This document shows, piece by piece, positions 1-64,000 of a stretch of 64,000 bases of DNA (within the stretch, counting starts at the first letter, position 1; each line of letters opens with the position of its first letter). The stretch covers positions 248,001 through 312,000 of the forward strand of contig MPPA01000010.1 of the NCBI GenBank assembly GCA_001896725.1. Reading direction: 5' to 3'. Below the pieces are notes generated by a model, which saw only the letters and a program-made list of their open reading frames with translations, was not told where the DNA came from and ran no database searches. The position numbers were made by a program, and so were the translations under genes. This DNA is from Methanococcoides sp. EBM-47. GTDB taxonomy: Archaea; Halobacteriota; Methanosarcinia; Methanosarcinales; Methanosarcinaceae.

Positions 1-446
1 GGTCCTGAGGGCTTGGTGGCCAGTACAGCAAATGTTAGGGGATTGTTCACGGTCTCTACTCTGACCCTTTCTCCTTTCGAGAGTGGTCTGCCCTCTATGA
101 TCCTCAGGATAAAACGGGGTCCTCCTACAAGCTGGACTGGCTGGGTAGGTGCAAGTGTGACACTTTCGGCTTCATGAGCTAATATCTTCCTGATAGTTAC
201 CTGATCATCCAGCCCTATCCTGGCATTGGACCGCAGATTACCATCTATGCGGATTATCCCCTTCCCTGTATCATCGGCATAACCTGGCCAGACGATAGCG
301 TAGCATTTGTCCTTGCCTCTGATCTCTATGATATCGCCGCTTGTCGCTCCCAATCGCTGCATCAGATCTTTTTCCAGGCGGGCTATGCCTCTGCCTGTAT
401 CCCTGGGATATGCCTGTGCCACTTGTATGATGATCTCTTCGGACAT
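1..446 (-). CDS. CDC48/VAT-type AAA ATPase, N-terminal part (gene runs off the left edge)
   Basis: Only the first 148 codons are inside the window. They form the substrate- and cofactor-binding N domain of archaeal VAT/CDC48, with the paired motifs PRDTGRGIARL (about residues 15-25) and ADDTGKGIIRI (about 56-66) that mark the double-psi barrel, followed by the second N subdomain. The family is a hexameric unfoldase that feeds proteins to the proteasome; the two AAA modules would lie beyond base 1. The ATG at 446 is preceded in frame by a stop two codons upstream, so the start is firm. The reading comes from my own translation of the minus strand. Confidence in the family is high; the rest of the protein is not seen. 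Confidence 0.88.
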   Translation of the reverse strand, partial: MSEEIIIQVAQAYPRDTGRGIARLEKDLMQRLGATSGDIIEIRGKDKCYAIVWPGYADDTGKGIIRIDGNLRSNARIGLDDQVTIRKILAHEAESVTLAPTQPVQLVGGPRFILRIIEGRPLSKGERVRVETVNNPLTFAVLATKPSG

Positions 447-858
447 TTCTCAACCGCCATTTTAAGAGCCAGTGCCTTAACACGTGATCTCAGAAAAAAT
501 CATTATTCAACTAATTAAATATCCATATTTAGAATAATATGCCAATATTTAAAACATTGTGGGGGTCAGCCTAGCAGACCATAAAATACGGTGATTATAT
601 GAAATTCTGCGGTCGGAGGTTCTCAAAGAAGACTGTGCGTATAAAGCACATTAAAAACCTTGAAGACATCAGAACCTCTTTTTCATGTACAAGGAAGGAA
701 TAAAGAATATCTATTCCTTATCACATACTGGATGGCGCCAGCAGTGGTCACCAGTTCCCACTGTCCTACAATAGTGGCAGAGAATACATGATATTTATAG
801 AGTATCTTTAAAGCGACCATAAAATCTTTATACTCTTCAGTTAACAGATATATACAAC
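447..858. other. 412-base intergenic region with promoter-like elements and a hairpin
   Basis: AT-rich spacer between the divergent CDC48 gene and the plus-strand Cys-rich gene. It holds an ATTTAAAA-like TATA element near 546-553, a possible 34-codon ORF (599-703) overlapping an 8-bp inverted repeat, and a second TATA-like element (TTTATACTC, about 829-837) about 25-30 bases before the 859 start codon. No larger gene can be supported. Confidence 0.5.
599..703 (+). ncRNA. Candidate small transcript: stem-loop with T-run, or a 34-aa peptide
   Basis: GAGGTTCT (616-623) pairs perfectly with AGAACCTC (671-678), and the second arm runs straight into five T residues (679-683). This is what an intrinsic-type end or small structured RNA would look like. 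A TATA-like element about 50 bases upstream could drive it. The same stretch is also an open frame from ATG 599 to TAA 701, a basic 34-aa peptide with two Cys. Which of the two, if either, is real cannot be decided from sequence alone. Confidence 0.25.
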
Positions 859-1254
859 ATGTACGATCTATACGAGATACGCGACTGGATATATGAATGC
901 GAGCTGTTCCTTTTCTTGGCAGAGGTCCATTTCATAGATGTAAAAGTGTCTCCTGTATGTCATGAGTTCTTCCATGTGTTATCTGGCAGTGAACTTGAGG
1001 AAATGCTTGCTCATGTGGAAAAGCGGCATTGTTCATGCATGTGCATGTATTCCTGTATCCAAAGAGAGGAACTTGATGACCTTAAGTCTGTAATGGACCA
1101 TATAGCATCAGAACAGTGGGACCAGCTCAGCTCTGACAAGATAGTTCAGGCTCAGGATGTATTACAAAAGCTTGCCAGCGGGCTTAGGAACACTATTATC
1201 AAGGCACATAAAGAACGAGGACATCCCCAGTTATATTCAGGAACGGAAGGATAA
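859..1254 (+). CDS. Unknown 131-aa protein with a central Cys/His cluster
   Basis: I do not recognise this family. The N-terminal 40 residues are hydrophobic and aromatic and contain Cys14, Cys34 and His35. The middle carries a dense metal-ligand-like cluster, HCSCMCMYSC (residues 57-66). The C-terminal half is predicted helical and soluble. A TATA-like element lies 25-30 bases upstream, so the mRNA leader would be very short, which is common in archaea and fits the absence of a clear ribosome binding site. It stands alone between a divergent CDC48 gene and a convergent CinA-like gene. Metal or Fe-S binding is an inference from the cysteines only. Confidence 0.6.
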   Translation: MYDLYEIRDWIYECELFLFLAEVHFIDVKVSPVCHEFFHVLSGSELEEMLAHVEKRHCSCMCMYSCIQREELDDLKSVMDHIASEQWDQLSSDKIVQAQDVLQKLASGLRNTIIKAHKERGHPQLYSGTEG

Positions 1255-1279
1255 TACCCTGGACAGGTGCTTTTCATCA

Positions 1280-2452
1280 TCACCGCTTGCTCTGCTGTGA
1301 CCTTCTTATTTGCGTGGAAGAAATACCATGGTCACAGTATTCTTCCTCTGGGACCATGGTCACTATAGGTCCGGCCTCTGCAGGTATCTCGATTTGTATC
1401 CCTTTTCTGCTGAAAACAAGAAAATCGATCCCTTTTGTCCTGAAAAGTTCAAGAAGGGAAGACAGGCTGTCTCCAGGACGATAGTATCTTGGATCAAATA
1501 GTCTTTTTATGGTATCAGCACCCACGATAAAAGTGGATTCCGGGAAAATGATCGCTTTTTCTGCAAACAGAGGTGCATTCGTCACAAATATATCTCCCAT
1601 AGGAACAGGACCATGCCGGACCTTTATAGAAGAGATCCTCTCTTCAAGAGAGATATAGTCTATTGGGGGTTTGTCCACATTAAGAAGAGAGATCTCAAAA
1701 TCTACTGGCAGGCCATATTTCCTGTATGCCACCTGTGCCATTTCCACATGGTTCTCATGGCAAGGATCAAAGGAACCAGGGAATATGACCCTGTGTGAAC
1801 GATGCGTATAACGTTTTTGACCGCTCATGTTCACACAGCTTGGGACCCTACTGGACGGATCAGCCTCATGCAACAGCATGTCCGCTATTGCCCCAGTGAC
1901 CTGTGCCCGTTCTACTTGTGGTCTTTCATGGAACGATAGTCCTGTCCCATCAGTTATTATGACATCCATGCCACAGGCTGAAGCTATCATGTTGATGATC
2001 GATCTTGCCACTATCGTCTCTTCATGCTCTCTGTCCCTTTTTTCCAAAAAACGGATACTATAGGTGGTTGTACTCCGAAGTGACTGGACCGCCATGTGCA
2101 GTTCATGTTGTCTTCCCTTTCGTTCACCTGTCCTTGCCAGGGTACAGGTCGCACCGATGCCAAGAAGATGCTCCGATCCTTTTTGCCCAGAAGCTTGAAG
2201 TATCATAGCTTTCTGAAAAGCTGCCATAGCCATTGCCCGTGCTGTTATTACCGAGGCATATTTTTCCGGTTCCTTGCCTATGAACGCATCAAGTGACTGC
2301 GGGCTGTATGGGACCATAGCCTCCAGTAAAGTGGCTGAACCTCCTCCATATCTCAACAGTTCTCCAAGGGCCTCTGTTCCACCACCGGTAACAGCAAGCA
2401 CAAATCCATATCCTGAGGAATGTATCTGGTGTACCAGTTCTCTTATTTCCAT
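1280..2452 (-). CDS. CinA-like domain fused to a NadD-like nucleotidyltransferase
   Basis: This 390-aa protein has two domains. Residues 1-200 resemble the CinA C-terminal (nicotinamide-nucleotide amidase-like) fold, with VTGGGTEALGELLRYGGGSA near the start in place of the usual SCTGG. Residues 220-390 are an HxGH-type nucleotidyltransferase: FPGSFDPCHENH (224-235) and the C-terminal ISSTQIR (377-383) match the ATP-binding signatures of NadD/CoaD-type enzymes. The usual HxGH reads HENH here, so His232 and His235 are kept but Gly is replaced. The fusion suggests a role in pyridine-nucleotide salvage or repair; the substrate is not established. It is convergent with the Cys-rich gene and divergent from the DUF457 gene. 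Confidence 0.75.
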   Translation of the reverse strand: MEIRELVHQIHSSGYGFVLAVTGGGTEALGELLRYGGGSATLLEAMVPYSPQSLDAFIGKEPEKYASVITARAMAMAAFQKAMILQASGQKGSEHLLGIGATCTLARTGERKGRQHELHMAVQSLRSTTTYSIRFLEKRDREHEETIVARSIINMIASACGMDVIITDGTGLSFHERPQVERAQVTGAIADMLLHEADPSSRVPSCVNMSGQKRYTHRSHRVIFPGSFDPCHENHVEMAQVAYRKYGLPVDFEISLLNVDKPPIDYISLEERISSIKVRHGPVPMGDIFVTNAPLFAEKAIIFPESTFIVGADTIKRLFDPRYYRPGDSLSSLLELFRTKGIDFLVFSRKGIQIEIPAEAGPIVTMVPEEEYCDHGISSTQIRRSQQSKR

Positions 2453-2648
2453 AGCTTTGCTTTTTTAGTTCCCGCATACATTTCAAATTTACGATATCGT
2501 GAACGAAAGGTCAAGATTCCCGTACTTATGGGTCACTTAGAGCAGAGAAAATACTACAACAGTGATATAATTTTTCATAGATGAAGGAAATATATTAACT
2601 GCTCGATAAACCATAAACGTATTTATATAAGAATATTATATTAATACG

Positions 2649-3200
2649 ATGTTTATCTTTGGTCACTTAGGAATAACGCTGGGTCTTTTCATGCTTCTGG
2701 AGCACAGGCTGCCAGCTTTGAAAGGCCGCATTGACCATACGGCCGTACTATTTGGCTCCATGCTGCCGGACCTCATTGATAAACCAATAGGCAGGGTCAT
2801 CTTCTCAGGAACTATAGATAATGGAAGAATATTTGCACATACTTTGCTGTTCTTTATAGTTCTTAGTAGTGCGGCATTCTATATATGGAAGAAAAAGAAC
2901 GATATGAGAGCCATATCCCTCTGTGCTGCAAGTTTTTGCCATTTGGTCGAGGACAATATGTGGGAAGCACCAGCAACACTGTTCTGGCCTCTAATGGGCT
3001 GGCAGTTCCCAAGTAATCCCGGGCCATACAATGGGATACTTGATTACTTTCAGACCCTTATGACCTATGCATATACCCCAGCCCTGGATTATGTGTTCAT
3101 GTCCGAGGTTGTAGGTTTCATGGTCCTTCTTTTTATGGGTACCAGATACCTGCTACAGAAATACCTATCAGATGCCAATGCAGGAGCTCTTAAGCCCTGA
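2649..3200 (+). CDS. DUF457 / YdjM-like membrane-bound metal-dependent hydrolase
   Basis: A 183-aa integral membrane protein of the LexA-binding/YbcI-like DUF457 family, with about four hydrophobic segments. Conserved polar residues sit at membrane edges: His6 in the first helix, LPDLIDK (about 40-46), FAHTLLF and FCHLVED. Family members are annotated as membrane-bound metal hydrolases, but the physiological substrate is unknown. A strong TATA element (TTTATATAAG, about 2621-2630) lies just upstream, implying an almost leaderless mRNA. It stands alone before the sugar operon; a second DUF457-like domain occurs at 9556. Confidence 0.75.
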   Translation: MFIFGHLGITLGLFMLLEHRLPALKGRIDHTAVLFGSMLPDLIDKPIGRVIFSGTIDNGRIFAHTLLFFIVLSSAAFYIWKKKNDMRAISLCAASFCHLVEDNMWEAPATLFWPLMGWQFPSNPGPYNGILDYFQTLMTYAYTPALDYVFMSEVVGFMVLLFMGTRYLLQKYLSDANAGALKP

Positions 3201-3284
3201 AACGTATTGTAACCTTTATATATACAAAAATTGATATAATATAAAAAATATATTTAACTTGTTTACCGTTGAAAGAGGATATTA

Positions 3285-3950
3285 ATGGGAAAAAATATTA
3301 GGATACACCGAAGCTCAAAGTTATATGGCAGGACCTCTGTAGGCGAAGGGACCACCATTATGGAAAACGTCACGTTGGGCTACCCTGAACATCGTATGTT
3401 AATGGAGATCATAGAACAAGGGATCGAGATCGAGGACCATGATCAACCAGGTGCCACCATAGGGAACGACTCTTTTATCCGCGCTGGTACTACTATCTTC
3501 AGTAATGTGATAACAGGGAACAGGTTCAAGACAGGTCACAATGCTCTGATAAGGGAGAACACTTCTATCGGCAATAGTGTGCTGATAGGTACCAATGTGA
3601 TCATAGACGGTAATGTAAAGATCGGGAACAACGTGAGCATTCAGGGTAATGTCTATATCCCTACTCATGTCACAATAGAAGATAATGTGTTCATCGGTCC
3701 ATGTGCAGTGCTTGCGAACGATAAATATCCTGTAAGGGGTGAATACATAGCAGATGGACCTACACTGCGCAAAGGCGCATCCATCGGTGCTAATGCTACT
3801 ATTGTCCCTGGAGTGGAGATCGGGGAAGGTGCAATGGTGGCTGCCGGAGCTTTGGTCACAAAAGACGTACCCCCCTGGAAGCTTGCCTTAGGATGTCCGG
3901 CTAAAGTAATTGAACTGCCAGAGAAGCTTAGACAATTGAATAAAATATAA
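3285..3950 (+). CDS. wbpD: Hexapeptide-repeat N-acetyltransferase (WbpD-like)
   Basis: A 221-aa left-handed beta-helix protein. Imperfect hexapeptide repeats ([IV]GNxxx turns such as IGNDSF, IGNSVL, IGNNVS) run through most of its length. The C-terminal pattern, with ALVTKDVPPWKLALGCPAKVI, is typical of sugar-nucleotide N-acetyltransferases. The family uses acetyl-CoA to acetylate the 3-amino group of UDP-2-acetamido-3-amino-glucuronate. Assignment to WbpD rests on its neighbours: an aminotransferase, an oxidoreductase and a UDP-sugar dehydrogenase follow on the same strand with short gaps. TATA-like ATATATA and ATATATTTAAC sequences precede it, so this is probably the first gene of the operon. 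Confidence 0.82.
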   Translation: MGKNIRIHRSSKLYGRTSVGEGTTIMENVTLGYPEHRMLMEIIEQGIEIEDHDQPGATIGNDSFIRAGTTIFSNVITGNRFKTGHNALIRENTSIGNSVLIGTNVIIDGNVKIGNNVSIQGNVYIPTHVTIEDNVFIGPCAVLANDKYPVRGEYIADGPTLRKGASIGANATIVPGVEIGEGAMVAAGALVTKDVPPWKLALGCPAKVIELPEKLRQLNKI

Positions 3951-3991
3951 ATATAGGTTTATTGTTCTATTTATAGTTCTTAAAGAGGTAT

Positions 3992-5080
3992 ATGATGATA
4001 AGCATCGCAAAACCATACCTTGACGAAGTGGAGATCGAGGCGGTCACCGCGGTATTGCGTTCAGGAGTAATAGCTGAAGGGCCAAAGGTAGCCCAGTTCG
4101 AACAGGCCTTTGCAGAATATATTGGAGTTGATCATGCAGTGGCCGTTAACTCTGGAACTGCTGCATTGCATGTGGCATTGATGGCACATGGCATAGGCAA
4201 AGGCGACGAGGTCATAACCACACCTTTCAGTTTTGTAGCTACTGCCAATTCCATTGTGTACACCGGCGCAAAACCTGTTTTTGCAGATATCGAGCCTGAT
4301 ACATATATAATCTCTCCTGATCAGGTCCATGAGATGATAACCAGTCGTACAAAGGCGATTATGCCTGTACACCTTTACGGGCACGCTGCTGACATGGACG
4401 CGATAATGGAAATAGCTGAAGACCATGACCTTCTTGTCATCGAGGATGCCTGCCAGGCCCATGGAGCAACGTACAAGGGTAAGAAAGTGGGTTCGTTCGG
4501 AACCGGTGCTTTCAGCTTCTACCCTACCAAGAACATGACCACCAGTGAAGGCGGCATTCTTACCACGGACGACCCGGACATTGCAGCCCGTTCACGTATG
4601 CTCAGGGCACATGGTTCAAAACAGCGCTATCTGCATGAGATGATAGGCTATAATTTCCGCATGACCGACATTTCTGCTGCTATAGGTATCGTGCAAATGG
4701 GAAGGCTGGCGGAATTCACTGAAAAAAGAAGACAGAACGCTAAGAGGCTTTCGAGTGGTCTTAAAGACACAAAGAACCTCACATTACCAGTGGAAAAAAC
4801 GAATTGCTCACATGTATATCACCAGTACACCATCCGCACTTCACTGCGTGACCCGCTGCGTGATACACTTCAGGAGAAGGGCATTGGTACCGGTACGTAC
4901 TACCCCCTGTGTATACACCAGCAACCCCTGTACAAAGAAATGGGCTATACAGGAAGTTTCCCCCAAAGCGAGAAAGCAGCCCGTGAGGCTCTGTCCATAC
5001 CGGTGCATCCGGCATTATCAGATGCTGATATAGACACCATCATTGCATGTATAAAGGAATGGGACCTGAGGTACGCATGA
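3992..5080 (+). CDS. wbpE: DegT/DnrJ/EryC1/StrS aminotransferase (WbpE-like)
   Basis: A 362-aa PLP-dependent sugar aminotransferase of the usual family length. The internal-aldimine lysine is Lys180 in FYPTKNMTTSEGG, preceded by the PLP-stacking and phosphate motif NSGTAALHVAL and the acidic IEDACQAHGA segment. It would transfer an amino group from glutamate to the 3-keto sugar nucleotide produced by the following WbpB-like enzyme. A ribosome binding site (AAGAGGT) sits just ahead of two adjacent ATG codons (3992 and 3995). Its stop overlaps the next start as ATGA, indicating translational coupling. Confidence 0.88.
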   Translation: MMISIAKPYLDEVEIEAVTAVLRSGVIAEGPKVAQFEQAFAEYIGVDHAVAVNSGTAALHVALMAHGIGKGDEVITTPFSFVATANSIVYTGAKPVFADIEPDTYIISPDQVHEMITSRTKAIMPVHLYGHAADMDAIMEIAEDHDLLVIEDACQAHGATYKGKKVGSFGTGAFSFYPTKNMTTSEGGILTTDDPDIAARSRMLRAHGSKQRYLHEMIGYNFRMTDISAAIGIVQMGRLAEFTEKRRQNAKRLSSGLKDTKNLTLPVEKTNCSHVYHQYTIRTSLRDPLRDTLQEKGIGTGTYYPLCIHQQPLYKEMGYTGSFPQSEKAAREALSIPVHPALSDADIDTIIACIKEWDLRYA

Positions 5081-6009
5081 TAAGAATGGGAGTTATTGGT
5101 GTAGGTTCCATGGGAAAGAACCATGTAAGGATCTACAGTGAGATGGCAGGCGTCGAACTTGTGGGTATCTCTGATGTGAACAAAGAACTTGTTGAAGGTC
5201 TTGCACGTACTTTCAAGACCACTCCTTATACGGATTACAAGAAGCTGTTGGCACAGGGACTGGATGCCGTCAGTATTGTGGTGCCCACTAAAATGCATGC
5301 AGCAGTAACATTGGATGCTTTGAATGCCGGAGCTAATGTTCTTGTAGAAAAGCCCATTGCAGACACCCTTGAAAATGCAGACCTGATGATCAATACTGCC
5401 AAAGAAAAAGGCCTGATGCTCATGGTGGGGCATATAGAGAGGTTCAATCCCGCTGTGATAAAGCTCAAGAAGATCATAGATGCAGGATTATTAGGTAAGG
5501 TGGTATCCATTTCCACAAGAAGGGTGGGTGCCTATAACCCCAGGATAAGGGATGTTGGTGTCATTCTGGATATTGGGGTACATGATGTGGATATTATTTC
5601 TTATCTGTATGGGAAGAAGATAGATCAGGTATATACGATAGCAGGAGCTAATATTCATTCTTCTGAGGACCATGCATCCATACACCTGCGTTTCGATCAC
5701 GACTATTCCGGCCTTGTGGACGTGAACTGGCTCACTCCGCACAAAGTACGCACCCTCACCGCAGTAGGTGTTGCAGGTGTGGCGTATCTTGATTATATCA
5801 AACAGTCCCTTGTGCTCCACGACAAGGAATGGGTACGTGAGGCTAAAGTGGAACCAAAAGAACCACTGCTCAACGAGCTCGAATATTTTGTACGCTGCAT
5901 TGTCAATAAGGAGGAGACGCATCCGAACGGAGAGGATGGGAAACATGCCCTGGAGGCATGTATGGCCGCTATTACATCATATCATGAAGAGAAAGTGATA
6001 GATATTTGA
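5077..6009 (+). CDS. wbpB: Gfo/Idh/MocA-family oxidoreductase (WbpB-like)
   Basis: A 310-aa NAD-dependent sugar dehydrogenase. The N-terminal Rossmann motif is GVIGVGSMGKNH, and the family signature VLVEKPIA follows about 90 residues later, with GHIERFNPA after it. In the WbpABDE pathway this enzyme oxidises the C3 hydroxyl of UDP-GlcNAcA. An ATG at 5047 would lengthen the protein by ten residues, but ATG 5077 is preferred: it overlaps the previous stop, has GAGGT a few bases upstream and places the Rossmann motif at the normal distance from the N terminus. Confidence 0.85.
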   Translation: MIRMGVIGVGSMGKNHVRIYSEMAGVELVGISDVNKELVEGLARTFKTTPYTDYKKLLAQGLDAVSIVVPTKMHAAVTLDALNAGANVLVEKPIADTLENADLMINTAKEKGLMLMVGHIERFNPAVIKLKKIIDAGLLGKVVSISTRRVGAYNPRIRDVGVILDIGVHDVDIISYLYGKKIDQVYTIAGANIHSSEDHASIHLRFDHDYSGLVDVNWLTPHKVRTLTAVGVAGVAYLDYIKQSLVLHDKEWVREAKVEPKEPLLNELEYFVRCIVNKEETHPNGEDGKHALEACMAAITSYHEEKVIDI

Positions 6010-6032
6010 CAGAACAAGGAAAGTGAATTATA

Positions 6033-7463
6033 ATGAGCGATAAATTAATAAAGATACTAAAGCAGAAAGGCCCGATCAAGAAAGTAGGTGTCATCGGTAT
6101 GGGATATGTGGGTATCCCGGCAGCTGCACTGTTCGCAGATGTACCTGGCTTTGATCATGTGCTGGGTTTCCAGAGAGCTTCATCCTCATCCGGATATAAG
6201 ATAGATATGCTAAACAGGGGAGAAAGCCCCCTGAAAGGTGAAGAACCTGGTATCGAGGAGCTGCTGCAGAAGGTAGTTAAGGCAGGCAAGTTCACCTGCA
6301 CATCTGATTTTTCAAGGATCAGCGAGCTTGATGCTATTACATTGGCTATCCAGACGCCCTTCGAGGACCCAAAGAGCCTCCTGCCGGACTTTACTGCACT
6401 CATCGAAGGTATAGAGAACGTTGGCAGGCACCTCAAAAAGGGTATGCTGGTCGTGCTTGAATCTACCATAACCCCTGGTACCACCATTGGGATGGCAAAG
6501 GATATACTGGAAAAGGAGTCAGGTCTTATTGCAGGCGAGGATTTTGCGCTGGCGCATGCTCCTGAGAGGGTCATGGTCGGAAGGCTTCTGCAGAATATAA
6601 GGGAGCATGACAGGATCGTGGGCGGTATCGATGATGTCAGCACAGAGCGGGCAGTCGAGCTATATACGCCTGTGCTCACTAAAGGCAAGGTAATACCCAT
6701 GACAGCTACGGCTGCCGAGGTCACTAAGACCGCTGAGAACACTTTCAGGGACCTGCAGATAGCGGCGGTCAATCAGCTTGCATTGTACTGTGAGGCCATG
6801 GGCATCAATGTGTATGATGTGCGTGCCGGTATTGCAAGCCTTAAAGGTGAGGGCATCACACGAGCTATCCTGTACCCTGGAGCAGGGGTTGGCGGACATT
6901 GCCTTACAAAGGATACATATCATCTGGAGCGCGGTGTCACCCTTGGCATAGAACCGCTGGACTATCCCGAAGATGCTGAATCTATCTATGTGCTTGCCAG
7001 GAAGGTAAACGACTTTATGCCAAAGCACATGTTCAATCTCACAGTTAAGGCATTGGAGAGGATCGGTAAGGACCTCAAAGGTATCAAGATAGCAATGCTA
7101 GGCTGGGCGTTCCTGAACGATTCCGATGATGCCCGTAATCCCCCGTCAGAACCATACAGGGATATGGCACTGCAGGCAGGCTGTGAAGTATCGGTACATG
7201 ACCCCCACGTGGTCCATTATCCCGGCATAGACATACATGCCAATATCGATGGAGTGCTCGCTGAAGCTGATGTGGTCGTCATCTTTACAGGGCATAAGCA
7301 ATATTTCGGTCTGACCCCTGAACTGATCAAGCAGAAGATGGGTAAGGAACAGCCAGTGATGATCGATGGACGCAATGTGGTGGACCCCGACAGCTTCATC
7401 AATGCAGGATTCATCTATAAGGGAATAGGCAGAGGCGATAAGAACAACCATCCTCTGAAATGA
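6033..7463 (+). CDS. wbpA: UDP-N-acetyl-sugar 6-dehydrogenase (WbpA/WecC-like)
   Basis: A 476-aa nucleotide-sugar dehydrogenase of the UDP-Glc/GDP-Man family. It has an NAD-binding motif (GVIGMGYVGIPAAA), the central helix and the catalytic cysteine motif GAGVGGHCLTKDTYHL, followed by the C-terminal UDP-binding domain. It would oxidise C6 of UDP-GlcNAc twice to the uronic acid, the first step of the four-gene pathway. It is the last gene of the cluster, 23 bases after wbpB, and is convergent with the VanZ gene. Slightly longer than many homologues because of a region around residues 45-60 (QRASSSSGYK). Confidence 0.88.
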   Translation: MSDKLIKILKQKGPIKKVGVIGMGYVGIPAAALFADVPGFDHVLGFQRASSSSGYKIDMLNRGESPLKGEEPGIEELLQKVVKAGKFTCTSDFSRISELDAITLAIQTPFEDPKSLLPDFTALIEGIENVGRHLKKGMLVVLESTITPGTTIGMAKDILEKESGLIAGEDFALAHAPERVMVGRLLQNIREHDRIVGGIDDVSTERAVELYTPVLTKGKVIPMTATAAEVTKTAENTFRDLQIAAVNQLALYCEAMGINVYDVRAGIASLKGEGITRAILYPGAGVGGHCLTKDTYHLERGVTLGIEPLDYPEDAESIYVLARKVNDFMPKHMFNLTVKALERIGKDLKGIKIAMLGWAFLNDSDDARNPPSEPYRDMALQAGCEVSVHDPHVVHYPGIDIHANIDGVLAEADVVVIFTGHKQYFGLTPELIKQKMGKEQPVMIDGRNVVDPDSFINAGFIYKGIGRGDKNNHPLK

Positions 7464-7476
7464 CCTTTCTCTTTTT

Positions 7477-7986
7477 TTATTTTGGGTCCGTTCTTTCCTT
7501 ATTCTCGTCCTTTTTACCCCACAGGTACCTTATAGTAAGGACGATGATCCCGACCTGTGCTAATACCACACCTATACTGTCAGCCAGGAGGTCCCATTTG
7601 CTTGAGCTTCTTCCGGGTACGAAGGACTGGTGCAGCTCATCGGTAATACCATAGGATATACCTACCAGTATGGCAAAGATAGCAGCATACCTTCTCAGGA
7701 ACACATTTTGTGAGTTCCTGAAGCTCAGGTGAAGCAGTACACCAAAACCAAAGTAAAGACCCATGTGCAGCACTTTATCCCTATGGTCATAGGTGTAATG
7801 CACGAGGTCAATGACAGGCATCAGTCCAAGGTCCAACAGCTGATCACGGGCCCAGTACAGAGCAGGCAGGTGTGTAATGCTTTTAGGTATATCGATACTG
7901 GACTGCGCTGACATATAAAAGATAGCCAGGGCATAAAGCACGCTCAATGATGCAAGTACCTTGAACTTCGTGATCTTAAAAGTCAT
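7477..7986 (-). CDS. VanZ-family membrane protein
   Basis: A 169-aa protein with about four membrane segments and VanZ signatures: an N-terminal YALAIFYMSAQSS segment, DKVLHMGLYFGFG in the middle, and DELHQSFVPGR...DLLADSIG near the C terminus. The family is linked to envelope or glycan processes, but its activity is not defined in archaea. It lies 40 bases downstream of a sugar epimerase on the same strand, so the two are probably cotranscribed. It converges with wbpA. Confidence 0.82.
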   Translation of the reverse strand: MTFKITKFKVLASLSVLYALAIFYMSAQSSIDIPKSITHLPALYWARDQLLDLGLMPVIDLVHYTYDHRDKVLHMGLYFGFGVLLHLSFRNSQNVFLRRYAAIFAILVGISYGITDELHQSFVPGRSSSKWDLLADSIGVVLAQVGIIVLTIRYLWGKKDENKERTDPK

Positions 7987-8026
7987 TATCCAACCTTTTT
8001 GTCACCACACCCGTGACCCCTTTAAG

Positions 8027-8929
8027 TCATTCAGTGAACTCCATCAGACCTTCCCTGAGGGAGACCTTTGGTTCAAATCCCAGTATTGTCCTTGCCTTGG
8101 AAATATCAGAACAACTGTATTTTATATCCCCGGGCCTTTCAGGCATGTATTGCACCGCAACGTCCGCATCGAATATCTCAAGTACCAGTGATGCAAGCTC
8201 ATTTACAGTGATACTGTTACCTGTACCGGCATTGAACACATGGCCACAGGCATCTTCCTTCTTGAGCAGGAGCATTATTATGTCCACTATATCATGAACT
8301 GAGATGAAATCCCGGGTCTGGGTCCCATCCCCGAAGATAACAGGACCTTTCCCTGCCTTGGCTTTCTCAATGAAGCGGGATATCACTCCAGAATACGGAT
8401 TGCCCGGGTCCTGCCTGGGACTGTAGATATTGAATGGGCGGATGCAGCAGGAGGGCAGGCCGAAGGCCTTATGGTACATCATGCAGTACTTCTCTCCGCT
8501 CAGTTTGCTGACACCGTAGGGAGAAAGAGGTTCCTGAGGATGTGATTCTGCAACAGGGACACTAACGGGGTCTCCGTATACGGCTGCAGAGCTTATATAA
8601 ATGAACCTGGATACCGAGGACCTGCGGGCAGCTTCCAGCAGATTGAGCGTACCAAATACATTGCTCTGGGCATCAGAGAGAGGATCTTCCATGGAGGCTG
8701 TAACGCTTATCTGGGCCGCGGTGTGAATAACGATATCGTTCTGTTCTACAAGGTCTGCAGCTATCCTGTCCCTGACATCACCTTTTATCACATTCACTCC
8801 CTGAGGTACGGCTTCCCTTGTGGTAGAAGAGTAATTATCCAGCACTGAGATCTGCGCCTCTTCGTACAGCGCATCCACAAGATAACTGCCGACCTGACCT
8901 AATCCACCGGTGATGAGTACTCTTTGCAT
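8027..8929 (-). CDS. NAD-dependent sugar epimerase/dehydratase (GalE-like)
   Basis: An extended short-chain dehydrogenase of 300 aa with GGLGQVGSYL at the N terminus, SSAAVYGDP and the catalytic YGVSK. Length and motifs fit UDP-glucose 4-epimerase or related sugar-nucleotide enzymes; the exact sugar cannot be told. ATG 8929 is chosen because it starts directly with the beta strand of the Rossmann fold (MQRVLITGG) and has a GTGAT ribosome-binding element; an in-frame ATG at 8965 would add twelve unrelated residues. It is upstream of VanZ and close to the glycan operon, consistent with surface polysaccharide synthesis. Confidence 0.82.
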   Translation of the reverse strand: MQRVLITGGLGQVGSYLVDALYEEAQISVLDNYSSTTREAVPQGVNVIKGDVRDRIAADLVEQNDIVIHTAAQISVTASMEDPLSDAQSNVFGTLNLLEAARRSSVSRFIYISSAAVYGDPVSVPVAESHPQEPLSPYGVSKLSGEKYCMMYHKAFGLPSCCIRPFNIYSPRQDPGNPYSGVISRFIEKAKAGKGPVIFGDGTQTRDFISVHDIVDIIMLLLKKEDACGHVFNAGTGNSITVNELASLVLEIFDADVAVQYMPERPGDIKYSCSDISKARTILGFEPKVSLREGLMEFTE

Positions 8930-9147
8930 ATCACTTTGAGTAAGGCTTGATAACATATAAACCATTCTAGATCATGCAGACAGCTGGCCAAAGCCAAGGA
9001 CCATTCATATAATATGCTCCAAGACCTGGTGTGGAAGTATGAGGACTGTCAGATGGCAGCTGCAGCCAACAGAGATCTTCTAAGAAAGAGTATACTCATA
9101 TCACGCCTGGAAAAAAGAAAGAACGGATGAAAGCCAGAGGACCGAAC

Positions 9148-9285
9148 TCAGACCGTTTGTTGTTTTTCTGATGTGTTAGAGACATTGAGACAATGCAAAG
9201 TACAATACATACGTTCTTTGATGTACCCTTCATATACATAGATAGGTGTTCCACACACAACACACGTTACTTCAATAAGTTCCAT
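9148..9285 (-). CDS. 45-aa zinc-finger-like small protein
   Basis: A short minus-strand gene found by translating the intergenic space. The product has CVVC at residues 8-11 and CTLHC at 28-32, a four-to-five-ligand pattern typical of a single treble-clef or zinc-ribbon knuckle, followed by a polar tail. A near-perfect ribosome binding site, GGAGTGAT, lies five bases before ATG 9285, which strongly supports translation. Function is unknown; small zinc proteins of this size often act as adaptors or nucleic-acid binders. Too short for common gene-calling length cut-offs. Confidence 0.72.
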   Translation of the reverse strand: MELIEVTCVVCGTPIYVYEGYIKERMYCTLHCLNVSNTSEKQQTV

Positions 9286-9555
9286 TTTGATCACTCCGTT
9301 TTGCTAAGTACCAATTCCACCTTTATTGTCACGGGATGAAACATTTCTCTCTATGCTCCGAGTAGGAGGATGTTTTTTCATATATATAAAATCATCTATA
9401 GTTAAGCATATGGTCATGCTCATAATAATGATAGCACCTACCAGCACCGTGCAGACGCTATTAAGAGACATGGAGAATGATATAGATAATTATATTGATA
9501 TTAATAGTAATATTAATATAAATGTATAACCCTATTCATTCAGAGAGCTCACACC

Positions 9556-10470
9556 ATGCCAGAACCCATAACACATCTCCTCTTCTACACGTTCGTGTTA
9601 AGTTCAGTGCTGATCTATGCCTTAGTGCTCTCAGTAGCTGACCTCAGGAGACTGGAAAGAAAGCACATTAAAGTGCTTCTTGTCCTGGTAACTGGTGGGT
9701 TTTGTTCATTATTACCGGACATAGATGCTGTGTACAACCTGATACTTATTGGAAGGATCTCTCATGGCAACATGCTGATGCTGACCCATAACCTGCCTGC
9801 GAGCTTTGTTGCGTTCCTTATAGCGGGAGCGGCAGGATATGTCATTTACATGGACATTGAAAAGGCAATATATGTAGGCATCTTTGGCAACTGTGCGTTC
9901 ATTGCACATTTGCTTCTGGACGATGCTGTAAGAGAAACAGGGAACTATTATCTGTATCCATTGTACGGGGAACCTATCAGCATGTTCACAAGTCTGAGAA
10001 TGACAGGTGCTCTTGCGGGCAGTGCAAGTGCTTTTGGTGCCGATATAGTAAGAAATGACGGATCCTTTATTTCAGGTACTGTCACAATAGCGCCGGATAT
10101 TGCACACCCCTATGGTATGCGCTTATTTGATTTCGATGGCAAAGATGTACAATATGAGGTGAACTATGATCCAAATGGCGGTACAAGCCCAGGGATCAAT
10201 GTTGTGTTACTAAAGACCACAGCAAGCGTAAATTCAGATAATTTCCTGGACACGAACGTATTTACAGTAGAATTGCCAGCGGGCTCTAGCGGGGAATATA
10301 CTGTAAGGATAGACGTCAAAGAAGTGATAAGCGGGGAAGAAATACCAGCGACCTACAAGTGGAGAGCCGGAGCAACTCAGGACTATGAGATCCCGGAATT
10401 CCCGACAGTTGCTCTGCCTGTAGCAGCGATCCTTGGCCTGGCCTTTGTGTTCATGCGCAGGAAGGAGTAA
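9556..10470 (+). CDS. DUF457-like membrane domain joined to a PEF-CTERM surface protein
   Basis: A 304-aa protein in two parts. Residues 1-140 are membrane-embedded and carry DUF457-type motifs (LLPDIDAVY, THNLPAS, FIAHLLLDDA). Residues 148-304 look like a separate secreted protein: MTGALAGSASAFGA resembles the end of a signal peptide with an A-S-A cleavage site, then a beta-rich domain, then the C-terminal tripartite signal PEFP (280-283), a hydrophobic stretch and RRKE. That tail is a PEF-CTERM signal, the substrate tag of archaeosortases. The join suggests a fusion or deletion event. An internal ATG at 9982 could start the second part. Upstream is an AT-rich repeat-like leader. Confidence 0.72.
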   Translation: MPEPITHLLFYTFVLSSVLIYALVLSVADLRRLERKHIKVLLVLVTGGFCSLLPDIDAVYNLILIGRISHGNMLMLTHNLPASFVAFLIAGAAGYVIYMDIEKAIYVGIFGNCAFIAHLLLDDAVRETGNYYLYPLYGEPISMFTSLRMTGALAGSASAFGADIVRNDGSFISGTVTIAPDIAHPYGMRLFDFDGKDVQYEVNYDPNGGTSPGINVVLLKTTASVNSDNFLDTNVFTVELPAGSSGEYTVRIDVKEVISGEEIPATYKWRAGATQDYEIPEFPTVALPVAAILGLAFVFMRRKE

Positions 10471-10848
10471 GCCTCCATTCCTCTCTTTTTTATAGTTCGT
10501 TAGCTCTTCGTTACTGACAAGACCTTAGCGGTCCGGGCAAATGCTGCAATATGCAGCTTTAAGTTCAGCAGATATCCTGATCTGTTCCTTTACAGGGGAT
10601 CGGTGATCGGTGCCGTGATCAGCTGCAAAGTGTCAGAGAGGTCCCGATCGTTCGATCATGACTTGAACTAAGACCTGTTCGTTCCTTCATCAAGTACATA
10701 ACTTTCTTTGATGTTTGATATTTTTAATAAGTAATTATCTGATACCGATACAAGATATTTGGACCTGATCGGATGGTCTTTGCCTTAACAGAAGCAAAGA
10801 TAAAAACTTAATTATATCAGATATGCATAAGTGACAGGGGAGTCATCC
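10471..10848. promoter_or_regulatory. 378-base leader before the cobalamin operon with several hairpins
   Basis: No gene is seen here. Inverted repeats are GCTGCA/TGCAGC (10543-10557), a nested pair AGGTC/GACCT (10639-10676) enclosing GATCG/CGATC (10646-10657), and CTTTGC/GCAAAG (10778-10799). A T-run at about 10486-10492 may end the upstream transcript. Near the start codon, an AATTATAT TATA-like element overlaps a perfect palindrome ATATC-A-GATAT (10814-10824), a possible operator. I cannot identify a cobalamin riboswitch core. Confidence 0.4.
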
Positions 10849-12336
10849 ATGGAGAAAAAAAGAGCAGTTCTCAATGATAATGCAAGTATGGTAGCTCAGT
10901 GTCATCATGGTATCCTTCAGGATGAACTTCGTGCAAGGACAGGTCCACAAAATATAGATGTACTTGATTTTAGCACGCGTCTCAATCCCATGGGCAATAT
11001 CTTCCAGTATCAGGACATTTTGGACCTGCATGATTTGATAGGGACCGCCAGGACCCTCACAGGTCAATACCCTGATAACAGGTACCTGGAGTTCAGAGAT
11101 GCTGCAGCAGGTTTTATAGGAAAAGGCCTCACCTCCTCGAACATCATACCAGGCAGTGGGGTATGTGAGATCATAAGACTTGTTCTGGGCTGTACCCTTG
11201 AAAAGAGAGACATCGTGCTGATCCCCTTCCCTTCCCCTCCGGAATATAGCCGGCATTCAAATTTGTTCGGTGCACGTGTGATCCTTCTTCCTCCCCATGA
11301 ACTGCTGCTGGCAGATGATAAAATACTATCCAGTGCCAAAGTGGTGCTGTTATCTAATCCCGGTGACCTGGGTGGACGCCTGATCCCCAGTAAGGAGCTA
11401 AGGTCTTTTGCTAAGAGATGTGCTAAGAACAGGACACTGCTCATCATAGATGAATCCTGCATCGAACTATCTGACCCTTCCCAGACCCTTGCGGGTCATA
11501 TACTTGATAACGACTTTGTCGTGGTGCTCCGTTCCATCACCCATGCATTTGCAATTCCTGGGCTTAACGCTGCATACGCTGCAGCTTCCAAGAAAATGGC
11601 CCAGCTCTTCAATAATGCCCGCCTTCCCTGGAGCATCGGTGCATTTGCAGACGTTTTGTGCACAGCGGTGCTCAATGTAGAAGGAGGTGTTAACTCCAGG
11701 TATCTGAAAGATTCCCGGGAGCTTATACATTCTCAGAGGGATTACTTGATCGAACGCATCGGGCGTATCCATGGTTTTTCCCCCCGCCCCTCGGATGCGA
11801 ACTATCTCCTAGTGGAACTCAAGGACCTCTTTATGGATTCGCATACCCTTACTAGGAACCTTGCAGCAAAAGGTTTTCTGATAAAGGACTGCAGTGATCT
11901 TTTCCAGGCAGGGAAGCAGTTTGTCAGGATAAGTGTGCATGCACAGGAAGATAACGAGACCCTTCTGAGGACCATAGGGGAAGTTCTTACCGAGACCAGT
12001 AAAGAGGATGCAAGGGAACGGCTGGAAGTTACCATTGGGAACGCTGCAGCAGGGTCTGTCCCTGCCAGCAGAGGTACATGCCAATACTACCCCTGCCATT
12101 TCTGGGGGCAGGATTGCACGTTCTGTTTTTGCCCGTTCTATGCCTGTGAGGATGAGCGTACCGGAGGGAAGTGGATAATAGGGTCCAGTGGCAATAAAGT
12201 GTGGAGCTGTGAGAACTGTACATATATACATCAGTCCAGGTTATCCCGTCAGATACTTGATATCCTTATGGAAGAGGGGGATACAGAGGATAATATAAAG
12301 AAGGCATGGGACCTGGTAATAAAACCTTTGATATGA
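10849..12336 (+). CDS. CobD-like protein lacking the PLP lysine (divergent tandem paralogue)
   Basis: A 495-aa protein homologous over its whole length to the next gene. The aminotransferase fold (residues about 30-370) resembles threonine-phosphate decarboxylase. The Cys-rich C-terminal domain contains YYPCHFWGQDCTFCFCPFY and a final CENC. The lysine that should bind PLP is His232 (SITHAFAIPG), the nearby phosphate-binding Arg is Asn240, and the NPNNPTGR motif reads NPGDLGGR. The Arg near the end of the fold (VRIS) is kept. PLP chemistry is therefore unlikely, yet the frame is intact. M. mazei CobD is reported to have L-threonine kinase plus decarboxylase activity, so this copy may be a kinase or a scaffold. 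ATG 10849 is preferred over GTG 10831 because AGGGGAG lies just upstream. Confidence 0.8.
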   Translation: MEKKRAVLNDNASMVAQCHHGILQDELRARTGPQNIDVLDFSTRLNPMGNIFQYQDILDLHDLIGTARTLTGQYPDNRYLEFRDAAAGFIGKGLTSSNIIPGSGVCEIIRLVLGCTLEKRDIVLIPFPSPPEYSRHSNLFGARVILLPPHELLLADDKILSSAKVVLLSNPGDLGGRLIPSKELRSFAKRCAKNRTLLIIDESCIELSDPSQTLAGHILDNDFVVVLRSITHAFAIPGLNAAYAAASKKMAQLFNNARLPWSIGAFADVLCTAVLNVEGGVNSRYLKDSRELIHSQRDYLIERIGRIHGFSPRPSDANYLLVELKDLFMDSHTLTRNLAAKGFLIKDCSDLFQAGKQFVRISVHAQEDNETLLRTIGEVLTETSKEDARERLEVTIGNAAAGSVPASRGTCQYYPCHFWGQDCTFCFCPFYACEDERTGGKWIIGSSGNKVWSCENCTYIHQSRLSRQILDILMEEGDTEDNIKKAWDLVIKPLI

Positions 12337-12393
12337 TCCTGCCATTCTATCATACTGGGACCGTGGAGCTGAAGCTATACACAAGTTAAATTT

Positions 12394-12412
12394 AATTAGA
12401 TAAGGTCTAATT
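12394..12412. promoter_or_regulatory. Inverted repeat upstream of cobD
   Basis: AATTAGA (12394-12400) and TCTAATT (12406-12412) form a perfect 7-bp inverted repeat around TAAGG, 40 bases before the cobD start codon and next to AT-rich TATA-like sequence (AACTTAATATAT). Position and symmetry suit a repressor operator. The regulator is unknown. Confidence 0.4.
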
Positions 12413-12451
12413 GAATAACTTAATATATGTCCTGTATTCTAAAAAAAGACG

Positions 12452-13963
12452 ATGACCGTGTCAAAACAAACAAGATTTATCCCTATCAGAGAACATCTGC
12501 TAAATGTCCAGCCCTGCGAACACGGAGGTCTGGTGAAAAAAACATCCCAGCAATATGGCATACCGGAATCCCAACTACTGGATGCAAGTGCCAGTCTTAA
12601 TCCCTATGGCACTCCGTTCGACCACCCATACACTGGGCTTGATATGGATAAGGTCTTAAATACTGCCCTTGGGAGGATAGGCCAGTACCCTGATAACCGT
12701 TATCTCGAGTTCAGAAATGCAGCTGCCCGTTTCGTAGGAAATGGCATACGGGCCGAAAATATAATTCCAGGCAATGGTTCTTCAGAGATAATCCGCCTGA
12801 TAGCAGAGACTGTGATAGTGGAAGGAGACATTGTGCTCATCCCGTCACCCACTTTCAGTGAATACGAACAGCAGTGCAGTATATTCGGAGCTGATATCCG
12901 GTACATAGAGCAGGACTTGCTCCCAGATGTGCCCAATGATATCTTAAAGGAGGCAAGGTTACTTTTCTTGTGCAATCCCAATAACCCCACTGGCAGGTTG
13001 TTCAGCCGTGAAGAAGTTCAGCTTCTTATGGACAAATGCCGGGAGAATGACGTTGTCCTTTTCGTTGATGAAGCTTTTATAGAACTGGCAGACCCCTCAC
13101 AGACCATTGTGGACCTGGTGGGGTCCAATGACCATCTTATCATCCAGCGTTCCCTTACCAAGGCCTTTGCAATCCCGGGCATCAGAATGGGCTTTGGGGT
13201 TGCTTCGGCAAGGATCGCAACAATGCTTAATGATGCAAGGCTTTCCTGGAATCTGGGATGTGTTGCAGAAGAAGTGAGCACTGTCCTCATGAGCATGGAA
13301 GGTGGCTGTTACAGCCGATACCTTCTGGAATCCAGGGAAATGATCTCCAGAGAAAGAGATTTCCTCATGCAGAAGCTGGAACGCCGCGGGTTCAGACCCA
13401 TTGAGAGCGCTGTTAATTTTATCTATGTGGACATAAGCGATCTGTCCATGGATTCCACTGAACTGACCGAAAGAATGGCAGAGCATGGCGTACTAATAAG
13501 GGATTGCAGTTCTTTCCAGGATATTGGAAAACATCATATACGCATAGCTGTGCGTACAAGAGAGGAAAATGAAAGGATAGTGGACTGCATAAGGCAGGTC
13601 ATTCAGGAATGGGGAAAAGAACAGGCAATTATTTATCTTGAGCGTAACCTGGCAAAGGCCCGGGATAAAGGACCACTGGGAAGCAACAGGGAATGTAAAT
13701 ACTACCCATGTCATTTTGAAGGTCAGGATTGTACTTTTTGTTTCTGTCCGTTCTATCCGTGCCAGGACGAACGTACTGAAGGTAAGTGGATAACAGGTTC
13801 AAGTGGTAATGAGGTCTGGAGCTGTCTTGATTGCAAGGTGGTGCATGAGCCTGCCGTGGTGGAAAAGCTGATAAGTGTGCTTAGTGTGGAGGGATGCACT
13901 GAAGAAGGGCTTAGGAAGGCATGGGAAGTGGTCATGGAGCCTTGGTTATGTTCTTCACAATAA
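12452..13963 (+). CDS. cobD: L-threonine-O-3-phosphate decarboxylase CobD with Cys-rich C-terminal domain
   Basis: A 503-aa PLP enzyme that makes aminopropanol phosphate for the cobalamin nucleotide loop. It keeps all fold-type-I aminotransferase signatures: NPNNPTGR, DEAFIEL, the PLP lysine Lys237 in SLTKAFAIPG and the phosphate-binding Arg245. The C-terminal 110 residues form a Cys-rich domain (YYPCHFEGQDCTFCFCPFY, then CLDC). In the M. mazei homologue the corresponding region is reported to bind iron and to support both L-threonine kinase and decarboxylase activity. It is followed by cbiB, whose start lies inside its last codons. About 115 bases separate it from its lysine-less paralogue. 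Confidence 0.9.
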   Translation: MTVSKQTRFIPIREHLLNVQPCEHGGLVKKTSQQYGIPESQLLDASASLNPYGTPFDHPYTGLDMDKVLNTALGRIGQYPDNRYLEFRNAAARFVGNGIRAENIIPGNGSSEIIRLIAETVIVEGDIVLIPSPTFSEYEQQCSIFGADIRYIEQDLLPDVPNDILKEARLLFLCNPNNPTGRLFSREEVQLLMDKCRENDVVLFVDEAFIELADPSQTIVDLVGSNDHLIIQRSLTKAFAIPGIRMGFGVASARIATMLNDARLSWNLGCVAEEVSTVLMSMEGGCYSRYLLESREMISRERDFLMQKLERRGFRPIESAVNFIYVDISDLSMDSTELTERMAEHGVLIRDCSSFQDIGKHHIRIAVRTREENERIVDCIRQVIQEWGKEQAIIYLERNLAKARDKGPLGSNRECKYYPCHFEGQDCTFCFCPFYPCQDERTEGKWITGSSGNEVWSCLDCKVVHEPAVVEKLISVLSVEGCTEEGLRKAWEVVMEPWLCSSQ

Positions 13964-14940
13964 GTGGGTATGAACTGATCATCGTATTGGTCCTGGCATT
14001 TATCATTGATCTGGTACTAGGGGAACCGCCCTTTGCCATACACCCTGTTGTATGGATAGGTAGAACGATCTCATTTTTCAAGCACATAGCACCTTCTGAG
14101 CACAGAAAGGTATATGGCATCTTTATGGCATTATGCTGTGTTATTTTTGCTGCTCTTATTGGTATTGTTGCCACATTGGTATTGAGTGCTGAAAGCATAC
14201 CTGCACTGATACGCTACCTGGTAGCAGCCTGGTTCCTGAAGATGACATTTGCTGTACGCTGCCTTATGGATGCAGGGAAAGAAGTATATGGAAAACTTGC
14301 CACAGGTGACCTGGAGGGAGCAAGGAAAGGTCTTTCCATGTATGTGAGCAGGGATACCTCAAAACTAACACCGGAGCAGGTATCATCCGCTGTGATCGAG
14401 ACAATGTCCGAGAACTTTGTTGATGGCATCCTTTCACCGTTGTTCTATTTTGCATTGTGCGGACCATTTGGGATCATCGCAGCATATGTGTTCAAGGCAA
14501 CAAGCACCCTTGACTCCATGGTGGGTTACAGAGATCCCAAATACCTGCATCTTGGCTGGTTCTCAGCAAGAACAGATGATATATTGAACTGGATACCTGC
14601 CAGACTGTCCCTGATACCCATATCCATGGCATCTGTTCTCCTGAGCCTTGTACCATCGTTCTCCAGATCCATTTATCCGGCAGATGCTGTCAAGATCGCC
14701 ATTAAGGATGGAGCAAAGACACCCTCCCCGAACTCAGGCTATCCCATGGCGGCTTTTGCTGGGGCTATGGGCATTCGTCTTGAAAAGCCCAGTACGTATG
14801 CTTTGGCGAAAAAGAACCCGTATCCTCAGTTCTTCCATATCGGATTGGCACGCAGCCTTGTACTGAGCTCTTCTATGGTCTCTGTGCTGATGTGTGCTTC
14901 TGCGGTTTATATTATCATGGACCGTTTCTATATATTATAG
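13948..14940 (+). CDS. cbiB: Adenosylcobinamide-phosphate synthase (CbiB/CobD type)
   Basis: A 330-aa integral membrane protein that joins adenosylcobyric acid to aminopropanol (phosphate). It shows the family features DLVLGEPPFAIHPVVWIGR near the N terminus, FVDGILSPLFYFAL, and the loop YRDPKYLHLGWFSARTDD...PARL. Several hydrophobic segments place it in the cytoplasmic membrane beside CobS. ATG 13948 is preferred over ATG 13921 because it starts just before the first membrane helix and has TGGAG upstream. It overlaps the end of cobD by 16 bases. Confidence 0.9.
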   Translation: MFFTISGYELIIVLVLAFIIDLVLGEPPFAIHPVVWIGRTISFFKHIAPSEHRKVYGIFMALCCVIFAALIGIVATLVLSAESIPALIRYLVAAWFLKMTFAVRCLMDAGKEVYGKLATGDLEGARKGLSMYVSRDTSKLTPEQVSSAVIETMSENFVDGILSPLFYFALCGPFGIIAAYVFKATSTLDSMVGYRDPKYLHLGWFSARTDDILNWIPARLSLIPISMASVLLSLVPSFSRSIYPADAVKIAIKDGAKTPSPNSGYPMAAFAGAMGIRLEKPSTYALAKKNPYPQFFHIGLARSLVLSSSMVSVLMCASAVYIIMDRFYIL

Positions 14941-14953
14941 GCTTGAACAAGTG

Positions 14954-15559
14954 ATGAGTATGAAATTATCAGATATCAAAAACAATGACATGAAAAAAGA
15001 CCAGCCAAAGGAACTGGAAGATGATGCTCCTCTGGACATAAGGGATATACTGGCAGAGGAAGGTATCACTGTACAGATGCTTATCGACACAGCGCTTGAG
15101 CTGTATGTTCCCCATCCCGGGATAGAGACCAGGGAAAAGGCAGAAGAAGTGTTTTTGGGAGAACTGGACCTGGCCCTGTCCGACCCTAACCTGTGCCTTC
15201 TCATATACTCTGGTATACTTCTGGAAAAAGAAGGACGCAAAGGTCACCTTCCGAACATCAGCAGGAGCTCATATGAAAAGGACCTTACGTTCATAATAGC
15301 TGACGAAGTTCTCGGGATGAGCATCTCAAGATATATTAGTGGTGATAAGGGTACTTTTGAGTTCGTGCGTTTCGATAAGCAAAAACCAGGCATTCTTTCA
15401 AAACTAGGTCCTTTTATGGACGATGTCATTGGCGGACTTATAGGCGGTGTTTCCGCAAACATGTATACCCGGGGCATGGCCAGAACAGATCTGAAAAAAG
15501 AAAAAGAGAGTGAAAAAAAGAACAAAAATAAAGACAATACTGGTGTGATCGCAGGATGA
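14954..15559 (+). CDS. cobZ: Alpha-ribazole-5'-phosphate phosphatase CobZ
   Basis: A 201-aa protein with a polar N-terminal tail and a PgpA-like domain ending in GTFEFVRFDK and FMDDVIGGLIGG. In M. mazei the homologue in the same gene position is the alpha-ribazole phosphatase that replaces bacterial CobC. The real start is most likely ATG 14954 (GTG 14951 is adjacent); a longer frame from 14894 would lie inside cbiB. The C terminus is a Lys/Glu-rich tail, and its stop overlaps the cobS start (ATGA). Confidence 0.85.
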   Translation: MSMKLSDIKNNDMKKDQPKELEDDAPLDIRDILAEEGITVQMLIDTALELYVPHPGIETREKAEEVFLGELDLALSDPNLCLLIYSGILLEKEGRKGHLPNISRSSYEKDLTFIIADEVLGMSISRYISGDKGTFEFVRFDKQKPGILSKLGPFMDDVIGGLIGGVSANMYTRGMARTDLKKEKESEKKNKNKDNTGVIAG

Positions 15560-16386
15560 ACGATTTTCTTCTGGCAGTACGTTCTGGCTTTGGTTTTCTC
15601 TCTACCATCCCTGTCGGATTGACAATGGAAGGTCTTGATGAGTTTTTCAAGAGGACTTACCTACATATATTCGTAGGTGCTTTTTTAGGGTTGCTGATGG
15701 GGATATTTGCTTTCTTGACCATAATGGTATTGCCACAGCAAATAAGCGCCATAATGATCGTTGTTTTTGTATACTATCTTACCGGCCTTAACCATCTTGA
15801 TGGCCTTGCAGACTTTGGAGATGGCTTGACCGCCCATGGTTCTGTGGAAAAGAAGATCCGTGCGCTCAAGGATATTGGACTTGGTATAGGAGGTGTAGGA
15901 TTTTGTACAATGGGTATTCTGGCATTCTATTCATCTATAGTGTCCCTTCGGTCCGAAGCCCTTGTGTTCTCAGGTAACGACATGTTATACACTGCTAAAA
16001 TATTACTTTGCTCCATGCTGGTGGCTGAAGTGTCTGCAATGCAATGCATGCTGACAATAGCAGCCTTTGGCAAGTCTCTTCATGAGGGATTGGGTTCTAT
16101 CCTGGTTCAGAAAACAACACTGCCGAAGTATGTTGTTGGTCTGACAGGTTCAGTTATAATATGTTCACTTGCCCTGATACCCTTGGGGATCTGGCATGGG
16201 GGGCTCATTGCCCTTATTGCTGCGATCATTTCAGCTTTTATCATATTGAACATCAGTAACCGGCATTTTGGAGGGATGAACGGGGATGTGATCGGTACTT
16301 CCAACGAGATCGGAAGAACTGTTGCCCTTATAGTGATCGTATTGGTATTGAGCTATCAGAACGGAGGTATTCCATGGATGCTATAA
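15556..16386 (+). CDS. cobS: Adenosylcobinamide-GDP ribazoletransferase CobS
   Basis: A 276-aa polytopic membrane protein that condenses AdoCbi-GDP with alpha-ribazole. The signature segment TGLNHLDGLADFGDGL (about residues 72-87), with its acidic metal-binding residues, and the later GGMNGDVIGTSNEIGR motif are both present. About six to seven hydrophobic helices are visible. It is coupled to cobZ by an ATGA overlap, and cobY starts 13 bases before its end. Confidence 0.93.
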   Translation: MNDFLLAVRSGFGFLSTIPVGLTMEGLDEFFKRTYLHIFVGAFLGLLMGIFAFLTIMVLPQQISAIMIVVFVYYLTGLNHLDGLADFGDGLTAHGSVEKKIRALKDIGLGIGGVGFCTMGILAFYSSIVSLRSEALVFSGNDMLYTAKILLCSMLVAEVSAMQCMLTIAAFGKSLHEGLGSILVQKTTLPKYVVGLTGSVIICSLALIPLGIWHGGLIALIAAIISAFIILNISNRHFGGMNGDVIGTSNEIGRTVALIVIVLVLSYQNGGIPWML

Positions 16387-16997
16387 TCATGGCCGGAGGT
16401 CTGGGGAGCAGGCTTGGAATGGGTGAAAAACCATGTGTGAGCTTACTGGACAAACCATTGATAACTTATGTTATAGATGCTCTGCACGGGTCCTCTGGAA
16501 TAGATAAGGTGTATGTTGCAGTCTCTCCTGCCACACCCCTGACCCAGAGCTTCCTTCAGAGAAAGTACAATGGAACGGTCAGGACCATTATGACCAGCGG
16601 AGGCAATTATGTAGGTGATATGATTTATGCCGTCAAAGAGGCGGCTATAAATGAGCCGGTCCTGATCATTATGTCCGACCTGCCATTGCTTAATGGCAAG
16701 CATATTGATTATGTTATAGAGGAGTACAAAAAATGCGGGAAACCTGCAATGTCAGTATTCTCCCCGCTGGCAATCTGCAAAGAACTTTCAGTAAGACCAG
16801 ATACAGTCTTTAATTGGGAGGGAGAGTTGATCGTACCTTGTGGTGTCAACATCATAGATGGCAGCAATATCGAGCAGGAGCAGGACTATGAGAGCCTGAT
16901 ATGTCAGGACACTGCCTTTGCATTGAACATAAACCGTGCTGAAGATCTGCGCAGATGCAAAGAGATAATAGAACAAAGACTACTATCACAGTCATGA
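16374..16997 (+). CDS. cobY: Adenosylcobinamide-phosphate guanylyltransferase CobY
   Basis: A 207-aa NTP-transferase-fold enzyme, the archaeal non-orthologous replacement of CobU. The N-terminal GTP-binding motif is MAGGLGSRLGMGEKPC. It charges adenosylcobinamide phosphate with GMP, giving the substrate for CobS. Its start overlaps the end of cobS by 13 bases, so it is the last member of the five-gene coupled unit. Confidence 0.92.
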   Translation: MDAIIMAGGLGSRLGMGEKPCVSLLDKPLITYVIDALHGSSGIDKVYVAVSPATPLTQSFLQRKYNGTVRTIMTSGGNYVGDMIYAVKEAAINEPVLIIMSDLPLLNGKHIDYVIEEYKKCGKPAMSVFSPLAICKELSVRPDTVFNWEGELIVPCGVNIIDGSNIEQEQDYESLICQDTAFALNINRAEDLRRCKEIIEQRLLSQS

Positions 16998-17038
16998 TTC
17001 AATTATAAATATAATTATAAATAAGTTCAAGGAATGTG

Positions 17039-17404
17039 ATGTCCATGCCGGGAAATATACTTGTAGCAGATAAGGAATATTCTCTTGATACCCTGAAGAT
17101 CATCACAGGACGTTCTGTGCTCAAGGATCCTGATTCGATACCTGAGGAACTTCTCCTTTTGTGCAATGTGATAGATAATCCATATCTGTTACCTTATTTT
17201 CTTGAAACGTTCTATTTAATGCAGCTTAGGGATGAGAACGCTTTCCATTTTGCCTTGCTAAGGATACAGGTTGACTCACAATTACGTATGAACGAGGATA
17301 TCATGAAGCACCAGCATCGTGTGTATGCAGCAAGGACACTGGAAAAGTTACTGTTCAATGAACTTTTGCTTGAGACGCTTTCGATCCAGGATGTCATTGA
17401 GTAA
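17039..17404 (+). CDS. Unknown 121-aa helical protein
   Basis: I do not recognise this family. The product is soluble, rich in Leu and Glu, with no Cys and no membrane segment, and is predicted mostly helical. GGAATGTGAT just upstream can serve as a ribosome binding site for ATG 17039 or ATG 17045; GTG 17036 is also in frame. An AT-rich TATA-like stretch (ATTATAAATAA) precedes it, so it may have its own promoter between cobY and ileS. Confidence 0.6.
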   Translation: MSMPGNILVADKEYSLDTLKIITGRSVLKDPDSIPEELLLLCNVIDNPYLLPYFLETFYLMQLRDENAFHFALLRIQVDSQLRMNEDIMKHQHRVYAARTLEKLLFNELLLETLSIQDVIE

Positions 17405-17504
17405 CATTCCCCTCAATGCTGCTGACCGGTCCCAGTACGAAAATAATGAAGTATATACAATTGGATTTCGATAATTCGCTATCCTTTTTTACTTAAAAGG
17501 CAGA

Positions 17505-17525
17505 ACAAAGCATTTAAATTGAATA
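17505..17525 (+). promoter_or_regulatory. Promoter (TATA) of ileS
   Basis: GCATTTAAATT contains a TATA element at 17512-17519 preceded by a purine-rich BRE-like AACAAAG. Transcription would begin about 25 bases downstream, near 17543, leaving a leader of about 28 bases before the ileS ATG. Confidence 0.45.
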
Positions 17526-17570
17526 CTGCAATAGGTGAATATCTAATATTCATGCTTATGGAGACTTCCT

Positions 17571-20500
17571 ATGTTAAAGGAGATCACAGGTCAATACAAC
17601 GCAGGTGAGATCGAATCCAGGATACACTTTTTCTGGGACAGGATCGATGCATACTCAAAGGTACGTCAGCGCAGAATGGGTACAAAGCGCTTCTTTTTCG
17701 TTGACGGTCCACCATATACTACCGGCCATATACATCTGGGCACTGCATGGAACAAGATCATCAAGGATTCTATACTCAGGTACCGTTCAATGAACGATTA
17801 CCATATACTTGACCGTGCCGGATGGGACATGCATGGCCTTCCCATAGAGGTAAAAGTGGAAGAAGTACTTGGTTTTGCTTCCAAGAAGGACATTGAGCGG
17901 TATGGTGTGGGCAAGTTCATAGAAAAATGTAAGGAATTTGCCTTATTGCAAAAGGATGATATGACCCGCCAGTTCCACTCCTTGGGAGTATGGCTCAACT
18001 GGAAAGACCCGTATATGACCCTGAGGGACGAGTACATCGAAGCTGCGTGGTGGACCCTGAAACAGGCTCAGCAAAAAAACCTGCTCGAAGAGGGAAAACG
18101 AGTGGTCAACTGGTGTCCCAGATGTGAGACCGCAATAGCAGATTCGGAAGTTGAATATGAGGAACGTGTGGATCCTTCCATCTACGTGAAGTTCCAGCTG
18201 AAGGACGAACCTGGTACATCGATAGTGATCTGGACCACGACCCCATGGACCATACCATCCAATATTGCAGTGGCGGTACACCCGTCATTCGAGTATTCCA
18301 GGGTAAAGGCTGTTACATCCACAGGCGAAAGCGAGACCCTAATCATGGCTTCCTCATTGGTCGAAGATGTGCTCAAAAAAGGCAGATATGTCGATTTCAA
18401 GATACTGGACACCATGCTGGGTGAAGACCTTACGGTATTGGAATATACACACCCTCTTGCAGACCGGATACCCAAGCAGGCACGATTTAAGCATAATGTT
18501 TATCTTGCAGACTTTGTAACGGCAGAGAACACGGGCTGTGTCCATATAGCGCCCGGGCATGGTATGGACGACTTTGAAGTGGGTGTGAAGCACGGGCTTC
18601 CTATTTTCTGTCCGGTTGGCTCAGATGGCCGATATACGGATGAAGCAGGCGAATATACTGATATGCACATCAGGGAAGCTAATAAAGTGGTCGTGGAAAA
18701 TCTCAAGGAAAGAGGGCTTCTGCTTGCAGAAGGTACTATTTCCCACCGTTATGGACACTGCTGGAGATGCAAAACACCTATCATCTATCTTGCTACCCGC
18801 CAGTGGTTCCTGAAGATATCTGAATTAAAGGACCAGATGCTTTCTGAAATAGACAAGGTTGTCTGGTATCCGGAATGGGCAGGTTCAGCACGTTTCAAGG
18901 ATTGGGTGGAAGGTGCCAGGGACTGGTGTATCTCAAGACAGCGTTACTGGGGCATACCCATACCAGTGTGGCGCTGTACTGAATGTGAACGGGTGGAGGT
19001 CATTGGTACAAAGCAGGAACTGCTTGAAAGATCAGGTCTTGCTGAAGGGATAGAGCTGCACAGGCCGTATGTGGACTCTGTGACCCTTGCATGCGAGTGT
19101 GGTGGAAAGATGCAACGCGTGGAGGATGTATTCGATGTATGGTTCGATTCAGCTGTTGCTTCCTGGGCCACACTGAACTTCCCGCACCAGATGGAAGAAT
19201 TTGAAAAATGGTGGCCTGCAGATTTCATTACCGAGGGTCATGATCAGACCAGAGGATGGTTCTATTCACAGTTAGGTGCCAGCATGGTGGCCTTTGGCAA
19301 AGCACCTTATAAGAGCGTGCTCATGCACGGTTTCACCCTGGATGCTGAAGGCAAGAAAATGTCCAAGAGCCTGGGTAATGTAGTGCAGCCAGCCGAGGTC
19401 ATCGAGAAGTTCGGTGCAGATACTCTGCGTGCCTACGTGTTATCGTCCAGTGCACCCTGGGAAGACCTGAAGTTCAGCAAAGAAGAGATAGCCAATATCC
19501 ATCGGACGCTCAACATCCTGTGGAACGTCTATCGTTTCCCTTTACCCTATATGACACTGGATGGATTCGACCCTTCAGCTGTGACCCTGGGATCCGTGAA
19601 GCCCCATATGCGCAGTGAGGACAGGTGGATCCTGTCCCGCATGCAATCTGTGATCAGATCAGTGGATTCTGCCATGGGGACATGTACGCTCCAGAGGGCC
19701 ATAAGGACCATCAATGATTTTGTGCTCGAGGACCTTTCCCGCTGGTATATCCAGCTGATAAGACCCAGAACATGGGTAGAGGCAAACGATCCTGACAAGA
19801 TAGCTGTATACAGGGTAATGTATGAGATCTTCACGACAATTACAAAGGTCATAGCTCCTTTTATGCCACACCTTGCCGAAGAAATGTACCAGAACCTTGT
19901 ACGTAATGTGTACAGTGAAGCGCCGGAATCGGTGCATATGAACGATTGGCCTGTACCTGATGTATCCCTTATAGATATGGACCTTGAGCAACACATGAAG
20001 CTTATCCGCTCTATTGTGGAAGCTGCTTCCAATGCTCGCCAGAAGGTAGGGCGTAAGCTGAGATGGCCGGTGAGCAGGATAATTATCACCCCTCAGGATG
20101 AAACTGCAGTTCTTGCTATCAGGAACCTTAAAGAGGTGCTGATGGACCAGACAAATTCCAAGGATATCATACTTACTGAACCCGGTGAGCCGTGGAACGA
20201 ACTTGGTTTCAGCGCCCTGCCAAATCCGGGAGCAATTGGGCCTGTTTTCAAAGGTGATGCAGGGAAGGTCATAGCTGCCTTAAAACAGGCTGATGCCCTT
20301 GAGCTGAAGAAAGAACTGGACAAACCCAGTTCTGAAGGTTATAAGCTACAACTCGATGATGGCAGTATCGTGACCATAGATCCTAATATGGTCAGCTTCC
20401 AGCAAACATTGCCCGAACAGGTAGCAAGTGCCTTATCATCCGCAGGCATCGTATATGTGGATGCCAAGCTTACAAGAGAACTAGAAGCAGAGGGTTATTC

Positions 20501-20753
20501 CAGAGAGGTCATCCGCAGGGTCCAGGACATGAGAAAAGAGATGGACCTTGCTGTGGAAGAGGACATTAAGGTGATCATCTGCATCGATGATGAGAGGGTA
20601 GTGGACCTGGTACTTGATCTGGAACAATTGATCGCAAGCGAAGTACGTGCAAAGGTACAGATCATAGGTTTTGATGTGGAGGTCCATGGGGATCTCGTCA
20701 AGGACTGGGATGTGGAAGGAATAGCAATGCACATTGGGATATCCAGGACCTGA
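17571..20753 (+). CDS. ileS: Isoleucyl-tRNA synthetase
   Basis: A full-length 1060-aa class I synthetase that charges tRNA-Ile in the cytoplasm. The HIGH-equivalent motif is HIHLGTA (about 53-59) and the KMSKS motif is at 596-600 ([10 protein letters not shown]). Between them lie the CP1 editing domain with [11 protein letters not shown], the RYGHCWRC zinc-like pair and [15 protein letters not shown]. The C-terminal DUF5915-like region after about residue 830 is the archaeal/eukaryotic type. The mptE gene begins 22 bases after its stop. Confidence 0.97.
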
Positions 20754-20775
20754 TGGGTATAAGAAAGGAACATGT

Positions 20776-21411
20776 ATGGACTTCACATTGTGGGAACCCA
20801 TATACAAGGAGATACTTCAAGACTTTGGTTTTAGTCGGGAAGAGGATGAGCAGGCGGCCCTTCTTCTATCACATCTGCTTGAGCGGATGCATTCTCCGGG
20901 ACTGGACACCTTAAAAAGAAAGATGTTCGGAAAGGATGTCCTTGTTTGCGGTAATGGTCCAAACCTTGCCGAAGACCTTGACAGGTTAGATCTTGTAAGA
21001 TATGTGTTGATCGCAGCGGACGGAGCAGCAGCGGTTGTAATGGATGCGGGCAGGGTACCAGATGTTATAGTTACGGACCTTGATGGTGATGTGGACCGGG
21101 AGATCGAGGCTTCAAAGCAAGGTTCTCTTGTGGTCGTCCATGCCCATGGGGATAACAAGGACAAGCTGATCAGATATGTCCCACGGCTTCAGAACATCAT
21201 TGGGTCCACGCAGGCTGCTCCCCTTCAAAATGTTTTCAACTTTGGAGGTTTTACTGATGGGGACCGGGCTGTTTATGTGGCACATGAGTGTGGTGCAGGA
21301 ACCATTGAACTTGCGGGCTTTTTTTTTGATGATCCCATGGTAACACCATCGAAAAGTAAAAAATTAAAATGGGCCCGCAGGCTTATTTGCTCTCTGGGGC
21401 TCAATATTTAA
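20776..21411 (+). CDS. mptE: 6-hydroxymethyl-7,8-dihydropterin diphosphokinase MptE (DUF115)
   Basis: A 211-aa protein of the archaeal MptE family, which transfers diphosphate from ATP to hydroxymethyl-dihydropterin in tetrahydromethanopterin synthesis. Recognisable features are VCGNGPNLAEDL, AADGAAAVVMDAGRVPDVIVTDLDGD and VHAHGDN. These conserved acidic and His residues are thought to bind metal and nucleotide. ATG 20776 with AAAGGAAC upstream is preferred over an in-frame ATG at 20734 that lies inside ileS. Probably cotranscribed with ileS. Confidence 0.87.
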   Translation: MDFTLWEPIYKEILQDFGFSREEDEQAALLLSHLLERMHSPGLDTLKRKMFGKDVLVCGNGPNLAEDLDRLDLVRYVLIAADGAAAVVMDAGRVPDVIVTDLDGDVDREIEASKQGSLVVVHAHGDNKDKLIRYVPRLQNIIGSTQAAPLQNVFNFGGFTDGDRAVYVAHECGAGTIELAGFFFDDPMVTPSKSKKLKWARRLICSLGLNI

Positions 21412-21484
21412 TTAAGCCGTTCGATGATGGCGATTTTCATGAGAACTTATTTATATTTTGTTATGTAATTGGGGATAAGGTTCT

Positions 21485-22570
21485 ATGGATACACTTGTCA
21501 TCTGTATAGACAGGGACAATGACCTGGGTGAAAAGGCAAACGTCTCAAGTCCCATTATAGGAAGAGAGGAAAATATCAAAGCAGCGGTTGCTTTGTCCAT
21601 TGTGGACCCGGAAGATTCTGATTCCAATACAATTTTCGGTGGTGTGAAAGCGCTGGACGAACTGCGTTCAAAAGGTGTGGATGCAGAGCTCATTACCTTC
21701 ACTGGGGATAGAAAAATAGGCATTACCTCTGATCAGAAGATCTCCCAGCAGCTTGACAATATCCTTTCCATATACCCTGCTTCTAATGCCATATTCATTT
21801 CTGATGGAGCTGAGGATGAAACACTGCTCCCTATAGTCCAATCCAGGATCAAGATCAACTCGGTCAAGCGCATAGTGGTCATGCAAAGCTCGAACCTTGA
21901 AAGCACTTACTATATCCTGAAGCATGCATTTAACGACCCAAAGATATCTCAGACGTTCTTCGTTCCTGTGGGGCTTGCAGCTCTTATATACTCCATCTTT
22001 CTGTTAGCTCGCTATCCTGAAGGGGCTATAATAGGTATTCTTGCAGCGGTCGGTCTGTACATGCTCTACCGTGGTTTCGGTGACACGGTCACGGTTGTGT
22101 GGAACAGGATTAAAGATGATTTTCGCATGGGAAAACTGGTGGTTGTGACCCATTCTGCAGCGTTGTTGATAACTATTGTTTCCTTTGTACAGGGACTTGT
22201 TAGCGTGTGGCAATATTATACCCATGGTGGTATATGGTATCATGGATTGGTACCCCTGGCCACAGTGTTCATACACAGTTCTGTATGGTGGCTGGTGTTA
22301 GCTGCGATCACAATGAATTTTGGACGTATGATGGATATGTATCTGCATGGAAGGTTTAACATAAGGCAGATAGCACCTTCGTTCTACGCTGTATCGTTAG
22401 GGCTCATGCTCTGGGGAGCCACCACGTACATATTAGCATTTAACCCTATTTTTGAAGATGTTCAGCCTTCTATAGTTTCAGGGCTGCAATATTTCATTTA
22501 TTCTATAGTTATAGCTATCATTATTGCCCTTGTAGGTATCAGGATATCCACCAGGCCTGTCGGGGAGTGA
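21485..22570 (+). CDS. DUF373 family membrane protein
   Basis: A 361-aa archaeal protein of unknown function. The N-terminal 150 residues are a soluble domain beginning LVICIDRDNDLGEK, with SPIIGREEN and IFISDGAEDE. About six membrane helices follow from residue 165 onward. It sits four bases before the methylthioinosine phosphorylase gene. A TATA-like TTATTTATATTTTG lies ahead of the start. Found in most methanogen genomes as far as I know; no activity is established. Confidence 0.82.
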   Translation: MDTLVICIDRDNDLGEKANVSSPIIGREENIKAAVALSIVDPEDSDSNTIFGGVKALDELRSKGVDAELITFTGDRKIGITSDQKISQQLDNILSIYPASNAIFISDGAEDETLLPIVQSRIKINSVKRIVVMQSSNLESTYYILKHAFNDPKISQTFFVPVGLAALIYSIFLLARYPEGAIIGILAAVGLYMLYRGFGDTVTVVWNRIKDDFRMGKLVVVTHSAALLITIVSFVQGLVSVWQYYTHGGIWYHGLVPLATVFIHSSVWWLVLAAITMNFGRMMDMYLHGRFNIRQIAPSFYAVSLGLMLWGATTYILAFNPIFEDVQPSIVSGLQYFIYSIVIAIIIALVGIRISTRPVGE

Positions 22571-22574
22571 AAGG

Positions 22575-23378
22575 ATGACCATTAGCACATTGAACAAGGC
22601 ATATCCACACAATGGGCAGTTTTCCTTTGCGGTCATTGGAGGGGTAGGGTTCTCTCACCTTGATGACGGATCACAGATCACGATCAATACCGAATATGGT
22701 ATTGTGCAGGCATTCATGACCAGGATGGCAGATATTGATGTATTGTTCATCCCAAGGCATGCAGGGAACAATGGTCATGTTCCGCCTCATAAGATAAATT
22801 ATCGTGCCAATATCATGGCAATAAAGCAACTAGGGATCACACGGGTGGTAGCTGTTAACTCAGTGGGGACGATGCACGATCATCCCATTGGAAGCATGGT
22901 ACTGCCCTATGATTTCATAGATCTCACCCGTATGCGGCCTTCAACTTTCTTTGAGGACCAGACCGTACATGCGGACATGTCAGAGCCTTACTGTCCACAG
23001 CTTCGTTCTCTGATCAGGTCCATCCTTAAAGAGAAAGGGATTCAAACAGCTGATGTGATATATGCCTGTACTGAAGGTCCGAGGTTCGAGACCAAAGCTG
23101 AGATCCGCATGTTAAGTAACTTTGCCGATGTGGTGGGTATGACAGGCCTTCCAGAAGTGGTGCTTGCCAAAGAGATGCAGCTCTGCTATGCATCCTTATG
23201 TCTGGTAACAAATATGGCCTCTGGGATCGAAGGTGCCAGGCCTACAGCAACTGAGGTGCTGGATATACTTACTCCCAGAAAAGAGTTCATCTTTGAGCTG
23301 TTACATTCCATTGCTGCATGTATGCCCATGGACCGGAACTGTACGTGCAATGGTGCAATAGATAACGGTGCTTTTTGA
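22575..23378 (+). CDS. Methylthioinosine / 6-oxopurine nucleoside phosphorylase (MTAP/PNP family)
   Basis: A 267-aa trimeric-type nucleoside phosphorylase. Signatures are FIPRHAGNNGHVPPHKINYRAN, NSVGTMHD, EGPRFETKAEIRM and GMTGLPEVVLAKE. The base-recognition segment reads VTNMASGIEG; Asn at this place, rather than the Asp seen in adenine-specific MTAP, points to hypoxanthine-type substrates, as in M. jannaschii methylthioinosine phosphorylase. Likely role: salvage of methylthioadenosine-derived nucleosides. It directly follows DUF373 and converges with the RecA-like gene. The C terminus carries a CTC motif of unknown meaning. Confidence 0.85.
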   Translation: MTISTLNKAYPHNGQFSFAVIGGVGFSHLDDGSQITINTEYGIVQAFMTRMADIDVLFIPRHAGNNGHVPPHKINYRANIMAIKQLGITRVVAVNSVGTMHDHPIGSMVLPYDFIDLTRMRPSTFFEDQTVHADMSEPYCPQLRSLIRSILKEKGIQTADVIYACTEGPRFETKAEIRMLSNFADVVGMTGLPEVVLAKEMQLCYASLCLVTNMASGIEGARPTATEVLDILTPRKEFIFELLHSIAACMPMDRNCTCNGAIDNGAF

Positions 23379-23388
23379 TCGGTTGTCT

Positions 23389-24228
23389 TTATGCAATATC
23401 CTTGGATGTGTCGATCTGGACACCATCACATATCTTGAACTTGATCACTTCGACCGTGGGCACCATACCCCTCATTTTGGGGATAGCAAGCTTATTCACC
23501 ATCTTATCAATTCCCCTGTCAAGGGATATCTCAAAGATCACGTCTGCAGCATTAAGGATCTCGTTCTCTATATGTTCCGGATGGCTTCCCTTCAGACCAT
23601 AGAGGTAGGTGAGAGCATCTGTTTCCTTGCTGACCTCGTATATGATGTTTATCATCCTCCTGAGCATCCCCGGATTAACATTAAGGTTCATGAAGAATGA
23701 GAAATTATCGAATACGAGATTGATCTCTCCTGCTTGCTCATCGTTCCTGATGTTCTTTAAATTATATTCCACGAACTTGAACAGATCTGTTTCCGCATGC
23801 CCATTGCCGATATTATCTGTCATTCCATCTGACGATCTCAGGTAATATTCACTATAAACATCGATAAAGATTATGTTCTTTATATCAAAGTTAAGATTCA
23901 CTATGTCCCTGAGCACATATTTTGGCCTGCGGCTAGTAGTGAAATAATAGGTCTTTCTTGATTGAGTGAACTGATATAGAAATATCTCTGCCATACCGGA
24001 AGGGTCTGCTAGAACATAGGTCAGAGAACCACAAGGCAGCCCTCCTCCTATACTCCTGTCAAGGACAGAAATACCCGTACTTGATATATTAGAAAGTGGG
24101 GTCGTTCCCGGGCCCGACATGTCTTCCAAGATAGTATCATAGAGAGCATGTCCACTATTTTCAGCATATGATGTCTGTTCTTCAGTGACATGTTGCTGCA
24201 CTTCTATAGACTTGAACGGTCCCGGCAT
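23389..24228 (-). CDS. KaiC/RAD55-like RecA-superfamily protein with degenerate P-loop
   Basis: A 279-aa protein. The opening GISVLDRSIGGGLPCGSLTYVLAD is typical of archaeal KaiC/RAD55-like ATPases, but the Walker A position reads ADPSGMAE and lacks the GxGK[TS] lysine. A Walker-B-like NLVFDNFSFF is kept. The N-terminal 50 residues are polar and probably disordered. ATP hydrolysis is doubtful; it may bind nucleotide weakly or act as a regulatory partner of an intact homologue. It is divergent from the large helicase gene and converges with the phosphorylase gene. Confidence 0.7.
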   Translation of the reverse strand: MPGPFKSIEVQQHVTEEQTSYAENSGHALYDTILEDMSGPGTTPLSNISSTGISVLDRSIGGGLPCGSLTYVLADPSGMAEIFLYQFTQSRKTYYFTTSRRPKYVLRDIVNLNFDIKNIIFIDVYSEYYLRSSDGMTDNIGNGHAETDLFKFVEYNLKNIRNDEQAGEINLVFDNFSFFMNLNVNPGMLRRMINIIYEVSKETDALTYLYGLKGSHPEHIENEILNAADVIFEISLDRGIDKMVNKLAIPKMRGMVPTVEVIKFKICDGVQIDTSKDIA

Positions 24229-24374
24229 GGATCTTCTCCTCCTGAGATGATGTATTACCTACACTACAATAGTATATTTTTATCTCTATTTATTGAACGT
24301 TATACATATAACGTTTTCCGGACAATGGCCACAAGCACACATTACTTATACCTTCTCTTCAATTCAGCTGCATA

Positions 24375-26852
24375 ATGAGCTTATGGATCCTTTTGAACCC
24401 TGAGAGTACCAAATTATTGGTATTGGTCATAAAAGGAGGCAAGAAGTTGCCACTTTTCACCGGGGAATTAATCCTTACTAAAACTCCTGCAGGCCCAAGA
24501 CCTCACAAGTTCAGAGTGCTAAGGGGTGGCAAAGAAGAATACATGACACCAGCAGAGTTCATAGATCTGTTGCGTATGTCTGACCGCATCCTGATCGCAA
24601 AGGGCGGAAATGAAGATACTGCCGCAGCCTTTGCGGATATGCTGAAAGGTTTCCAGCTTGATGGGGAACTGGTCAATGTATGTCGCTTTTGCTTGCTTAA
24701 ACGGCGTTTCAATTTCCTGAACAGGCGTTCAATACGATACCATTCAATGAAGATATGTGAGGAATGCGCCAAAGAAGAGCTATCAAAGGTCCTTAATGCT
24801 CCTTATTGTCATTATAGCGAAGAGGCAAAAGAGCGCATCGAAGAGATGCTTCTGCAGACAAAGGATCTCGATCGTACCATAGGTGCATTGGACCCTGAAG
24901 GCCTTGACAAGGAACTCACAAGGTTCGATATCGTACAGGCTTCCCTTGATACCAGGACAATGAAAATAGCAGAACTGCCTATATCAAAAAGGTTTAAAGA
25001 CATACTATTGCAAAAATCTGATGAGCTGTTGCCGGTACAGGCTAAAGCCGTTAATACAGGCCTTTTTGAAGGAAGGCACCAGCTTGTGACCTCGGTCACA
25101 GCCACTGGAAAAACTCTTATAGGCGAACTTGCGGGCATTGAGAACATACTGCGCAAAAGGGGAAAAATGCTGTATCTTGTTCCCCTGGTGGCGCTTGCAA
25201 ATCAGAAGTACGACCAGTTCACAGATAAGTATGGATCGTTAGGCATCACAACTTCTATACGTATAGGAAGTGCACGCATTCGTACCTCTTCTACTTTGAA
25301 GATGCGCAGAGCTCTGGATTCAAATATAATCGTTGGGACATATGAGGGCATTGATTTTATTTTGAGGTCAGGGGATGCTGATCTGCTGGGCAAGATAGGC
25401 ACTGTGGTCATAGACGAGGTGCACACACTTGAGGACAGTGAACGGGGGCACAGGGTCGATGGTGTTATAGGAAGATTGAAATATATTGCACCTGCTGCTC
25501 AGTTCATATACCTTTCTGCCACTGTTGCCGAACCACTTGCACTTGCACAAAAACTGAACGCTGCATTGGTAGAGTATGAATATCGGCCTGTTCCTATTGA
25601 GAGGCATCTTATTTTCTGCGAGGAACATGACAAGCTCAGGATCATGACCCGCTTGGTAAGGGAAGAGTTTGCCAAGAAGTCCACAAAAGGTCACAAGGGT
25701 CAAACGATCATTTTTACCAATTCCAGGCGCAATTGCCACAGCATATCGGAAGCATTACCAATGTTATCTGCACCTTATCATGCAGGTCTTACCCAGTTTG
25801 TGCGTAAATCCGTAGAAGAGCGTTTTCTAAAAGGTAAGCTGCCAGTGGTGGTAACAACCGCTGCTCTTGCAGCAGGTGTGGATTTTCCCGCGTCACAGGT
25901 GATATTCGAATCCCTTGCCATGGGGATCGAATGGATCAATATGCAGGAGTTCATGCAAATGGTGGGGCGTGCCGGCCGGCCGGATTATCATGACAGAGGT
26001 AATGTAGTACTGCTGGCAACTCCAAACAAACGTTATTCCAGTGAACAGACAGATGCCGAAGATACTGTTGCGGTAAAATTGCTCAAAGGTAGTATGGTCC
26101 CATCTTCATTGGATTATGGTGAAGATGAACAGATGGAAGAGATACTGGCATCGGCTGCTATTACCACTTCAATGAAAGATCTGGCAGCCATTCATAAACG
26201 GATGTTGGGTACATTCGAGCTTACAAAACTTGTTACCAGGCTGCTACAGTACAAATTCCTTGAAAAAAGGGAGGACAATATCTCCCTTACACCTTTTGGT
26301 CAGATAGCTGCCTGCCATTTCCTGTCCGTGTCTGCAGCGTTCCTTATACGAGACTCTGTGCTCAAGGGAATGGGACCGCTTGAGATCGTAACGAACCTGG
26401 AGTTCTTTGATGGCGTCTATTTTAAGCATGCTACACAGATATCCACGGCTCTGGACATCAATATCCCTTCCCGTGTGTTCCAGGGTGCTTCCCTTGATAT
26501 AATATTCGAGGGTGACAATATCTCTAAGCTTGATCAGAACATCCAGGACCAGCTCTTTGAATTTGCAGCAGCTTTCCTTACCTGCAAATGCAAGAGCTCA
26601 CCATATTGCGGATGTGCTGAACGTCGTTTTTCTTCAAAGATCGTGGAGATACGCATGGAAGGCTATGATCCCGCGGGCATTGTGCACAAAATGGAAGACC
26701 TGTATGGTGTGACCGCTTACCCAGGCGATATATTAGGCTATCTTGACAATGTAGTGCGCAATCTGGATGCAGTGGAAAAGGTCGCAAGGGTATATTCTAA
26801 AAAGAGTATAGCGAATGCTGCCCGGGAAATGAAAAGGCAGGTAGAAGGATAA
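24375..26852 (+). CDS. Large archaeal SF2 DEAD/DEAH-type helicase with two Cys clusters
   Basis: An 825-aa protein of the Ski2/Hel308-like branch. Residues 103-131 form a zinc-finger-like CxxC...CxxC (Cys103, 106, 128, 131). The motor has Walker A ATGKT (243-247), DEVH (347-350), SAT (motif III) and QMVGRAGRP (motif VI). A second Cys-rich segment (CKCKSSPYCGC) lies near residue 738. The domain order matches a helicase widespread in methanogens whose cellular role is not defined; RNA or DNA processing is likely. It is divergent from the RecA-like gene with a 146-base shared promoter region, and converges with the CcdA gene. Confidence 0.85.
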   Translation: MSLWILLNPESTKLLVLVIKGGKKLPLFTGELILTKTPAGPRPHKFRVLRGGKEEYMTPAEFIDLLRMSDRILIAKGGNEDTAAAFADMLKGFQLDGELVNVCRFCLLKRRFNFLNRRSIRYHSMKICEECAKEELSKVLNAPYCHYSEEAKERIEEMLLQTKDLDRTIGALDPEGLDKELTRFDIVQASLDTRTMKIAELPISKRFKDILLQKSDELLPVQAKAVNTGLFEGRHQLVTSVTATGKTLIGELAGIENILRKRGKMLYLVPLVALANQKYDQFTDKYGSLGITTSIRIGSARIRTSSTLKMRRALDSNIIVGTYEGIDFILRSGDADLLGKIGTVVIDEVHTLEDSERGHRVDGVIGRLKYIAPAAQFIYLSATVAEPLALAQKLNAALVEYEYRPVPIERHLIFCEEHDKLRIMTRLVREEFAKKSTKGHKGQTIIFTNSRRNCHSISEALPMLSAPYHAGLTQFVRKSVEERFLKGKLPVVVTTAALAAGVDFPASQVIFESLAMGIEWINMQEFMQMVGRAGRPDYHDRGNVVLLATPNKRYSSEQTDAEDTVAVKLLKGSMVPSSLDYGEDEQMEEILASAAITTSMKDLAAIHKRMLGTFELTKLVTRLLQYKFLEKREDNISLTPFGQIAACHFLSVSAAFLIRDSVLKGMGPLEIVTNLEFFDGVYFKHATQISTALDINIPSRVFQGASLDIIFEGDNISKLDQNIQDQLFEFAAAFLTCKCKSSPYCGCAERRFSSKIVEIRMEGYDPAGIVHKMEDLYGVTAYPGDILGYLDNVVRNLDAVEKVARVYSKKSIANAAREMKRQVEG

Positions 26853-26858
26853 CCTGCG

Positions 26859-27971
26859 TCAGATGACATTCAAATACAATAACAGGCCAAGAAGTATCAG
26901 TATGATACCTGTGAAAAACCTGATCTCGACACGCTTGTTCTCCTTGAGCTCTGTAATGGTCTCCGGGCTCATACCGTAGCCAAGTAATATGCCCAGAACG
27001 ATGATCGGAAAGATCACACCTAGATTATAGGCCGCAAGATAAAAAGCTCCGCGGGCAAGATCGGTTCTGCCTACCAGCATATCAAGGATGGAAAAATAGA
27101 TAGCTCCCACACAGGGAGCCTTTACAAGAGAGAAAAGCCCTCCAGAAACAAAGGATAATGTCAGCACATTGCTCCTGGCTGTCCTTTCAAGCAGTCTGAC
27201 CATGGTTTTAGGGGTGTGGAACGTTGATCTGGAATGCATCCTTAGGTGATATGCATCATAAATGTGCCAGCATCCCAGTATGAAGATCAGAATTACCATT
27301 GTGTTTGTGATCATATTTTTAAGGGAAGGTAATATGTGTACTGTTCCCAGAATGCTCAGACCTACTACCATGTACGTAACGAAGATACCGCTGCAAAATC
27401 CAACTATCATCTTCAATATATCTTTTTTGTTTTCGCCGGAAGATAGTATCAGTGTGGCCAGAAAGGCCATGACTGCCAGTATACAGGGGTTAAAGCCTGC
27501 AAGAAGACCTGCAACGAACACCAAATAAAATGAAAGTGCTCTGCCAGTCTCGTCCTCTCCTATGATGGATATATTTCCCTTTTCTTCCGGTCCGTTGACA
27601 ATAGCTTGCGTAAGCAGGTCTTTAAGAAGCGTGAGATCCCCTTGGTAATCATTGTAAGTGATCACTGTTCGCTCGTTCACCACTACGGCAGGAACTACGG
27701 ATATACCATATCCACGGGCAAGGTCATAGGAGGAAATGATCTCATGAGAGGTAAGATTGCACCCATAACTATTTGTGACCTCCTCGATCACGGGTAATGC
27801 CTGCTGGCATTTCAGGCAGCCTTCTTCATGGAAATAGTCAACTGTTGTAACAGATGTAGTGTTTTGGGCACAGATAACTAGATCCACAGCTGATGCTAAC
27901 AAAAAAATGGTAAAGACAACCAATAATGCCCGTTTAATGGCATGCTGTAGTTGAGCAGGTAGATGCATCAT
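26859..27971 (-). CDS. CcdA/DsbD-like thiol transporter with N-terminal thioredoxin-like domain
   Basis: A 370-aa membrane protein. After a signal-anchor helix comes an extracytoplasmic thioredoxin-like domain with the redox motif GCLKCQQ (Cys52 and Cys55) and VVPAVVVN (cis-Pro type). About six helices follow, with the CcdA signature GFNPCILAVMAF and KAPCVGAIYFS. It would carry reducing power across the membrane to keep heme-binding CxxCH cysteines or other exported thiols reduced. ATG 27971 is chosen because the longer frame to 28034 lies deep inside the upstream gene, which it still overlaps by 38 bases. Confidence 0.82.
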   Translation of the reverse strand: MMHLPAQLQHAIKRALLVVFTIFLLASAVDLVICAQNTTSVTTVDYFHEEGCLKCQQALPVIEEVTNSYGCNLTSHEIISSYDLARGYGISVVPAVVVNERTVITYNDYQGDLTLLKDLLTQAIVNGPEEKGNISIIGEDETGRALSFYLVFVAGLLAGFNPCILAVMAFLATLILSSGENKKDILKMIVGFCSGIFVTYMVVGLSILGTVHILPSLKNMITNTMVILIFILGCWHIYDAYHLRMHSRSTFHTPKTMVRLLERTARSNVLTLSFVSGGLFSLVKAPCVGAIYFSILDMLVGRTDLARGAFYLAAYNLGVIFPIIVLGILLGYGMSPETITELKENKRVEIRFFTGIILILLGLLLYLNVI

Positions 27972-28383
27972 ATGAGGTTTCCAGGACCTTTTTGGTCGTA
28001 ATGTTGAAGACTTCCCCGGAATCTGTGGATACATAACCTTCTATGACATAGATGGGCTGTATGCCGCTACATGCACAGGTCCTTTCCATGACCTGCACCT
28101 TCCATACATCTTCTTCGGGTGTTATAGGCATACCGTACATATCGGGTATATTCTCATTTACGATGGTCGTTCTATTGACCCTCCAGTCCTGTACATGGAA
28201 ATAAGTTCTATAGTATATGGAAGCATTGCTATCGTTCATCACTATCCTGTGAGCTTGCAATGAACTGATATTGTATTCTTTTTCTGGTTGCAGTGGGTGC
28301 TGCATAACCAGGATACTGACCCCAACGAGGGCAAGAATGAATGCAACCACGACGATCATGGCAGATGTTTGTGAGCTTTTCAT
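27934..28383 (-). CDS. Membrane-anchored extracytoplasmic protein with Cys pairs
   Basis: I do not recognise this 149-aa family. An N-terminal helix (about residues 8-27) anchors a soluble outside domain. The domain has two Cys motifs, CAC (about 106-108) and a C-terminal CSTTACH. It overlaps the thioredoxin-CcdA gene and precedes it in the same transcript. The likely reading is that it is a partner or substrate of that thiol-redox protein, perhaps in cytochrome c or disulfide handling. This link is inference from gene overlap and cysteines. Confidence 0.65.
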   Translation of the reverse strand: MKSSQTSAMIVVVAFILALVGVSILVMQHPLQPEKEYNISSLQAHRIVMNDSNASIYYRTYFHVQDWRVNRTTIVNENIPDMYGMPITPEEDVWKVQVMERTCACSGIQPIYVIEGYVSTDSGEVFNITTKKVLETSYDASTCSTTACH

Positions 28384-28499
28384 AGTTCTAACCTGGGTAC
28401 ATTCTTTAATAACTTTTTGTTCTGCAACGGACGTTTATGTTCCCACTACTTATTTAAGTGATGTTAGCCCAATACTTGACAGTAACTGGAGAAATAAAG

Positions 28500-28877
28500 A
28501 TGAGTACGGATGTTATAACAGGAAAGCGCCAGAAAAAAATTAGGATAGAGTTCTATAAACCAGAAGATTGCAGGCAGGTGTATTCCATAGGTGCCGTGGG
28601 AGGGCACAGCCCGTACGATTTCAGAATAGGTTTTTATAATGACAATCCCAGACCCGGAACAGATGAAAATGGGGTACAGGTCATTCAGCGTAAGCTTGAG
28701 ACCGAGGTGATCCTTTCTCCACTTGCTGCTCTGGAGTTGTCCAGATGGCTGAACCATCATCTGAAAGAATATGAAGCTATGTTCGGCCCAATACAACAGC
28801 CTAATAAAAGTGAGCATATATCTGAATCACCAGCTGACAATAGCAGAGAGAACAGTGATATACAGGGGTACATCTGA
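28500..28877 (+). CDS. DUF3467 family protein
   Basis: A 125-aa soluble protein. The segment VQVIQRKLETEVILSPLAALELSRWLNHHLKEYE is characteristic of DUF3467, small proteins of unknown function found in bacteria and archaea; this copy has a basic N terminus and an acidic, probably disordered tail. ATG 28500, preceded by TGGAG, is preferred over an in-frame ATG at 28458 that lies in the promoter region. Confidence 0.72.
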   Translation: MSTDVITGKRQKKIRIEFYKPEDCRQVYSIGAVGGHSPYDFRIGFYNDNPRPGTDENGVQVIQRKLETEVILSPLAALELSRWLNHHLKEYEAMFGPIQQPNKSEHISESPADNSRENSDIQGYI

Positions 28878-28990
28878 GCCTCAACGAGTAATCGTTATAA
28901 TTAAATAGGATACGATACACTTTTAATAATCTATATCCTGTCTATATTATCGATGGGTATATAGTATCAATTAATAAGTGAGGATTCCAT

Positions 28991-29215
28991 TTGTTCCCGA
29001 ATAAAAGAGTTCATAAACTTGTTGGATCTAAGGTCCAGGTTGAAATGAAAGGAGATATGCATCTTCTGGAAGGTTTGCTAAAAAGTGCAGATGATTATCT
29101 TAACCTTCACTTGGTAGATACTGTAGAGATATCTAACGGGCAAAAGCTCAGATCGCTTGGTTCAGTGGTGCTTCGAGGTAATAATATAATCCTGATCACG
29201 CCTGCAGATGAATAA
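28991..29215 (+). CDS. Sm-like (LSm) archaeal RNA-binding protein
   Basis: A 74-aa protein covering one Sm fold: Sm1 LVGSKVQVEMKGDMHLLEGLLKSADDYLNLHL and Sm2 LGSVVLRGNNIILI. Such proteins form heptameric rings that bind U-rich RNA. The start is a TTG (28991) with GTGAGG upstream; no ATG is available at this end of the fold. It is followed 33 bases later by a winged-helix gene and then by tRNA-Glu. The Sm1 segment is slightly longer than in the canonical archaeal LSm1. Confidence 0.85.
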   Translation: MFPNKRVHKLVGSKVQVEMKGDMHLLEGLLKSADDYLNLHLVDTVEISNGQKLRSLGSVVLRGNNIILITPADE

Positions 29216-29248
29216 TAGAGCGAGATCCTATAATAAACGTAGGTTACC

Positions 29249-29611
29249 ATGGGAATAGAAGAAACGGCACTTGAGGTGATCAGCAAATACGAGGATGGGG
29301 TGTTCCAGAACCAATTATGGAAGGAACTTGACATAGACAGTCGTAAATGTTCAAGGATTATCTCAAAACTTCTGAAAGATGGCCTGATCACTCGTGAACC
29401 TGCAGTAGACAATGGTGCAAGGACCTTCCTGATCAGAACCACTCGCAAGGAAGAGCCCAGTTTTGAACTGTTGCTCTCAGGGGATATGTTCTCTCCCTGT
29501 GCAGGCTGCAGGGATGCATGCCAGCCAGAGTCTTGTGAAAAACTTACTGCATGGGTGTTGAACCTGTCTCAGGAAAATAGTAATAATCAGGAAGTCAGCG
29601 AAACTGAGTGA
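29249..29611 (+). CDS. Winged-helix regulator with a four-Cys cluster
   Basis: A 120-aa protein. Residues 1-65 form a winged helix-turn-helix of the MarR/DUF7343-like type (FQNQLWKELDIDSRKCSRIISKLLKDGLI). Residues 84-96 hold CAGCRDACQPESC (Cys84, 87, 91, 96), a spacing that could bind a Fe-S cluster or zinc. The combination suggests a metal- or redox-sensing transcription factor. It lies between the Sm-like gene and tRNA-Glu, on the same strand. Targets are unknown. Confidence 0.75.
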   Translation: MGIEETALEVISKYEDGVFQNQLWKELDIDSRKCSRIISKLLKDGLITREPAVDNGARTFLIRTTRKEEPSFELLLSGDMFSPCAGCRDACQPESCEKLTAWVLNLSQENSNNQEVSETE

Positions 29612-29678
29612 GGCTGGCCGAAAGGTTTAATAAGGTTATGTGCTATTGTGGAGTCGCTCAACCAGTACAATACCATGT

Positions 29679-29753
29679 GCTCCGGTAGTGTAGTCCGGCC
29701 AATCATTCCGGCCTTTCGAGCCGAAGACTCGGGTTCGAATCCCGACCGGAGCA
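29679..29753 (+). tRNA. tRNA-Glu (anticodon TTC)
   Basis: The 75-base cloverleaf has acceptor arms GCTCCGG/CCGGAGC, a T arm TCGGG-TTCGAAT-CCCGA, and an anticodon loop CTTTCGA with TTC. The top anticodon-stem pair is a C-A mismatch (27-43), the rest is complementary. CCA is not encoded. A TATA-like TTTAATAA lies at about 29627-29634. It is the only tRNA seen in the window and would supply both translation and the HemA step of heme synthesis encoded nearby. Confidence 0.93.
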
Positions 29754-29801
29754 CTATAATTTTCTAATTTTATATATTCCTAACACGCGATGCTGTTTAC
29801 G

Positions 29802-29981
29802 TCAGTACGCCTCAAATTCAAAATTCGAAGCGACTTCGTCCTCACCGCGAGCCTTGCCATCTATTATGGTCCTTACACGGTTCGGTTTAAAGCAGTTGGC
29901 ACATCGTCTGACAAATTGGTTGTTTGTAATGGCTGCAAAGAACTCCTTCCTGCAGTTATAGCAAGTTACTATTACATTCAT
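29802..29981 (-). CDS. 59-aa zinc-ribbon-like small protein
   Basis: A minus-strand gene read directly from the sequence. CYNC (residues 7-10) and CANC (27-30) form a two-knuckle CxxC-x16-CxxC zinc ribbon, followed by a basic segment and an acidic tail. The ribosome binding site GAGGG lies six bases before ATG 29981. The basic, zinc-ribbon character suggests RNA or ribosome contact; no family name is offered. It is downstream of gltX and converges with tRNA-Glu. Confidence 0.72.
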   Translation of the reverse strand: MNVIVTCYNCRKEFFAAITNNQFVRRCANCFKPNRVRTIIDGKARGEDEVASNFEFEAY

Positions 29982-30191
29982 TCAGAACCCTCAAGCGAAA
30001 AGAGATTTGTGAGGATATAAGTTTTTCACTTTTGTTCGCTGGAGTGGGACCTGTGATTATGGAGATCGCTCGGTGACCCGTTATATATTATAGAACATTT
30101 TTATAGCATGATAGACAGTTTTTTGAAAGACCTTGGACCTGGGTAGCTGAAGATCAATTGAAAAAAGTATCGGGAAGGTTCTACCTCCCCA

Positions 30192-31901
30192 TCACCTATG
30201 TGTGAAGTATGCCACGATCTCTGAGCTCACAGAGTCGATCCTGCAGAAACCGAACCTCTCGAACTGCACTATCTTATCTAGTTCGGTTGCGATCATTTTT
30301 TCTCCCATGCCTTTGAACTCGCCATCAGGAGAGAGCACTTTTACAGGGATACCATCAACAGGTGCCCAGTGAATGATCTTCATGCGTTCCTTTTTCAGAT
30401 CGGTGACCTCATCACCTATATATTTGGCCCGCAACGGAGCCACGGAAGTGATCTCCACGTTGTACAGATCCTTGAGGCGGATATGTGAGCCTGTCTTAAG
30501 CTGCTTCATATCATCCATACAAATAAGCACCCTGCCTGCAACATCAATGCTGCGATGGCCCTTATCCCCAGTAGGATGTTTTGGCGGTCTGGCAGTACAA
30601 GCTTCTACATCAGCTATCGTCAGTTCCACCGGGTCCCATACAAAGAAATATCTGTTGGCAATAGGGTCCACCATTTTTCTGTTCTCAGCATATAGCGTGT
30701 CCATACTGATGCTCATATCGGTCTCACCTACACCCATCTCGATCATGAACTTGCGGATGGCCTGGGGTTGTATCCCCCTTCTGCGCATAGCTCTGAGCGT
30801 TGGCAGCCGTGGGTCATCCCAGCCGGAATATTCTCCTTCCTCAATAGCACGGCGCAGAGTACTGGTACTGAACTTACCGAACCCGTGCATCTTCACCCTT
30901 CCCCAGTGCAGGGTCTTGGGATATTCCCATCCCAGGTACTTGTAAATATACATCTGACGCTTCTCACTGTCCATGAGGTCCTTACCCCGGATGATATGCG
31001 TGGTACCAAGCTCATGGTCCTCGATGGCCCCTTCGAAGTCCAGAAGGGGCCACACAATATATCTGTCATTTACTTCCGGTCGGGGATGAGACTCTTTTAT
31101 AATACGGAATATCCCATAATCCCTTATCGCGGGATCTTTATGCCTGATGTCGGTCTTAAGACGCAGCACAGCATCTTTGGCTTCATATTCCCCTGAAAGC
31201 ATCTTGTCCCATTGGATGAGGTTAGCCTCCGGGCTTGTGTTTCTGTGGGGACAGGGTTCCTTGGCATCCTTAAGGTGTTTGAAGTCCTCACTGGTACAGA
31301 AGCACACATACGCGTTGTTCTGCTCGATAAGCTGGCGAGCATATTTGTAATAGAGTGGTATCCTGTCAGAGGCAATGACCACCTGGTCCGGCACAACACC
31401 CAGCCACTTACAGTCGTCCAGGTACCAGTCATACGCCTCAAGCATAGGTCGTTTTGTCTGAGGATCGGTATCATCGAACCTTATAATGAGCTTGCCTTCA
31501 TACATCTTCACATATTCGGAGTTAACAACTATGCCCCGGGTGCTGCCCAAAGTAGGGGGACCATTTGGATTAGGTGCAAAACGCATGACAACTTTTCCAC
31601 ACTCTGCACCGTCAAGAGGTTTTAATCCCTTGACGGGTTCCTTTTTAGCACACATGTCCTCTATGAGTTCAGGTGCAAGCGCTTCAAGCCTTGCCTTCCA
31701 CTGTTCAGGAGTTTCTTCTATGACCCTATCAAGGATTTCCTGTATAACAGGTGATATTTTCTTTGCGCTGGCTCTCAAGTGGGTGCACTCTCCCATGACC
31801 TTACCCATTACAGCCGCAAGCTGTGGGGCTTTACCATACTTCACAGCATTTTGTAGTGCATATTTTTCAATGATCTGTTTATCTTCATCAGTTAATGTCA
31901 T
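30192..31901 (-). CDS. gltX: Glutamyl-tRNA synthetase (archaeal GluRS)
   Basis: A 569-aa class I synthetase that charges tRNA-Glu. The catalytic entry motif is PNPNGPPTLGS (110-120) instead of a canonical HIGH; the KMSKS-equivalent reads KFSTS. IRFDDTDPQTKRPM and GTTHIIRGKDL are typical of archaeal GluRS/GlnRS. A Cys-rich stretch (CFCTSED...CPHR) may bind zinc. ATG 31901 (MTLTDEDK) with AGAGGA upstream is preferred over the longer frame to 31985. Its product, Glu-tRNA, is the substrate for the hemA product encoded about 9 kb away. Confidence 0.93.
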   Translation of the reverse strand: MTLTDEDKQIIEKYALQNAVKYGKAPQLAAVMGKVMGECTHLRASAKKISPVIQEILDRVIEETPEQWKARLEALAPELIEDMCAKKEPVKGLKPLDGAECGKVVMRFAPNPNGPPTLGSTRGIVVNSEYVKMYEGKLIIRFDDTDPQTKRPMLEAYDWYLDDCKWLGVVPDQVVIASDRIPLYYKYARQLIEQNNAYVCFCTSEDFKHLKDAKEPCPHRNTSPEANLIQWDKMLSGEYEAKDAVLRLKTDIRHKDPAIRDYGIFRIIKESHPRPEVNDRYIVWPLLDFEGAIEDHELGTTHIIRGKDLMDSEKRQMYIYKYLGWEYPKTLHWGRVKMHGFGKFSTSTLRRAIEEGEYSGWDDPRLPTLRAMRRRGIQPQAIRKFMIEMGVGETDMSISMDTLYAENRKMVDPIANRYFFVWDPVELTIADVEACTARPPKHPTGDKGHRSIDVAGRVLICMDDMKQLKTGSHIRLKDLYNVEITSVAPLRAKYIGDEVTDLKKERMKIIHWAPVDGIPVKVLSPDGEFKGMGEKMIATELDKIVQFERFGFCRIDSVSSEIVAYFTHR

Positions 31902-32055
31902 CCGGATCCTCTCTAAGCACAGAATTTGCATCCTGTCCCATCTGAAACTTCTTATTTTTGGCTTGGTCCAGTAGGAACTAGTCAAAGTAATGTCCTGTGA
32001 GCCAGTACATTAAGCACGATCATATAATAAATATACCTCTTCCCAGCTCATGATA

Positions 32056-32355
32056 TCAGATAGACCTACCTATCCTGAATACAGAAGCTATCATTTCCTG
32101 AAGTCTGGCCATATCTTTTTCGAAGTCTTTCTGGAATTTCTCCACAGCAGGGCCTGCTATAGCACCCTGCATAGAAGGCTTGATAAGCTGTTCCTGCTCC
32201 AGCACTCTCAATGAATAGCGCACTTTATGTGTTGGCATCCCTGTCTCTTCGGCAAGTTTGAGTATACCTATAGGGCCTTTTTCCATGACGGTCTTAAGGA
32301 CCACCAGATGCCTTTCAGATAGGTCCAATTCCTTTTCGATCTGGTCAAGGAGCAT
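32056..32355 (-). CDS. Small winged-helix protein coupled to a FAH-family gene
   Basis: A 99-aa protein. The N-terminal half is a helix-turn-helix (ILKLAEETGMPTHKVRYSLRVLEQEQLI); the C-terminal half is a helical, dimerising-looking segment. Its ATG overlaps the stop of the FAH gene as TAATG, so the two are translationally coupled. It may regulate its own operon; no target is shown by the sequence. Confidence 0.75.
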   Translation of the reverse strand: MLLDQIEKELDLSERHLVVLKTVMEKGPIGILKLAEETGMPTHKVRYSLRVLEQEQLIKPSMQGAIAGPAVEKFQKDFEKDMARLQEMIASVFRIGRSI

Positions 32356-33089
32356 TATACCACCTCGTTCTTCAGTATGCCTATACCTTCGATATCTATT
32401 TCCACCACATCTCCTGGGTGCAAAGAGCTTACGCCAGGAGGAGTACCCGTGGCGATGATGTCTCCTACCTCAAGTGTCATGATCTTGGATATGAACTCAA
32501 GGAGGTAAGGTATTTCAAATATGAGATTCGAAGTGGAGGAATCCTGTTTAGTCTCACCGTTCACCCGGCTGCGTATGTATATGTTCTCAGGGTCTATGTC
32601 TGCTGCTGGTACTATAAAAGGACCTACCGGCGCAAAGGTATCAAAGCTTTTAGCACGTGTCCACTGACCATCTCTACGCTGCAGGTCCCTTGCAGTGACA
32701 TCGTTAAAACAAGTATACCCTGCTATCACATCAGATGCATTTGATATTTTGATGTTCTTGCAGCGTTTTCCTATGATAACTGCCAGTTCCGCTTCAAAGT
32801 CCACCAGTTCGCTCACACGCGGGTATATTATCTTGTCCGTATGTCCGATGACCGCTGAGGGTGGTTTGAGGAACAATATAGGCTCTTTAGGTACAGGCAT
32901 ATCCATCTCAATGGCATGGTCAAGATAGTTTAAACCAACGCATATTATCTTTGTGGGCACAGTGGGGGGGAGAACGTTGAGTTCAGAAAGTTCGAAGGCC
33001 TTACCTTCAACATCACCTTTTCCTATTACTTTGTTCCCATCCACATTCCCATAAAAGGTTTCATCTCTGTACCTGAAACGACCCAGCAT
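32355..33089 (-). CDS. Fumarylacetoacetate hydrolase (FAH) family protein
   Basis: A 244-aa member of the FAH superfamily. KIICVGLNYLDHAIEMD, the metal-binding EPILFLKPPSAVIG...DFEAELAVIIGK pattern and the terminal GDIIATGTPPGVSSL are all present. Family members hydrolyse or decarboxylate 2-oxo acids such as acylpyruvates. The true substrate in methanogens is not known. First gene of a two-gene unit with the small winged-helix protein. Confidence 0.85.
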   Translation of the reverse strand: MLGRFRYRDETFYGNVDGNKVIGKGDVEGKAFELSELNVLPPTVPTKIICVGLNYLDHAIEMDMPVPKEPILFLKPPSAVIGHTDKIIYPRVSELVDFEAELAVIIGKRCKNIKISNASDVIAGYTCFNDVTARDLQRRDGQWTRAKSFDTFAPVGPFIVPAADIDPENIYIRSRVNGETKQDSSTSNLIFEIPYLLEFISKIMTLEVGDIIATGTPPGVSSLHPGDVVEIDIEGIGILKNEVV

Positions 33090-33248
33090 ATGGCTAAGGA
33101 TTTGTTCTCATTGTAGATAAGAGTAAGTGTCAGAATGAAAAAAAGCAGAAATGTCACTAGACCTTTCCTCGAACAGACGGGCATGCCTGTCAAATCTGAG
33201 CATACGTATCAGGTAAATTATTTAAGTTGATCGTGGCTAATCTTTCTT

Positions 33249-34301
33249 ATGGATTGGTATGTAATAGATGCGATCGGGGTTTCCTACGAGCGTACAAAAA
33301 AGTGTCTTTTCAAGCCATTTGATCTCTGGAAATGGGTAAAACTTGCAATGGTCCTTGCACTCGTGGGTGGAGGTGGCGGTCATGGAGGCAATCTGTTCAA
33401 TTCTTTTTCAAATTCAGGTATGGGTTCGGGATATGGTCATGACCATATTTCAGATTACGATCCACTTGGTCCAATAGATGGTGCAATTGCTTCAATGCTC
33501 AGTGCGGCAGTGCTACCATTCATAATGCTGTTACTTCTTTTGATAATTGTCCTTATGTATATCTCAAGTGTTATGGAATTCGTGCTGGTAGAGTCTCTTG
33601 TCAGCAATAACATCAGGTTCTGGGAATATACCCGCCGTTTTCTTGGAAGGGGTTTTCAGCTATTTCTGATCAGGACCGCATCACTTTTGCTGTTCCTGTT
33701 AGTGCTTGCATTGGCCGTGCTCCCATTTATCTTTGTATACGATATGCCATCGGGTGATCATCTCTGGCTGTCACTGATCGGTGGGGTAATGATGGTTGTG
33801 TTTCTGCTCATTGTCTTTGTGATCATTGCCTCTGTTCTAGGCTCATTCATAAGCATGTCCATACCTGTGGCAATGTACTGTAATATAGGTGTGCTTTCAG
33901 CTATTTTGGAGGTTCTCAGGAAGTTCAGACTTGACTGGCAGCAGATAGTTGTTTACTGGGTCGGAAGGGCAGTGCTGGGAGCCATTGTTGGTATAGGGGC
34001 TCTAGCTATCACAATACTTGTAGTTCTGATAACACTGATACCTTTTCTTATATTGGATATAATTGTTTATTCCTTATCGTCTTTGTTTCTATCAGGCTTT
34101 GAGTGGATGGTTCTTTTACCTCTCGTTCTGGTTGAAATGATCTTTTTCATAATTGCCATGACTTTAGCAAGCATGCCTTTTGGAGCCTTCTTAAAGTACC
34201 ACATGTTGTCCTTTGTGGAAAAATGGTATCCAGAAGCAAGCATTCCATTCGGGCAAGGGATTGATATTAAGGCAGAGGAAACAACCGGGTTTTTGGCCTG
34301 A
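33249..34301 (+). CDS. Archaeal polytopic membrane protein (DUF7544-like)
   Basis: A 350-aa membrane protein with about five to six long hydrophobic helices and a Gly/His-rich loop (VGGGGGHGG) after the first segment. The N-terminal ERTKKCLFKPFDLWKWVKL is typical of a large archaeal membrane family of unknown function. Nothing in the sequence suggests a transporter signature. Divergent from the FAH gene and convergent with the TPR gene. Confidence 0.65.
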   Translation: MDWYVIDAIGVSYERTKKCLFKPFDLWKWVKLAMVLALVGGGGGHGGNLFNSFSNSGMGSGYGHDHISDYDPLGPIDGAIASMLSAAVLPFIMLLLLLIIVLMYISSVMEFVLVESLVSNNIRFWEYTRRFLGRGFQLFLIRTASLLLFLLVLALAVLPFIFVYDMPSGDHLWLSLIGGVMMVVFLLIVFVIIASVLGSFISMSIPVAMYCNIGVLSAILEVLRKFRLDWQQIVVYWVGRAVLGAIVGIGALAITILVVLITLIPFLILDIIVYSLSSLFLSGFEWMVLLPLVLVEMIFFIIAMTLASMPFGAFLKYHMLSFVEKWYPEASIPFGQGIDIKAEETTGFLA

Positions 34302-34402
34302 TATCTTTATCTTCTTTAAAAATATCTACATGTCATTTACTCAATATTTTAAAAAATACGTTTGAATGCACTCATTGAGGAAAAACGCAAGCCCTTGTCC
34401 AT

Positions 34403-35311
34403 TTAGATGCCTATCATACGGATAATCATATAAAGGACAAATAGTACGAGTGCACCTACAAGCCAGAATTTGATTATTTCTGGCATGGGTATTTGCAGAT
34501 TGGTATTTTTTCCTTCCACCCCAATACTGGAAGATGTATCTGACCTTTTCATGATCTTTTCGCTGCTATCAGCTGGGATCTGGATTTCTGCCTGATCTCT
34601 GTTGGAAGCTGGATTCACATTGTCCTGTTCTATTTTTTTATCATTTTCTGGCTCTGTAAACTGTGCAGATACAGTATTGTCCTGCACCTTTTTAGGTATT
34701 TCCTCCACCTCATCGCCTCTCTCAGGAACAACTTCTGCGGCAAGATCTTCAGAACTTACCACTTCTGAATACCAAAAAGGTTCAGGGCTTATTTTGATCA
34801 TCTCATTTTCCTTTTCAGGTAGAGTTCCATTATTTCTTATATTGCTGAATAAAGATCCTTCTTCCGGAGGGGGAGTAAAGGGCACTACCTCTTCAGCTCC
34901 CTCTAATGTTTTTGGTCCCGTTTCCTCTGCAGAGATGTTCGATAAATATTTACTTTCATCTACTTTCTCTTGCATGTTTTTCTGAATATACTGTGTATCT
35001 TCTTTCACATCTTCAGGTACAAAGACCTTGTTTTCTTCCTCAGGAGAGTTCGTCCTTTTTAGTGGAATATCCAATGATGGATTAAGCAAAGTGGCCTTAT
35101 CATAGCATTCCCTTGCCTCATCGAACTTGCCCATGCTTTCAAGGACCTTTCCTTTCTTTATCCATCCACTGACATTATTAGGTTCCAGTTCCAGAGAACG
35201 GGTGAAATAATCCAGTTTTTTTTCCGGGTCCTGACTTTTGATCCCCATACTAAACCAGTTCTCTGCCTCCTTTTGTTTTTTCTTGGATCTCACATCATCG
35301 ATCAAGCCCAT
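34403..35311 (-). CDS. TPR protein with long acidic linker and C-terminal membrane anchor
   Basis: A 302-aa protein. The N terminus carries about two tetratricopeptide repeats (AENWFSMGIKSQDPEKKLDY..., VSGWIKKGKVLESMGKFDEARE). A long Glu/Pro/Ser-rich segment follows, and a single hydrophobic helix ends the protein (FWLVGALVLFVLYMIIRM). This is a tail-anchored architecture. ATG 35311 with GAGGTG at the right distance is preferred over GTG 35317. Function unknown; TPRs suggest a protein scaffold at the membrane. Confidence 0.72.
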   Translation of the reverse strand: MGLIDDVRSKKKQKEAENWFSMGIKSQDPEKKLDYFTRSLELEPNNVSGWIKKGKVLESMGKFDEARECYDKATLLNPSLDIPLKRTNSPEEENKVFVPEDVKEDTQYIQKNMQEKVDESKYLSNISAEETGPKTLEGAEEVVPFTPPPEEGSLFSNIRNNGTLPEKENEMIKISPEPFWYSEVVSSEDLAAEVVPERGDEVEEIPKKVQDNTVSAQFTEPENDKKIEQDNVNPASNRDQAEIQIPADSSEKIMKRSDTSSSIGVEGKNTNLQIPMPEIIKFWLVGALVLFVLYMIIRMIGI

Positions 35312-35433
35312 AAGCACACCTCTTTTTTATAACAAAACAAATAGCTTCCATCCTTATAACTAATCATACTCATTTGTATATATAATACGCTTAACACAAG
35401 CATCAATTATAAATATTCAACAATGTTTCTTTC

Positions 35434-36213
35434 TCAGAACAACTTCTTTTGCCCTGAAGGGTCCCTTGCATATTTTCCAAACTCACTGCCTACAAGCTCT
35501 GTTCCATTGAATACAGGTCCATCCTTACAGACTCTCAGGCCTGTATCGTCCATGCAACATGCACCACAGACCCCGATCCCGCATTTGAAATATCTGTGAA
35601 GGCTGAACTCTGTGCGTTGCAGTGCTCCTTCTCTCTCAAGTATCCCAAAGACATTTTTCATCATCATTTCCGGACCACAGGTGTATATCCTGTCATATCC
35701 TGAAACATCAAGTTCATCAAGTACGTCTGTCACAAAGCCACAGCGATGTGCAGAGCCATCATCCGTAGTGATATGGACCGGTCCGCATTGCAAGAACCTT
35801 TCCAGGAACAACAGCTCATCGACATTCCTGGCACCCAGGATGGTGGTTACCTGAGAACATACGGATGATGCCTTTTCAGCAAGTGGTGCCAGGGGTGCTG
35901 CTCCTACTCCTCCTGCAATGAGCAATACACTTTCCCCTCTTTTTGGAAGTGTGAACCCCCTTCCGAATGGTCCTCTCAATCCCACTGATCCACCTTCCTG
36001 TATTTCGAACAGGCGCGATGTGGCATCACCGACCCTCTGTACAGTTATGGCATTTTTGTAGGAAAGTGTCATAGGGATCTCATCCACACCTCTTATCCAT
36101 ACCATGACGAACTGGCCGGTCAGAGCATCTTCGAAGGAACGGTCAAAAAAGAATGTACGCGTGGAGGGAGTTTCATCCACTGTTCTTACAATATTAGCAT
36201 TCAATGGTAACAT
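35434..36213 (-). CDS. pyrK: Dihydroorotate dehydrogenase electron-transfer subunit PyrK
   Basis: A 259-aa FAD- and [2Fe-2S]-binding protein. The FAD/NAD domain has the phosphate motif [14 protein letters not shown], and the C-terminal cluster [15 protein letters not shown]...C gives four Cys ligands. With PyrD it would form the NAD-dependent DHODH complex of pyrimidine synthesis. Its start overlaps the pyrD stop. Confidence 0.9.
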
Positions 36214-37115
36214 CAGAACCTCTCATGTGCAATTCCTGTGATGTCCTTTGTCTTTTTATGACCTCGTTCTTCCAAGAACCTGTGAATACCTTCTGATATG
36301 TCGGAGAAAACATTTAATCCCTCATAGACCATGGAGCCTATTTGTACGGCACTGGCACCCGCCATGATCATTTCTACGGCGTGTTGCCAGGTTGATATAC
36401 CTCCCACTCCTATTATCGGTATGTCCAGGTTCGCATAGAGGTCATAAACGCATTTTACAGCAACAGGGCGCACTGCTTCTCCTGAAAGGCCACCGAAGCG
36501 GTTGCCAAGTACAGGATAACCTGAATGTATATCTATTGACATACCACGTACGGTATTGATGGCCACCACTGCATCTGCCCCTCCTGCCTGCGCTGCCTTA
36601 CCTATTGCAACGATGTCTGTGACATTTGGTGTAAGTTTCACCCACACAGGTATGTCAGCTACTTCACATACAGCTGAAGTTACCGCTTTTACCATTTCTG
36701 GATCGGTGCCTACAGATGCACCATATCCCATGGCATGAGGACAACTGACATTAAGTTCAAAAGCATCAGGTTTTCCAGGGGTCAATCCCTCTGCAACCAT
36801 GCGGAACTCTTCCATATTACCACCGAAGATACTTGCTATAACAGGCACTCCCGCTTTATCCTTTGCTTTTTCAAGTTCCGGCAAAAAGGCTTCATAGGAG
36901 GGATTTGGTAAACCCATGGCGTTCAGATACCCACAATCAAGTTTCACCATGCTTGGATTGCTATGTCCTTCCTTGGGCTGTGGACCAATGGATTTTGTTA
37001 CCACGGCACCTGCGCCTTCCCGAGCCATCCGGATGAGCGAAGCACCCGTGGTACCCATGATACCAGCAGCAAGCATTGTCGGATTCTTTAACTGCAGACC
37101 TGTGATGTTCACCAT
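36213..37115 (-). CDS. pyrD: Dihydroorotate dehydrogenase PyrD (class 1B)
   Basis: A 300-aa FMN barrel with the catalytic Cys in [13 protein letters not shown], and the FMN-binding [12 protein letters not shown] and GASAVQIGS. It oxidises dihydroorotate to orotate, paired with PyrK. The gene lies only 27 bases after hemC, with GGAGTTTTTC before its ATG, so it appears to be part of the same minus-strand run as the heme genes. Confidence 0.92.
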
Positions 37116-37142
37116 GAAAAACTCCTTGGAATTCCTAAATGT

Positions 37143-38063
37143 TCACTTGTCGATCCTGAGTTTGGAGATCGCTTCTTTCACGAGATCTTTACCGCCCATA
37201 GCTACTAGCTTCCTGCCAAGTCTGGAGGCATGATCAGAGTAATCTTCAAGAGGGATCACTTCATCGATACGTACCTGGCGGGTCCCATCAAGGGAAAGTA
37301 CTTCAGCAAGCACTCTTACCTCATTCTTGTTAATGAAATGTGAAAAAGAGCCTATGGGGGCTATACATCCACCTTCCACCTCTTTTATCACCATGCGTTC
37401 TATATCGGTGGTGATGCGGGTCTGAGTATGATTGAGCTGAGAGGTAACTGATTCTGCTTCCGAGCCGGTAGGTGTCACAATAGCAATGGTTCCTTGGTTG
37501 GCAGAAGGACAGAACCTTTCAACGTCCAGACGTTCCACATCCAGCTCCCATTTCATACGCTGTAGACCAGCTTCAGCGAGCATTATTCCATCGTAATGTC
37601 CATCCTCAAGCTTTTTCATGCGGGTGTTGATATTACCCCTGAGGTCTTTTATATGCAGATCAGGCCTATATCTTAAAAGCTGGGCTCTGCGGCGCATGGA
37701 AGTTGTACCGATCAATGCACCTTTGGGCAGATCATCAAGCTTTGTTCCATCCTTTGTCAGCAGTACATCATTGGGGGAATCCCTTTCAAGGGCTGCGGAA
37801 GTTGTAAGTCCCTTTGGCCTGTTGGTTGGCAGATCTTTCATGGAATGTACTGCAATATCTATGGCCCCTTCCATCATTCTATCATCAAGCTCTCTCACAA
37901 AAGCACCAACACCTGCCACTTCATGCAATGGCCGGTCTGTGAATCTGTCACCGGTGGTCTTTATGATCTTGCGGCTTGTTTCGATGCCTCTGTTTGCCAG
38001 CATCCTAGCAACGATATCCGCCTGTGCAAGAGCAAGGGCACTGCCTCTTGTTCCGATTATCAT
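37143..38063 (-). CDS. hemC: Hydroxymethylbilane synthase HemC
   Basis: A 306-aa porphobilinogen deaminase that polymerises four PBG units. It begins MIIGTRGSALALAQ and has RDSPNDVLLT, RRRAQLLRYRPDL, DLRGNINTR and the dipyrromethane-cofactor Cys in EGGCIAPIG. Length and motif order are canonical. No HemD (uroporphyrinogen III synthase) follows; the next gene is pyrD. Confidence 0.95.
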   Translation of the reverse strand: MIIGTRGSALALAQADIVARMLANRGIETSRKIIKTTGDRFTDRPLHEVAGVGAFVRELDDRMMEGAIDIAVHSMKDLPTNRPKGLTTSAALERDSPNDVLLTKDGTKLDDLPKGALIGTTSMRRRAQLLRYRPDLHIKDLRGNINTRMKKLEDGHYDGIMLAEAGLQRMKWELDVERLDVERFCPSANQGTIAIVTPTGSEAESVTSQLNHTQTRITTDIERMVIKEVEGGCIAPIGSFSHFINKNEVRVLAEVLSLDGTRQVRIDEVIPLEDYSDHASRLGRKLVAMGGKDLVKEAISKLRIDK

Positions 38064-38075
38064 GTTAGCTCAACC

Positions 38076-39341
38076 TTATTTGAGATTTCCTTGGTATGCA
38101 GCCAGCAGGCTTTCCAGGTCTTCTTCTGAATGTGCAGTACAGAGAAAATTCGTTTCGAACTGTGATGGGGGCAAGAATATCCCACTCTGCAGCATTCTGA
38201 AGAAGAATTGCATATAACCTTCCTTATCACATCTAAGGACTTCTTGATAGTTGCGGGGTATGTCCCCAAAGAACACTTTGAACATGGAAGATACGCCACA
38301 CACACTGTAATTAAGGTTGAGGTCTTCTACAATATCGATGATGCCTGCACGCAGTTCGTCCCCGGCAGCATTTAGTTTCTTGTGCACGTTCTCTTTTTCC
38401 AGTATATCGAGAACAGTGATCCCTGCAGCTACAGATGTGGGGCTGCCGCTGTAAGTGCCAGCCTGATATACACCGCCCGATGGTGCTACTATTTCCATGA
38501 TCTCTCTTTTTCCTCCGAACACGCCTATGGGCATGCCACCGCCTATGATCTTACCTAGGGTTGTCATATCCGGGGTGATCCCATAGTATTCCTGAGCTCC
38601 ACCCATAGCCATGCGGAACCCTGTGATCACTTCATCAAAGATAAGCACTACATCGTTCTCTTCTGTGATCTTGCGCACTTCCCTAAGGTATCCGTCATCC
38701 GGAAGTATCGGACCAACATTACCCATCACAGGCTCCAGTATGAAAGCTGCGATATCCTTTCCGTACTTTTCCATTACCTCTGTAAGTGCCTCTATATCGT
38801 TGAAAGGTACCTGCAATGTGTTCCTTGTGAAGTCTTCAGGTACTCCCAAAGAGTCCGGTTTTCCTAATGTGGTAGCACCTGATCCTGCTTTAACGAGCAC
38901 TGCATCATGTGCCCCATGGAAACCACCTTCTATCTTGATGAACTTGTTCCTGCCGGTAAAACCACGTGCAACACGCAGTGCACTCATGGTGGCCTCAGTA
39001 CCGGTGGAAACGAACCTTGTCATATCTATGCTTGGATATATCTCTGCTATCCTTTCCGCAAGCCTGATCTCTAATTCCGTAGGGGTACCGTACAACCATC
39101 CCTTATCAAGCTGTTCGGTGATGGCCTGTTTTATTTTTGGATTGGCATGTCCCAATATCTTTGGTCCGTATGCAAGGCAGAAATCTATATACTCATTGCC
39201 ATCAGCATCGGTTATCTTTGATCCCGAGGCGGATGTCGTATAAAATGGAAAGGGTTTAATGGCCCTGACAGGACTGCTTACTCCCCCTGGTATCAATTTC
39301 CGTGCTTTTTCAAATAATTTTTCTGAGCTTGTCAATTCCAT
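38076..39341 (-). CDS. hemL: Glutamate-1-semialdehyde 2,1-aminomutase HemL
   Basis: A 421-aa PLP aminomutase that makes 5-aminolevulinate. Signatures: [29 protein letters not shown], the Asp motif [11 protein letters not shown], and the PLP Lys264 in [17 protein letters not shown] 39341, with GGTGAT upstream, is chosen over GTG 39350 and ATG 39347. It lies 16 bases after hemB. Confidence 0.95.
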
Positions 39342-39357
39342 TAACATCACCGTTCTA

Positions 39358-40332
39358 TTACTTTAACATCCTTGCAAGGTCCTTAGCAAAATAGGTCAGT
39401 ATCATGTCTGCTCCTGCTCTTTTGATGGAAAGCAGGGATTCATACATGACCTTATTCTCATCCAGCCAGCCCAGACGTGCAGCAGCTTTCAGCATTGCGA
39501 ACTCCCCGCTGACATTGTATGCAGCGGTGGGCATCTTGAACTCTGTCTTGATACGATATAGTACATCGAGGTAAGGAAGGGCAGGTTTTACCATAATTAC
39601 ATCTGTCCCTTCCAGTATGTCTAATTCTGCTTCTCTTATTGCTTCGTCTGAATTAGCAGGGTCCATCTGGTAACTTGACCGATCACCAAAAGAATATCCC
39701 GAATCAGCTGCTTCCCTGAAAGGTCCGTAAAAAGCAGAAGAATACTTCACAGCGTATGACATTATAGGCACATCACTGCAGTTACTTTTGTCAAGTGCAT
39801 CCCTTATCGCAGTTATCATACCATCCATCATTCCGGAAGGAGCCACCATATCTGCCCCGGCCAGTGCATGGCTTACTGCAGTTCTGCCAAGCAGAGGAAG
39901 CGTAGGGTCGTTCAGTATCTGTTCATGTTCCATATCAACCACGCCACAATGACCATGGTTTGTATATTCACACAGACACACATCTGTTATTACGTATATG
40001 TCCTTTCCAAGCTCGTTCTTTATCTCACGTACCGCCCGCTGTACGACATCGTTCTCACCCCACGCACTACTTCCTTTCTCATCTTTTGTGGAAGGTATAC
40101 CAAAGAGTATGATCGCAGGAATTCCCAGATCAGCCACTTCCTTAGCATCATCTGCTATCATCTCTACGGGGGACCGTGATATCCCCGGCATTGAAGACAT
40201 TGCCAATGGCAAGTCGATATTTTCATCCACGAACATCGGATAGATAAGATCGTCTACCGAAAGAGAGGTCTCGCGAACCATATCTCTTATCTTGCCGTTC
40301 CTGAGTCTTCTCAACCTTACCTGTGGGAACAT
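39358..40332 (-). CDS. hemB: Porphobilinogen synthase HemB
   Basis: A 324-aa ALA dehydratase. The Cys-rich zinc site [14 protein letters not shown] marks a zinc-dependent enzyme; the Schiff-base lysines lie in [14 protein letters not shown] and [13 protein letters not shown] 40332 is preferred, with GTGATCAA directly upstream; a longer frame to 40425 would run into hemA. Sits 13 bases after hemA. Confidence 0.95.
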
Positions 40333-40345
40333 TTGATCACTTCTG

Positions 40346-41617
40346 TCATCTGCATTTGTCGTCATTCCTTTCCGGGGTCTTGTCAATATTGAACAACCTT
40401 GAGACCACATCCAGCAGCTCATCATCGTTCATTTCTGCAGCATTACGCAATACTTTTGTAGGCTCTGCCAATATCTTGTTGACAATTGAATGTGTAAGGT
40501 CATCCAATACTTTGCTCTCTATCTCACCCATGGTGTGATAGGCACGCAATTTAGTAACTGCCCGTTCTTTTTCCTGTTTTCTCACATTGTACACATTGGC
40601 ATAAATGGCAGAAACTATGTGGTCAGCTTTCTGTTGCTTGTACTGTTTCAATAGTAAGCACAGTTCTTCATCAACTATCTTTTCTGCCTTCTTAGCTTCT
40701 TCCTTCCGTTGTGCAAGGTTCTTTTCATTTATGATCCTTAGATTATCGATGTTGTAAAGTTTGACATGCTTTATCTGTGAAATACTTGATTCAATATCCC
40801 TTGGGCTGGCGATATCAATTAGAAGAAGGTCTCTTTCCCGGCCTTTCATGGCCTCTTCGATCAAAGACCTTTTAAGTACATAGTGAGGGGCGGATGTGGC
40901 ACTGATAACTACATCTGCCTTCTGTACATTTTCGGCCAGGTTCTCGAAAAGTACTGCATGGCCTCCCATACTATCAGCCAGGTCTTGGGCTTTTCTAAAA
41001 GTGCGGTTCGCTATGTATACCAGGTCCATTTTCCTATGGGCAAGTGCTCTGGTCACAAGGGTTCCCATCTCTCCTGTGCCTATCACGAGGATCATTTTTC
41101 CTTCTAGTCCTCCAAGCACCATTTCAGCCAGATCGACCGCAGCTGAGCCAATAGATACTGAACCCCTGTTCACTTCTGTTTCCGTACGGACGCGTTTACC
41201 TACTTGTATGGCTTTGCTGAAGGCCGTGTCAAGCATTCTTCCGGTCGTGCCTGTTTTTTTTGCGAGCAGGTACATATCTCTTATTTGCCCAAGGATCTGG
41301 TCCTCACCAACTATCATAGACTCCAATCCACTAGCCAGGCGTAACAGGTGTAAGAGCGATTCATTATGGTCCAGGAACTCGACCACCTGTAGGGGAAAGG
41401 ACATGCTTTTAGCAAAATTGAATAGCACACTGCTGCCTTTTGGGGAGACCACATATATTTCTATGCGATTGCAGGTCTTCATTACCACGCATTCGTGGAC
41501 GAACTCATTGGAATAAAGATTCCAGAGCACTTCTTCAAGGTCACCATTCCAAGACCTTTCCATATCCTCTATACTGGCTTTAGAATGGGTTATCACCATG
41601 CTGTTTATCTCAGTCAA
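40346..41617 (-). CDS. hemA: Glutamyl-tRNA reductase HemA
   Basis: A 423-aa enzyme that reduces Glu-tRNA(Glu) to glutamate-1-semialdehyde. It carries the catalytic Cys49 in [12 protein letters not shown], the NADPH-binding [15 protein letters not shown] and the C-terminal dimerisation helix. The start is TTG 41617 with a strong GGAGGT six bases upstream; the first ATG (41599) would cut off the first conserved strand. It is in the same run as sirC, hemB, hemL and hemC. Confidence 0.95.
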
Positions 41618-41683
41618 TGCGTACCTCCATCGTTGCTAATGGGCGGCTCCATTTCTGAGATATTGGAGTGTGGTTCCATAATA

Positions 41684-42355
41684 TCAATCTTTCTTATTGA
41701 TTTGTTCCTGTACTATATCATATGCTCTCTTATACGCTTTTTCGTATGATTCAGAAATATCCTCCCAAACAACCGGATCATCCAGTATTTCCCAGAGGAT
41801 CGATCTTCTATGTTTTTGTTCTTTCACATGCTCCTTCAGATAATTTCTGATATCATTCTGCAATATTATCATCTGTTCGTATTCGGGAGTAATGACCTTT
41901 TCGATGTTCTGGCGTACATATCTTGAAAATGCCGGACTTGAGCCAGTGGTGGAGATACCTATTACAAGGTCTCCTCTATGGACCACGGCCGGAACTATGA
42001 CCTCTCCTACGGTATCTATCTGATTTGTCAATATGTTCAGGGACCTTGCAATAGCTGTGATCCTATCGTTTATTTGTCCGTTGCTGGTGGCAGGTATAAC
42101 AAGAAAAGAGCCGTTTATCAGTTCTTTGATGTCTCTGTCTGAAAGAGTGCCCGCATCTGTTCGTATCAATGTCACAAGACCTTGTTCAGAGAGTTCATTG
42201 AGCCTATGAGAGAAATTTCTGCTGATCACGATCGTATTTGCATGTTCGCTGAACAATTCTGCCTTTCTTTCTCCTACAGAGCCTCCGCCAAAGATCACCA
42301 CTGTTCTGCCGTGCAGATCGACCATCAATGGAAGAAATCGATTGTTATCTGGCAT
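41684..42355 (-). CDS. sirC: Precorrin-2 dehydrogenase / sirohydrochlorin ferrochelatase (SirC/Met8p-like)
   Basis: A 223-aa protein with an NAD-binding VVIFGGGSVGERKAELF at the N terminus and the SSPAFSRYVRQNIEKV segment of the CysG N-terminal module. It oxidises precorrin-2 to sirohydrochlorin; family members can also insert iron, giving siroheme for the Ahb route. Whether the ferrochelatase activity is present cannot be read from sequence. Located between ahbB and hemA, as in Methanosarcina. Confidence 0.88.
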   Translation of the reverse strand: MPDNNRFLPLMVDLHGRTVVIFGGGSVGERKAELFSEHANTIVISRNFSHRLNELSEQGLVTLIRTDAGTLSDRDIKELINGSFLVIPATSNGQINDRITAIARSLNILTNQIDTVGEVIVPAVVHRGDLVIGISTTGSSPAFSRYVRQNIEKVITPEYEQMIILQNDIRNYLKEHVKEQKHRRSILWEILDDPVVWEDISESYEKAYKRAYDIVQEQINKKD

Positions 42356-42392
42356 ATTATTTTCCTATTTTATACTACTGGGACCTGTGATG

Positions 42393-42857
42393 TTACAGTC
42401 TTATGCCGGTTTTCTTGAATTCCTTTTCACTGAACATGACCTTATAGTTATCTATTCCTGTGAGCTTTGATATTTCCTTAGCAATGGCAAGACAGTCATC
42501 ACGGGTATACGAATGGACCATTGTGAAAATATTGTACGGCCAGCCAGGATGACGGGGGCGGGCATAACAATGTGTCACATCATCTATAGTTGCCATCAAT
42601 CTGCCAACATCTTCTACATCTTCATCAGGAACGTTCCAGACACACATTGCATTAGCAGTAATACCGATGTCCCGGTGTCCTATGGAAGCTCCGAACCTTC
42701 TGATAATATCCAGATCTTTCATCAATTTGATCTGCTTAACAACCTCCTCTTCGGTTATGCCAAGCTGATGTGAGATATCTTTGTAGGGTGATGAAGTGAT
42801 AGGTATACCTTCCTGTGTCAGGATAATTATCTGTCTTTGGATCTCTGTCATCTCCAT
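42393..42857 (-). CDS. ahbB: Siroheme decarboxylase subunit AhbB
   Basis: A 154-aa AsnC/Lrp-fold protein: a helix-turn-helix-like start (DISHQLGITEEEVVKQIKLM) and the heme-pocket segment ARPRHPGWPYNIFTMVHS. With AhbA it decarboxylates siroheme to 12,18-didecarboxysiroheme. The WPYN(I/L)F pattern separates it from its partner. Four bases separate it from ahbA. Which of the two is called A or B follows Methanosarcina gene order and may be reversed. Confidence 0.85.
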   Translation of the reverse strand: MEMTEIQRQIIILTQEGIPITSSPYKDISHQLGITEEEVVKQIKLMKDLDIIRRFGASIGHRDIGITANAMCVWNVPDEDVEDVGRLMATIDDVTHCYARPRHPGWPYNIFTMVHSYTRDDCLAIAKEISKLTGIDNYKVMFSEKEFKKTGIRL

Positions 42858-42861
42858 AGTA

Positions 42862-43317
42862 TCACTTTATCTTGAACTTAACTCCTATTTTGAACAACTG
42901 GATAGTTGGCAGGTCCATCATTGGGCACTGGGCCTCCTGCCTCAGTTCCTCGAGTATCTCCTGCAGGCGCTCACTGTTGGGTGCCGACAGTGTGAACCAT
43001 AGATTATAGTCACCTGGACGCAGATAGTTATGTGATACTTCCGGGTAGGAATTAATTAGCTCTGCGATTTGTTCGGTTCTATCTTCAGGCACTTTTAAAG
43101 CAACAAGCGTGCCTACAAGACCGGTATTTCTGCTGTTAATGATGGGGCCTATGCGCCTTATAGCTCCTTCCTCTTTGAGACGTTGCATGCGCTTGATCAC
43201 TTCATCCTCGGATATCCCTACCTTATCTGCCAGTATCCTGAAAGGGTATATATCAAGTGGGAAATCCAGTTGTATAAGATTAAGGAGCTTCTTATCTATT
43301 TTATCTAGCTGTATCAT
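42862..43317 (-). CDS. ahbA: Siroheme decarboxylase subunit AhbA
   Basis: A 151-aa Lrp-fold homologue of ahbB. HTH segment ILADKVGISEDEVIKRMQRL and heme-pocket segment NYLRPGDYNLWFTLSAP. ATG 43317 is chosen because it overlaps the end of ahbD by 17 bases, has GAGGGCC upstream and gives the normal AhbA length; the frame to 43437 is an extension inside ahbD. Confidence 0.86.
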   Translation of the reverse strand: MIQLDKIDKKLLNLIQLDFPLDIYPFRILADKVGISEDEVIKRMQRLKEEGAIRRIGPIINSRNTGLVGTLVALKVPEDRTEQIAELINSYPEVSHNYLRPGDYNLWFTLSAPNSERLQEILEELRQEAQCPMMDLPTIQLFKIGVKFKIK

Positions 43318-44389
43318 GTAGGCCCTCGTTTTTAGGTATGTAAATGCAGTATGGTTCTTCTGCAAGATAATCTCCTGTTGCTGCATAAGCTCTTGCCCGG
43401 CACCCACTGCATACGTTCTTGAACTCACATCTTCCACATTTACCTTTCAGTTTGGAGGTATCTCTCAGGTCTTTGAATACCTGGGCATTTGTCCAGATAT
43501 CCCTGAAAGACTGCTGCTTTATGTTACCCGCATGTACTGGCAGGTATCCACAAGGGTAAACATCGCCTGTACTGGAAACAAAGCAAAAACCGGTACCTCC
43601 AAGGCAACCTTTTGTCATTGCCTCGTATCCATGTGTTCTGACCGAGATCTCAATCCCCTCTTTCTTAGCACGCTGGCGCATTATACGGAAATAATGGGGT
43701 GCACATGTTGCCTTCAGCTGGATAGATGTTGTTTTTTGCTGATCATAGAACCAATTAAGGACACGCTCATACTCAGCAGGCGATATCTCTTCATTTTCCA
43801 GCTCTTTACCCCTGCCGGTGGGTACAAGCAAGAATATGTGTAAAGCCTCTGCACCTATCTCCTCTGCCATTCCTAGGATATGAGGTATCTCGTCAACATT
43901 CCTTTTTGTAACAGTAGTATTTATCTGGAACTCTATACCTGTTTTTTTGAGTGCTTCTATACCTTTCATGGACCCCTCAAAAGCACCTGGAACACAACGG
44001 AAATCATCATGTGAACTTGCAGTAGCTCCATCCAGACTTACACTCACCCTTTTGATACCCGCTCCAAGGAGCTGCTTTGCAACCTCTTCGTCGACAAGTG
44101 TACCATTTGTAGCAAGCACAACCCTTAATCCCTTTTCAGTGCCGTAATGTGCAAGTTCATATACGTCTTTTCTCACAAGTGGTTCACCACCACTAAGGAT
44201 CAGGATGACATCTCCCATTTCCGCTATCTCATCTATAAAATGTTTAGCTTCTATAGTGTCAAGCTCTCCTTCAGGTGTCTGTGAAGTGGAGGAACCTCTG
44301 CAATGTTTACAAGAAAGGTTACAGCCAGCGGTCAGTTCCCATGCAATTAATCTGGGAGGTTTGAAAGAAGGCTCAATATTTCGTTCCAT
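43301..44389 (-). CDS. ahbD: Radical SAM heme b synthase AhbD
   Basis: A 362-aa radical SAM protein with CNLSCKHC (Cys23, 27, 30), SGGEPLVRKD, and a C-terminal SPASM-type set of Cys (CLGGTGFC...YPCGYLPVHAGN and CGRCEFKNVCSGCRA). AhbD oxidatively decarboxylates two propionates of Fe-coproporphyrin to heme b. The gene order ahbD-ahbA-ahbB-sirC-hemA-hemB-hemL-hemC matches that described for Methanosarcina, which supports AhbD rather than AhbC. First gene of the run; a divergent promoter region separates it from ccmD. Confidence 0.85.
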   Translation of the reverse strand: MERNIEPSFKPPRLIAWELTAGCNLSCKHCRGSSTSQTPEGELDTIEAKHFIDEIAEMGDVILILSGGEPLVRKDVYELAHYGTEKGLRVVLATNGTLVDEEVAKQLLGAGIKRVSVSLDGATASSHDDFRCVPGAFEGSMKGIEALKKTGIEFQINTTVTKRNVDEIPHILGMAEEIGAEALHIFLLVPTGRGKELENEEISPAEYERVLNWFYDQQKTTSIQLKATCAPHYFRIMRQRAKKEGIEISVRTHGYEAMTKGCLGGTGFCFVSSTGDVYPCGYLPVHAGNIKQQSFRDIWTNAQVFKDLRDTSKLKGKCGRCEFKNVCSGCRARAYAATGDYLAEEPYCIYIPKNEGLHDTAR

Positions 44390-44603
44390 ATCGATCTCAA
44401 TGATTTCAGTTATTTTTAAATAAGCCTATAGATTTCAATATACAAGTCTTAGGCACTTCATAGTATATGATAATCAGCTTAAACAGAATGTGTTTATACT
44501 CACTAACCCATATTAATAATTAGTTGTGTTGCTTAAAGAGGCGAACATGTACCTATGATTGGCTTTTGTTCATAAGTGATAAATATATAAAAATGGTGTT
44601 AAT

Positions 44604-44732
44604 ATGGAAGCTTTCGTTGTTGCCTTCTTTATAACCTGGATAGTTATACTTTTATATATCCTTTGCATGATTAGGAATTACTCTCAGTTGCAACGTGAGA
44701 TCAACATACTTAAAAAAGTGGGCAGGAATTGA
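44604..44732 (+). CDS. ccmD: CcmD-like 42-aa membrane peptide
   Basis: A very short gene found by translating the space before ccmE. One membrane helix (residues about 3-22, FVVAFFITWIVILLYILCM) is followed by a charged amphipathic tail (RNYSQLQREINILKK). This is the architecture of CcmD, the small subunit that bridges CcmC and CcmE in heme export. GGTGTT lies just before ATG 44604, and the stop is eight bases ahead of ccmE. Homology at this length is weak, so the call rests mostly on position and shape. Confidence 0.65.
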   Translation: MEAFVVAFFITWIVILLYILCMIRNYSQLQREINILKKVGRN

Positions 44733-44739
44733 GTTAGGT

Positions 44740-45120
44740 ATGGAAAAACAGCAAAAAGCTCTTGTAGCTATCATGTTCATGGCATTGGTTGTCATAATTG
44801 GTCTGTGGGGAATCGATTTTTCCCAGGGGTACATAATGGTATCTGAACTGACCAATTATCCCCAGTCACATATCGGTAATGAGGTCAATACCATGGGCAA
44901 TATAAAGAATGGAACTTTACAGATAGCACCAGGCATGATCAATTTTTTACTGGTAGATGCGGAAGATCATATATCTGAGATCCAGGTGGAATATACCGGT
45001 GATTTGCCTGCAAGCTTTGCTGAAGGGCAGAGTATCAGTTTGAGCGGGACCATGGTTTCCGCTCAGAAGATAGAGGCACACCAGATAGTGATGGGATGCC
45101 CATCTAAATATGCTGAGTAA
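44740..45120 (+). CDS. ccmE: Cytochrome c maturation heme chaperone CcmE (CxxxY type)
   Basis: A 126-aa protein with an N-terminal signal anchor (residues 7-24) and an OB-fold heme chaperone domain (GNEVNTMGNIKNG..., VEYTGDLPASFAEGQS). The heme-attachment motif near the C terminus is C120PSKY124, that is CxxxY instead of the bacterial HxxxY. This variant is known from archaeal and sulfate-reducer CcmE proteins. ATG 44740 is preceded by TTAGGT. Its stop overlaps the prenyl synthase start (TAATG). Confidence 0.88.
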   Translation: MEKQQKALVAIMFMALVVIIGLWGIDFSQGYIMVSELTNYPQSHIGNEVNTMGNIKNGTLQIAPGMINFLLVDAEDHISEIQVEYTGDLPASFAEGQSISLSGTMVSAQKIEAHQIVMGCPSKYAE

Positions 45121-46031
45121 TGTTATTTATACAGGCAAAGCAAGACAGTGGATATGATGAAATTATGATGGCCATCGAGGATTTTGAGGAGTACAGGCAG
45201 ATCAATATAGCACTTGCCGGTCTTATCCACAAAATGGATGAATCTTCTCAGATGAAGAATATGTTAAGCCATGTGTGCAGTTCAGGTGGGAAAAAGATAA
45301 GACCCCTCATCCTAATGCTTTCCACAGAGATATGTGGTGGAGATATGAGAGAGAGTATCGATGCTGCACTGGCCATTGAGTTGATACACTCGGCTTCTCT
45401 GATCCATGATGATCTCCTTGATGGTGGCATCCTAAGAAGGGGAATGCCTTCAGCGCATGAAAAATATGGGGTCTCAGAGGCACTTCTTTGTGGTGATTTT
45501 CTTATCTCTAAGGCAATAACCCTCATCTCTTCCTATGGTCATGATGCGATCTATGAGTTCGGAAGTGCTGGAATGCACATGGCTGAAGGAGAAACGATAG
45601 ATATAAAAAGTATGGGCGAGGACTTCGATCAGAAGAACTATTTTACCTGTATAAACAAAAAAACTGCTTCCCTTTTTGCATCCAGTGCAGCTATAGGTGC
45701 TTATATCGCAGGATGCAGTAAGGATGAAGCTCTGAGATTCCATGCATTTGGAGAGAATGTGGGCATAGCATATCAGGTGGTCGACGATCTTCTGGAGTTC
45801 CTTGGAGAACTGGAAGACAAAAAATCCACAAAAGAATCGGTTACATTACCCCAAATATACGATCGTGCTCTGGGACGTGAAGAAGCAGTAAAAAGGACCA
45901 TTGCAGAAGTTCATAGATATGTGGGCTTTGCTAAAGACCTGCTAAGCACTTTCAGGCCCTGTGCTGCAAGGGAAAAACTGCTGCTGATCACTGATTATAT
46001 AACAGTTGATCTGCTCCCGGGCGAGATATGA
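45120..46031 (+). CDS. Long-chain (all-E) polyprenyl diphosphate synthase
   Basis: A 303-aa IPPS-family enzyme. First Asp-rich motif DDLLD (97-101) and second motif as DDLLE. Five residues before the first motif is Ala92, a small residue; in this family that favours products of C25 or longer rather than GGPP. A geranylfarnesyl diphosphate synthase has been described from M. mazei and proposed to serve methanophenazine synthesis; this is a plausible orthologue but not proven. ATG 45120 overlaps the ccmE stop; ATG 45165 is an alternative. Confidence 0.8.
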   Translation: MLFIQAKQDSGYDEIMMAIEDFEEYRQINIALAGLIHKMDESSQMKNMLSHVCSSGGKKIRPLILMLSTEICGGDMRESIDAALAIELIHSASLIHDDLLDGGILRRGMPSAHEKYGVSEALLCGDFLISKAITLISSYGHDAIYEFGSAGMHMAEGETIDIKSMGEDFDQKNYFTCINKKTASLFASSAAIGAYIAGCSKDEALRFHAFGENVGIAYQVVDDLLEFLGELEDKKSTKESVTLPQIYDRALGREEAVKRTIAEVHRYVGFAKDLLSTFRPCAAREKLLLITDYITVDLLPGEI

Positions 46032-46064
46032 ACCTTTCTATTAATTTCAGTTTCAGGTGAGCAG

Positions 46065-47249
46065 ATGAGAGTATACAACAAATCGGTTATCAGAATAGAT
46101 GCTGGTATCGAGAATGGAAAAGTGGTACTTGAAAGTGATGGACCTTTAAATCCTATTGCTAAACCAATTATTAATAGGATCAATGCTATCTTTCAGGAAG
46201 AGAAGCCAATATATACTGATGAGGAGAACATTGTTTTTTCAACATGGATACCTCCCATACCAGGTAATGTGTTCAACAGGCTCATCAGTGCAGAAATAAG
46301 CTCGATCCTCAAAAAAAGAGTACCTGATCATCTTTCCATTGGTATTACTTCCAGATGCCCAAATAATTGCATACACTGTGGAGCTGCTGATGTCGTTACA
46401 AAGTCCGAGCTTACCATTGAGCAGATCAGCAATACGGCATCCCAGGCCATTGAGCTTGGTTCCTACCATATCTCTATCGATGGTGGTGAAACCATGATGC
46501 GCAATGATATCCCTGAAATGGTAAAGGCCATAGACAAGAACAAAGCCATTGTTACATGTTTTACATCTGGTTTCAGGCTTACCGAAGAAAGGGCGAGAGA
46601 TCTGAAGGCTGCCGGCCTCTATGCCACACATATAAGTATTGATAGTCCCCGGGAAGAGGAACATGATCGTGTTCGAGGGCGTAAGGGGGCTTTTAAGGAC
46701 AGTTTATATGGGATCAAGAACACGCTGGAAGCAGGTATGCTAGCTGATATGTTCGTGGTCGTTTCGCCTCACAACATAGATGACCTTGAGGATTTTTACG
46801 GACTTGCCGAAAATCTGGGTATGCATGAGTTATCTATCTATGAGATCGTTGCAGTTGGCCGTTGGCTGGAACACGAAGACGAGGTCATTTCAGACTCGGA
46901 TGTGAAGATGTTAGGAAAGTTCCAGAGGAAAAAGAACATAAAATCAAGTGGTCCAAGGGTAACAGCTTTCCCACATTTCATGGGACCAGACCAATTTGGC
47001 TGTTTCGCAGGCAGAAGATGGTTACATGTCACAGCAGGAGGAGACGCTCTTCCCTGTGCTTATACTCCTTTGTCTTTTGGGAATATAGCGGAGGAAAGAC
47101 TGGATACCATCTGGAAGCGGATGGGGCAACATGAAGCGTACAGGAAGAATGCGGATTTTTGTAGGATGCGGGACCAGAAGTTCAGACAAAAATACATTCA
47201 TGTTATCCCAAAAGATGCCTCTTTACCTTTAAGGCTTGATAGGTCCTAA
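46065..47249 (+). CDS. Uncharacterised radical SAM protein with SPASM-like C terminus
   Basis: A 394-aa protein. An N-terminal 85-residue domain of unknown fold precedes the radical SAM core with RCPNNCIHC (Cys98, 102, 105), ISIDGGETMMR and SIDSPREEEHDRVRG. The C terminus has CF...PCAYTPLSFGNI and one later Cys, an incomplete SPASM-like set. It lacks clear AhbC signatures. It follows the prenyl synthase by 33 bases, so a role in a prenylated cofactor or lipid is likely. Substrate unknown; this is one of the best candidates for a new function in the window. Confidence 0.8.
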   Translation: MRVYNKSVIRIDAGIENGKVVLESDGPLNPIAKPIINRINAIFQEEKPIYTDEENIVFSTWIPPIPGNVFNRLISAEISSILKKRVPDHLSIGITSRCPNNCIHCGAADVVTKSELTIEQISNTASQAIELGSYHISIDGGETMMRNDIPEMVKAIDKNKAIVTCFTSGFRLTEERARDLKAAGLYATHISIDSPREEEHDRVRGRKGAFKDSLYGIKNTLEAGMLADMFVVVSPHNIDDLEDFYGLAENLGMHELSIYEIVAVGRWLEHEDEVISDSDVKMLGKFQRKKNIKSSGPRVTAFPHFMGPDQFGCFAGRRWLHVTAGGDALPCAYTPLSFGNIAEERLDTIWKRMGQHEAYRKNADFCRMRDQKFRQKYIHVIPKDASLPLRLDRS

Positions 47250-47369
47250 AAGAAAAAGGTTGTTATCCATCATTGGAATATCATCTCTTGATACCTTTTC
47301 ATACCTTGATACGGTAATATATCCATGACAGAATTTGTATAATATTAGAGTTGAGTGGGGCACATGAAA

Positions 47370-47390
47370 CCGAATACTTTATATTCAACG
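47370..47390 (+). promoter_or_regulatory. Promoter (TATA) of the ATP synthase operon
   Basis: A purine-rich CCGAAT (BRE-like) followed by TTTATATT (47378-47385). The expected start site near 47409 leaves a leader of about 50 bases before ahaH. No other good TATA element lies between 47250 and 47458. Confidence 0.5.
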
Positions 47391-47457
47391 TTACAGTTAC
47401 AGTGGGTATCTTATCACATTAAGCTAATTAGTAATCACTTTTGCATGAGGATTATGC

Positions 47458-47784
47458 ATGGCCAAAGATGACATCTTATCAGAAATCAAACAAGCAGAAG
47501 CCAATGCACGGGATGTGGTGGGCAGCGCCATTAAGGAAAAGAACGATCGCATTTCCAAAGCTCGTGTAGAGGCTAGAGAGATAGTGAAACAGGCAGAGGT
47601 GGATGCTCATAAGTCAGCTCAGAGCACTCTTAGATCTGCAGAAAATGAGCTTGCTTCCCAAAAGCAACAAACCATAGAGCAGGGTAAAAAGGAAGCAGAA
47701 ACTATTGCTAAGAATGCAAAGGCAAAAGTCGATCAGGCAGTAGAGAACCTCATTAAAGAATTTGAGAGGGCGATCCATGCTTAA
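47458..47784 (+). CDS. ahaH: A1AO ATP synthase subunit H
   Basis: A 108-aa Glu/Lys/Ala-rich coiled-coil protein beginning MAKDDILSEIKQAEANARD. Subunit H forms the peripheral stalk with subunit E. First gene of the ten-gene operon; its end overlaps the ahaI start. Length is typical. Confidence 0.92.
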   Translation: MAKDDILSEIKQAEANARDVVGSAIKEKNDRISKARVEAREIVKQAEVDAHKSAQSTLRSAENELASQKQQTIEQGKKEAETIAKNAKAKVDQAVENLIKEFERAIHA

Positions 47785-49726
47785 GCCGAAACAAATGAGT
47801 CGTGCTTTAATCGTTGGTCACAAGGACCTTCTTGAAGAAACCATTGAGGTCCTTCACCAAATAAATCTGTTCCAGATAGAGGATTACATTGAGGACGATT
47901 CAGGCCTTAAGATCGGAAAGCCCATTGGTAAAGGGGATGCTATTTCAAGATCATTGATCAAAATACGCTCAATAGCCAGTTTCCTTGAAGTTAAGGACGA
48001 ACCTGTTAAAAAGCAAAATGCTTCCACTCTATTACGTGATCTGGATTCAACTCTTGAGAAGCTGGACAAGGAAGTTTCCAGGAAAACAGAAACAAGGAGT
48101 GGGTTAGAGGCTAGGGTCAAGGAGATAGAATCTCTTAAGAAAGAGCTGTTACCTTTTGCAGATATTCCGCTTGACCTTGATTTATATCGTGGTTATGATA
48201 ATTTGTCAATATTCCCAGGTAGTATAAAGGGGGATATTGAAGGTGAGATATCCAGCATAACAAAATCATACGAACTGTTCTCTGATCATAAATCTGGAAC
48301 GATCGTGCTCTTTGTACCAAAGATATATACCGAAGATATCTCCATGGTCCTTTCTGATCATGGGTACCGAGAACTTAAGGTACCTGAACAGAAAGGAGTA
48401 CCTGCGGAAATCATTTCAAGGATCGATGCAGAAAGAACCGATCTTCTCAGGCAGATAGATGGTATAGATGCAGATATCAGAGCACTTAAGGATGAATATA
48501 AGGAATTTATCCTGGCAAGCAATGAGGTGCTTTCTATAGAAGCTGATAAGTCCGAGATCCCTCTGCACATTGCCACATCTGAAAGCACTTTCATAATTGA
48601 GGGCTGGGTTCCTTCTGATAGTTACAATAAAATAGAAAGGGCGGTTTCCAGAGCTACCCAGGACCGTGTGTTCGTATCACAGCAGGAGATAGAGCATGAA
48701 CAGGAATCGATCGTCCCTGTAGAGTATGATAATCCCAAGGTCGTCAGACCTTTGCAAGAGATCATGAACCTGTATTCACGTCCCAGATATAAAGAGTTGG
48801 ACCCTACAGCCCTTATCTTCATCAGTTTTCCATTGTTCTACGGAATGATCCTTGGTGACATTGGATATGCCCTTGTCCTGTTAACGCTTGCTTTAACTGT
48901 CAAGAAAGTAGTAAAATCCGATGCTGTCAAACCTCTTATGAATATACTTATATATTGTCAGATATCAACATTTTTGTTTGGTATCCTGTATGGTGAATTT
49001 TTAGGTTTTCCTCTTGCAGGCGTTGTCTCCCATGGGGAGATACAAGCTGGCCTGATACCTGGTTTTAATACTATTGATCTGCTCGCTTCTCCTGTAGGCG
49101 GGGAGATGATCACTTATCCCATACACAGGAATCATCTCATAATGACAATGATAGTGTTTACAGCATTGGTAGGTCTCATCCATATTAATTTTGGATATAT
49201 CCTGGGATTCATAAACGAGAACAGAAAGCACGGGATATCTGCAGCACTTCTTGAGAAGGGCAGCTGGTTGATTATCCAGATCGGAATACTTCTGGGAGTT
49301 CTTGGTTATCTAGAAGTTTTACGATCGGAAGCGGTACTATATGCTGGTATAGCAATATTCTTGGTAGGGTTCGTGATGCTGCTTAAAGGTGAAGGTGTCA
49401 AAGGGCCTATCGAGTTACCTTCTTTATTAAGCAACTCTTTATCCTACACTCGTTTGATAGCTGTAGGATTATCTTCGATCTATATTGCGTCTACTGTTAA
49501 CATGATCGCATTTCAGATGATCTGGCCTGATAAATTTGGCCTGATGACAGTATTTGCAATACTTGTGTTCATATTCGGGCATGCTTTAAACGCTGTCCTG
49601 AGTATTATTGCCCCCGGGCTGCATGCTTTAAGGTTGCAGTACGTAGAGTTCTTTGGGAAGTTCTATGAGGGAGGCGGACGTAAATATGATCCATTTGGAT
49701 ATATTAGAAAATATACGGAGGAATAA
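47777..49726 (+). CDS. ahaI: A1AO ATP synthase subunit I (a-type membrane subunit)
   Basis: A 649-aa protein. A soluble N-terminal part of about 330 residues with coiled coil (stalk contact) is followed by about eight membrane helices, starting PTALIFISFPLFYGMILGDIGYALVLL. This subunit holds the ion half-channels with an essential Arg in a late helix. ATG 47777 with GAGAGGGCG upstream is preferred over TTG 47762. Confidence 0.93.
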   Translation: MLKPKQMSRALIVGHKDLLEETIEVLHQINLFQIEDYIEDDSGLKIGKPIGKGDAISRSLIKIRSIASFLEVKDEPVKKQNASTLLRDLDSTLEKLDKEVSRKTETRSGLEARVKEIESLKKELLPFADIPLDLDLYRGYDNLSIFPGSIKGDIEGEISSITKSYELFSDHKSGTIVLFVPKIYTEDISMVLSDHGYRELKVPEQKGVPAEIISRIDAERTDLLRQIDGIDADIRALKDEYKEFILASNEVLSIEADKSEIPLHIATSESTFIIEGWVPSDSYNKIERAVSRATQDRVFVSQQEIEHEQESIVPVEYDNPKVVRPLQEIMNLYSRPRYKELDPTALIFISFPLFYGMILGDIGYALVLLTLALTVKKVVKSDAVKPLMNILIYCQISTFLFGILYGEFLGFPLAGVVSHGEIQAGLIPGFNTIDLLASPVGGEMITYPIHRNHLIMTMIVFTALVGLIHINFGYILGFINENRKHGISAALLEKGSWLIIQIGILLGVLGYLEVLRSEAVLYAGIAIFLVGFVMLLKGEGVKGPIELPSLLSNSLSYTRLIAVGLSSIYIASTVNMIAFQMIWPDKFGLMTVFAILVFIFGHALNAVLSIIAPGLHALRLQYVEFFGKFYEGGGRKYDPFGYIRKYTEE

Positions 49727-49730
49727 TTGA

Positions 49731-49964
<234 letters not shown>

Positions 49965-49968
49965 GCCT

Positions 49969-49994
49969 ATTTAAGAGCGAATCTGCTCTTAAAT
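49969..49994 (+). terminator. Hairpin between ahaK and ahaE
   Basis: ATTTAAGAGC (49969-49978) and GCTCTTAAAT (49985-49994) form a perfect 10-bp stem with loop GAATCT, starting five bases after the ahaK stop. Because the operon continues with ahaE, it is more likely an mRNA-stabilising or partial-attenuation element that raises c-subunit output than a full terminator. Confidence 0.6.
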
Positions 49995-50012
49995 TCTTTA
50001 AAGGTGTTGAGC

Positions 50013-50564
50013 ATGGGACTTGAAACTGTTGTTAAAGATATCATGGATGCTGCCGATGCTGAGGTATCCAGAATTAAAGCAGAGACAGATGCTGAAGTTT
50101 CACAGATCATCGAGGAAGCCAGGGACGAAGCTAAACGTATCATGGGCGAAAGTCTTGCAAAAGCTGAAGATGATATCAAAAAGATGAAGCAGCAAGAGAT
50201 ATCTAGTGCTAATCTTGAAGTGAAACGCACTTTGCTCAATGCACGCAAGGAAACACTCGAAGAAGTGTATGACCGTTCCTTTGAAGTAATTTCTTCATTA
50301 CCTGAAGCTAAAGATAAGGAATTGTTGAAAATAATCATTAAGAACAACGAGCCTAAAGGTAAGAAGATATACTCTAATGTAAGATCAGAAAAACTCGTAA
50401 GGGAACTATCTTCGCTTGAATATGCTGGTAACATTGATTGTGCAGGTGGTGTGGTCATAGAGAACGAGGATGGGACTATCCGTCTGGACTATACATATGA
50501 TGTGATCCTTAAAGGCGTGAACGAGCAATTTTTAAAACAGACATCTGATATTTTGTTTGGGTGA
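50013..50564 (+). CDS. ahaE: A1AO ATP synthase subunit E
   Basis: A 183-aa protein with a long N-terminal coiled coil (EVSRIKAETDAEVSQIIEEARD) and a globular C-terminal domain. Pairs with subunit H in the peripheral stalk. ATG 50013, with AAAGGTG upstream, is preferred over GTG 50004. Confidence 0.92.
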   Translation: MGLETVVKDIMDAADAEVSRIKAETDAEVSQIIEEARDEAKRIMGESLAKAEDDIKKMKQQEISSANLEVKRTLLNARKETLEEVYDRSFEVISSLPEAKDKELLKIIIKNNEPKGKKIYSNVRSEKLVRELSSLEYAGNIDCAGGVVIENEDGTIRLDYTYDVILKGVNEQFLKQTSDILFG

Positions 50565-50571
50565 TTCTTAA

Positions 50572-51642
50572 ATGCGGCTGTTGCAGAGATTGAAGGGTGG
50601 GATGGGATCCCAGACTCAAGGACATTCCAACTATGCATACACTACAGCACGTGTACGTGCAATGAAAGGCAAGTTACTTTCCAAAGAAACATACCCAAGG
50701 CTAATGAACATGCAGATCTCTGAGATCACAAGGTTCATTCAAGAGGTTGAATACAAAGAGGATGTTGATCAACTTGCAAGATCGTATGAAGATGTTGACC
50801 TTATTGAGCATGCACTGAACAGGAACCTGGCGGTTACCTTTAATAAGCTGCTCAATATCTCAGAAGGTGAATTGAACTTTCTTATATCTGAATATTTAAA
50901 GAAATATGATATCTGGAACATCAAGACCATCCTTCGTGGAAAACATTGTGATGCATCAACAGATGATATCCTTGAATCAATTGTCGCAGCAGGTCGCCTT
51001 ACTTATACATTCACTTCGGAATTGGCTGCTAAACCCACATACGAGGATGTCATTGCTGCATTGTCTGCAAGTGAATGCTACTCGATTTTGAAGGATTATA
51101 ATGGAACTAACCTGTCGGATATAGAGAACCGACTTGATAAGAATTATTATTATGACTTGTTTCAGGCTATAGGGGATCCAAAAACCAAAGATAGAAAACT
51201 TTTCACTAAGTTTATCCAGACGGATATCGACCTAAAGAACCTCGTAACCTTGTTCAGGCTTAAGAGGTATGGGATCACGGATCCACTGATGGCAGACCTT
51301 TTAATAGAAGGCGGTCTCAAACTACACTTCAAAGAGATGGAGAGAATGCTCTCTTTATCCTTCGAAGACTTCCTTGTACAGTTGGAGAACACCCCATACT
51401 GGGAAGAAATATCAGATTGTTGTGGACCAAAAATGGAGTCTCTTATACATGTTGAAACAAGGCTTAAGAAACTGAGACTAAAATCAGCAGAAAGCTTCTC
51501 ACATGTCTATCCTCTTTCTATTGTACCTATTATGGATTATATCCTTAGCAAAGAAAATGAGGTCAGCAATCTGCGCATGATCGTTCGTGGGAAAGAGGTT
51601 GGTCTGAGTGATGAAGAGATCAGGGATCAGTTGGTGATTTGA
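50572..51642 (+). CDS. ahaC: A1AO ATP synthase subunit C
   Basis: A 356-aa protein of the V-type C/d family, with N-terminal [18 protein letters not shown] and the repeated [10 protein letters not shown] and [12 protein letters not shown] segments. It links the central stalk to the membrane rotor. Its stop overlaps the ahaF start (TGATG). Confidence 0.93.
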
Positions 51643-51944
51643 TGGAGCTTGCAGTGGTAGGTAGAAGCGAGTTTGTCACTGGATTCAGACTGGCTGGAAT
51701 TAAGAAGATCTTTGAAGTAAATAACCATGTAGAACTTGAACCTACTGTAAAAAAGGTGCTTGAGGATAGGGATATCGGAATACTTGTGTTGCACGGAGAT
51801 GACCTGTCCAAACTACCGGAGATGTTGAGGAACACGATCAATGAATCTGTTGAACCGACTGTTGTTACTCTGGGAGGTAGTGGTCAAAGTTCGAATTTAA
51901 GGGAAAAGATAAAACAATCGGTAGGTGTAGATCTGTGGAAATAA
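51642..51944 (+). CDS. ahaF: A1AO ATP synthase subunit F
   Basis: A 100-aa alpha/beta protein starting [20 protein letters not shown]. Subunit F is part of the central stalk and contacts subunits D and B. ATG 51642 overlaps the ahaC stop. Its end overlaps the ahaA start. Confidence 0.92.
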
Positions 51945-53671
51945 AAGGTGAAATTTATCGTGTGGCTGGGCCAGTCGTAACTATTACCGGTATCAAGCCA
52001 AAGATGTATGATGTGGTCAAGGTTGGCCATGAAGGGTTGATGGGCGAGGTCATCAGGATCGAAGGTGACAAGGCTACAGTTCAGGTATATGAGGACACAT
52101 CTGGGATCAAACCAGGTGAGCCTGTTGAGAATACAGGTATGTCCCTTTCAGTGGAACTCGGTCCAGGTCTGCTGGAAAGTATTTATGACGGCATTCAGAG
52201 ACCATTGAAGGTTCTCCAGGAAAAAATGGGAGATTTCATCCAAAGGGGTGTATCTGCTAATGGACTTGACAGGGAAAAGAAGTGGAATTTCAAACCCGTT
52301 GTCAATACAGGGGATAAGGTCAAAGGAGGAGAGGTCATTGGTCTTGTACAGGAAACTGAAAATATCGAACACAAGATCATGGTCCCTCCGAATGTGTCAG
52401 GCACGATATCTGAAATAAAAAGCGGTATGTTCACTGTTGATGAGGTCATTTGTGTTCTTGCGGACGGTACTGAACTGCAGATGATGCAGAAGTGGCCTGT
52501 TAGAGCACCAAGACCAGTAAACAAGAAGCTTTTACCTAAAACCCCCCTTATCACCGGTCAGAGAATACTCGACGGACTTTTCCCGGTCGCAAAAGGTGGT
52601 ACTGCTGCGATCCCGGGACCTTTCGGTTCAGGAAAGACAGTTACTCAGCAGCAGCTTGCTAAGTGGAGCGATACGGACATTGTGGTCTACATAGGTTGCG
52701 GAGAGCGTGGGAACGAGATGGCTGATGTGTTGAACGAATTCCCCGAACTACAGGACCCGAAGACCGGCCGCCCATTGATGGAACGTACTGTGCTCATCGC
52801 AAATACTTCGAACATGCCGGTAGCTGCCCGTGAAGCATCTGTATATACGGGTATCACTATTGCTGAATATTATCGTGACATGGGATATGATGTATCCCTT
52901 ATGGCGGATTCTTCTTCCAGGTGGGCAGAAGCTATGAGAGAAATTTCATCAAGGCTTGAAGAAATGCCTGGTGAGGAAGGTTATCCTGCTTATCTGTCAG
53001 CAAGACTATCTGAATTCTATGAAAGGGCCGGTTTCGTTAATTCCCTTGCAGGAGCAAATGGTTCTATTACAGTTATCGGTGCAGTTTCTCCACCAGGTGG
53101 TGACTTCTCTGAGCCGGTCACACAGAACACCCTGCGTATAGTGAAAGTATTCTGGGCACTTGACGCTAAGCTTGCACAAAGAAGGCATTTCCCATCCATC
53201 AACTGGCTGACAAGTTACAGTCTTTACACCAGTTCACTTGCGGAATGGTTCAGTGAGAACGTTGCTCCGGATTGGAATACTCTCAGGGACAATGCAATGG
53301 ACCTGCTCCAGCGTGAATCCGAACTGCAGGAAATCGTGCAGCTTGTGGGTTCAGATGCTTTGCCTGAGGACCAGCAACTGGTGTTGGAAATATGCCGCAT
53401 GATCCGCGAATACTTCCTACAGCAGAACGCATATCATTCTGTGGACACCTACTGTCCCTTCGACAAACAGTACAAGTTGCTAAAAGCCATTTCCAAGTAC
53501 AGTGATATGGCAACAACTGCTCTTACAGCAGGTGTTCCAATGAAAGATATTCTGGCCCTGGAGTCCAAGGATGAGCTTGCAAAGGTCAAGTTCGAGGAAG
53601 ACTTCGAGAAAGCACTCGATGAGGTCCTGAAAAAGATGGATTCTGAGTTTGCGAAGCTTGGAGGCAATTAA
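51935..53671 (+). CDS. ahaA: A1AO ATP synthase catalytic subunit A
   Basis: A 578-aa subunit with the catalytic P-loop GPFGSGKT (228-235), the archaeal non-homologous region before it, and [11 protein letters not shown] and [25 protein letters not shown] around the active site. ATP synthesis takes place here. The start is GTG 51935 ([14 protein letters not shown]) with TAGGTG upstream. Confidence 0.96.
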
Positions 53672-53672
53672 A

Positions 53673-55055
53673 ATGACCAAGGAATATAAAACTATAGTAG
53701 AGATATCAGGTCCTCTCATATTCATCGAAAAGACAGAACCTGTAGGTTATGGGGAACTTGTGAACATCAACCTACCAGATGGCAGCACTAAAAGAGGTCA
53801 GGTACTTGACACATCAGCTGACATAGTAGCTGTACAGGTCTTTGAAGGTACCGGCGGACTTAATGAGGAGTCCAGGGTAATTTTTACTGGCGAGACCATT
53901 AAACTGCCTGTTTCAAAGGACATGCTGGGTCGTATCCTTTCAGGATCCGGAGAGCCTCTTGATGGCGGACCCCGTATAGTTCCGGAAGACAGGATAGATG
54001 TGAATGGTGCTTCAATGAACCCATATTCAAGGATGCCACCCGAGGAGTTCATCCAGACGGGTATCTCCACGATCGATGGAACTAATACGCTCGTAAGAGG
54101 GCAGAAACTTCCTATTTTCTCAGGTTCCGGTCTTCCTCATAACGAGATCGCTCTGCAGATCGCAAGACAGGCAAAGGTACCAGGCTCTGAGGAAGCTTTT
54201 GCAGTAGTGTTCGCTGCAATGGGCATTACCAACGAAGAAGCACAGTATTTCATGGAAGATTTTGAAAAGACCGGTGCGCTGGAAAGAGCAGTGGTGTTCT
54301 TGAACCTTGCAGATGACCCAGCTGTCGAGCGTATCATCACTCCAAGAATGGCTCTTACGGCAGCCGAATATCTTGCATATCAGCATGATATGCACGTGCT
54401 TGTTATCCTTACGGATATCACTAACTATTGTGAGGCATTGCGTCAGATGGGTGCAGCCCGTGAAGAAGTGCCTGGACGCAGAGGTTATCCTGGTTACATG
54501 TACACTGATCTGGCATCCCTCTATGAGCGCGCAGGTGTCATAAAAGGCACGAAGGGATCAGTTACACAGTTCTCCATACTTACAATGCCTGGTGACGATA
54601 TAACTCATCCCATTCCAGACCTTTCCGGTTATATCACCGAAGGTCAGATAGTGGTTTCAAGAGAATTGCACAGAAAAGGTATCTATCCTCCTATCAACGT
54701 GCTGCCCTCTCTATCCCGTCTTATGAACTCCGGTATCGGTGAAGGTAAGACCAGGGATGATCACAAGGCAGTTTCAGATCAGATGTATGCAGCATACGCA
54801 GAAGGTCGTGATCTAAGAGGTCTGGTAGCTATCGTAGGTAAGGAAGCATTGTCTGAGAGGGACCAGAGGATCCTTGAATTTGCAGATCTTTTCGAGGACA
54901 GGTTTGTACGCCAAGGGAGGAACGAGGACAGATCCATCGAAGATACGCTAAACGTTGCATGGTCTATCCTGTCAGAGCTTCCTGAGGCGCTGCTCACAAG
55001 AGTAGACAACAAGTTCATAGAAAAGTATCACCCTGCTCACAAGAAGAGCAATTAA
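53673..55055 (+). CDS. ahaB: A1AO ATP synthase regulatory subunit B
   Basis: A 460-aa non-catalytic nucleotide-binding subunit. It has [12 protein letters not shown] where a P-loop would be in subunit A, plus [12 protein letters not shown] and [19 protein letters not shown]. Alternates with A in the head. ATG 53673, with GGAGGCAATT upstream, is the clear start. Confidence 0.96.
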
Positions 55056-55075
55056 ATGGAACCTGGTGAACGAAC

Positions 55076-55693
55076 ATGGGCGCAAAGGACATTAAACCAA
55101 CGCGATCCGAGCTTATAGAGCTCAAAAAGAAGATCAAACTTTCTCAGAGTGGTCACAAACTACTTAAAATGAAGAGGGATGGTTTGATCCTTGAGTTCTT
55201 CGATATCTTAAGCAAAGCAAAGGATGTCAGGTCCGAGCTGGACAAAGCCTATGAGGTGGCCAATAAGAAAATAGGTATCGCAAATGCTGTCGATGGTATT
55301 ATTACCGTCAAGTCTACAGCTTTCGCTCTGCAGGACATTCCCCAGATCGAGCTTGAAAGTCGGAATATAATGGGTGTTGTGGTCCCTAAGATCGAATCTT
55401 CCAGCGTACGGAAATCTATAGAGGAACGTGGTTATGGTATATTGGGAACTAGTTCCTATACTGATGAAGCTGCAGATGCCTATGAGATATTGGTGGAGAA
55501 CATCATCGTTGCAGCAGAGATAGAAACTACTATGAAGAAACTGCTAGATGATATCGAAAAGACCAAGCGCCGTGTAAATGCTCTTGAGTTCAAGGTGATC
55601 CCTGAAATGCAGGAATCTATGAACTTTATAACGCTCCGTTTAGAAGAAATGGAGAGAGAGAACACTTTCAGGCTCAAGAAGATCAAAGGATAA
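55076..55693 (+). CDS. ahaD: A1AO ATP synthase subunit D
   Basis: A 205-aa central-stalk subunit, mostly two long helices. KPTRSELIELKKKIKLSQSGHKLLKMKRDGL at the N terminus and RRVNALEFKVIPEMQESMNFI near the C terminus are typical. GGTGAACG precedes the ATG. Confidence 0.94.
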   Translation: MGAKDIKPTRSELIELKKKIKLSQSGHKLLKMKRDGLILEFFDILSKAKDVRSELDKAYEVANKKIGIANAVDGIITVKSTAFALQDIPQIELESRNIMGVVVPKIESSSVRKSIEERGYGILGTSSYTDEAADAYEILVENIIVAAEIETTMKKLLDDIEKTKRRVNALEFKVIPEMQESMNFITLRLEEMERENTFRLKKIKG

Positions 55694-55704
55694 GATTCTC
55701 ATAT

Positions 55705-55887
55705 ATGGGATCTAGAATATCTGAAGATGATCGGCCCAACTGGGCCGATCGTTTCTTTACAGAACTTGAAAAACCACATAACCAAGCACTAATTCTAAGA
55801 TGGGCTTGGATCATTTCATTGTTGATGCTGGTTTTGGGTTATTTACTTATATTTTTGCATCTATCGGGCAGGTTTAAGATTCGGTGA
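55705..55887 (+). CDS. ahaG: A1AO ATP synthase subunit G (Methanosarcina type)
   Basis: A 60-aa peptide with a charged N-terminal half (NWADRFFTELEKPHN) and one membrane helix (residues about 33-54). AhaG is found at the end of the aha operon in Methanosarcinales, with unclear function. Its stop touches the end of the convergent peroxiredoxin gene without a gap. Confidence 0.85.
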   Translation: MGSRISEDDRPNWADRFFTELEKPHNQALILRWAWIISLLMLVLGYLLIFLHLSGRFKIR

Positions 55888-56388
55888 TCATTCATACATC
55901 TTTTTTATTGATCTCAGATTCTCCAACACCTTTAATGCGTGTTCTTTCACTTTTACATTGTTCCAGATATTCGCAATATTACCTTTAGGGTCAATAAGAA
56001 ATGTCGTTCTTACAGTACCCATGGATTCCCTGCCCATGAACTTTTTAAGGCGCCATACACCATATAACTTATGGACCATAATATCTGCATCTGTAAGAAG
56101 TGTAATTGTCAGTTCATTTCTCTTAATGAATTTCTGATGGGATGACATACTATCTCTACTGACACCTATTATTATTGCTCCCTCTGCTTCAAATTCTGGT
56201 TTAAGTGCACTGAAATCCAGTGCTTCTTTTGTACACCCTGCGGTATTATCACGGGGATAAAAATACAGTACAACCCATTTTTCATTCAGTTCTTGCAAGC
56301 ATACCTCTTTTCCATTCTGGTCCTGCAGACAGAACAAAGGCGCTTGTTGACCTTCTACAAGTGAGTTTTCAGACATTGTATCTACCAT
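55888..56388 (-). CDS. BCP-type thioredoxin-dependent peroxiredoxin
   Basis: A 166-aa peroxiredoxin of the PrxQ/BCP class. Peroxidatic Cys52 lies in FYPRDNTAGCTKEALDF, and FRTTFLIDPKG marks the family end. It reduces hydrogen peroxide and alkyl hydroperoxides in the cytoplasm. ATG 56388 is used; ATG 56376 is also possible. It converges with ahaG with zero spacing. Confidence 0.9.
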   Translation of the reverse strand: MVDTMSENSLVEGQQAPLFCLQDQNGKEVCLQELNEKWVVLYFYPRDNTAGCTKEALDFSALKPEFEAEGAIIIGVSRDSMSSHQKFIKRNELTITLLTDADIMVHKLYGVWRLKKFMGRESMGTVRTTFLIDPKGNIANIWNNVKVKEHALKVLENLRSIKKMYE

Positions 56389-56526
56389 TGTGTATTATCT
56401 TATTTTATTTATGATCTAAAATAATCAGGGATTTTCCAATGAGTATTTATCCAAGCAGGTATAGTTTATTCCGTTCATCATTATATGATGGTATGTATAC
56501 AGCCTTTTTGGCTTAGAGGGTAGAAA

Positions 56527-57789
56527 ATGGTATCAAAAGTATTGCCTTTCACAAAAGAAAAGATCTCTGAGATTATTGCACACTACCCCACCCCTTTTCA
56601 TCTGTATGATGAAAGAGGCATCAGGGAGAATGCCTACAGGCTGAAGGAAGCCTTCGGCATACTGGAGGGTTTCCGGGAGTTCTTTGCTGTGAAGGCCCTT
56701 CCAAACCCTTATATCATGAAGGTGCTCAGGGAAGAAGGTTTCGGGGCTGACTGCAGTTCCCTTCCTGAGCTATTGCTTGCAGAGAAGACCGGGATAGTGG
56801 GAGAATGCATCATGTTCAGTTCCAATGATACGCCTGCAGAAGAGTTTAGGAAGGCGAAAGAATTGGGTGCTATAATAAACCTTGATGATATCAGCCACAT
56901 TAAATTCCTTGAAGATGTAGCCGGTTTGCCGGAACTTATATGCTGCAGGTATAATCCAGGTCCCCTTAAGGAAGGTAATGCGATAATAGGTAAACCAGAG
57001 GAAGCAAAGTATGGTTTTACCCGCCAGCAGCTCTTTGAAGGATACAGGTATATGAGGGATAAAGGTGTGAAGAGGTTTGGCCTGCACACCATGGTGGCAT
57101 CCAATGAGTTGAATCCTCAATATTTTATAGAAACTGCAAGGATCCTTTTCGAGCTCATAGCAGATATTTCCAGTGAGCTTGGTATAAGGTTCGAGTTCGT
57201 GAACCTTGGAGGTGGTATTGGTATACCTTACCGACCTGAACAGCAGCCTGTATCTTATGACGTCATTGCCAGAGGTGTCCGGGAAGAGTATGCAAATATC
57301 ATCGAGATGAGTGGTTTGTCTCCTCTTAGGATCTATCTTGAATGTGGACGTGTCATTACCGGACCTTATGGTTACCTTATCACGACAGTCAGACATCTGA
57401 AGCACACCTATAAAGACTATATAGGTACTGATGCTTCTATGGCAAATCTCATGAGACCGGGAATATATGGTGCATATCACCATATCACTGTGCTGGGTAA
57501 GGAAAAAGAACAGCCTCTATTCAAGTACGATGTTACGGGTTCTCTTTGCGAGAACAATGACAAGTTTGCCATTGACAGGATGCTTCCAGAAGTGCAGCGA
57601 GGAGACATTCTGGTGATACATGACACCGGTGCTCATGGTCATGCCATGGGTTTCAACTATAATGGTAAACTTAGGTCTGCAGAGGTCCTGCTAAGAAGCG
57701 ATGGCAGCTTTGTGCAGATCCGCAGGGCTGAGACCGTGGATGACTATTTTGCGACACTGGATATGGATGGTCTAAATAATTTTATTTAA
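56527..57789 (+). CDS. lysA: Diaminopimelate decarboxylase LysA
   Basis: A 420-aa fold-type-III PLP enzyme, last step of lysine synthesis. The PLP lysine is Lys56 in FFAVKALPNPYI. FGLHTMVASNELNP, the glycine loop NLGGGIGIPY, and the dimer-contributed CENNDKFAIDR with DTGAHGHAMGFNYN complete the active site. The motif CSSLPELLLA is usual. Stands alone. Confidence 0.93.
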   Translation: MVSKVLPFTKEKISEIIAHYPTPFHLYDERGIRENAYRLKEAFGILEGFREFFAVKALPNPYIMKVLREEGFGADCSSLPELLLAEKTGIVGECIMFSSNDTPAEEFRKAKELGAIINLDDISHIKFLEDVAGLPELICCRYNPGPLKEGNAIIGKPEEAKYGFTRQQLFEGYRYMRDKGVKRFGLHTMVASNELNPQYFIETARILFELIADISSELGIRFEFVNLGGGIGIPYRPEQQPVSYDVIARGVREEYANIIEMSGLSPLRIYLECGRVITGPYGYLITTVRHLKHTYKDYIGTDASMANLMRPGIYGAYHHITVLGKEKEQPLFKYDVTGSLCENNDKFAIDRMLPEVQRGDILVIHDTGAHGHAMGFNYNGKLRSAEVLLRSDGSFVQIRRAETVDDYFATLDMDGLNNFI

Positions 57790-58058
57790 ACTGTAGTTTA
57801 TGCTGGATATGAATTTCCGGCACCTTTATATCTTCCATTGTGCATCCTCTGCCAAAGATCGCACATCTATGAGGTCGAAATGTATGGTGAGCATCTTTAC
57901 TAACCCTCACACGGCATGCTTATGCTTTTGATCAGTGGTATCTGCCAGAACCAATAAATATCTTTTTTTCCTTTCACTGAGAGGAGTCTTATATACAGGA
58001 CCATTAAAAGATACTCCAAAACTGCTCATTTAGATAAATATTCCAAAGGATTCTTTTT

Positions 58059-59291
58059 ATGAGAACATTGATACTTGTTTGCGGAGAAGGTCTTGGGCAT
58101 ACAAGCCGTTGCATAGCTGTTGCCAGAGAGCTTGTAGCTGCAGGGCATGTAGTTCATTTTGGTGCGTATGGATATTCCCAGGAGCTGATAGAAAGAAAAG
58201 GATATATGGTCAGTACCATTCCTTCAGAGATCACTCTCGTGGGTGAGGCTGGAGAACTTGATCTAAAAGCCTCTATCTTTGAAACAATGAAAAAAGGCAG
58301 ATTTAGGGATATTCTGCTCCTTAAAGATCTCATCAGAAGCTTCAAGCCTGATGTTGTGCTATCTGATAGCTATTTTACTGGGATCTTGGCTTCAAAATCT
58401 ATGCATATACCATCTTATATCCTGCTGAACCAATCCAATATGGAAGAGTTCTTTATGAACAAAGGTGTTTCCGGCAGACTTCTTGGAGCACTGGTAAAGC
58501 AATTCTATCAGTGGGTTTTTAGAATTGTTGATGGTATGATCATTCCGGATTATCCCATGCCCTATACTATATGCAAAAAAAATATAAGTTTTGATAATAA
58601 ATTGATGGATAAAGTCTTTTATAGCGGTCCTGTTGTGGACAAGTTCTCTGATGATGTTGAGCCTGTGCAGGTGGAACATCCGCATGTGCTTTCAACAATA
58701 GGTGGTTTTGGTTACAGGGAACTCCTTTTTCAAAAAGTCATCAATGCAGCTGAGATGGACCCTAGGATCCACTATACTTTGCTTGCAGGTCCGAGCGTGG
58801 ACCCTGCTAAATTCACTCAATTACCCCCTAATATCAGCATCCTGCAGTTCATCAGTGACCAGTTCCCATATATAAAAAGTTCTCAGGTCATTATTGCTCC
58901 TGGTGGTCACAGTACTTTGATGGAAGCCCTTAGCTTTGGAATTCCTGTACTTTCCTTTCCTGACAGGGACCATACCGAGCAGCAGAACAATGCCTCAGTA
59001 ATAGAGGAAAACGAACTGGGGTACTGTCTTGATCATTCAGTTCCTCCGGATGAAATACTCATCTATGTCAAAGATATAGTGTACAATGGAAAATTTGTAG
59101 TGAATGCACGATCTATGCGGCAGTTGTCAGAACGGCTGAATGGCTCAAAAGCTATCTGCAAATTGCTGGAATCCTGTGATATATCCAGAGATCATGGCCA
59201 GAAAAGAAGATCATGGATCCCCACACCTCTCAAAGGAACAAAGAACGGGAGCCATAAGCTTCGAACTGGCTTTTTGCAAAGTGAAGAATAA
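58059..59291 (+). CDS. GT28-like glycosyltransferase (MJ1255 family)
   Basis: A 410-aa GT-B protein. The N-terminal acceptor domain starts TLILVCGEGLGHTSRC, and the C-terminal nucleotide-sugar site is IIAPGGHSTLMEALSFGIPVLSFPDRDHTEQQNN, resembling MurG/UGT enzymes. The acceptor is unknown; it may glycosylate lipids or surface glycans. A T-run and a TATA-like CTTATATACA lie upstream. The last 50 residues are basic. Confidence 0.8.
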   Translation: MRTLILVCGEGLGHTSRCIAVARELVAAGHVVHFGAYGYSQELIERKGYMVSTIPSEITLVGEAGELDLKASIFETMKKGRFRDILLLKDLIRSFKPDVVLSDSYFTGILASKSMHIPSYILLNQSNMEEFFMNKGVSGRLLGALVKQFYQWVFRIVDGMIIPDYPMPYTICKKNISFDNKLMDKVFYSGPVVDKFSDDVEPVQVEHPHVLSTIGGFGYRELLFQKVINAAEMDPRIHYTLLAGPSVDPAKFTQLPPNISILQFISDQFPYIKSSQVIIAPGGHSTLMEALSFGIPVLSFPDRDHTEQQNNASVIEENELGYCLDHSVPPDEILIYVKDIVYNGKFVVNARSMRQLSERLNGSKAICKLLESCDISRDHGQKRRSWIPTPLKGTKNGSHKLRTGFLQSEE

Positions 59292-59337
59292 TCTGAATGA
59301 TCTGTTTATTGTTCTTAGCAAAATTTCATCTTTCTTG

Positions 59338-59712
59338 TTAATGTCTTAGGCTGCTCAGCATAAGACGTACTTCGGATTTTAATCTGTAATATGTGTATCT
59401 GGAACTTTTATAAAGATCAACAACTCCATTCTCTTTCATTATACCCAGATGGTGAGAAACAAGGTTCTGCTTTTCCCCTAACGCATAAACCAATGCTGTA
59501 ACACAGTAATCTTGTTTCATAAGGTGATAAGCGATCTTCAATCTGATGGGGTTGCTTAGTACTTTGAATACATTACATAGTTTATCGATCTCATTTTCAT
59601 CTATGCTTGTTTCACTTTCCAATTCGTGATCCCATTCTTCTTTAAGGTATTTATCAGCCGGACAGCATTTCATGATATTATAGAGGAAACTGGGTCCTAT
59701 ATAGCTATTCAT
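59338..59712 (-). CDS. arsR: ArsR-family metalloregulator
   Basis: A 124-aa winged-helix repressor: VFKVLSNPIRLKIAYHLM, ALGEKQNLVSHHLGIMKENGVVDLYKSSRYTYYRL. A vicinal Cys pair near the N terminus (MKCCPADKYL) plus Cys in the DYCVTAL helix are likely arsenite ligands. It is divergent from acr3. The start is uncertain: ATG 59712 is chosen, but ATG 59673, ATG 59787 and TTG 59814 are in frame. Confidence 0.82.
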   Translation of the reverse strand: MNSYIGPSFLYNIMKCCPADKYLKEEWDHELESETSIDENEIDKLCNVFKVLSNPIRLKIAYHLMKQDYCVTALVYALGEKQNLVSHHLGIMKENGVVDLYKSSRYTYYRLKSEVRLMLSSLRH

Positions 59713-59850
59713 ATCAACATACTTTGATATTAAACATGTGGCGTTATATTCACAAGATGCATAATTATAGAAAGAGAAGTGATTCATTATTGTTTGAAAG
59801 ACTGAGATTTTCAACTATAATAAGATCTATCAGAAAAAGGAGGCTTAGGT

Positions 59851-61035
59851 ATGGTGACAGAAGCATATATTAGAAAAGAGCCAAAAGGTCTCGGGTTTTT
59901 TGAAAAACATCTTACTATATGGGTAATCCTGTGCATCATTGCGGGTATACTGCTGGGGAGATCTGCTCCGGGTGTAGCTTTGTATCTTGACAGTCTGTCC
60001 ATCTATGTAGGTGAGGCACCTGTAGTTTCGATACCTATAGCCATCTGTCTCTTCTTCATGATGTATCCCATCATGGTTAAGATCGATTTTGGAGAGGTGC
60101 TTAAAGCCGGGAAGCACTTCAAACCAGTGGCTCTTACTCTGTTCATCAACTGGGCGATAAAACCTTTTACGATGTATATCATCTCAGTCTTTTGCCTGGG
60201 TACTCTTTTTTTGGGTTTTATCGGGCCGGAGGCAACAGACCTTATTAAAATGCCTTTTGGTCTTGATCTGCCAGTAGGTGCAACCTATGGTGAAGGCAAC
60301 GTAGTGCTGGCGGATGGTGTGAAAATGCTGGAAATACCTCTATGGCGCAGTTATCTGGCAGGGTGTATCCTTCTGGGTATTGCCCCGTGTACTGCCATGG
60401 TGCTAGTATGGGGTTTTCTTGCGAGGGGCAATGATGCTCACACTCTTGTGATGGTAGCGATCAATTCTCTTACAATGCTGTTCCTTTACGGTCCCTTGGG
60501 AGGTTTCCTGCTTGGAGTGGGAAAACTTCCGGTGCCGTGGCAGGCATTGGCTCTTTCCATAGGTGTATATGTAGCTCTGCCACTTGCAGCTGGCTATATA
60601 TCCAGAAAAATCATCATACGGAGCAAAGGCGAAACATGGTTCAACACAAGTTTTGTTCACCTTCTAACACCTGTGACCATTATAGCCTTGTTAGTTACAC
60701 TCATCCTGTTGTTCAGCTTCAGGGGAGCTGCTATTCTCGCACAACCGCTTACTATCTTCTGGATAGCTATTCCGCTGTTCATCCAGACGACATTCATCTT
60801 TCTGCTGGGATATGTGCTCTCCAAGGGTCTGCATTTGAGCTACGAAGATGCTGCTCCTTCGGCTATGATCGGAGCATCAAATCATTTTGAGGTTGCGATT
60901 GCGACAGCAACGATCCTATTCGGTCTTTCATCAGGTGCCGCGCTTGCGACTGTAGTGGGTGTGCTTATAGAGGTGCCTGTGATGCTGATGCTGGTAAAGA
61001 TATGCTTGAGAACAAAAAATTGGTTTGCTACCTGA
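59851..61035 (+). CDS. acr3: Arsenite efflux transporter Acr3
   Basis: A 394-aa carrier with about ten helices. The conserved Cys180 in [14 protein letters not shown] is required for arsenite transport in the family. Compared with many bacterial members there is an extra polar loop of about 35 residues (about 124-160) before that helix. A strong AGGAGGCTTAGGT precedes ATG 59851. Paired with the divergent ArsR gene, as expected for arsenic resistance. Confidence 0.9.
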
Positions 61036-61120
61036 TATGCTATAATCGTAATAAATACACTAATAAAGATAAGAACTTCCAGCCATTTTTAAAAAGGGGG
61101 ATGGTACTTGCTTTTGTGAT

Positions 61121-61462
61121 CTATTTCTCAGTTTTGCGGAGGCTTTTCATCTTTTCAAGCTCAGCCTCAAGTTCCAGGATCTTTGTTTCGGTGATCCTGT
61201 CCTCCAGGTTCGCAAGCTCTTTGTCAGCTTTCAGGACCGTAGCACGTATCTTTTCTACAATGTTCTTTTCCAGATTGAGCTTCTGTTTTTTTGTTTCGTT
61301 GACCAGATCTTCAACCAGCACCTTACCCTCCTCTTTACTTAGGGCACCGGTATCAACCTTTTCTTTAACGAACTCTCTTATTCTCTCTTCAGACAATGCT
61401 GCCAGCCCTGCACCTATAAGAGCAGCTGCACCAAGGATACCAACTTTCTTCATTTTATCCAT
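61121..61462 (-). CDS. Phasin-like coiled-coil protein with hydrophobic N terminus
   Basis: A 113-aa protein. Residues 5-23 are hydrophobic and small (VGILGAAALIGAGLAAL), the rest is a charged amphipathic helix resembling phasin-family or apolipophorin-like coiled coils. AAAGGAGGC sits before ATG 61462 at a good distance. Surface or granule association is only a guess from shape. Confidence 0.7.
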   Translation of the reverse strand: MDKMKKVGILGAAALIGAGLAALSEERIREFVKEKVDTGALSKEEGKVLVEDLVNETKKQKLNLEKNIVEKIRATVLKADKELANLEDRITETKILELEAELEKMKSLRKTEK

Positions 61463-61674
61463 CCATAAGCCTCCTTTATATTTTAGAATGTCTTAGCCCT
61501 ATTGTTCATGCCAGAACTACAGATCATAAATGAAAATGTATCTATATAGGACAGATCTGTGACCTTTTTAACAATTTGGGTTTTTATTTCCATTTAGAAA
61601 ATATAGGTTTAATTCTCATATAAATATAGTGGAACACTTAGAAGAAATAAGATACTCTGTTTAATTATGTAGCA

Positions 61675-61715
61675 TTATATCACATTATATCGTATCACAT
61701 CATTTTATATCACAT
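61675..61715. repeat. TTATATCACAT repeats upstream of the DUF1616 gene
   Basis: TTATATCACAT occurs exactly at 61675-61685 and 61705-61715, 30 bases apart (about three helical turns), with a third partial copy between (TTATATCG...TATCACAT). A TATA element (TTTAAATA, about 61719-61726) follows at once. The layout suits tandem regulator sites just upstream of a promoter. Confidence 0.5.
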
Positions 61716-61761
61716 AATTTAAATACCTTTGTTAAAACTCTGTTAGAAACATTCAATTACT

Positions 61762-62673
61762 ATGAATTACATCACAAGGATATCCATGTCAAATAAAAGG
61801 AAAAATTCTATTGACATTCCTATTGTTGTCGCTCTTGTATTGCTCGCGGACCTGTTCGCATTGGTACCGGAGCTGGCGTCCACTCCTATTCGCATGATAC
61901 TAGGTCTGATAATGGTACTATTCCTGCCAGGATCCGCATTAGTAGCTGCCCTTTTTCCGGCAAAGGACGATCTTGACGGCATTGAGCGTCTAGCACAGGG
62001 TTTAGGTCTGAGTTTTGCCATAGTACCACTAATAGGTCTTGGGCTAAACTACACACCTTGGGGCATAAGGCTCATTCCAATTTTACTCTCTTTATCGGTC
62101 TTTACTCTTTTCATGTGTACAGTTGCTATTTACAGAAGATCTCATCTTCCTTCTGAGAAGGCATTTTCAGTATCTTCAGGCGAAGTATATGGATTTTTAA
62201 AAGCTCCCTTAAGCGATCAGCCAGAATCCCGGCTGGACCGTATACTTACTATAATTCTTACGGTCTCGGTTCTGGCGTCAGTGGTTGCACTTGCATATGT
62301 TGTAATTCCTCCCAAACAGGGTGAAAAATTCACCGAATTCTATATACTTGGTATGGATGGCAAAGCGAACAATTATACAACTGAATATACCATTGGTGAT
62401 AATGGCGAAGTGATCATCGGTGTGGTAAATCACGAATATGAGCGTGCTAAATATACAATGGATATCAGGCTAAACAATGATTCTCTTTCGATCCCATCTA
62501 CTGTTCGAAGTTTTAGCTTGGGACATAATGATACCTGGGAAAGGCCTGTGGTGTTCGCTCCAAATTCTGTTGGCGATAACATGAAATTAGAGTTTTTGCT
62601 ATACAAGAACGATGATCTGACCGTTCCTTATAGAGACCTTCATCTGTGGGTCAATGTAACACGAGGGGTATAA
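61762..62673 (+). CDS. DUF1616 family membrane protein
   Basis: A 303-aa archaeal protein. Four to five N-terminal helices contain the DUF1616 signature (ALVPELASTPIRMILGLIMVLFLPGSALVAALFP); after another helix near residue 170 comes an outside beta-rich domain (FTEFYILGMDGKANNYTTEY). The family often occurs with surface-glycan or sortase genes in archaea. Its stop overlaps the following start (TAATG), so both are translated together. Confidence 0.8.
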   Translation: MNYITRISMSNKRKNSIDIPIVVALVLLADLFALVPELASTPIRMILGLIMVLFLPGSALVAALFPAKDDLDGIERLAQGLGLSFAIVPLIGLGLNYTPWGIRLIPILLSLSVFTLFMCTVAIYRRSHLPSEKAFSVSSGEVYGFLKAPLSDQPESRLDRILTIILTVSVLASVVALAYVVIPPKQGEKFTEFYILGMDGKANNYTTEYTIGDNGEVIIGVVNHEYERAKYTMDIRLNNDSLSIPSTVRSFSLGHNDTWERPVVFAPNSVGDNMKLEFLLYKNDDLTVPYRDLHLWVNVTRGV

Positions 62674-63503
62674 TGCATCCAAACGAGAATAATGTTTATA
62701 GAGAACAGCAGGACCATGTTTCCTCACATCTGGCGACCAGGTCTTCACTTTCTGTTCTGATTACTATCTTACTCATAGCATTTGCAGAATTCCTCTTGTT
62801 CTCTGGAATGAGACAGGAAGCGATCATACTTCATGCTTTTGTTCTTGTAGTTGTGTCTATAAGCACAGTAGGTCAAAAGGATAAATATGTGGCCTGGACC
62901 CTGCAAGCTCTTATGCTCTTACCTTTATTAAGACTTATCAATTTCTCTATGCCCGTATTTTCAGGAATGGTCTTATACAAATATTTTTATATATACATTC
63001 TTTTGTTCATACCCATATTCCTTATTATAAGGCACCAAAGCTTTTCCTTGTTACAACTTGGTTTATCTTTTAAGAATTTTGTTCTTTACATACCCCTTTC
63101 ACTTGTTATAGGCTTGCTGATAGCAGAAGCGGAATTCTTTGTTGCTCCGGTTGTTCCCCTTATACCAAACATGTTGTTCTATAATATGGTGGATATTTTT
63201 CTGATCATGGTCTTTTGCGTAGGGTTGGTGGAGGAACTCATGTTCAGATCTCTTCTTCAAACCAGACTTGAAGGTATATTTGGCACCACGGTGGGGCTTA
63301 TTGTTACCAGCTTGCTTTTCGGTATTATGAGTTCTGGTTATGGTGCTAATGATGTCCTTTTTGCATCGTTGGTAGGCCTTTTACTGGGCTATATGTTCAT
63401 AAAAACCCGAAGTCTACCTTTTATTGCTCTCACACATGGTCTTATTAACGTCTTCCTTTTCAGCATCATACCCCTGTTAGGACCAGGGCTTGGAATACTC
63501 TGA
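62673..63503 (+). CDS. CPBP-family membrane protease homologue with altered motif 2
   Basis: A 276-aa membrane protein of the CAAX/bacteriocin-processing (CPBP) family, with about eight helices. Motif 1 EELMFR (Glu187, Glu188, Arg192) and motif 3 HGLIN (His255, Asn259) are intact, but motif 2 FxxxH reads FGIMS (Ser220). Loss of that histidine may abolish or alter protease activity. ATG 62673 with GAGGGG upstream is chosen; the earlier frame to 62646 is inside the DUF1616 gene. Confidence 0.78.
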   Translation: MHPNENNVYREQQDHVSSHLATRSSLSVLITILLIAFAEFLLFSGMRQEAIILHAFVLVVVSISTVGQKDKYVAWTLQALMLLPLLRLINFSMPVFSGMVLYKYFYIYILLFIPIFLIIRHQSFSLLQLGLSFKNFVLYIPLSLVIGLLIAEAEFFVAPVVPLIPNMLFYNMVDIFLIMVFCVGLVEELMFRSLLQTRLEGIFGTTVGLIVTSLLFGIMSSGYGANDVLFASLVGLLLGYMFIKTRSLPFIALTHGLINVFLFSIIPLLGPGLGIL

Positions 63504-63549
63504 ACTTTCTTTAAAATTTCCCTTCCATTTTATTTCAAGACAGCAGGAA

Positions 63550-63720
63550 ATGTCATCCGAGAGCTCTTTGAATTACATTCCATCCTTTAAGGACATTCAA
63601 AAGTTTAGTAAAAGATATCTATGGAAAAGTAAAAATGTGAGCATTTCAGAACAAATCCAGCTGCTGTATGATCTCTCATCTCATCAGCCACATTATAGTT
63701 ATCGTCTTATTTGCAAATAA
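63550..63720 (+). CDS. Possible small basic protein, 56 aa
   Basis: An open frame after the CPBP gene. The product is basic and Ser/Tyr-rich, with no recognised domain. AGCAGGAA precedes ATG 63550. It could be a small accessory gene or a non-coding frame; an extension back to 63490 overlaps the CPBP gene. Confidence 0.4.
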   Translation: MSSESSLNYIPSFKDIQKFSKRYLWKSKNVSISEQIQLLYDLSSHQPHYSYRLICK

Positions 63721-63793
63721 ATTATGCCTGTTGCAAATATTTGGACCACGACCAAAATATCTGCTTATTATTAATGTAATATCAAAAAATTTA

Positions 63794-63806
63794 AATAAGG
63801 CTTATT
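63794..63806. promoter_or_regulatory. Palindrome at the DtxR-like gene promoter
   Basis: AATAAG-G-CTTATT is a perfect inverted repeat overlapping the downstream side of a TTTAAATA TATA box (63790-63797), 16-28 bases before ATG 63822. Position over the core promoter suits autorepression by the DtxR-like product. Confidence 0.5.
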
Positions 63807-63821
63807 ATACTACATGAATAC

Positions 63822-64000
63822 ATGGAATCATTTACCGGACTGGAAATATCCCCACGAAAGGTCGATTACTTAAAGTTCCTTCTTAAAAATAACGAAACCA
63901 CACGTACGACCGACATATCATCTGAACTCAATGTGGACCCATCCACGATAACAAAGACCCTTGCAGATCTTGCCTCTCAGGGATATGTGGACCATGTGCC
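63822..64000 (+). CDS. DtxR/MntR-type metal-dependent regulator, N-terminal part (runs off right edge)
   Basis: The visible 59 codons form the winged-helix domain: ISPRKVDYLKFLLKNNE, then TTDISSELNVDPSTITKTLADLASQGYVDH, the typical DtxR/IdeR recognition helix region. The family represses iron or manganese uptake genes when metal is bound. The metal-binding and dimerisation domains lie outside the window. The start follows a TATA box with a very short leader. Confidence 0.82.
   Translation, partial: MESFTGLEISPRKVDYLKFLLKNNETTRTTDISSELNVDPSTITKTLADLASQGYVDHV

What the first reader, a model, noticed from the sequence alone, without database searches (positions are those of the whole stretch)
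10849..13963. Tandem CobD paralogues, the first without the PLP lysine
The two proteins align end to end including the Cys-rich domain. In the upstream copy the PLP lysine is His232, the phosphate-binding Arg is Asn240 and NPNNPTGR is NPGDLGGR, yet the reading frame is intact over 495 aa and the substrate-type Arg (VRIS) and all Cys motifs remain. M. mazei CobD is reported to have both L-threonine kinase and decarboxylase activity, so duplication may have split the two: a PLP-free kinase or scaffold, and a decarboxylase.
Basis: partly seen in the sequence, partly recalled or inferred. Interest (0 to 1): 0.82.

Follow-up and report, generated by a model that had tools for sequence, protein, structure and literature searches.

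The report
PLP-dead twin of B12 enzyme CobD
Some methane-producing archaea carry, beside a normal vitamin-B12 enzyme (CobD), a second copy that has lost the amino acid needed for the known reaction yet has been kept intact across two genera and arose separately at least once more, which suggests an ancestral two-job enzyme was split in two.

Summary
Copy 1 (10849-12336) is an intact 495-aa CobD-Cys-rich fusion with His232 in place of the PLP lysine; copy 2 (12452-13963) is canonical. It is a conserved gene. The lysine is missing from the upstream tandem copy in all 6 Methanomethylovorans and all 27 Methanolobus genomes searched, and present in every downstream copy. Lysine was lost a second time in Methanohalophilus (8/8 genomes), where the lysine-less copy is the one next to cbiB; one origin for both is rejected (AU p=0.0014). 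Further PLP-dead fusions occur in one Methanolobus (third copy) and in a distant lineage. In paired comparisons from the same genomes the PLP domain of the lysine-less copy evolves 2x faster, while its Cys-rich domain and tail evolve no faster. Omega is 0.08-0.15. Two other families encode the decarboxylase and the Cys-rich module as separate genes.

It does not identify that function. L-threonine kinase fits the recalled M. mazei report, and no PduX was found in this genome, but nothing here shows kinase activity. A mixed dimer with copy 2, as in serine palmitoyltransferase LCB1/LCB2, is the main rival.

The parts
10849..12336 (+). Copy 1: lysine-less CobD paralogue, 495 aa from ATG (501 aa from GTG 10831)
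11542..11544 (+). His232 codon at the position of the PLP Schiff-base lysine
12073..12276 (+). Cys-rich domain PF04071 of copy 1; all 8 Cys and 2 His invariant
12452..13963 (+). Copy 2: canonical CobD-Cys-rich fusion with RSLTK (Lys237, codon 13160-13162)
13679..13876 (+). Cys-rich domain PF04071 of copy 2
13921..14940 (+). cbiB (adenosylcobinamide-phosphate synthase), next gene of the operon
14894..15559 (+). cobZ (alpha-ribazole phosphatase); true start probably near 14960
15556..16386 (+). cobS (adenosylcobinamide-GDP ribazoletransferase)
16374..16997 (+). cobY-like adenosylcobinamide-phosphate guanylyltransferase (matches below the curated cut-offs)

Best explanation
Copy 1 is a maintained, PLP-free CobD paralogue left by duplication of a two-function archaeal CobD (PLP decarboxylase fused to a Cys-rich metal-binding domain). 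Copy 2 decarboxylates L-threonine-phosphate. Copy 1 has lost that chemistry and is kept for the function tied to the Cys-rich domain, inside the operon that makes the aminopropanol linker and nucleotide loop of B12. Shown here: conservation, repeated loss of lysine, shift of constraint between domains, operon context, and separation of the two modules in other families. Inferred: that the retained function serves the same pathway, most probably the preceding step, phosphorylation of L-threonine, for which this genome has no PduX among its GHMP kinases (my estimate for the kinase step alone is about 0.3). Copy 1 may act in a mixed dimer with copy 2.
For: (1) Lys absent in 33/33 upstream tandem copies (H in Methanomethylovorans; N, G, R or D in Methanolobus) and present in every downstream copy. 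(2) A second, independent loss in Methanohalophilus 8/8; holding all lysine-less rows together is rejected, p-AU 0.0014. There the lysine-less copy is the cbiB-adjacent one and the Lys copy lies about 20 kb away, the reverse of the present locus, while the sister lineage in Methanococcoides keeps Lys in both copies. Arbitrary choice of which copy loses a function is what splitting of a bifunctional ancestor predicts. (3) Purifying selection: omega 0.075-0.153 for the lysine-less copy and 0.036-0.108 for the partner in the pairs listed. (4) Constraint shift in paired comparisons within the same genomes: PLP domain 2.07x faster (95% 1.83-2.37), Cys domain 0.93x, tail 0.62x; PLP/Cys ratio 2.23 (1.54-3.22). 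Replicated in Methanohalophilus: PLP 2.02x, PLP/Cys 1.97 (1.25-3.16). (5) 40 sites conserved in single-copy and downstream CobD are lost in the lysine-less copies, mostly around the PLP pocket; only 3 go the other way. (6) In f4, CobD is a ~385-aa PLP-only protein plus a separate ~190-aa small-subdomain + Cys protein; in f7, a PLP-only CobD is followed by a stand-alone Cys ORF. (7) The four GHMP kinases of the genome are mevalonate kinase, shikimate kinase, beta-RFAP synthase and one beside a phosphopantothenate-synthesis gene, so probably pantoate kinase (by neighbourhood only).
Against: Copy 2 keeps every Cys/His and shows only a faster tail, so it may be fully bifunctional. No kinase motif was found. 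The lineage holding L321 has a lysine-less fusion without cbiB and without a clear CobD, and f7 has the Cys domain fused to a GDPD domain, so the domain has roles outside this pathway. The location of kinase activity in M. mazei CobD is recalled, not checked.
Confidence: 0.6

Rival explanations
1. Pseudo-subunit: copy 1 has no chemistry of its own and forms a mixed dimer with copy 2, lending the inter-subunit tyrosine loop and an extra Cys-rich domain, as LCB1 does for LCB2 in serine palmitoyltransferase.
For: In the lysine-less clade the most conserved 7-residue window of the PLP domain is QYPDNRY (no variation in the 32 genomes with both copies full-length). It carries the tyrosine equivalent to S. 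enterica Tyr56, which by homology reaches the neighbour's PLP phosphate, while residues that bind PLP in cis (Lys, stacking Phe) are lost in all. The loop RLPWSIG is also among the best kept. The fold is retained, best hit S. enterica CobD 1lc7, TM 0.80 on the target. The precedent that hLCB1 lacks the PLP lysine and pairs with hLCB2 is in PMC3794620.
Against: Relative to copy 2 these segments are also relaxed (1.6x and 2.3x). Methanohalophilus has Phe in part, the third Methanolobus copy lost the loop altogether, the f4 form lacks the large domain, and L321 has no evident CobD partner. Arg78 of the loop tracks fusion to the Cys domain, so the loop may be kept for another reason.
Confidence: 0.25
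2. Metal function only: copy 1 is a scaffold for the Cys-rich domain (iron store, Fe-S or metal delivery) with no catalytic role in the aminopropanol branch.
For: The only module kept in every PLP-dead form, and sometimes the only one left (L325), is the Cys-rich domain. It is also fused to GDPD in f7. L321 lies beside an AdoCbl-type ribonucleotide reductase and a BtuF-like binding protein in a genome without cbiB.
Against: Strict co-location with cbiB-cobZ-cobS-cobY in 3 genera; PLP-fold sequence still under selection.
Confidence: 0.15
3. New PLP or PMP chemistry with His in place of Lys, as in the sugar dehydratase ColD.
For: His is invariant in the 6 Methanomethylovorans copies; Asp201 and Ser229 are kept.
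Against: Methanolobus orthologues have N, G, R or D there; the stacking aromatic is lost in all; phosphate-binding Arg is lost in Methanomethylovorans.
Confidence: 0.04
4. Decaying pseudogene.
For: PLP motifs are degraded and the PLP domain evolves 2x faster.
Against: Intact in 33/33 genomes of two genera, omega near 0.1, Cys domain as conserved as in the active copy.
Confidence: 0.02

Closest known systems
Archaeal CobD-Cys-rich fusion, M. mazei MM2060 type (L-Thr-P decarboxylase reported also to have L-Thr kinase activity and an iron-binding C-terminus; recalled, paper not held)
   Same: Architecture PF00155 + PF04071, operon position, Cys/His pattern, fold
   Different: No Schiff-base lysine, no stacking aromatic, other PLP-site changes; occurs beside a canonical copy
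Bacterial CobD, S. enterica (PDB 1LC5/1LC7/1LC8)
   Same: Fold, retained Tyr56-, Asp185-, Ser213- and Arg337-equivalents
   Different: Lys216 and Phe108 equivalents lost; extra Cys-rich domain
Serine palmitoyltransferase LCB1/SPTLC1 (lysine-less fold-type I subunit)
   Same: Paralogue of an active PLP subunit without the lysine, kept beside it
   Different: Different family; mixed dimer not shown; the lysine-less state here arose at least twice and elsewhere shrinks to the Cys module
ColD-type dehydratase (His in place of Lys)
   Same: His at the lysine position in Methanomethylovorans
   Different: His not conserved in orthologues; PLP site otherwise degraded
PduX (GHMP) and BluE L-threonine kinases
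   Same: The step possibly served (EC 2.7.1.177)
   Different: No sequence relation; none of the GHMP kinases identified here is PduX
Haloarchaeal cobD1/cobD2 pair (HVO_0591/HVO_0593) with a noted gap at EC 2.7.1.177 (PMC8305020)
   Same: Duplicated CobD and a missing threonine kinase
   Different: The haloarchaeal-type CobDs seen here keep Lys where the motif was read and lack the Cys domain

Membership tests
[quoted passage not shown]
   His232 in copy 1; no Lys at the position in 33/33 orthologues
[quoted passage not shown]
   Copy 1 scores 178 bits; copy 2 scores 290-291
[quoted passage not shown]
   Model mean pLDDT 73.8; best PDB hit 1lc7, TM 0.80 on target
Archaeal CobD-Cys-rich fusion (MmCobD type) | C-terminal PF04071 domain with conserved Cys/His | tested here: met
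Archaeal CobD-Cys-rich fusion (MmCobD type) | L-Thr kinase and decarboxylase activity, bound iron | not testable with these tools
   Needs biochemistry; source paper not held
LCB1-type pseudo-subunit | Lysine-less paralogue retained with an active one | tested here: met
LCB1-type pseudo-subunit | Mixed dimer with the active paralogue | not testable with these tools
   Only single chains can be modelled; conservation of the QYPDNRY loop is suggestive
ColD-type His-for-Lys PLP enzyme | Conserved catalytic His | tested here: not met
   His in 6/6 Methanomethylovorans but N/G/R/D in 27/27 Methanolobus
PduX GHMP kinase | GHMP kinase fold | tested here: not met
   Copy 1 matches only PF00155 and PF04071
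Pseudogene | Loss of frame or relaxed selection | tested here: not met

The most novel reading that the evidence does not exclude
Copy 1 is a PLP-free L-threonine kinase built on the fold-type I PLP-enzyme scaffold with a Cys-rich metal domain, that is, a kinase evolved from an aminotransferase-like fold and separated from its decarboxylase partner by duplication at least twice.
Probability: 0.25. Interest if true: 0.9.

Novelty: new variant of a known kind. Interest (0 to 1): 0.66.

Why it matters
The enzyme that makes L-threonine phosphate in archaea is a listed pathway gap for haloarchaea (PMC8305020), and the M. mazei answer (one CobD with two activities) has been hard to dissect because both sit in one chain. 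These methanogens appear to have separated the two genetically, more than once, so the function of the Cys-rich domain can be tested in a natural protein that cannot do the PLP reaction. It is also a clear case of repeated origin of PLP-dead paralogues in a cofactor pathway, and it warns that automated annotation may call these proteins decarboxylases.

Tried and rejected
The M. mazei CobD paper (10.1021/acs.biochem.9b00268 and other ids) is not held, and searches for MmCobD and PF04071 found nothing, so its content is recalled. Papers on duplicated CobD in Methanolobus: only PMC8305020, on haloarchaea. Haloarchaeal loci were read for a second lysine-less copy: one CobD hit per locus, with RSLTK or RALTK. 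Small subdomain against large domain in the lysine-less clade: no difference (ratio 1.04, 0.75-1.42), so the small-subdomain-plus-Cys unit of f4 is not mirrored by rates here. Reciprocal loss in copy 2: only 3 sites, so strict complementary degeneration is not shown. Sites specific to fused versus PLP-only CobD: only A91 passes the filter, although Arg of YPDNRY is near-invariant in fused and variable in PLP-only forms. Mixed-dimer modelling was not possible with single-chain prediction. Pseudogene and sequencing error are rejected by conservation.

Full report
Observation. The two ORFs are real, intact and homologous over their whole length. Copy 1 has His232 where copy 2 has Lys237, the residue equivalent to Lys216 of S. 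enterica CobD. The predicted structure of copy 1 is an ordinary CobD fold (mean pLDDT 73.8, low in the Cys-rich part; best PDB match 1lc7). Downstream lie cbiB, cobZ, cobS and a cobY-like gene.

Host. The window's genus is Methanomethylovorans, g11 is Methanolobus, g10 Methanohalophilus, g7 Methanococcoides, g13 Methanosarcina and g14 ANME-3.

Distribution. In all 112 genomes of the family a CobD relative is found. Residues were read for about 80 of these loci. The pair occurs in all 6 Methanomethylovorans and all 27 Methanolobus genomes, in the order copy1-copy2-cbiB-cobZ-cobS-cobY wherever the contig allows. The upstream copy always lacks the lysine and the downstream copy always has it. Methanosarcina, ANME-3, Methanosalsum, Methanimicrococcus, Methanoperedens, other ANME-2 and Methanocellales fusions read here all keep it. 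The lysine-less tandem copies form one clade with full support.

Second loss. Methanohalophilus has its own lysine-less copy in 8/8 genomes, directly abutting cbiB, with the lysine copy about 20 kb away. It groups with the cbiB-adjacent copy of Methanococcoides, which has lysine. A single origin of all lysine-less rows is rejected (p-AU 0.0014). Six of the 8 have a lysine one residue earlier (RSLKD), so for these an out-of-register lysine is not formally excluded. Two long branches meet inside this group, a caution printed by the program.

Further cases. A third copy in one Methanolobus (L320) and a protein in a distant lineage (L321) are also PLP-dead with an intact Cys-rich domain. In the second genome of that lineage only the Cys-rich part remains (L325), and both genomes lack cbiB. 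In family f4 CobD exists as a PLP-only protein and a separate small-subdomain + Cys protein at another locus; in f7 the Cys module is a small ORF directly after a PLP-only CobD. The Cys-rich module is therefore separable and is the part that persists.

Selection. Omega is 0.075-0.153 for the lysine-less copy and 0.036-0.108 for its partner in the pairs listed. Comparing the same genome pairs removes the effect of divergence time. The PLP domain is 2.07x faster in copy 1 (95% 1.83-2.37), the Cys domain 0.93x and the tail 0.62x. Against single-copy CobD, copy 1 is relaxed in the PLP domain, and copy 2 is tighter in the PLP domain and relatively looser in the tail (tail/PLP 1.96 against 1.06). 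Methanohalophilus repeats the PLP-versus-Cys contrast. Methanococcoides, with two lysine copies, shows a weaker version (PLP 1.25x, Cys 0.56x), so some specialisation may precede loss of lysine.

What is lost and kept. In the clade, Lys and the stacking Phe are lost in all. Asp201, Ser229, Tyr74, Tyr133, Glu107 and Arg360 are invariant. QYPDNRY is the best-kept window of the PLP domain. By homology its Tyr reaches into the neighbouring subunit's active site, which fits a mixed dimer; its Arg is near-invariant in fused CobDs and variable in PLP-only ones, which fits a role in the second function. The data do not separate these readings.

Mechanism. The best account is duplication of a two-function CobD, with one copy giving up PLP chemistry and the other keeping it. 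Which copy does so differs between lineages, as expected if both started with both functions. The kept function is tied to the Cys-rich domain. Threonine phosphorylation is the leading candidate because M. mazei CobD is reported to do it (recalled, not checked), the operon serves that branch, and none of the three scanned GHMP kinases of this genome is PduX; the fourth was placed by neighbourhood only. It remains an inference.

Verdict. A real, conserved and repeatedly evolved PLP-dead CobD paralogue. The split hypothesis is supported in outline; the kinase assignment is open. No report of these paralogues was found in the library searched, which is open-access only.

Noticed in passing
L127, L128, L131, L133, L137, L140 (family f7): Cys-rich PF04071 domain fused to a glycerophosphodiester phosphodiesterase (GDPD) domain, in addition to a stand-alone Cys ORF after CobD in the same family.
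   Followed up: partly
L264:4629-5192, L265, L266, L270 (family f4): About 190-aa proteins made of the aminotransferase small subdomain plus the Cys-rich domain, unlinked to the PLP-only CobD; in three genomes next to an argD-like aminotransferase gene.
   Followed up: partly
L321:4267-5631 and L325:1492-1959: PLP-dead CobD-Cys fusion, or only its Cys part, directly after an AdoCbl-type ribonucleotide reductase gene in genomes without cbiB; a BtuF-like binding protein is also near in L321.
   Followed up: partly
L320:4660-6168: Third CobD-like copy in one Methanolobus genome with a strongly degraded PLP domain and an intact Cys-rich domain.
   Followed up: partly
L072-L082 (Methanococcoides): Two lysine-bearing CobD copies separated by a second cobY-like gene; the cbiB-adjacent copy has the better-conserved Cys domain.
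   Followed up: partly
L091, L092, L271-L273, L241 (Methanohalophilus): RSLKD or RSLKY/N: a lysine sits one residue before the usual Schiff-base position.
   Followed up: no
L240:3009-3758 and equivalents in Methanohalophilus: A methyltransferase-like gene with weak similarity to CbiT and isoaspartate methyltransferases lies just upstream of the lysine-less copy.
   Followed up: no
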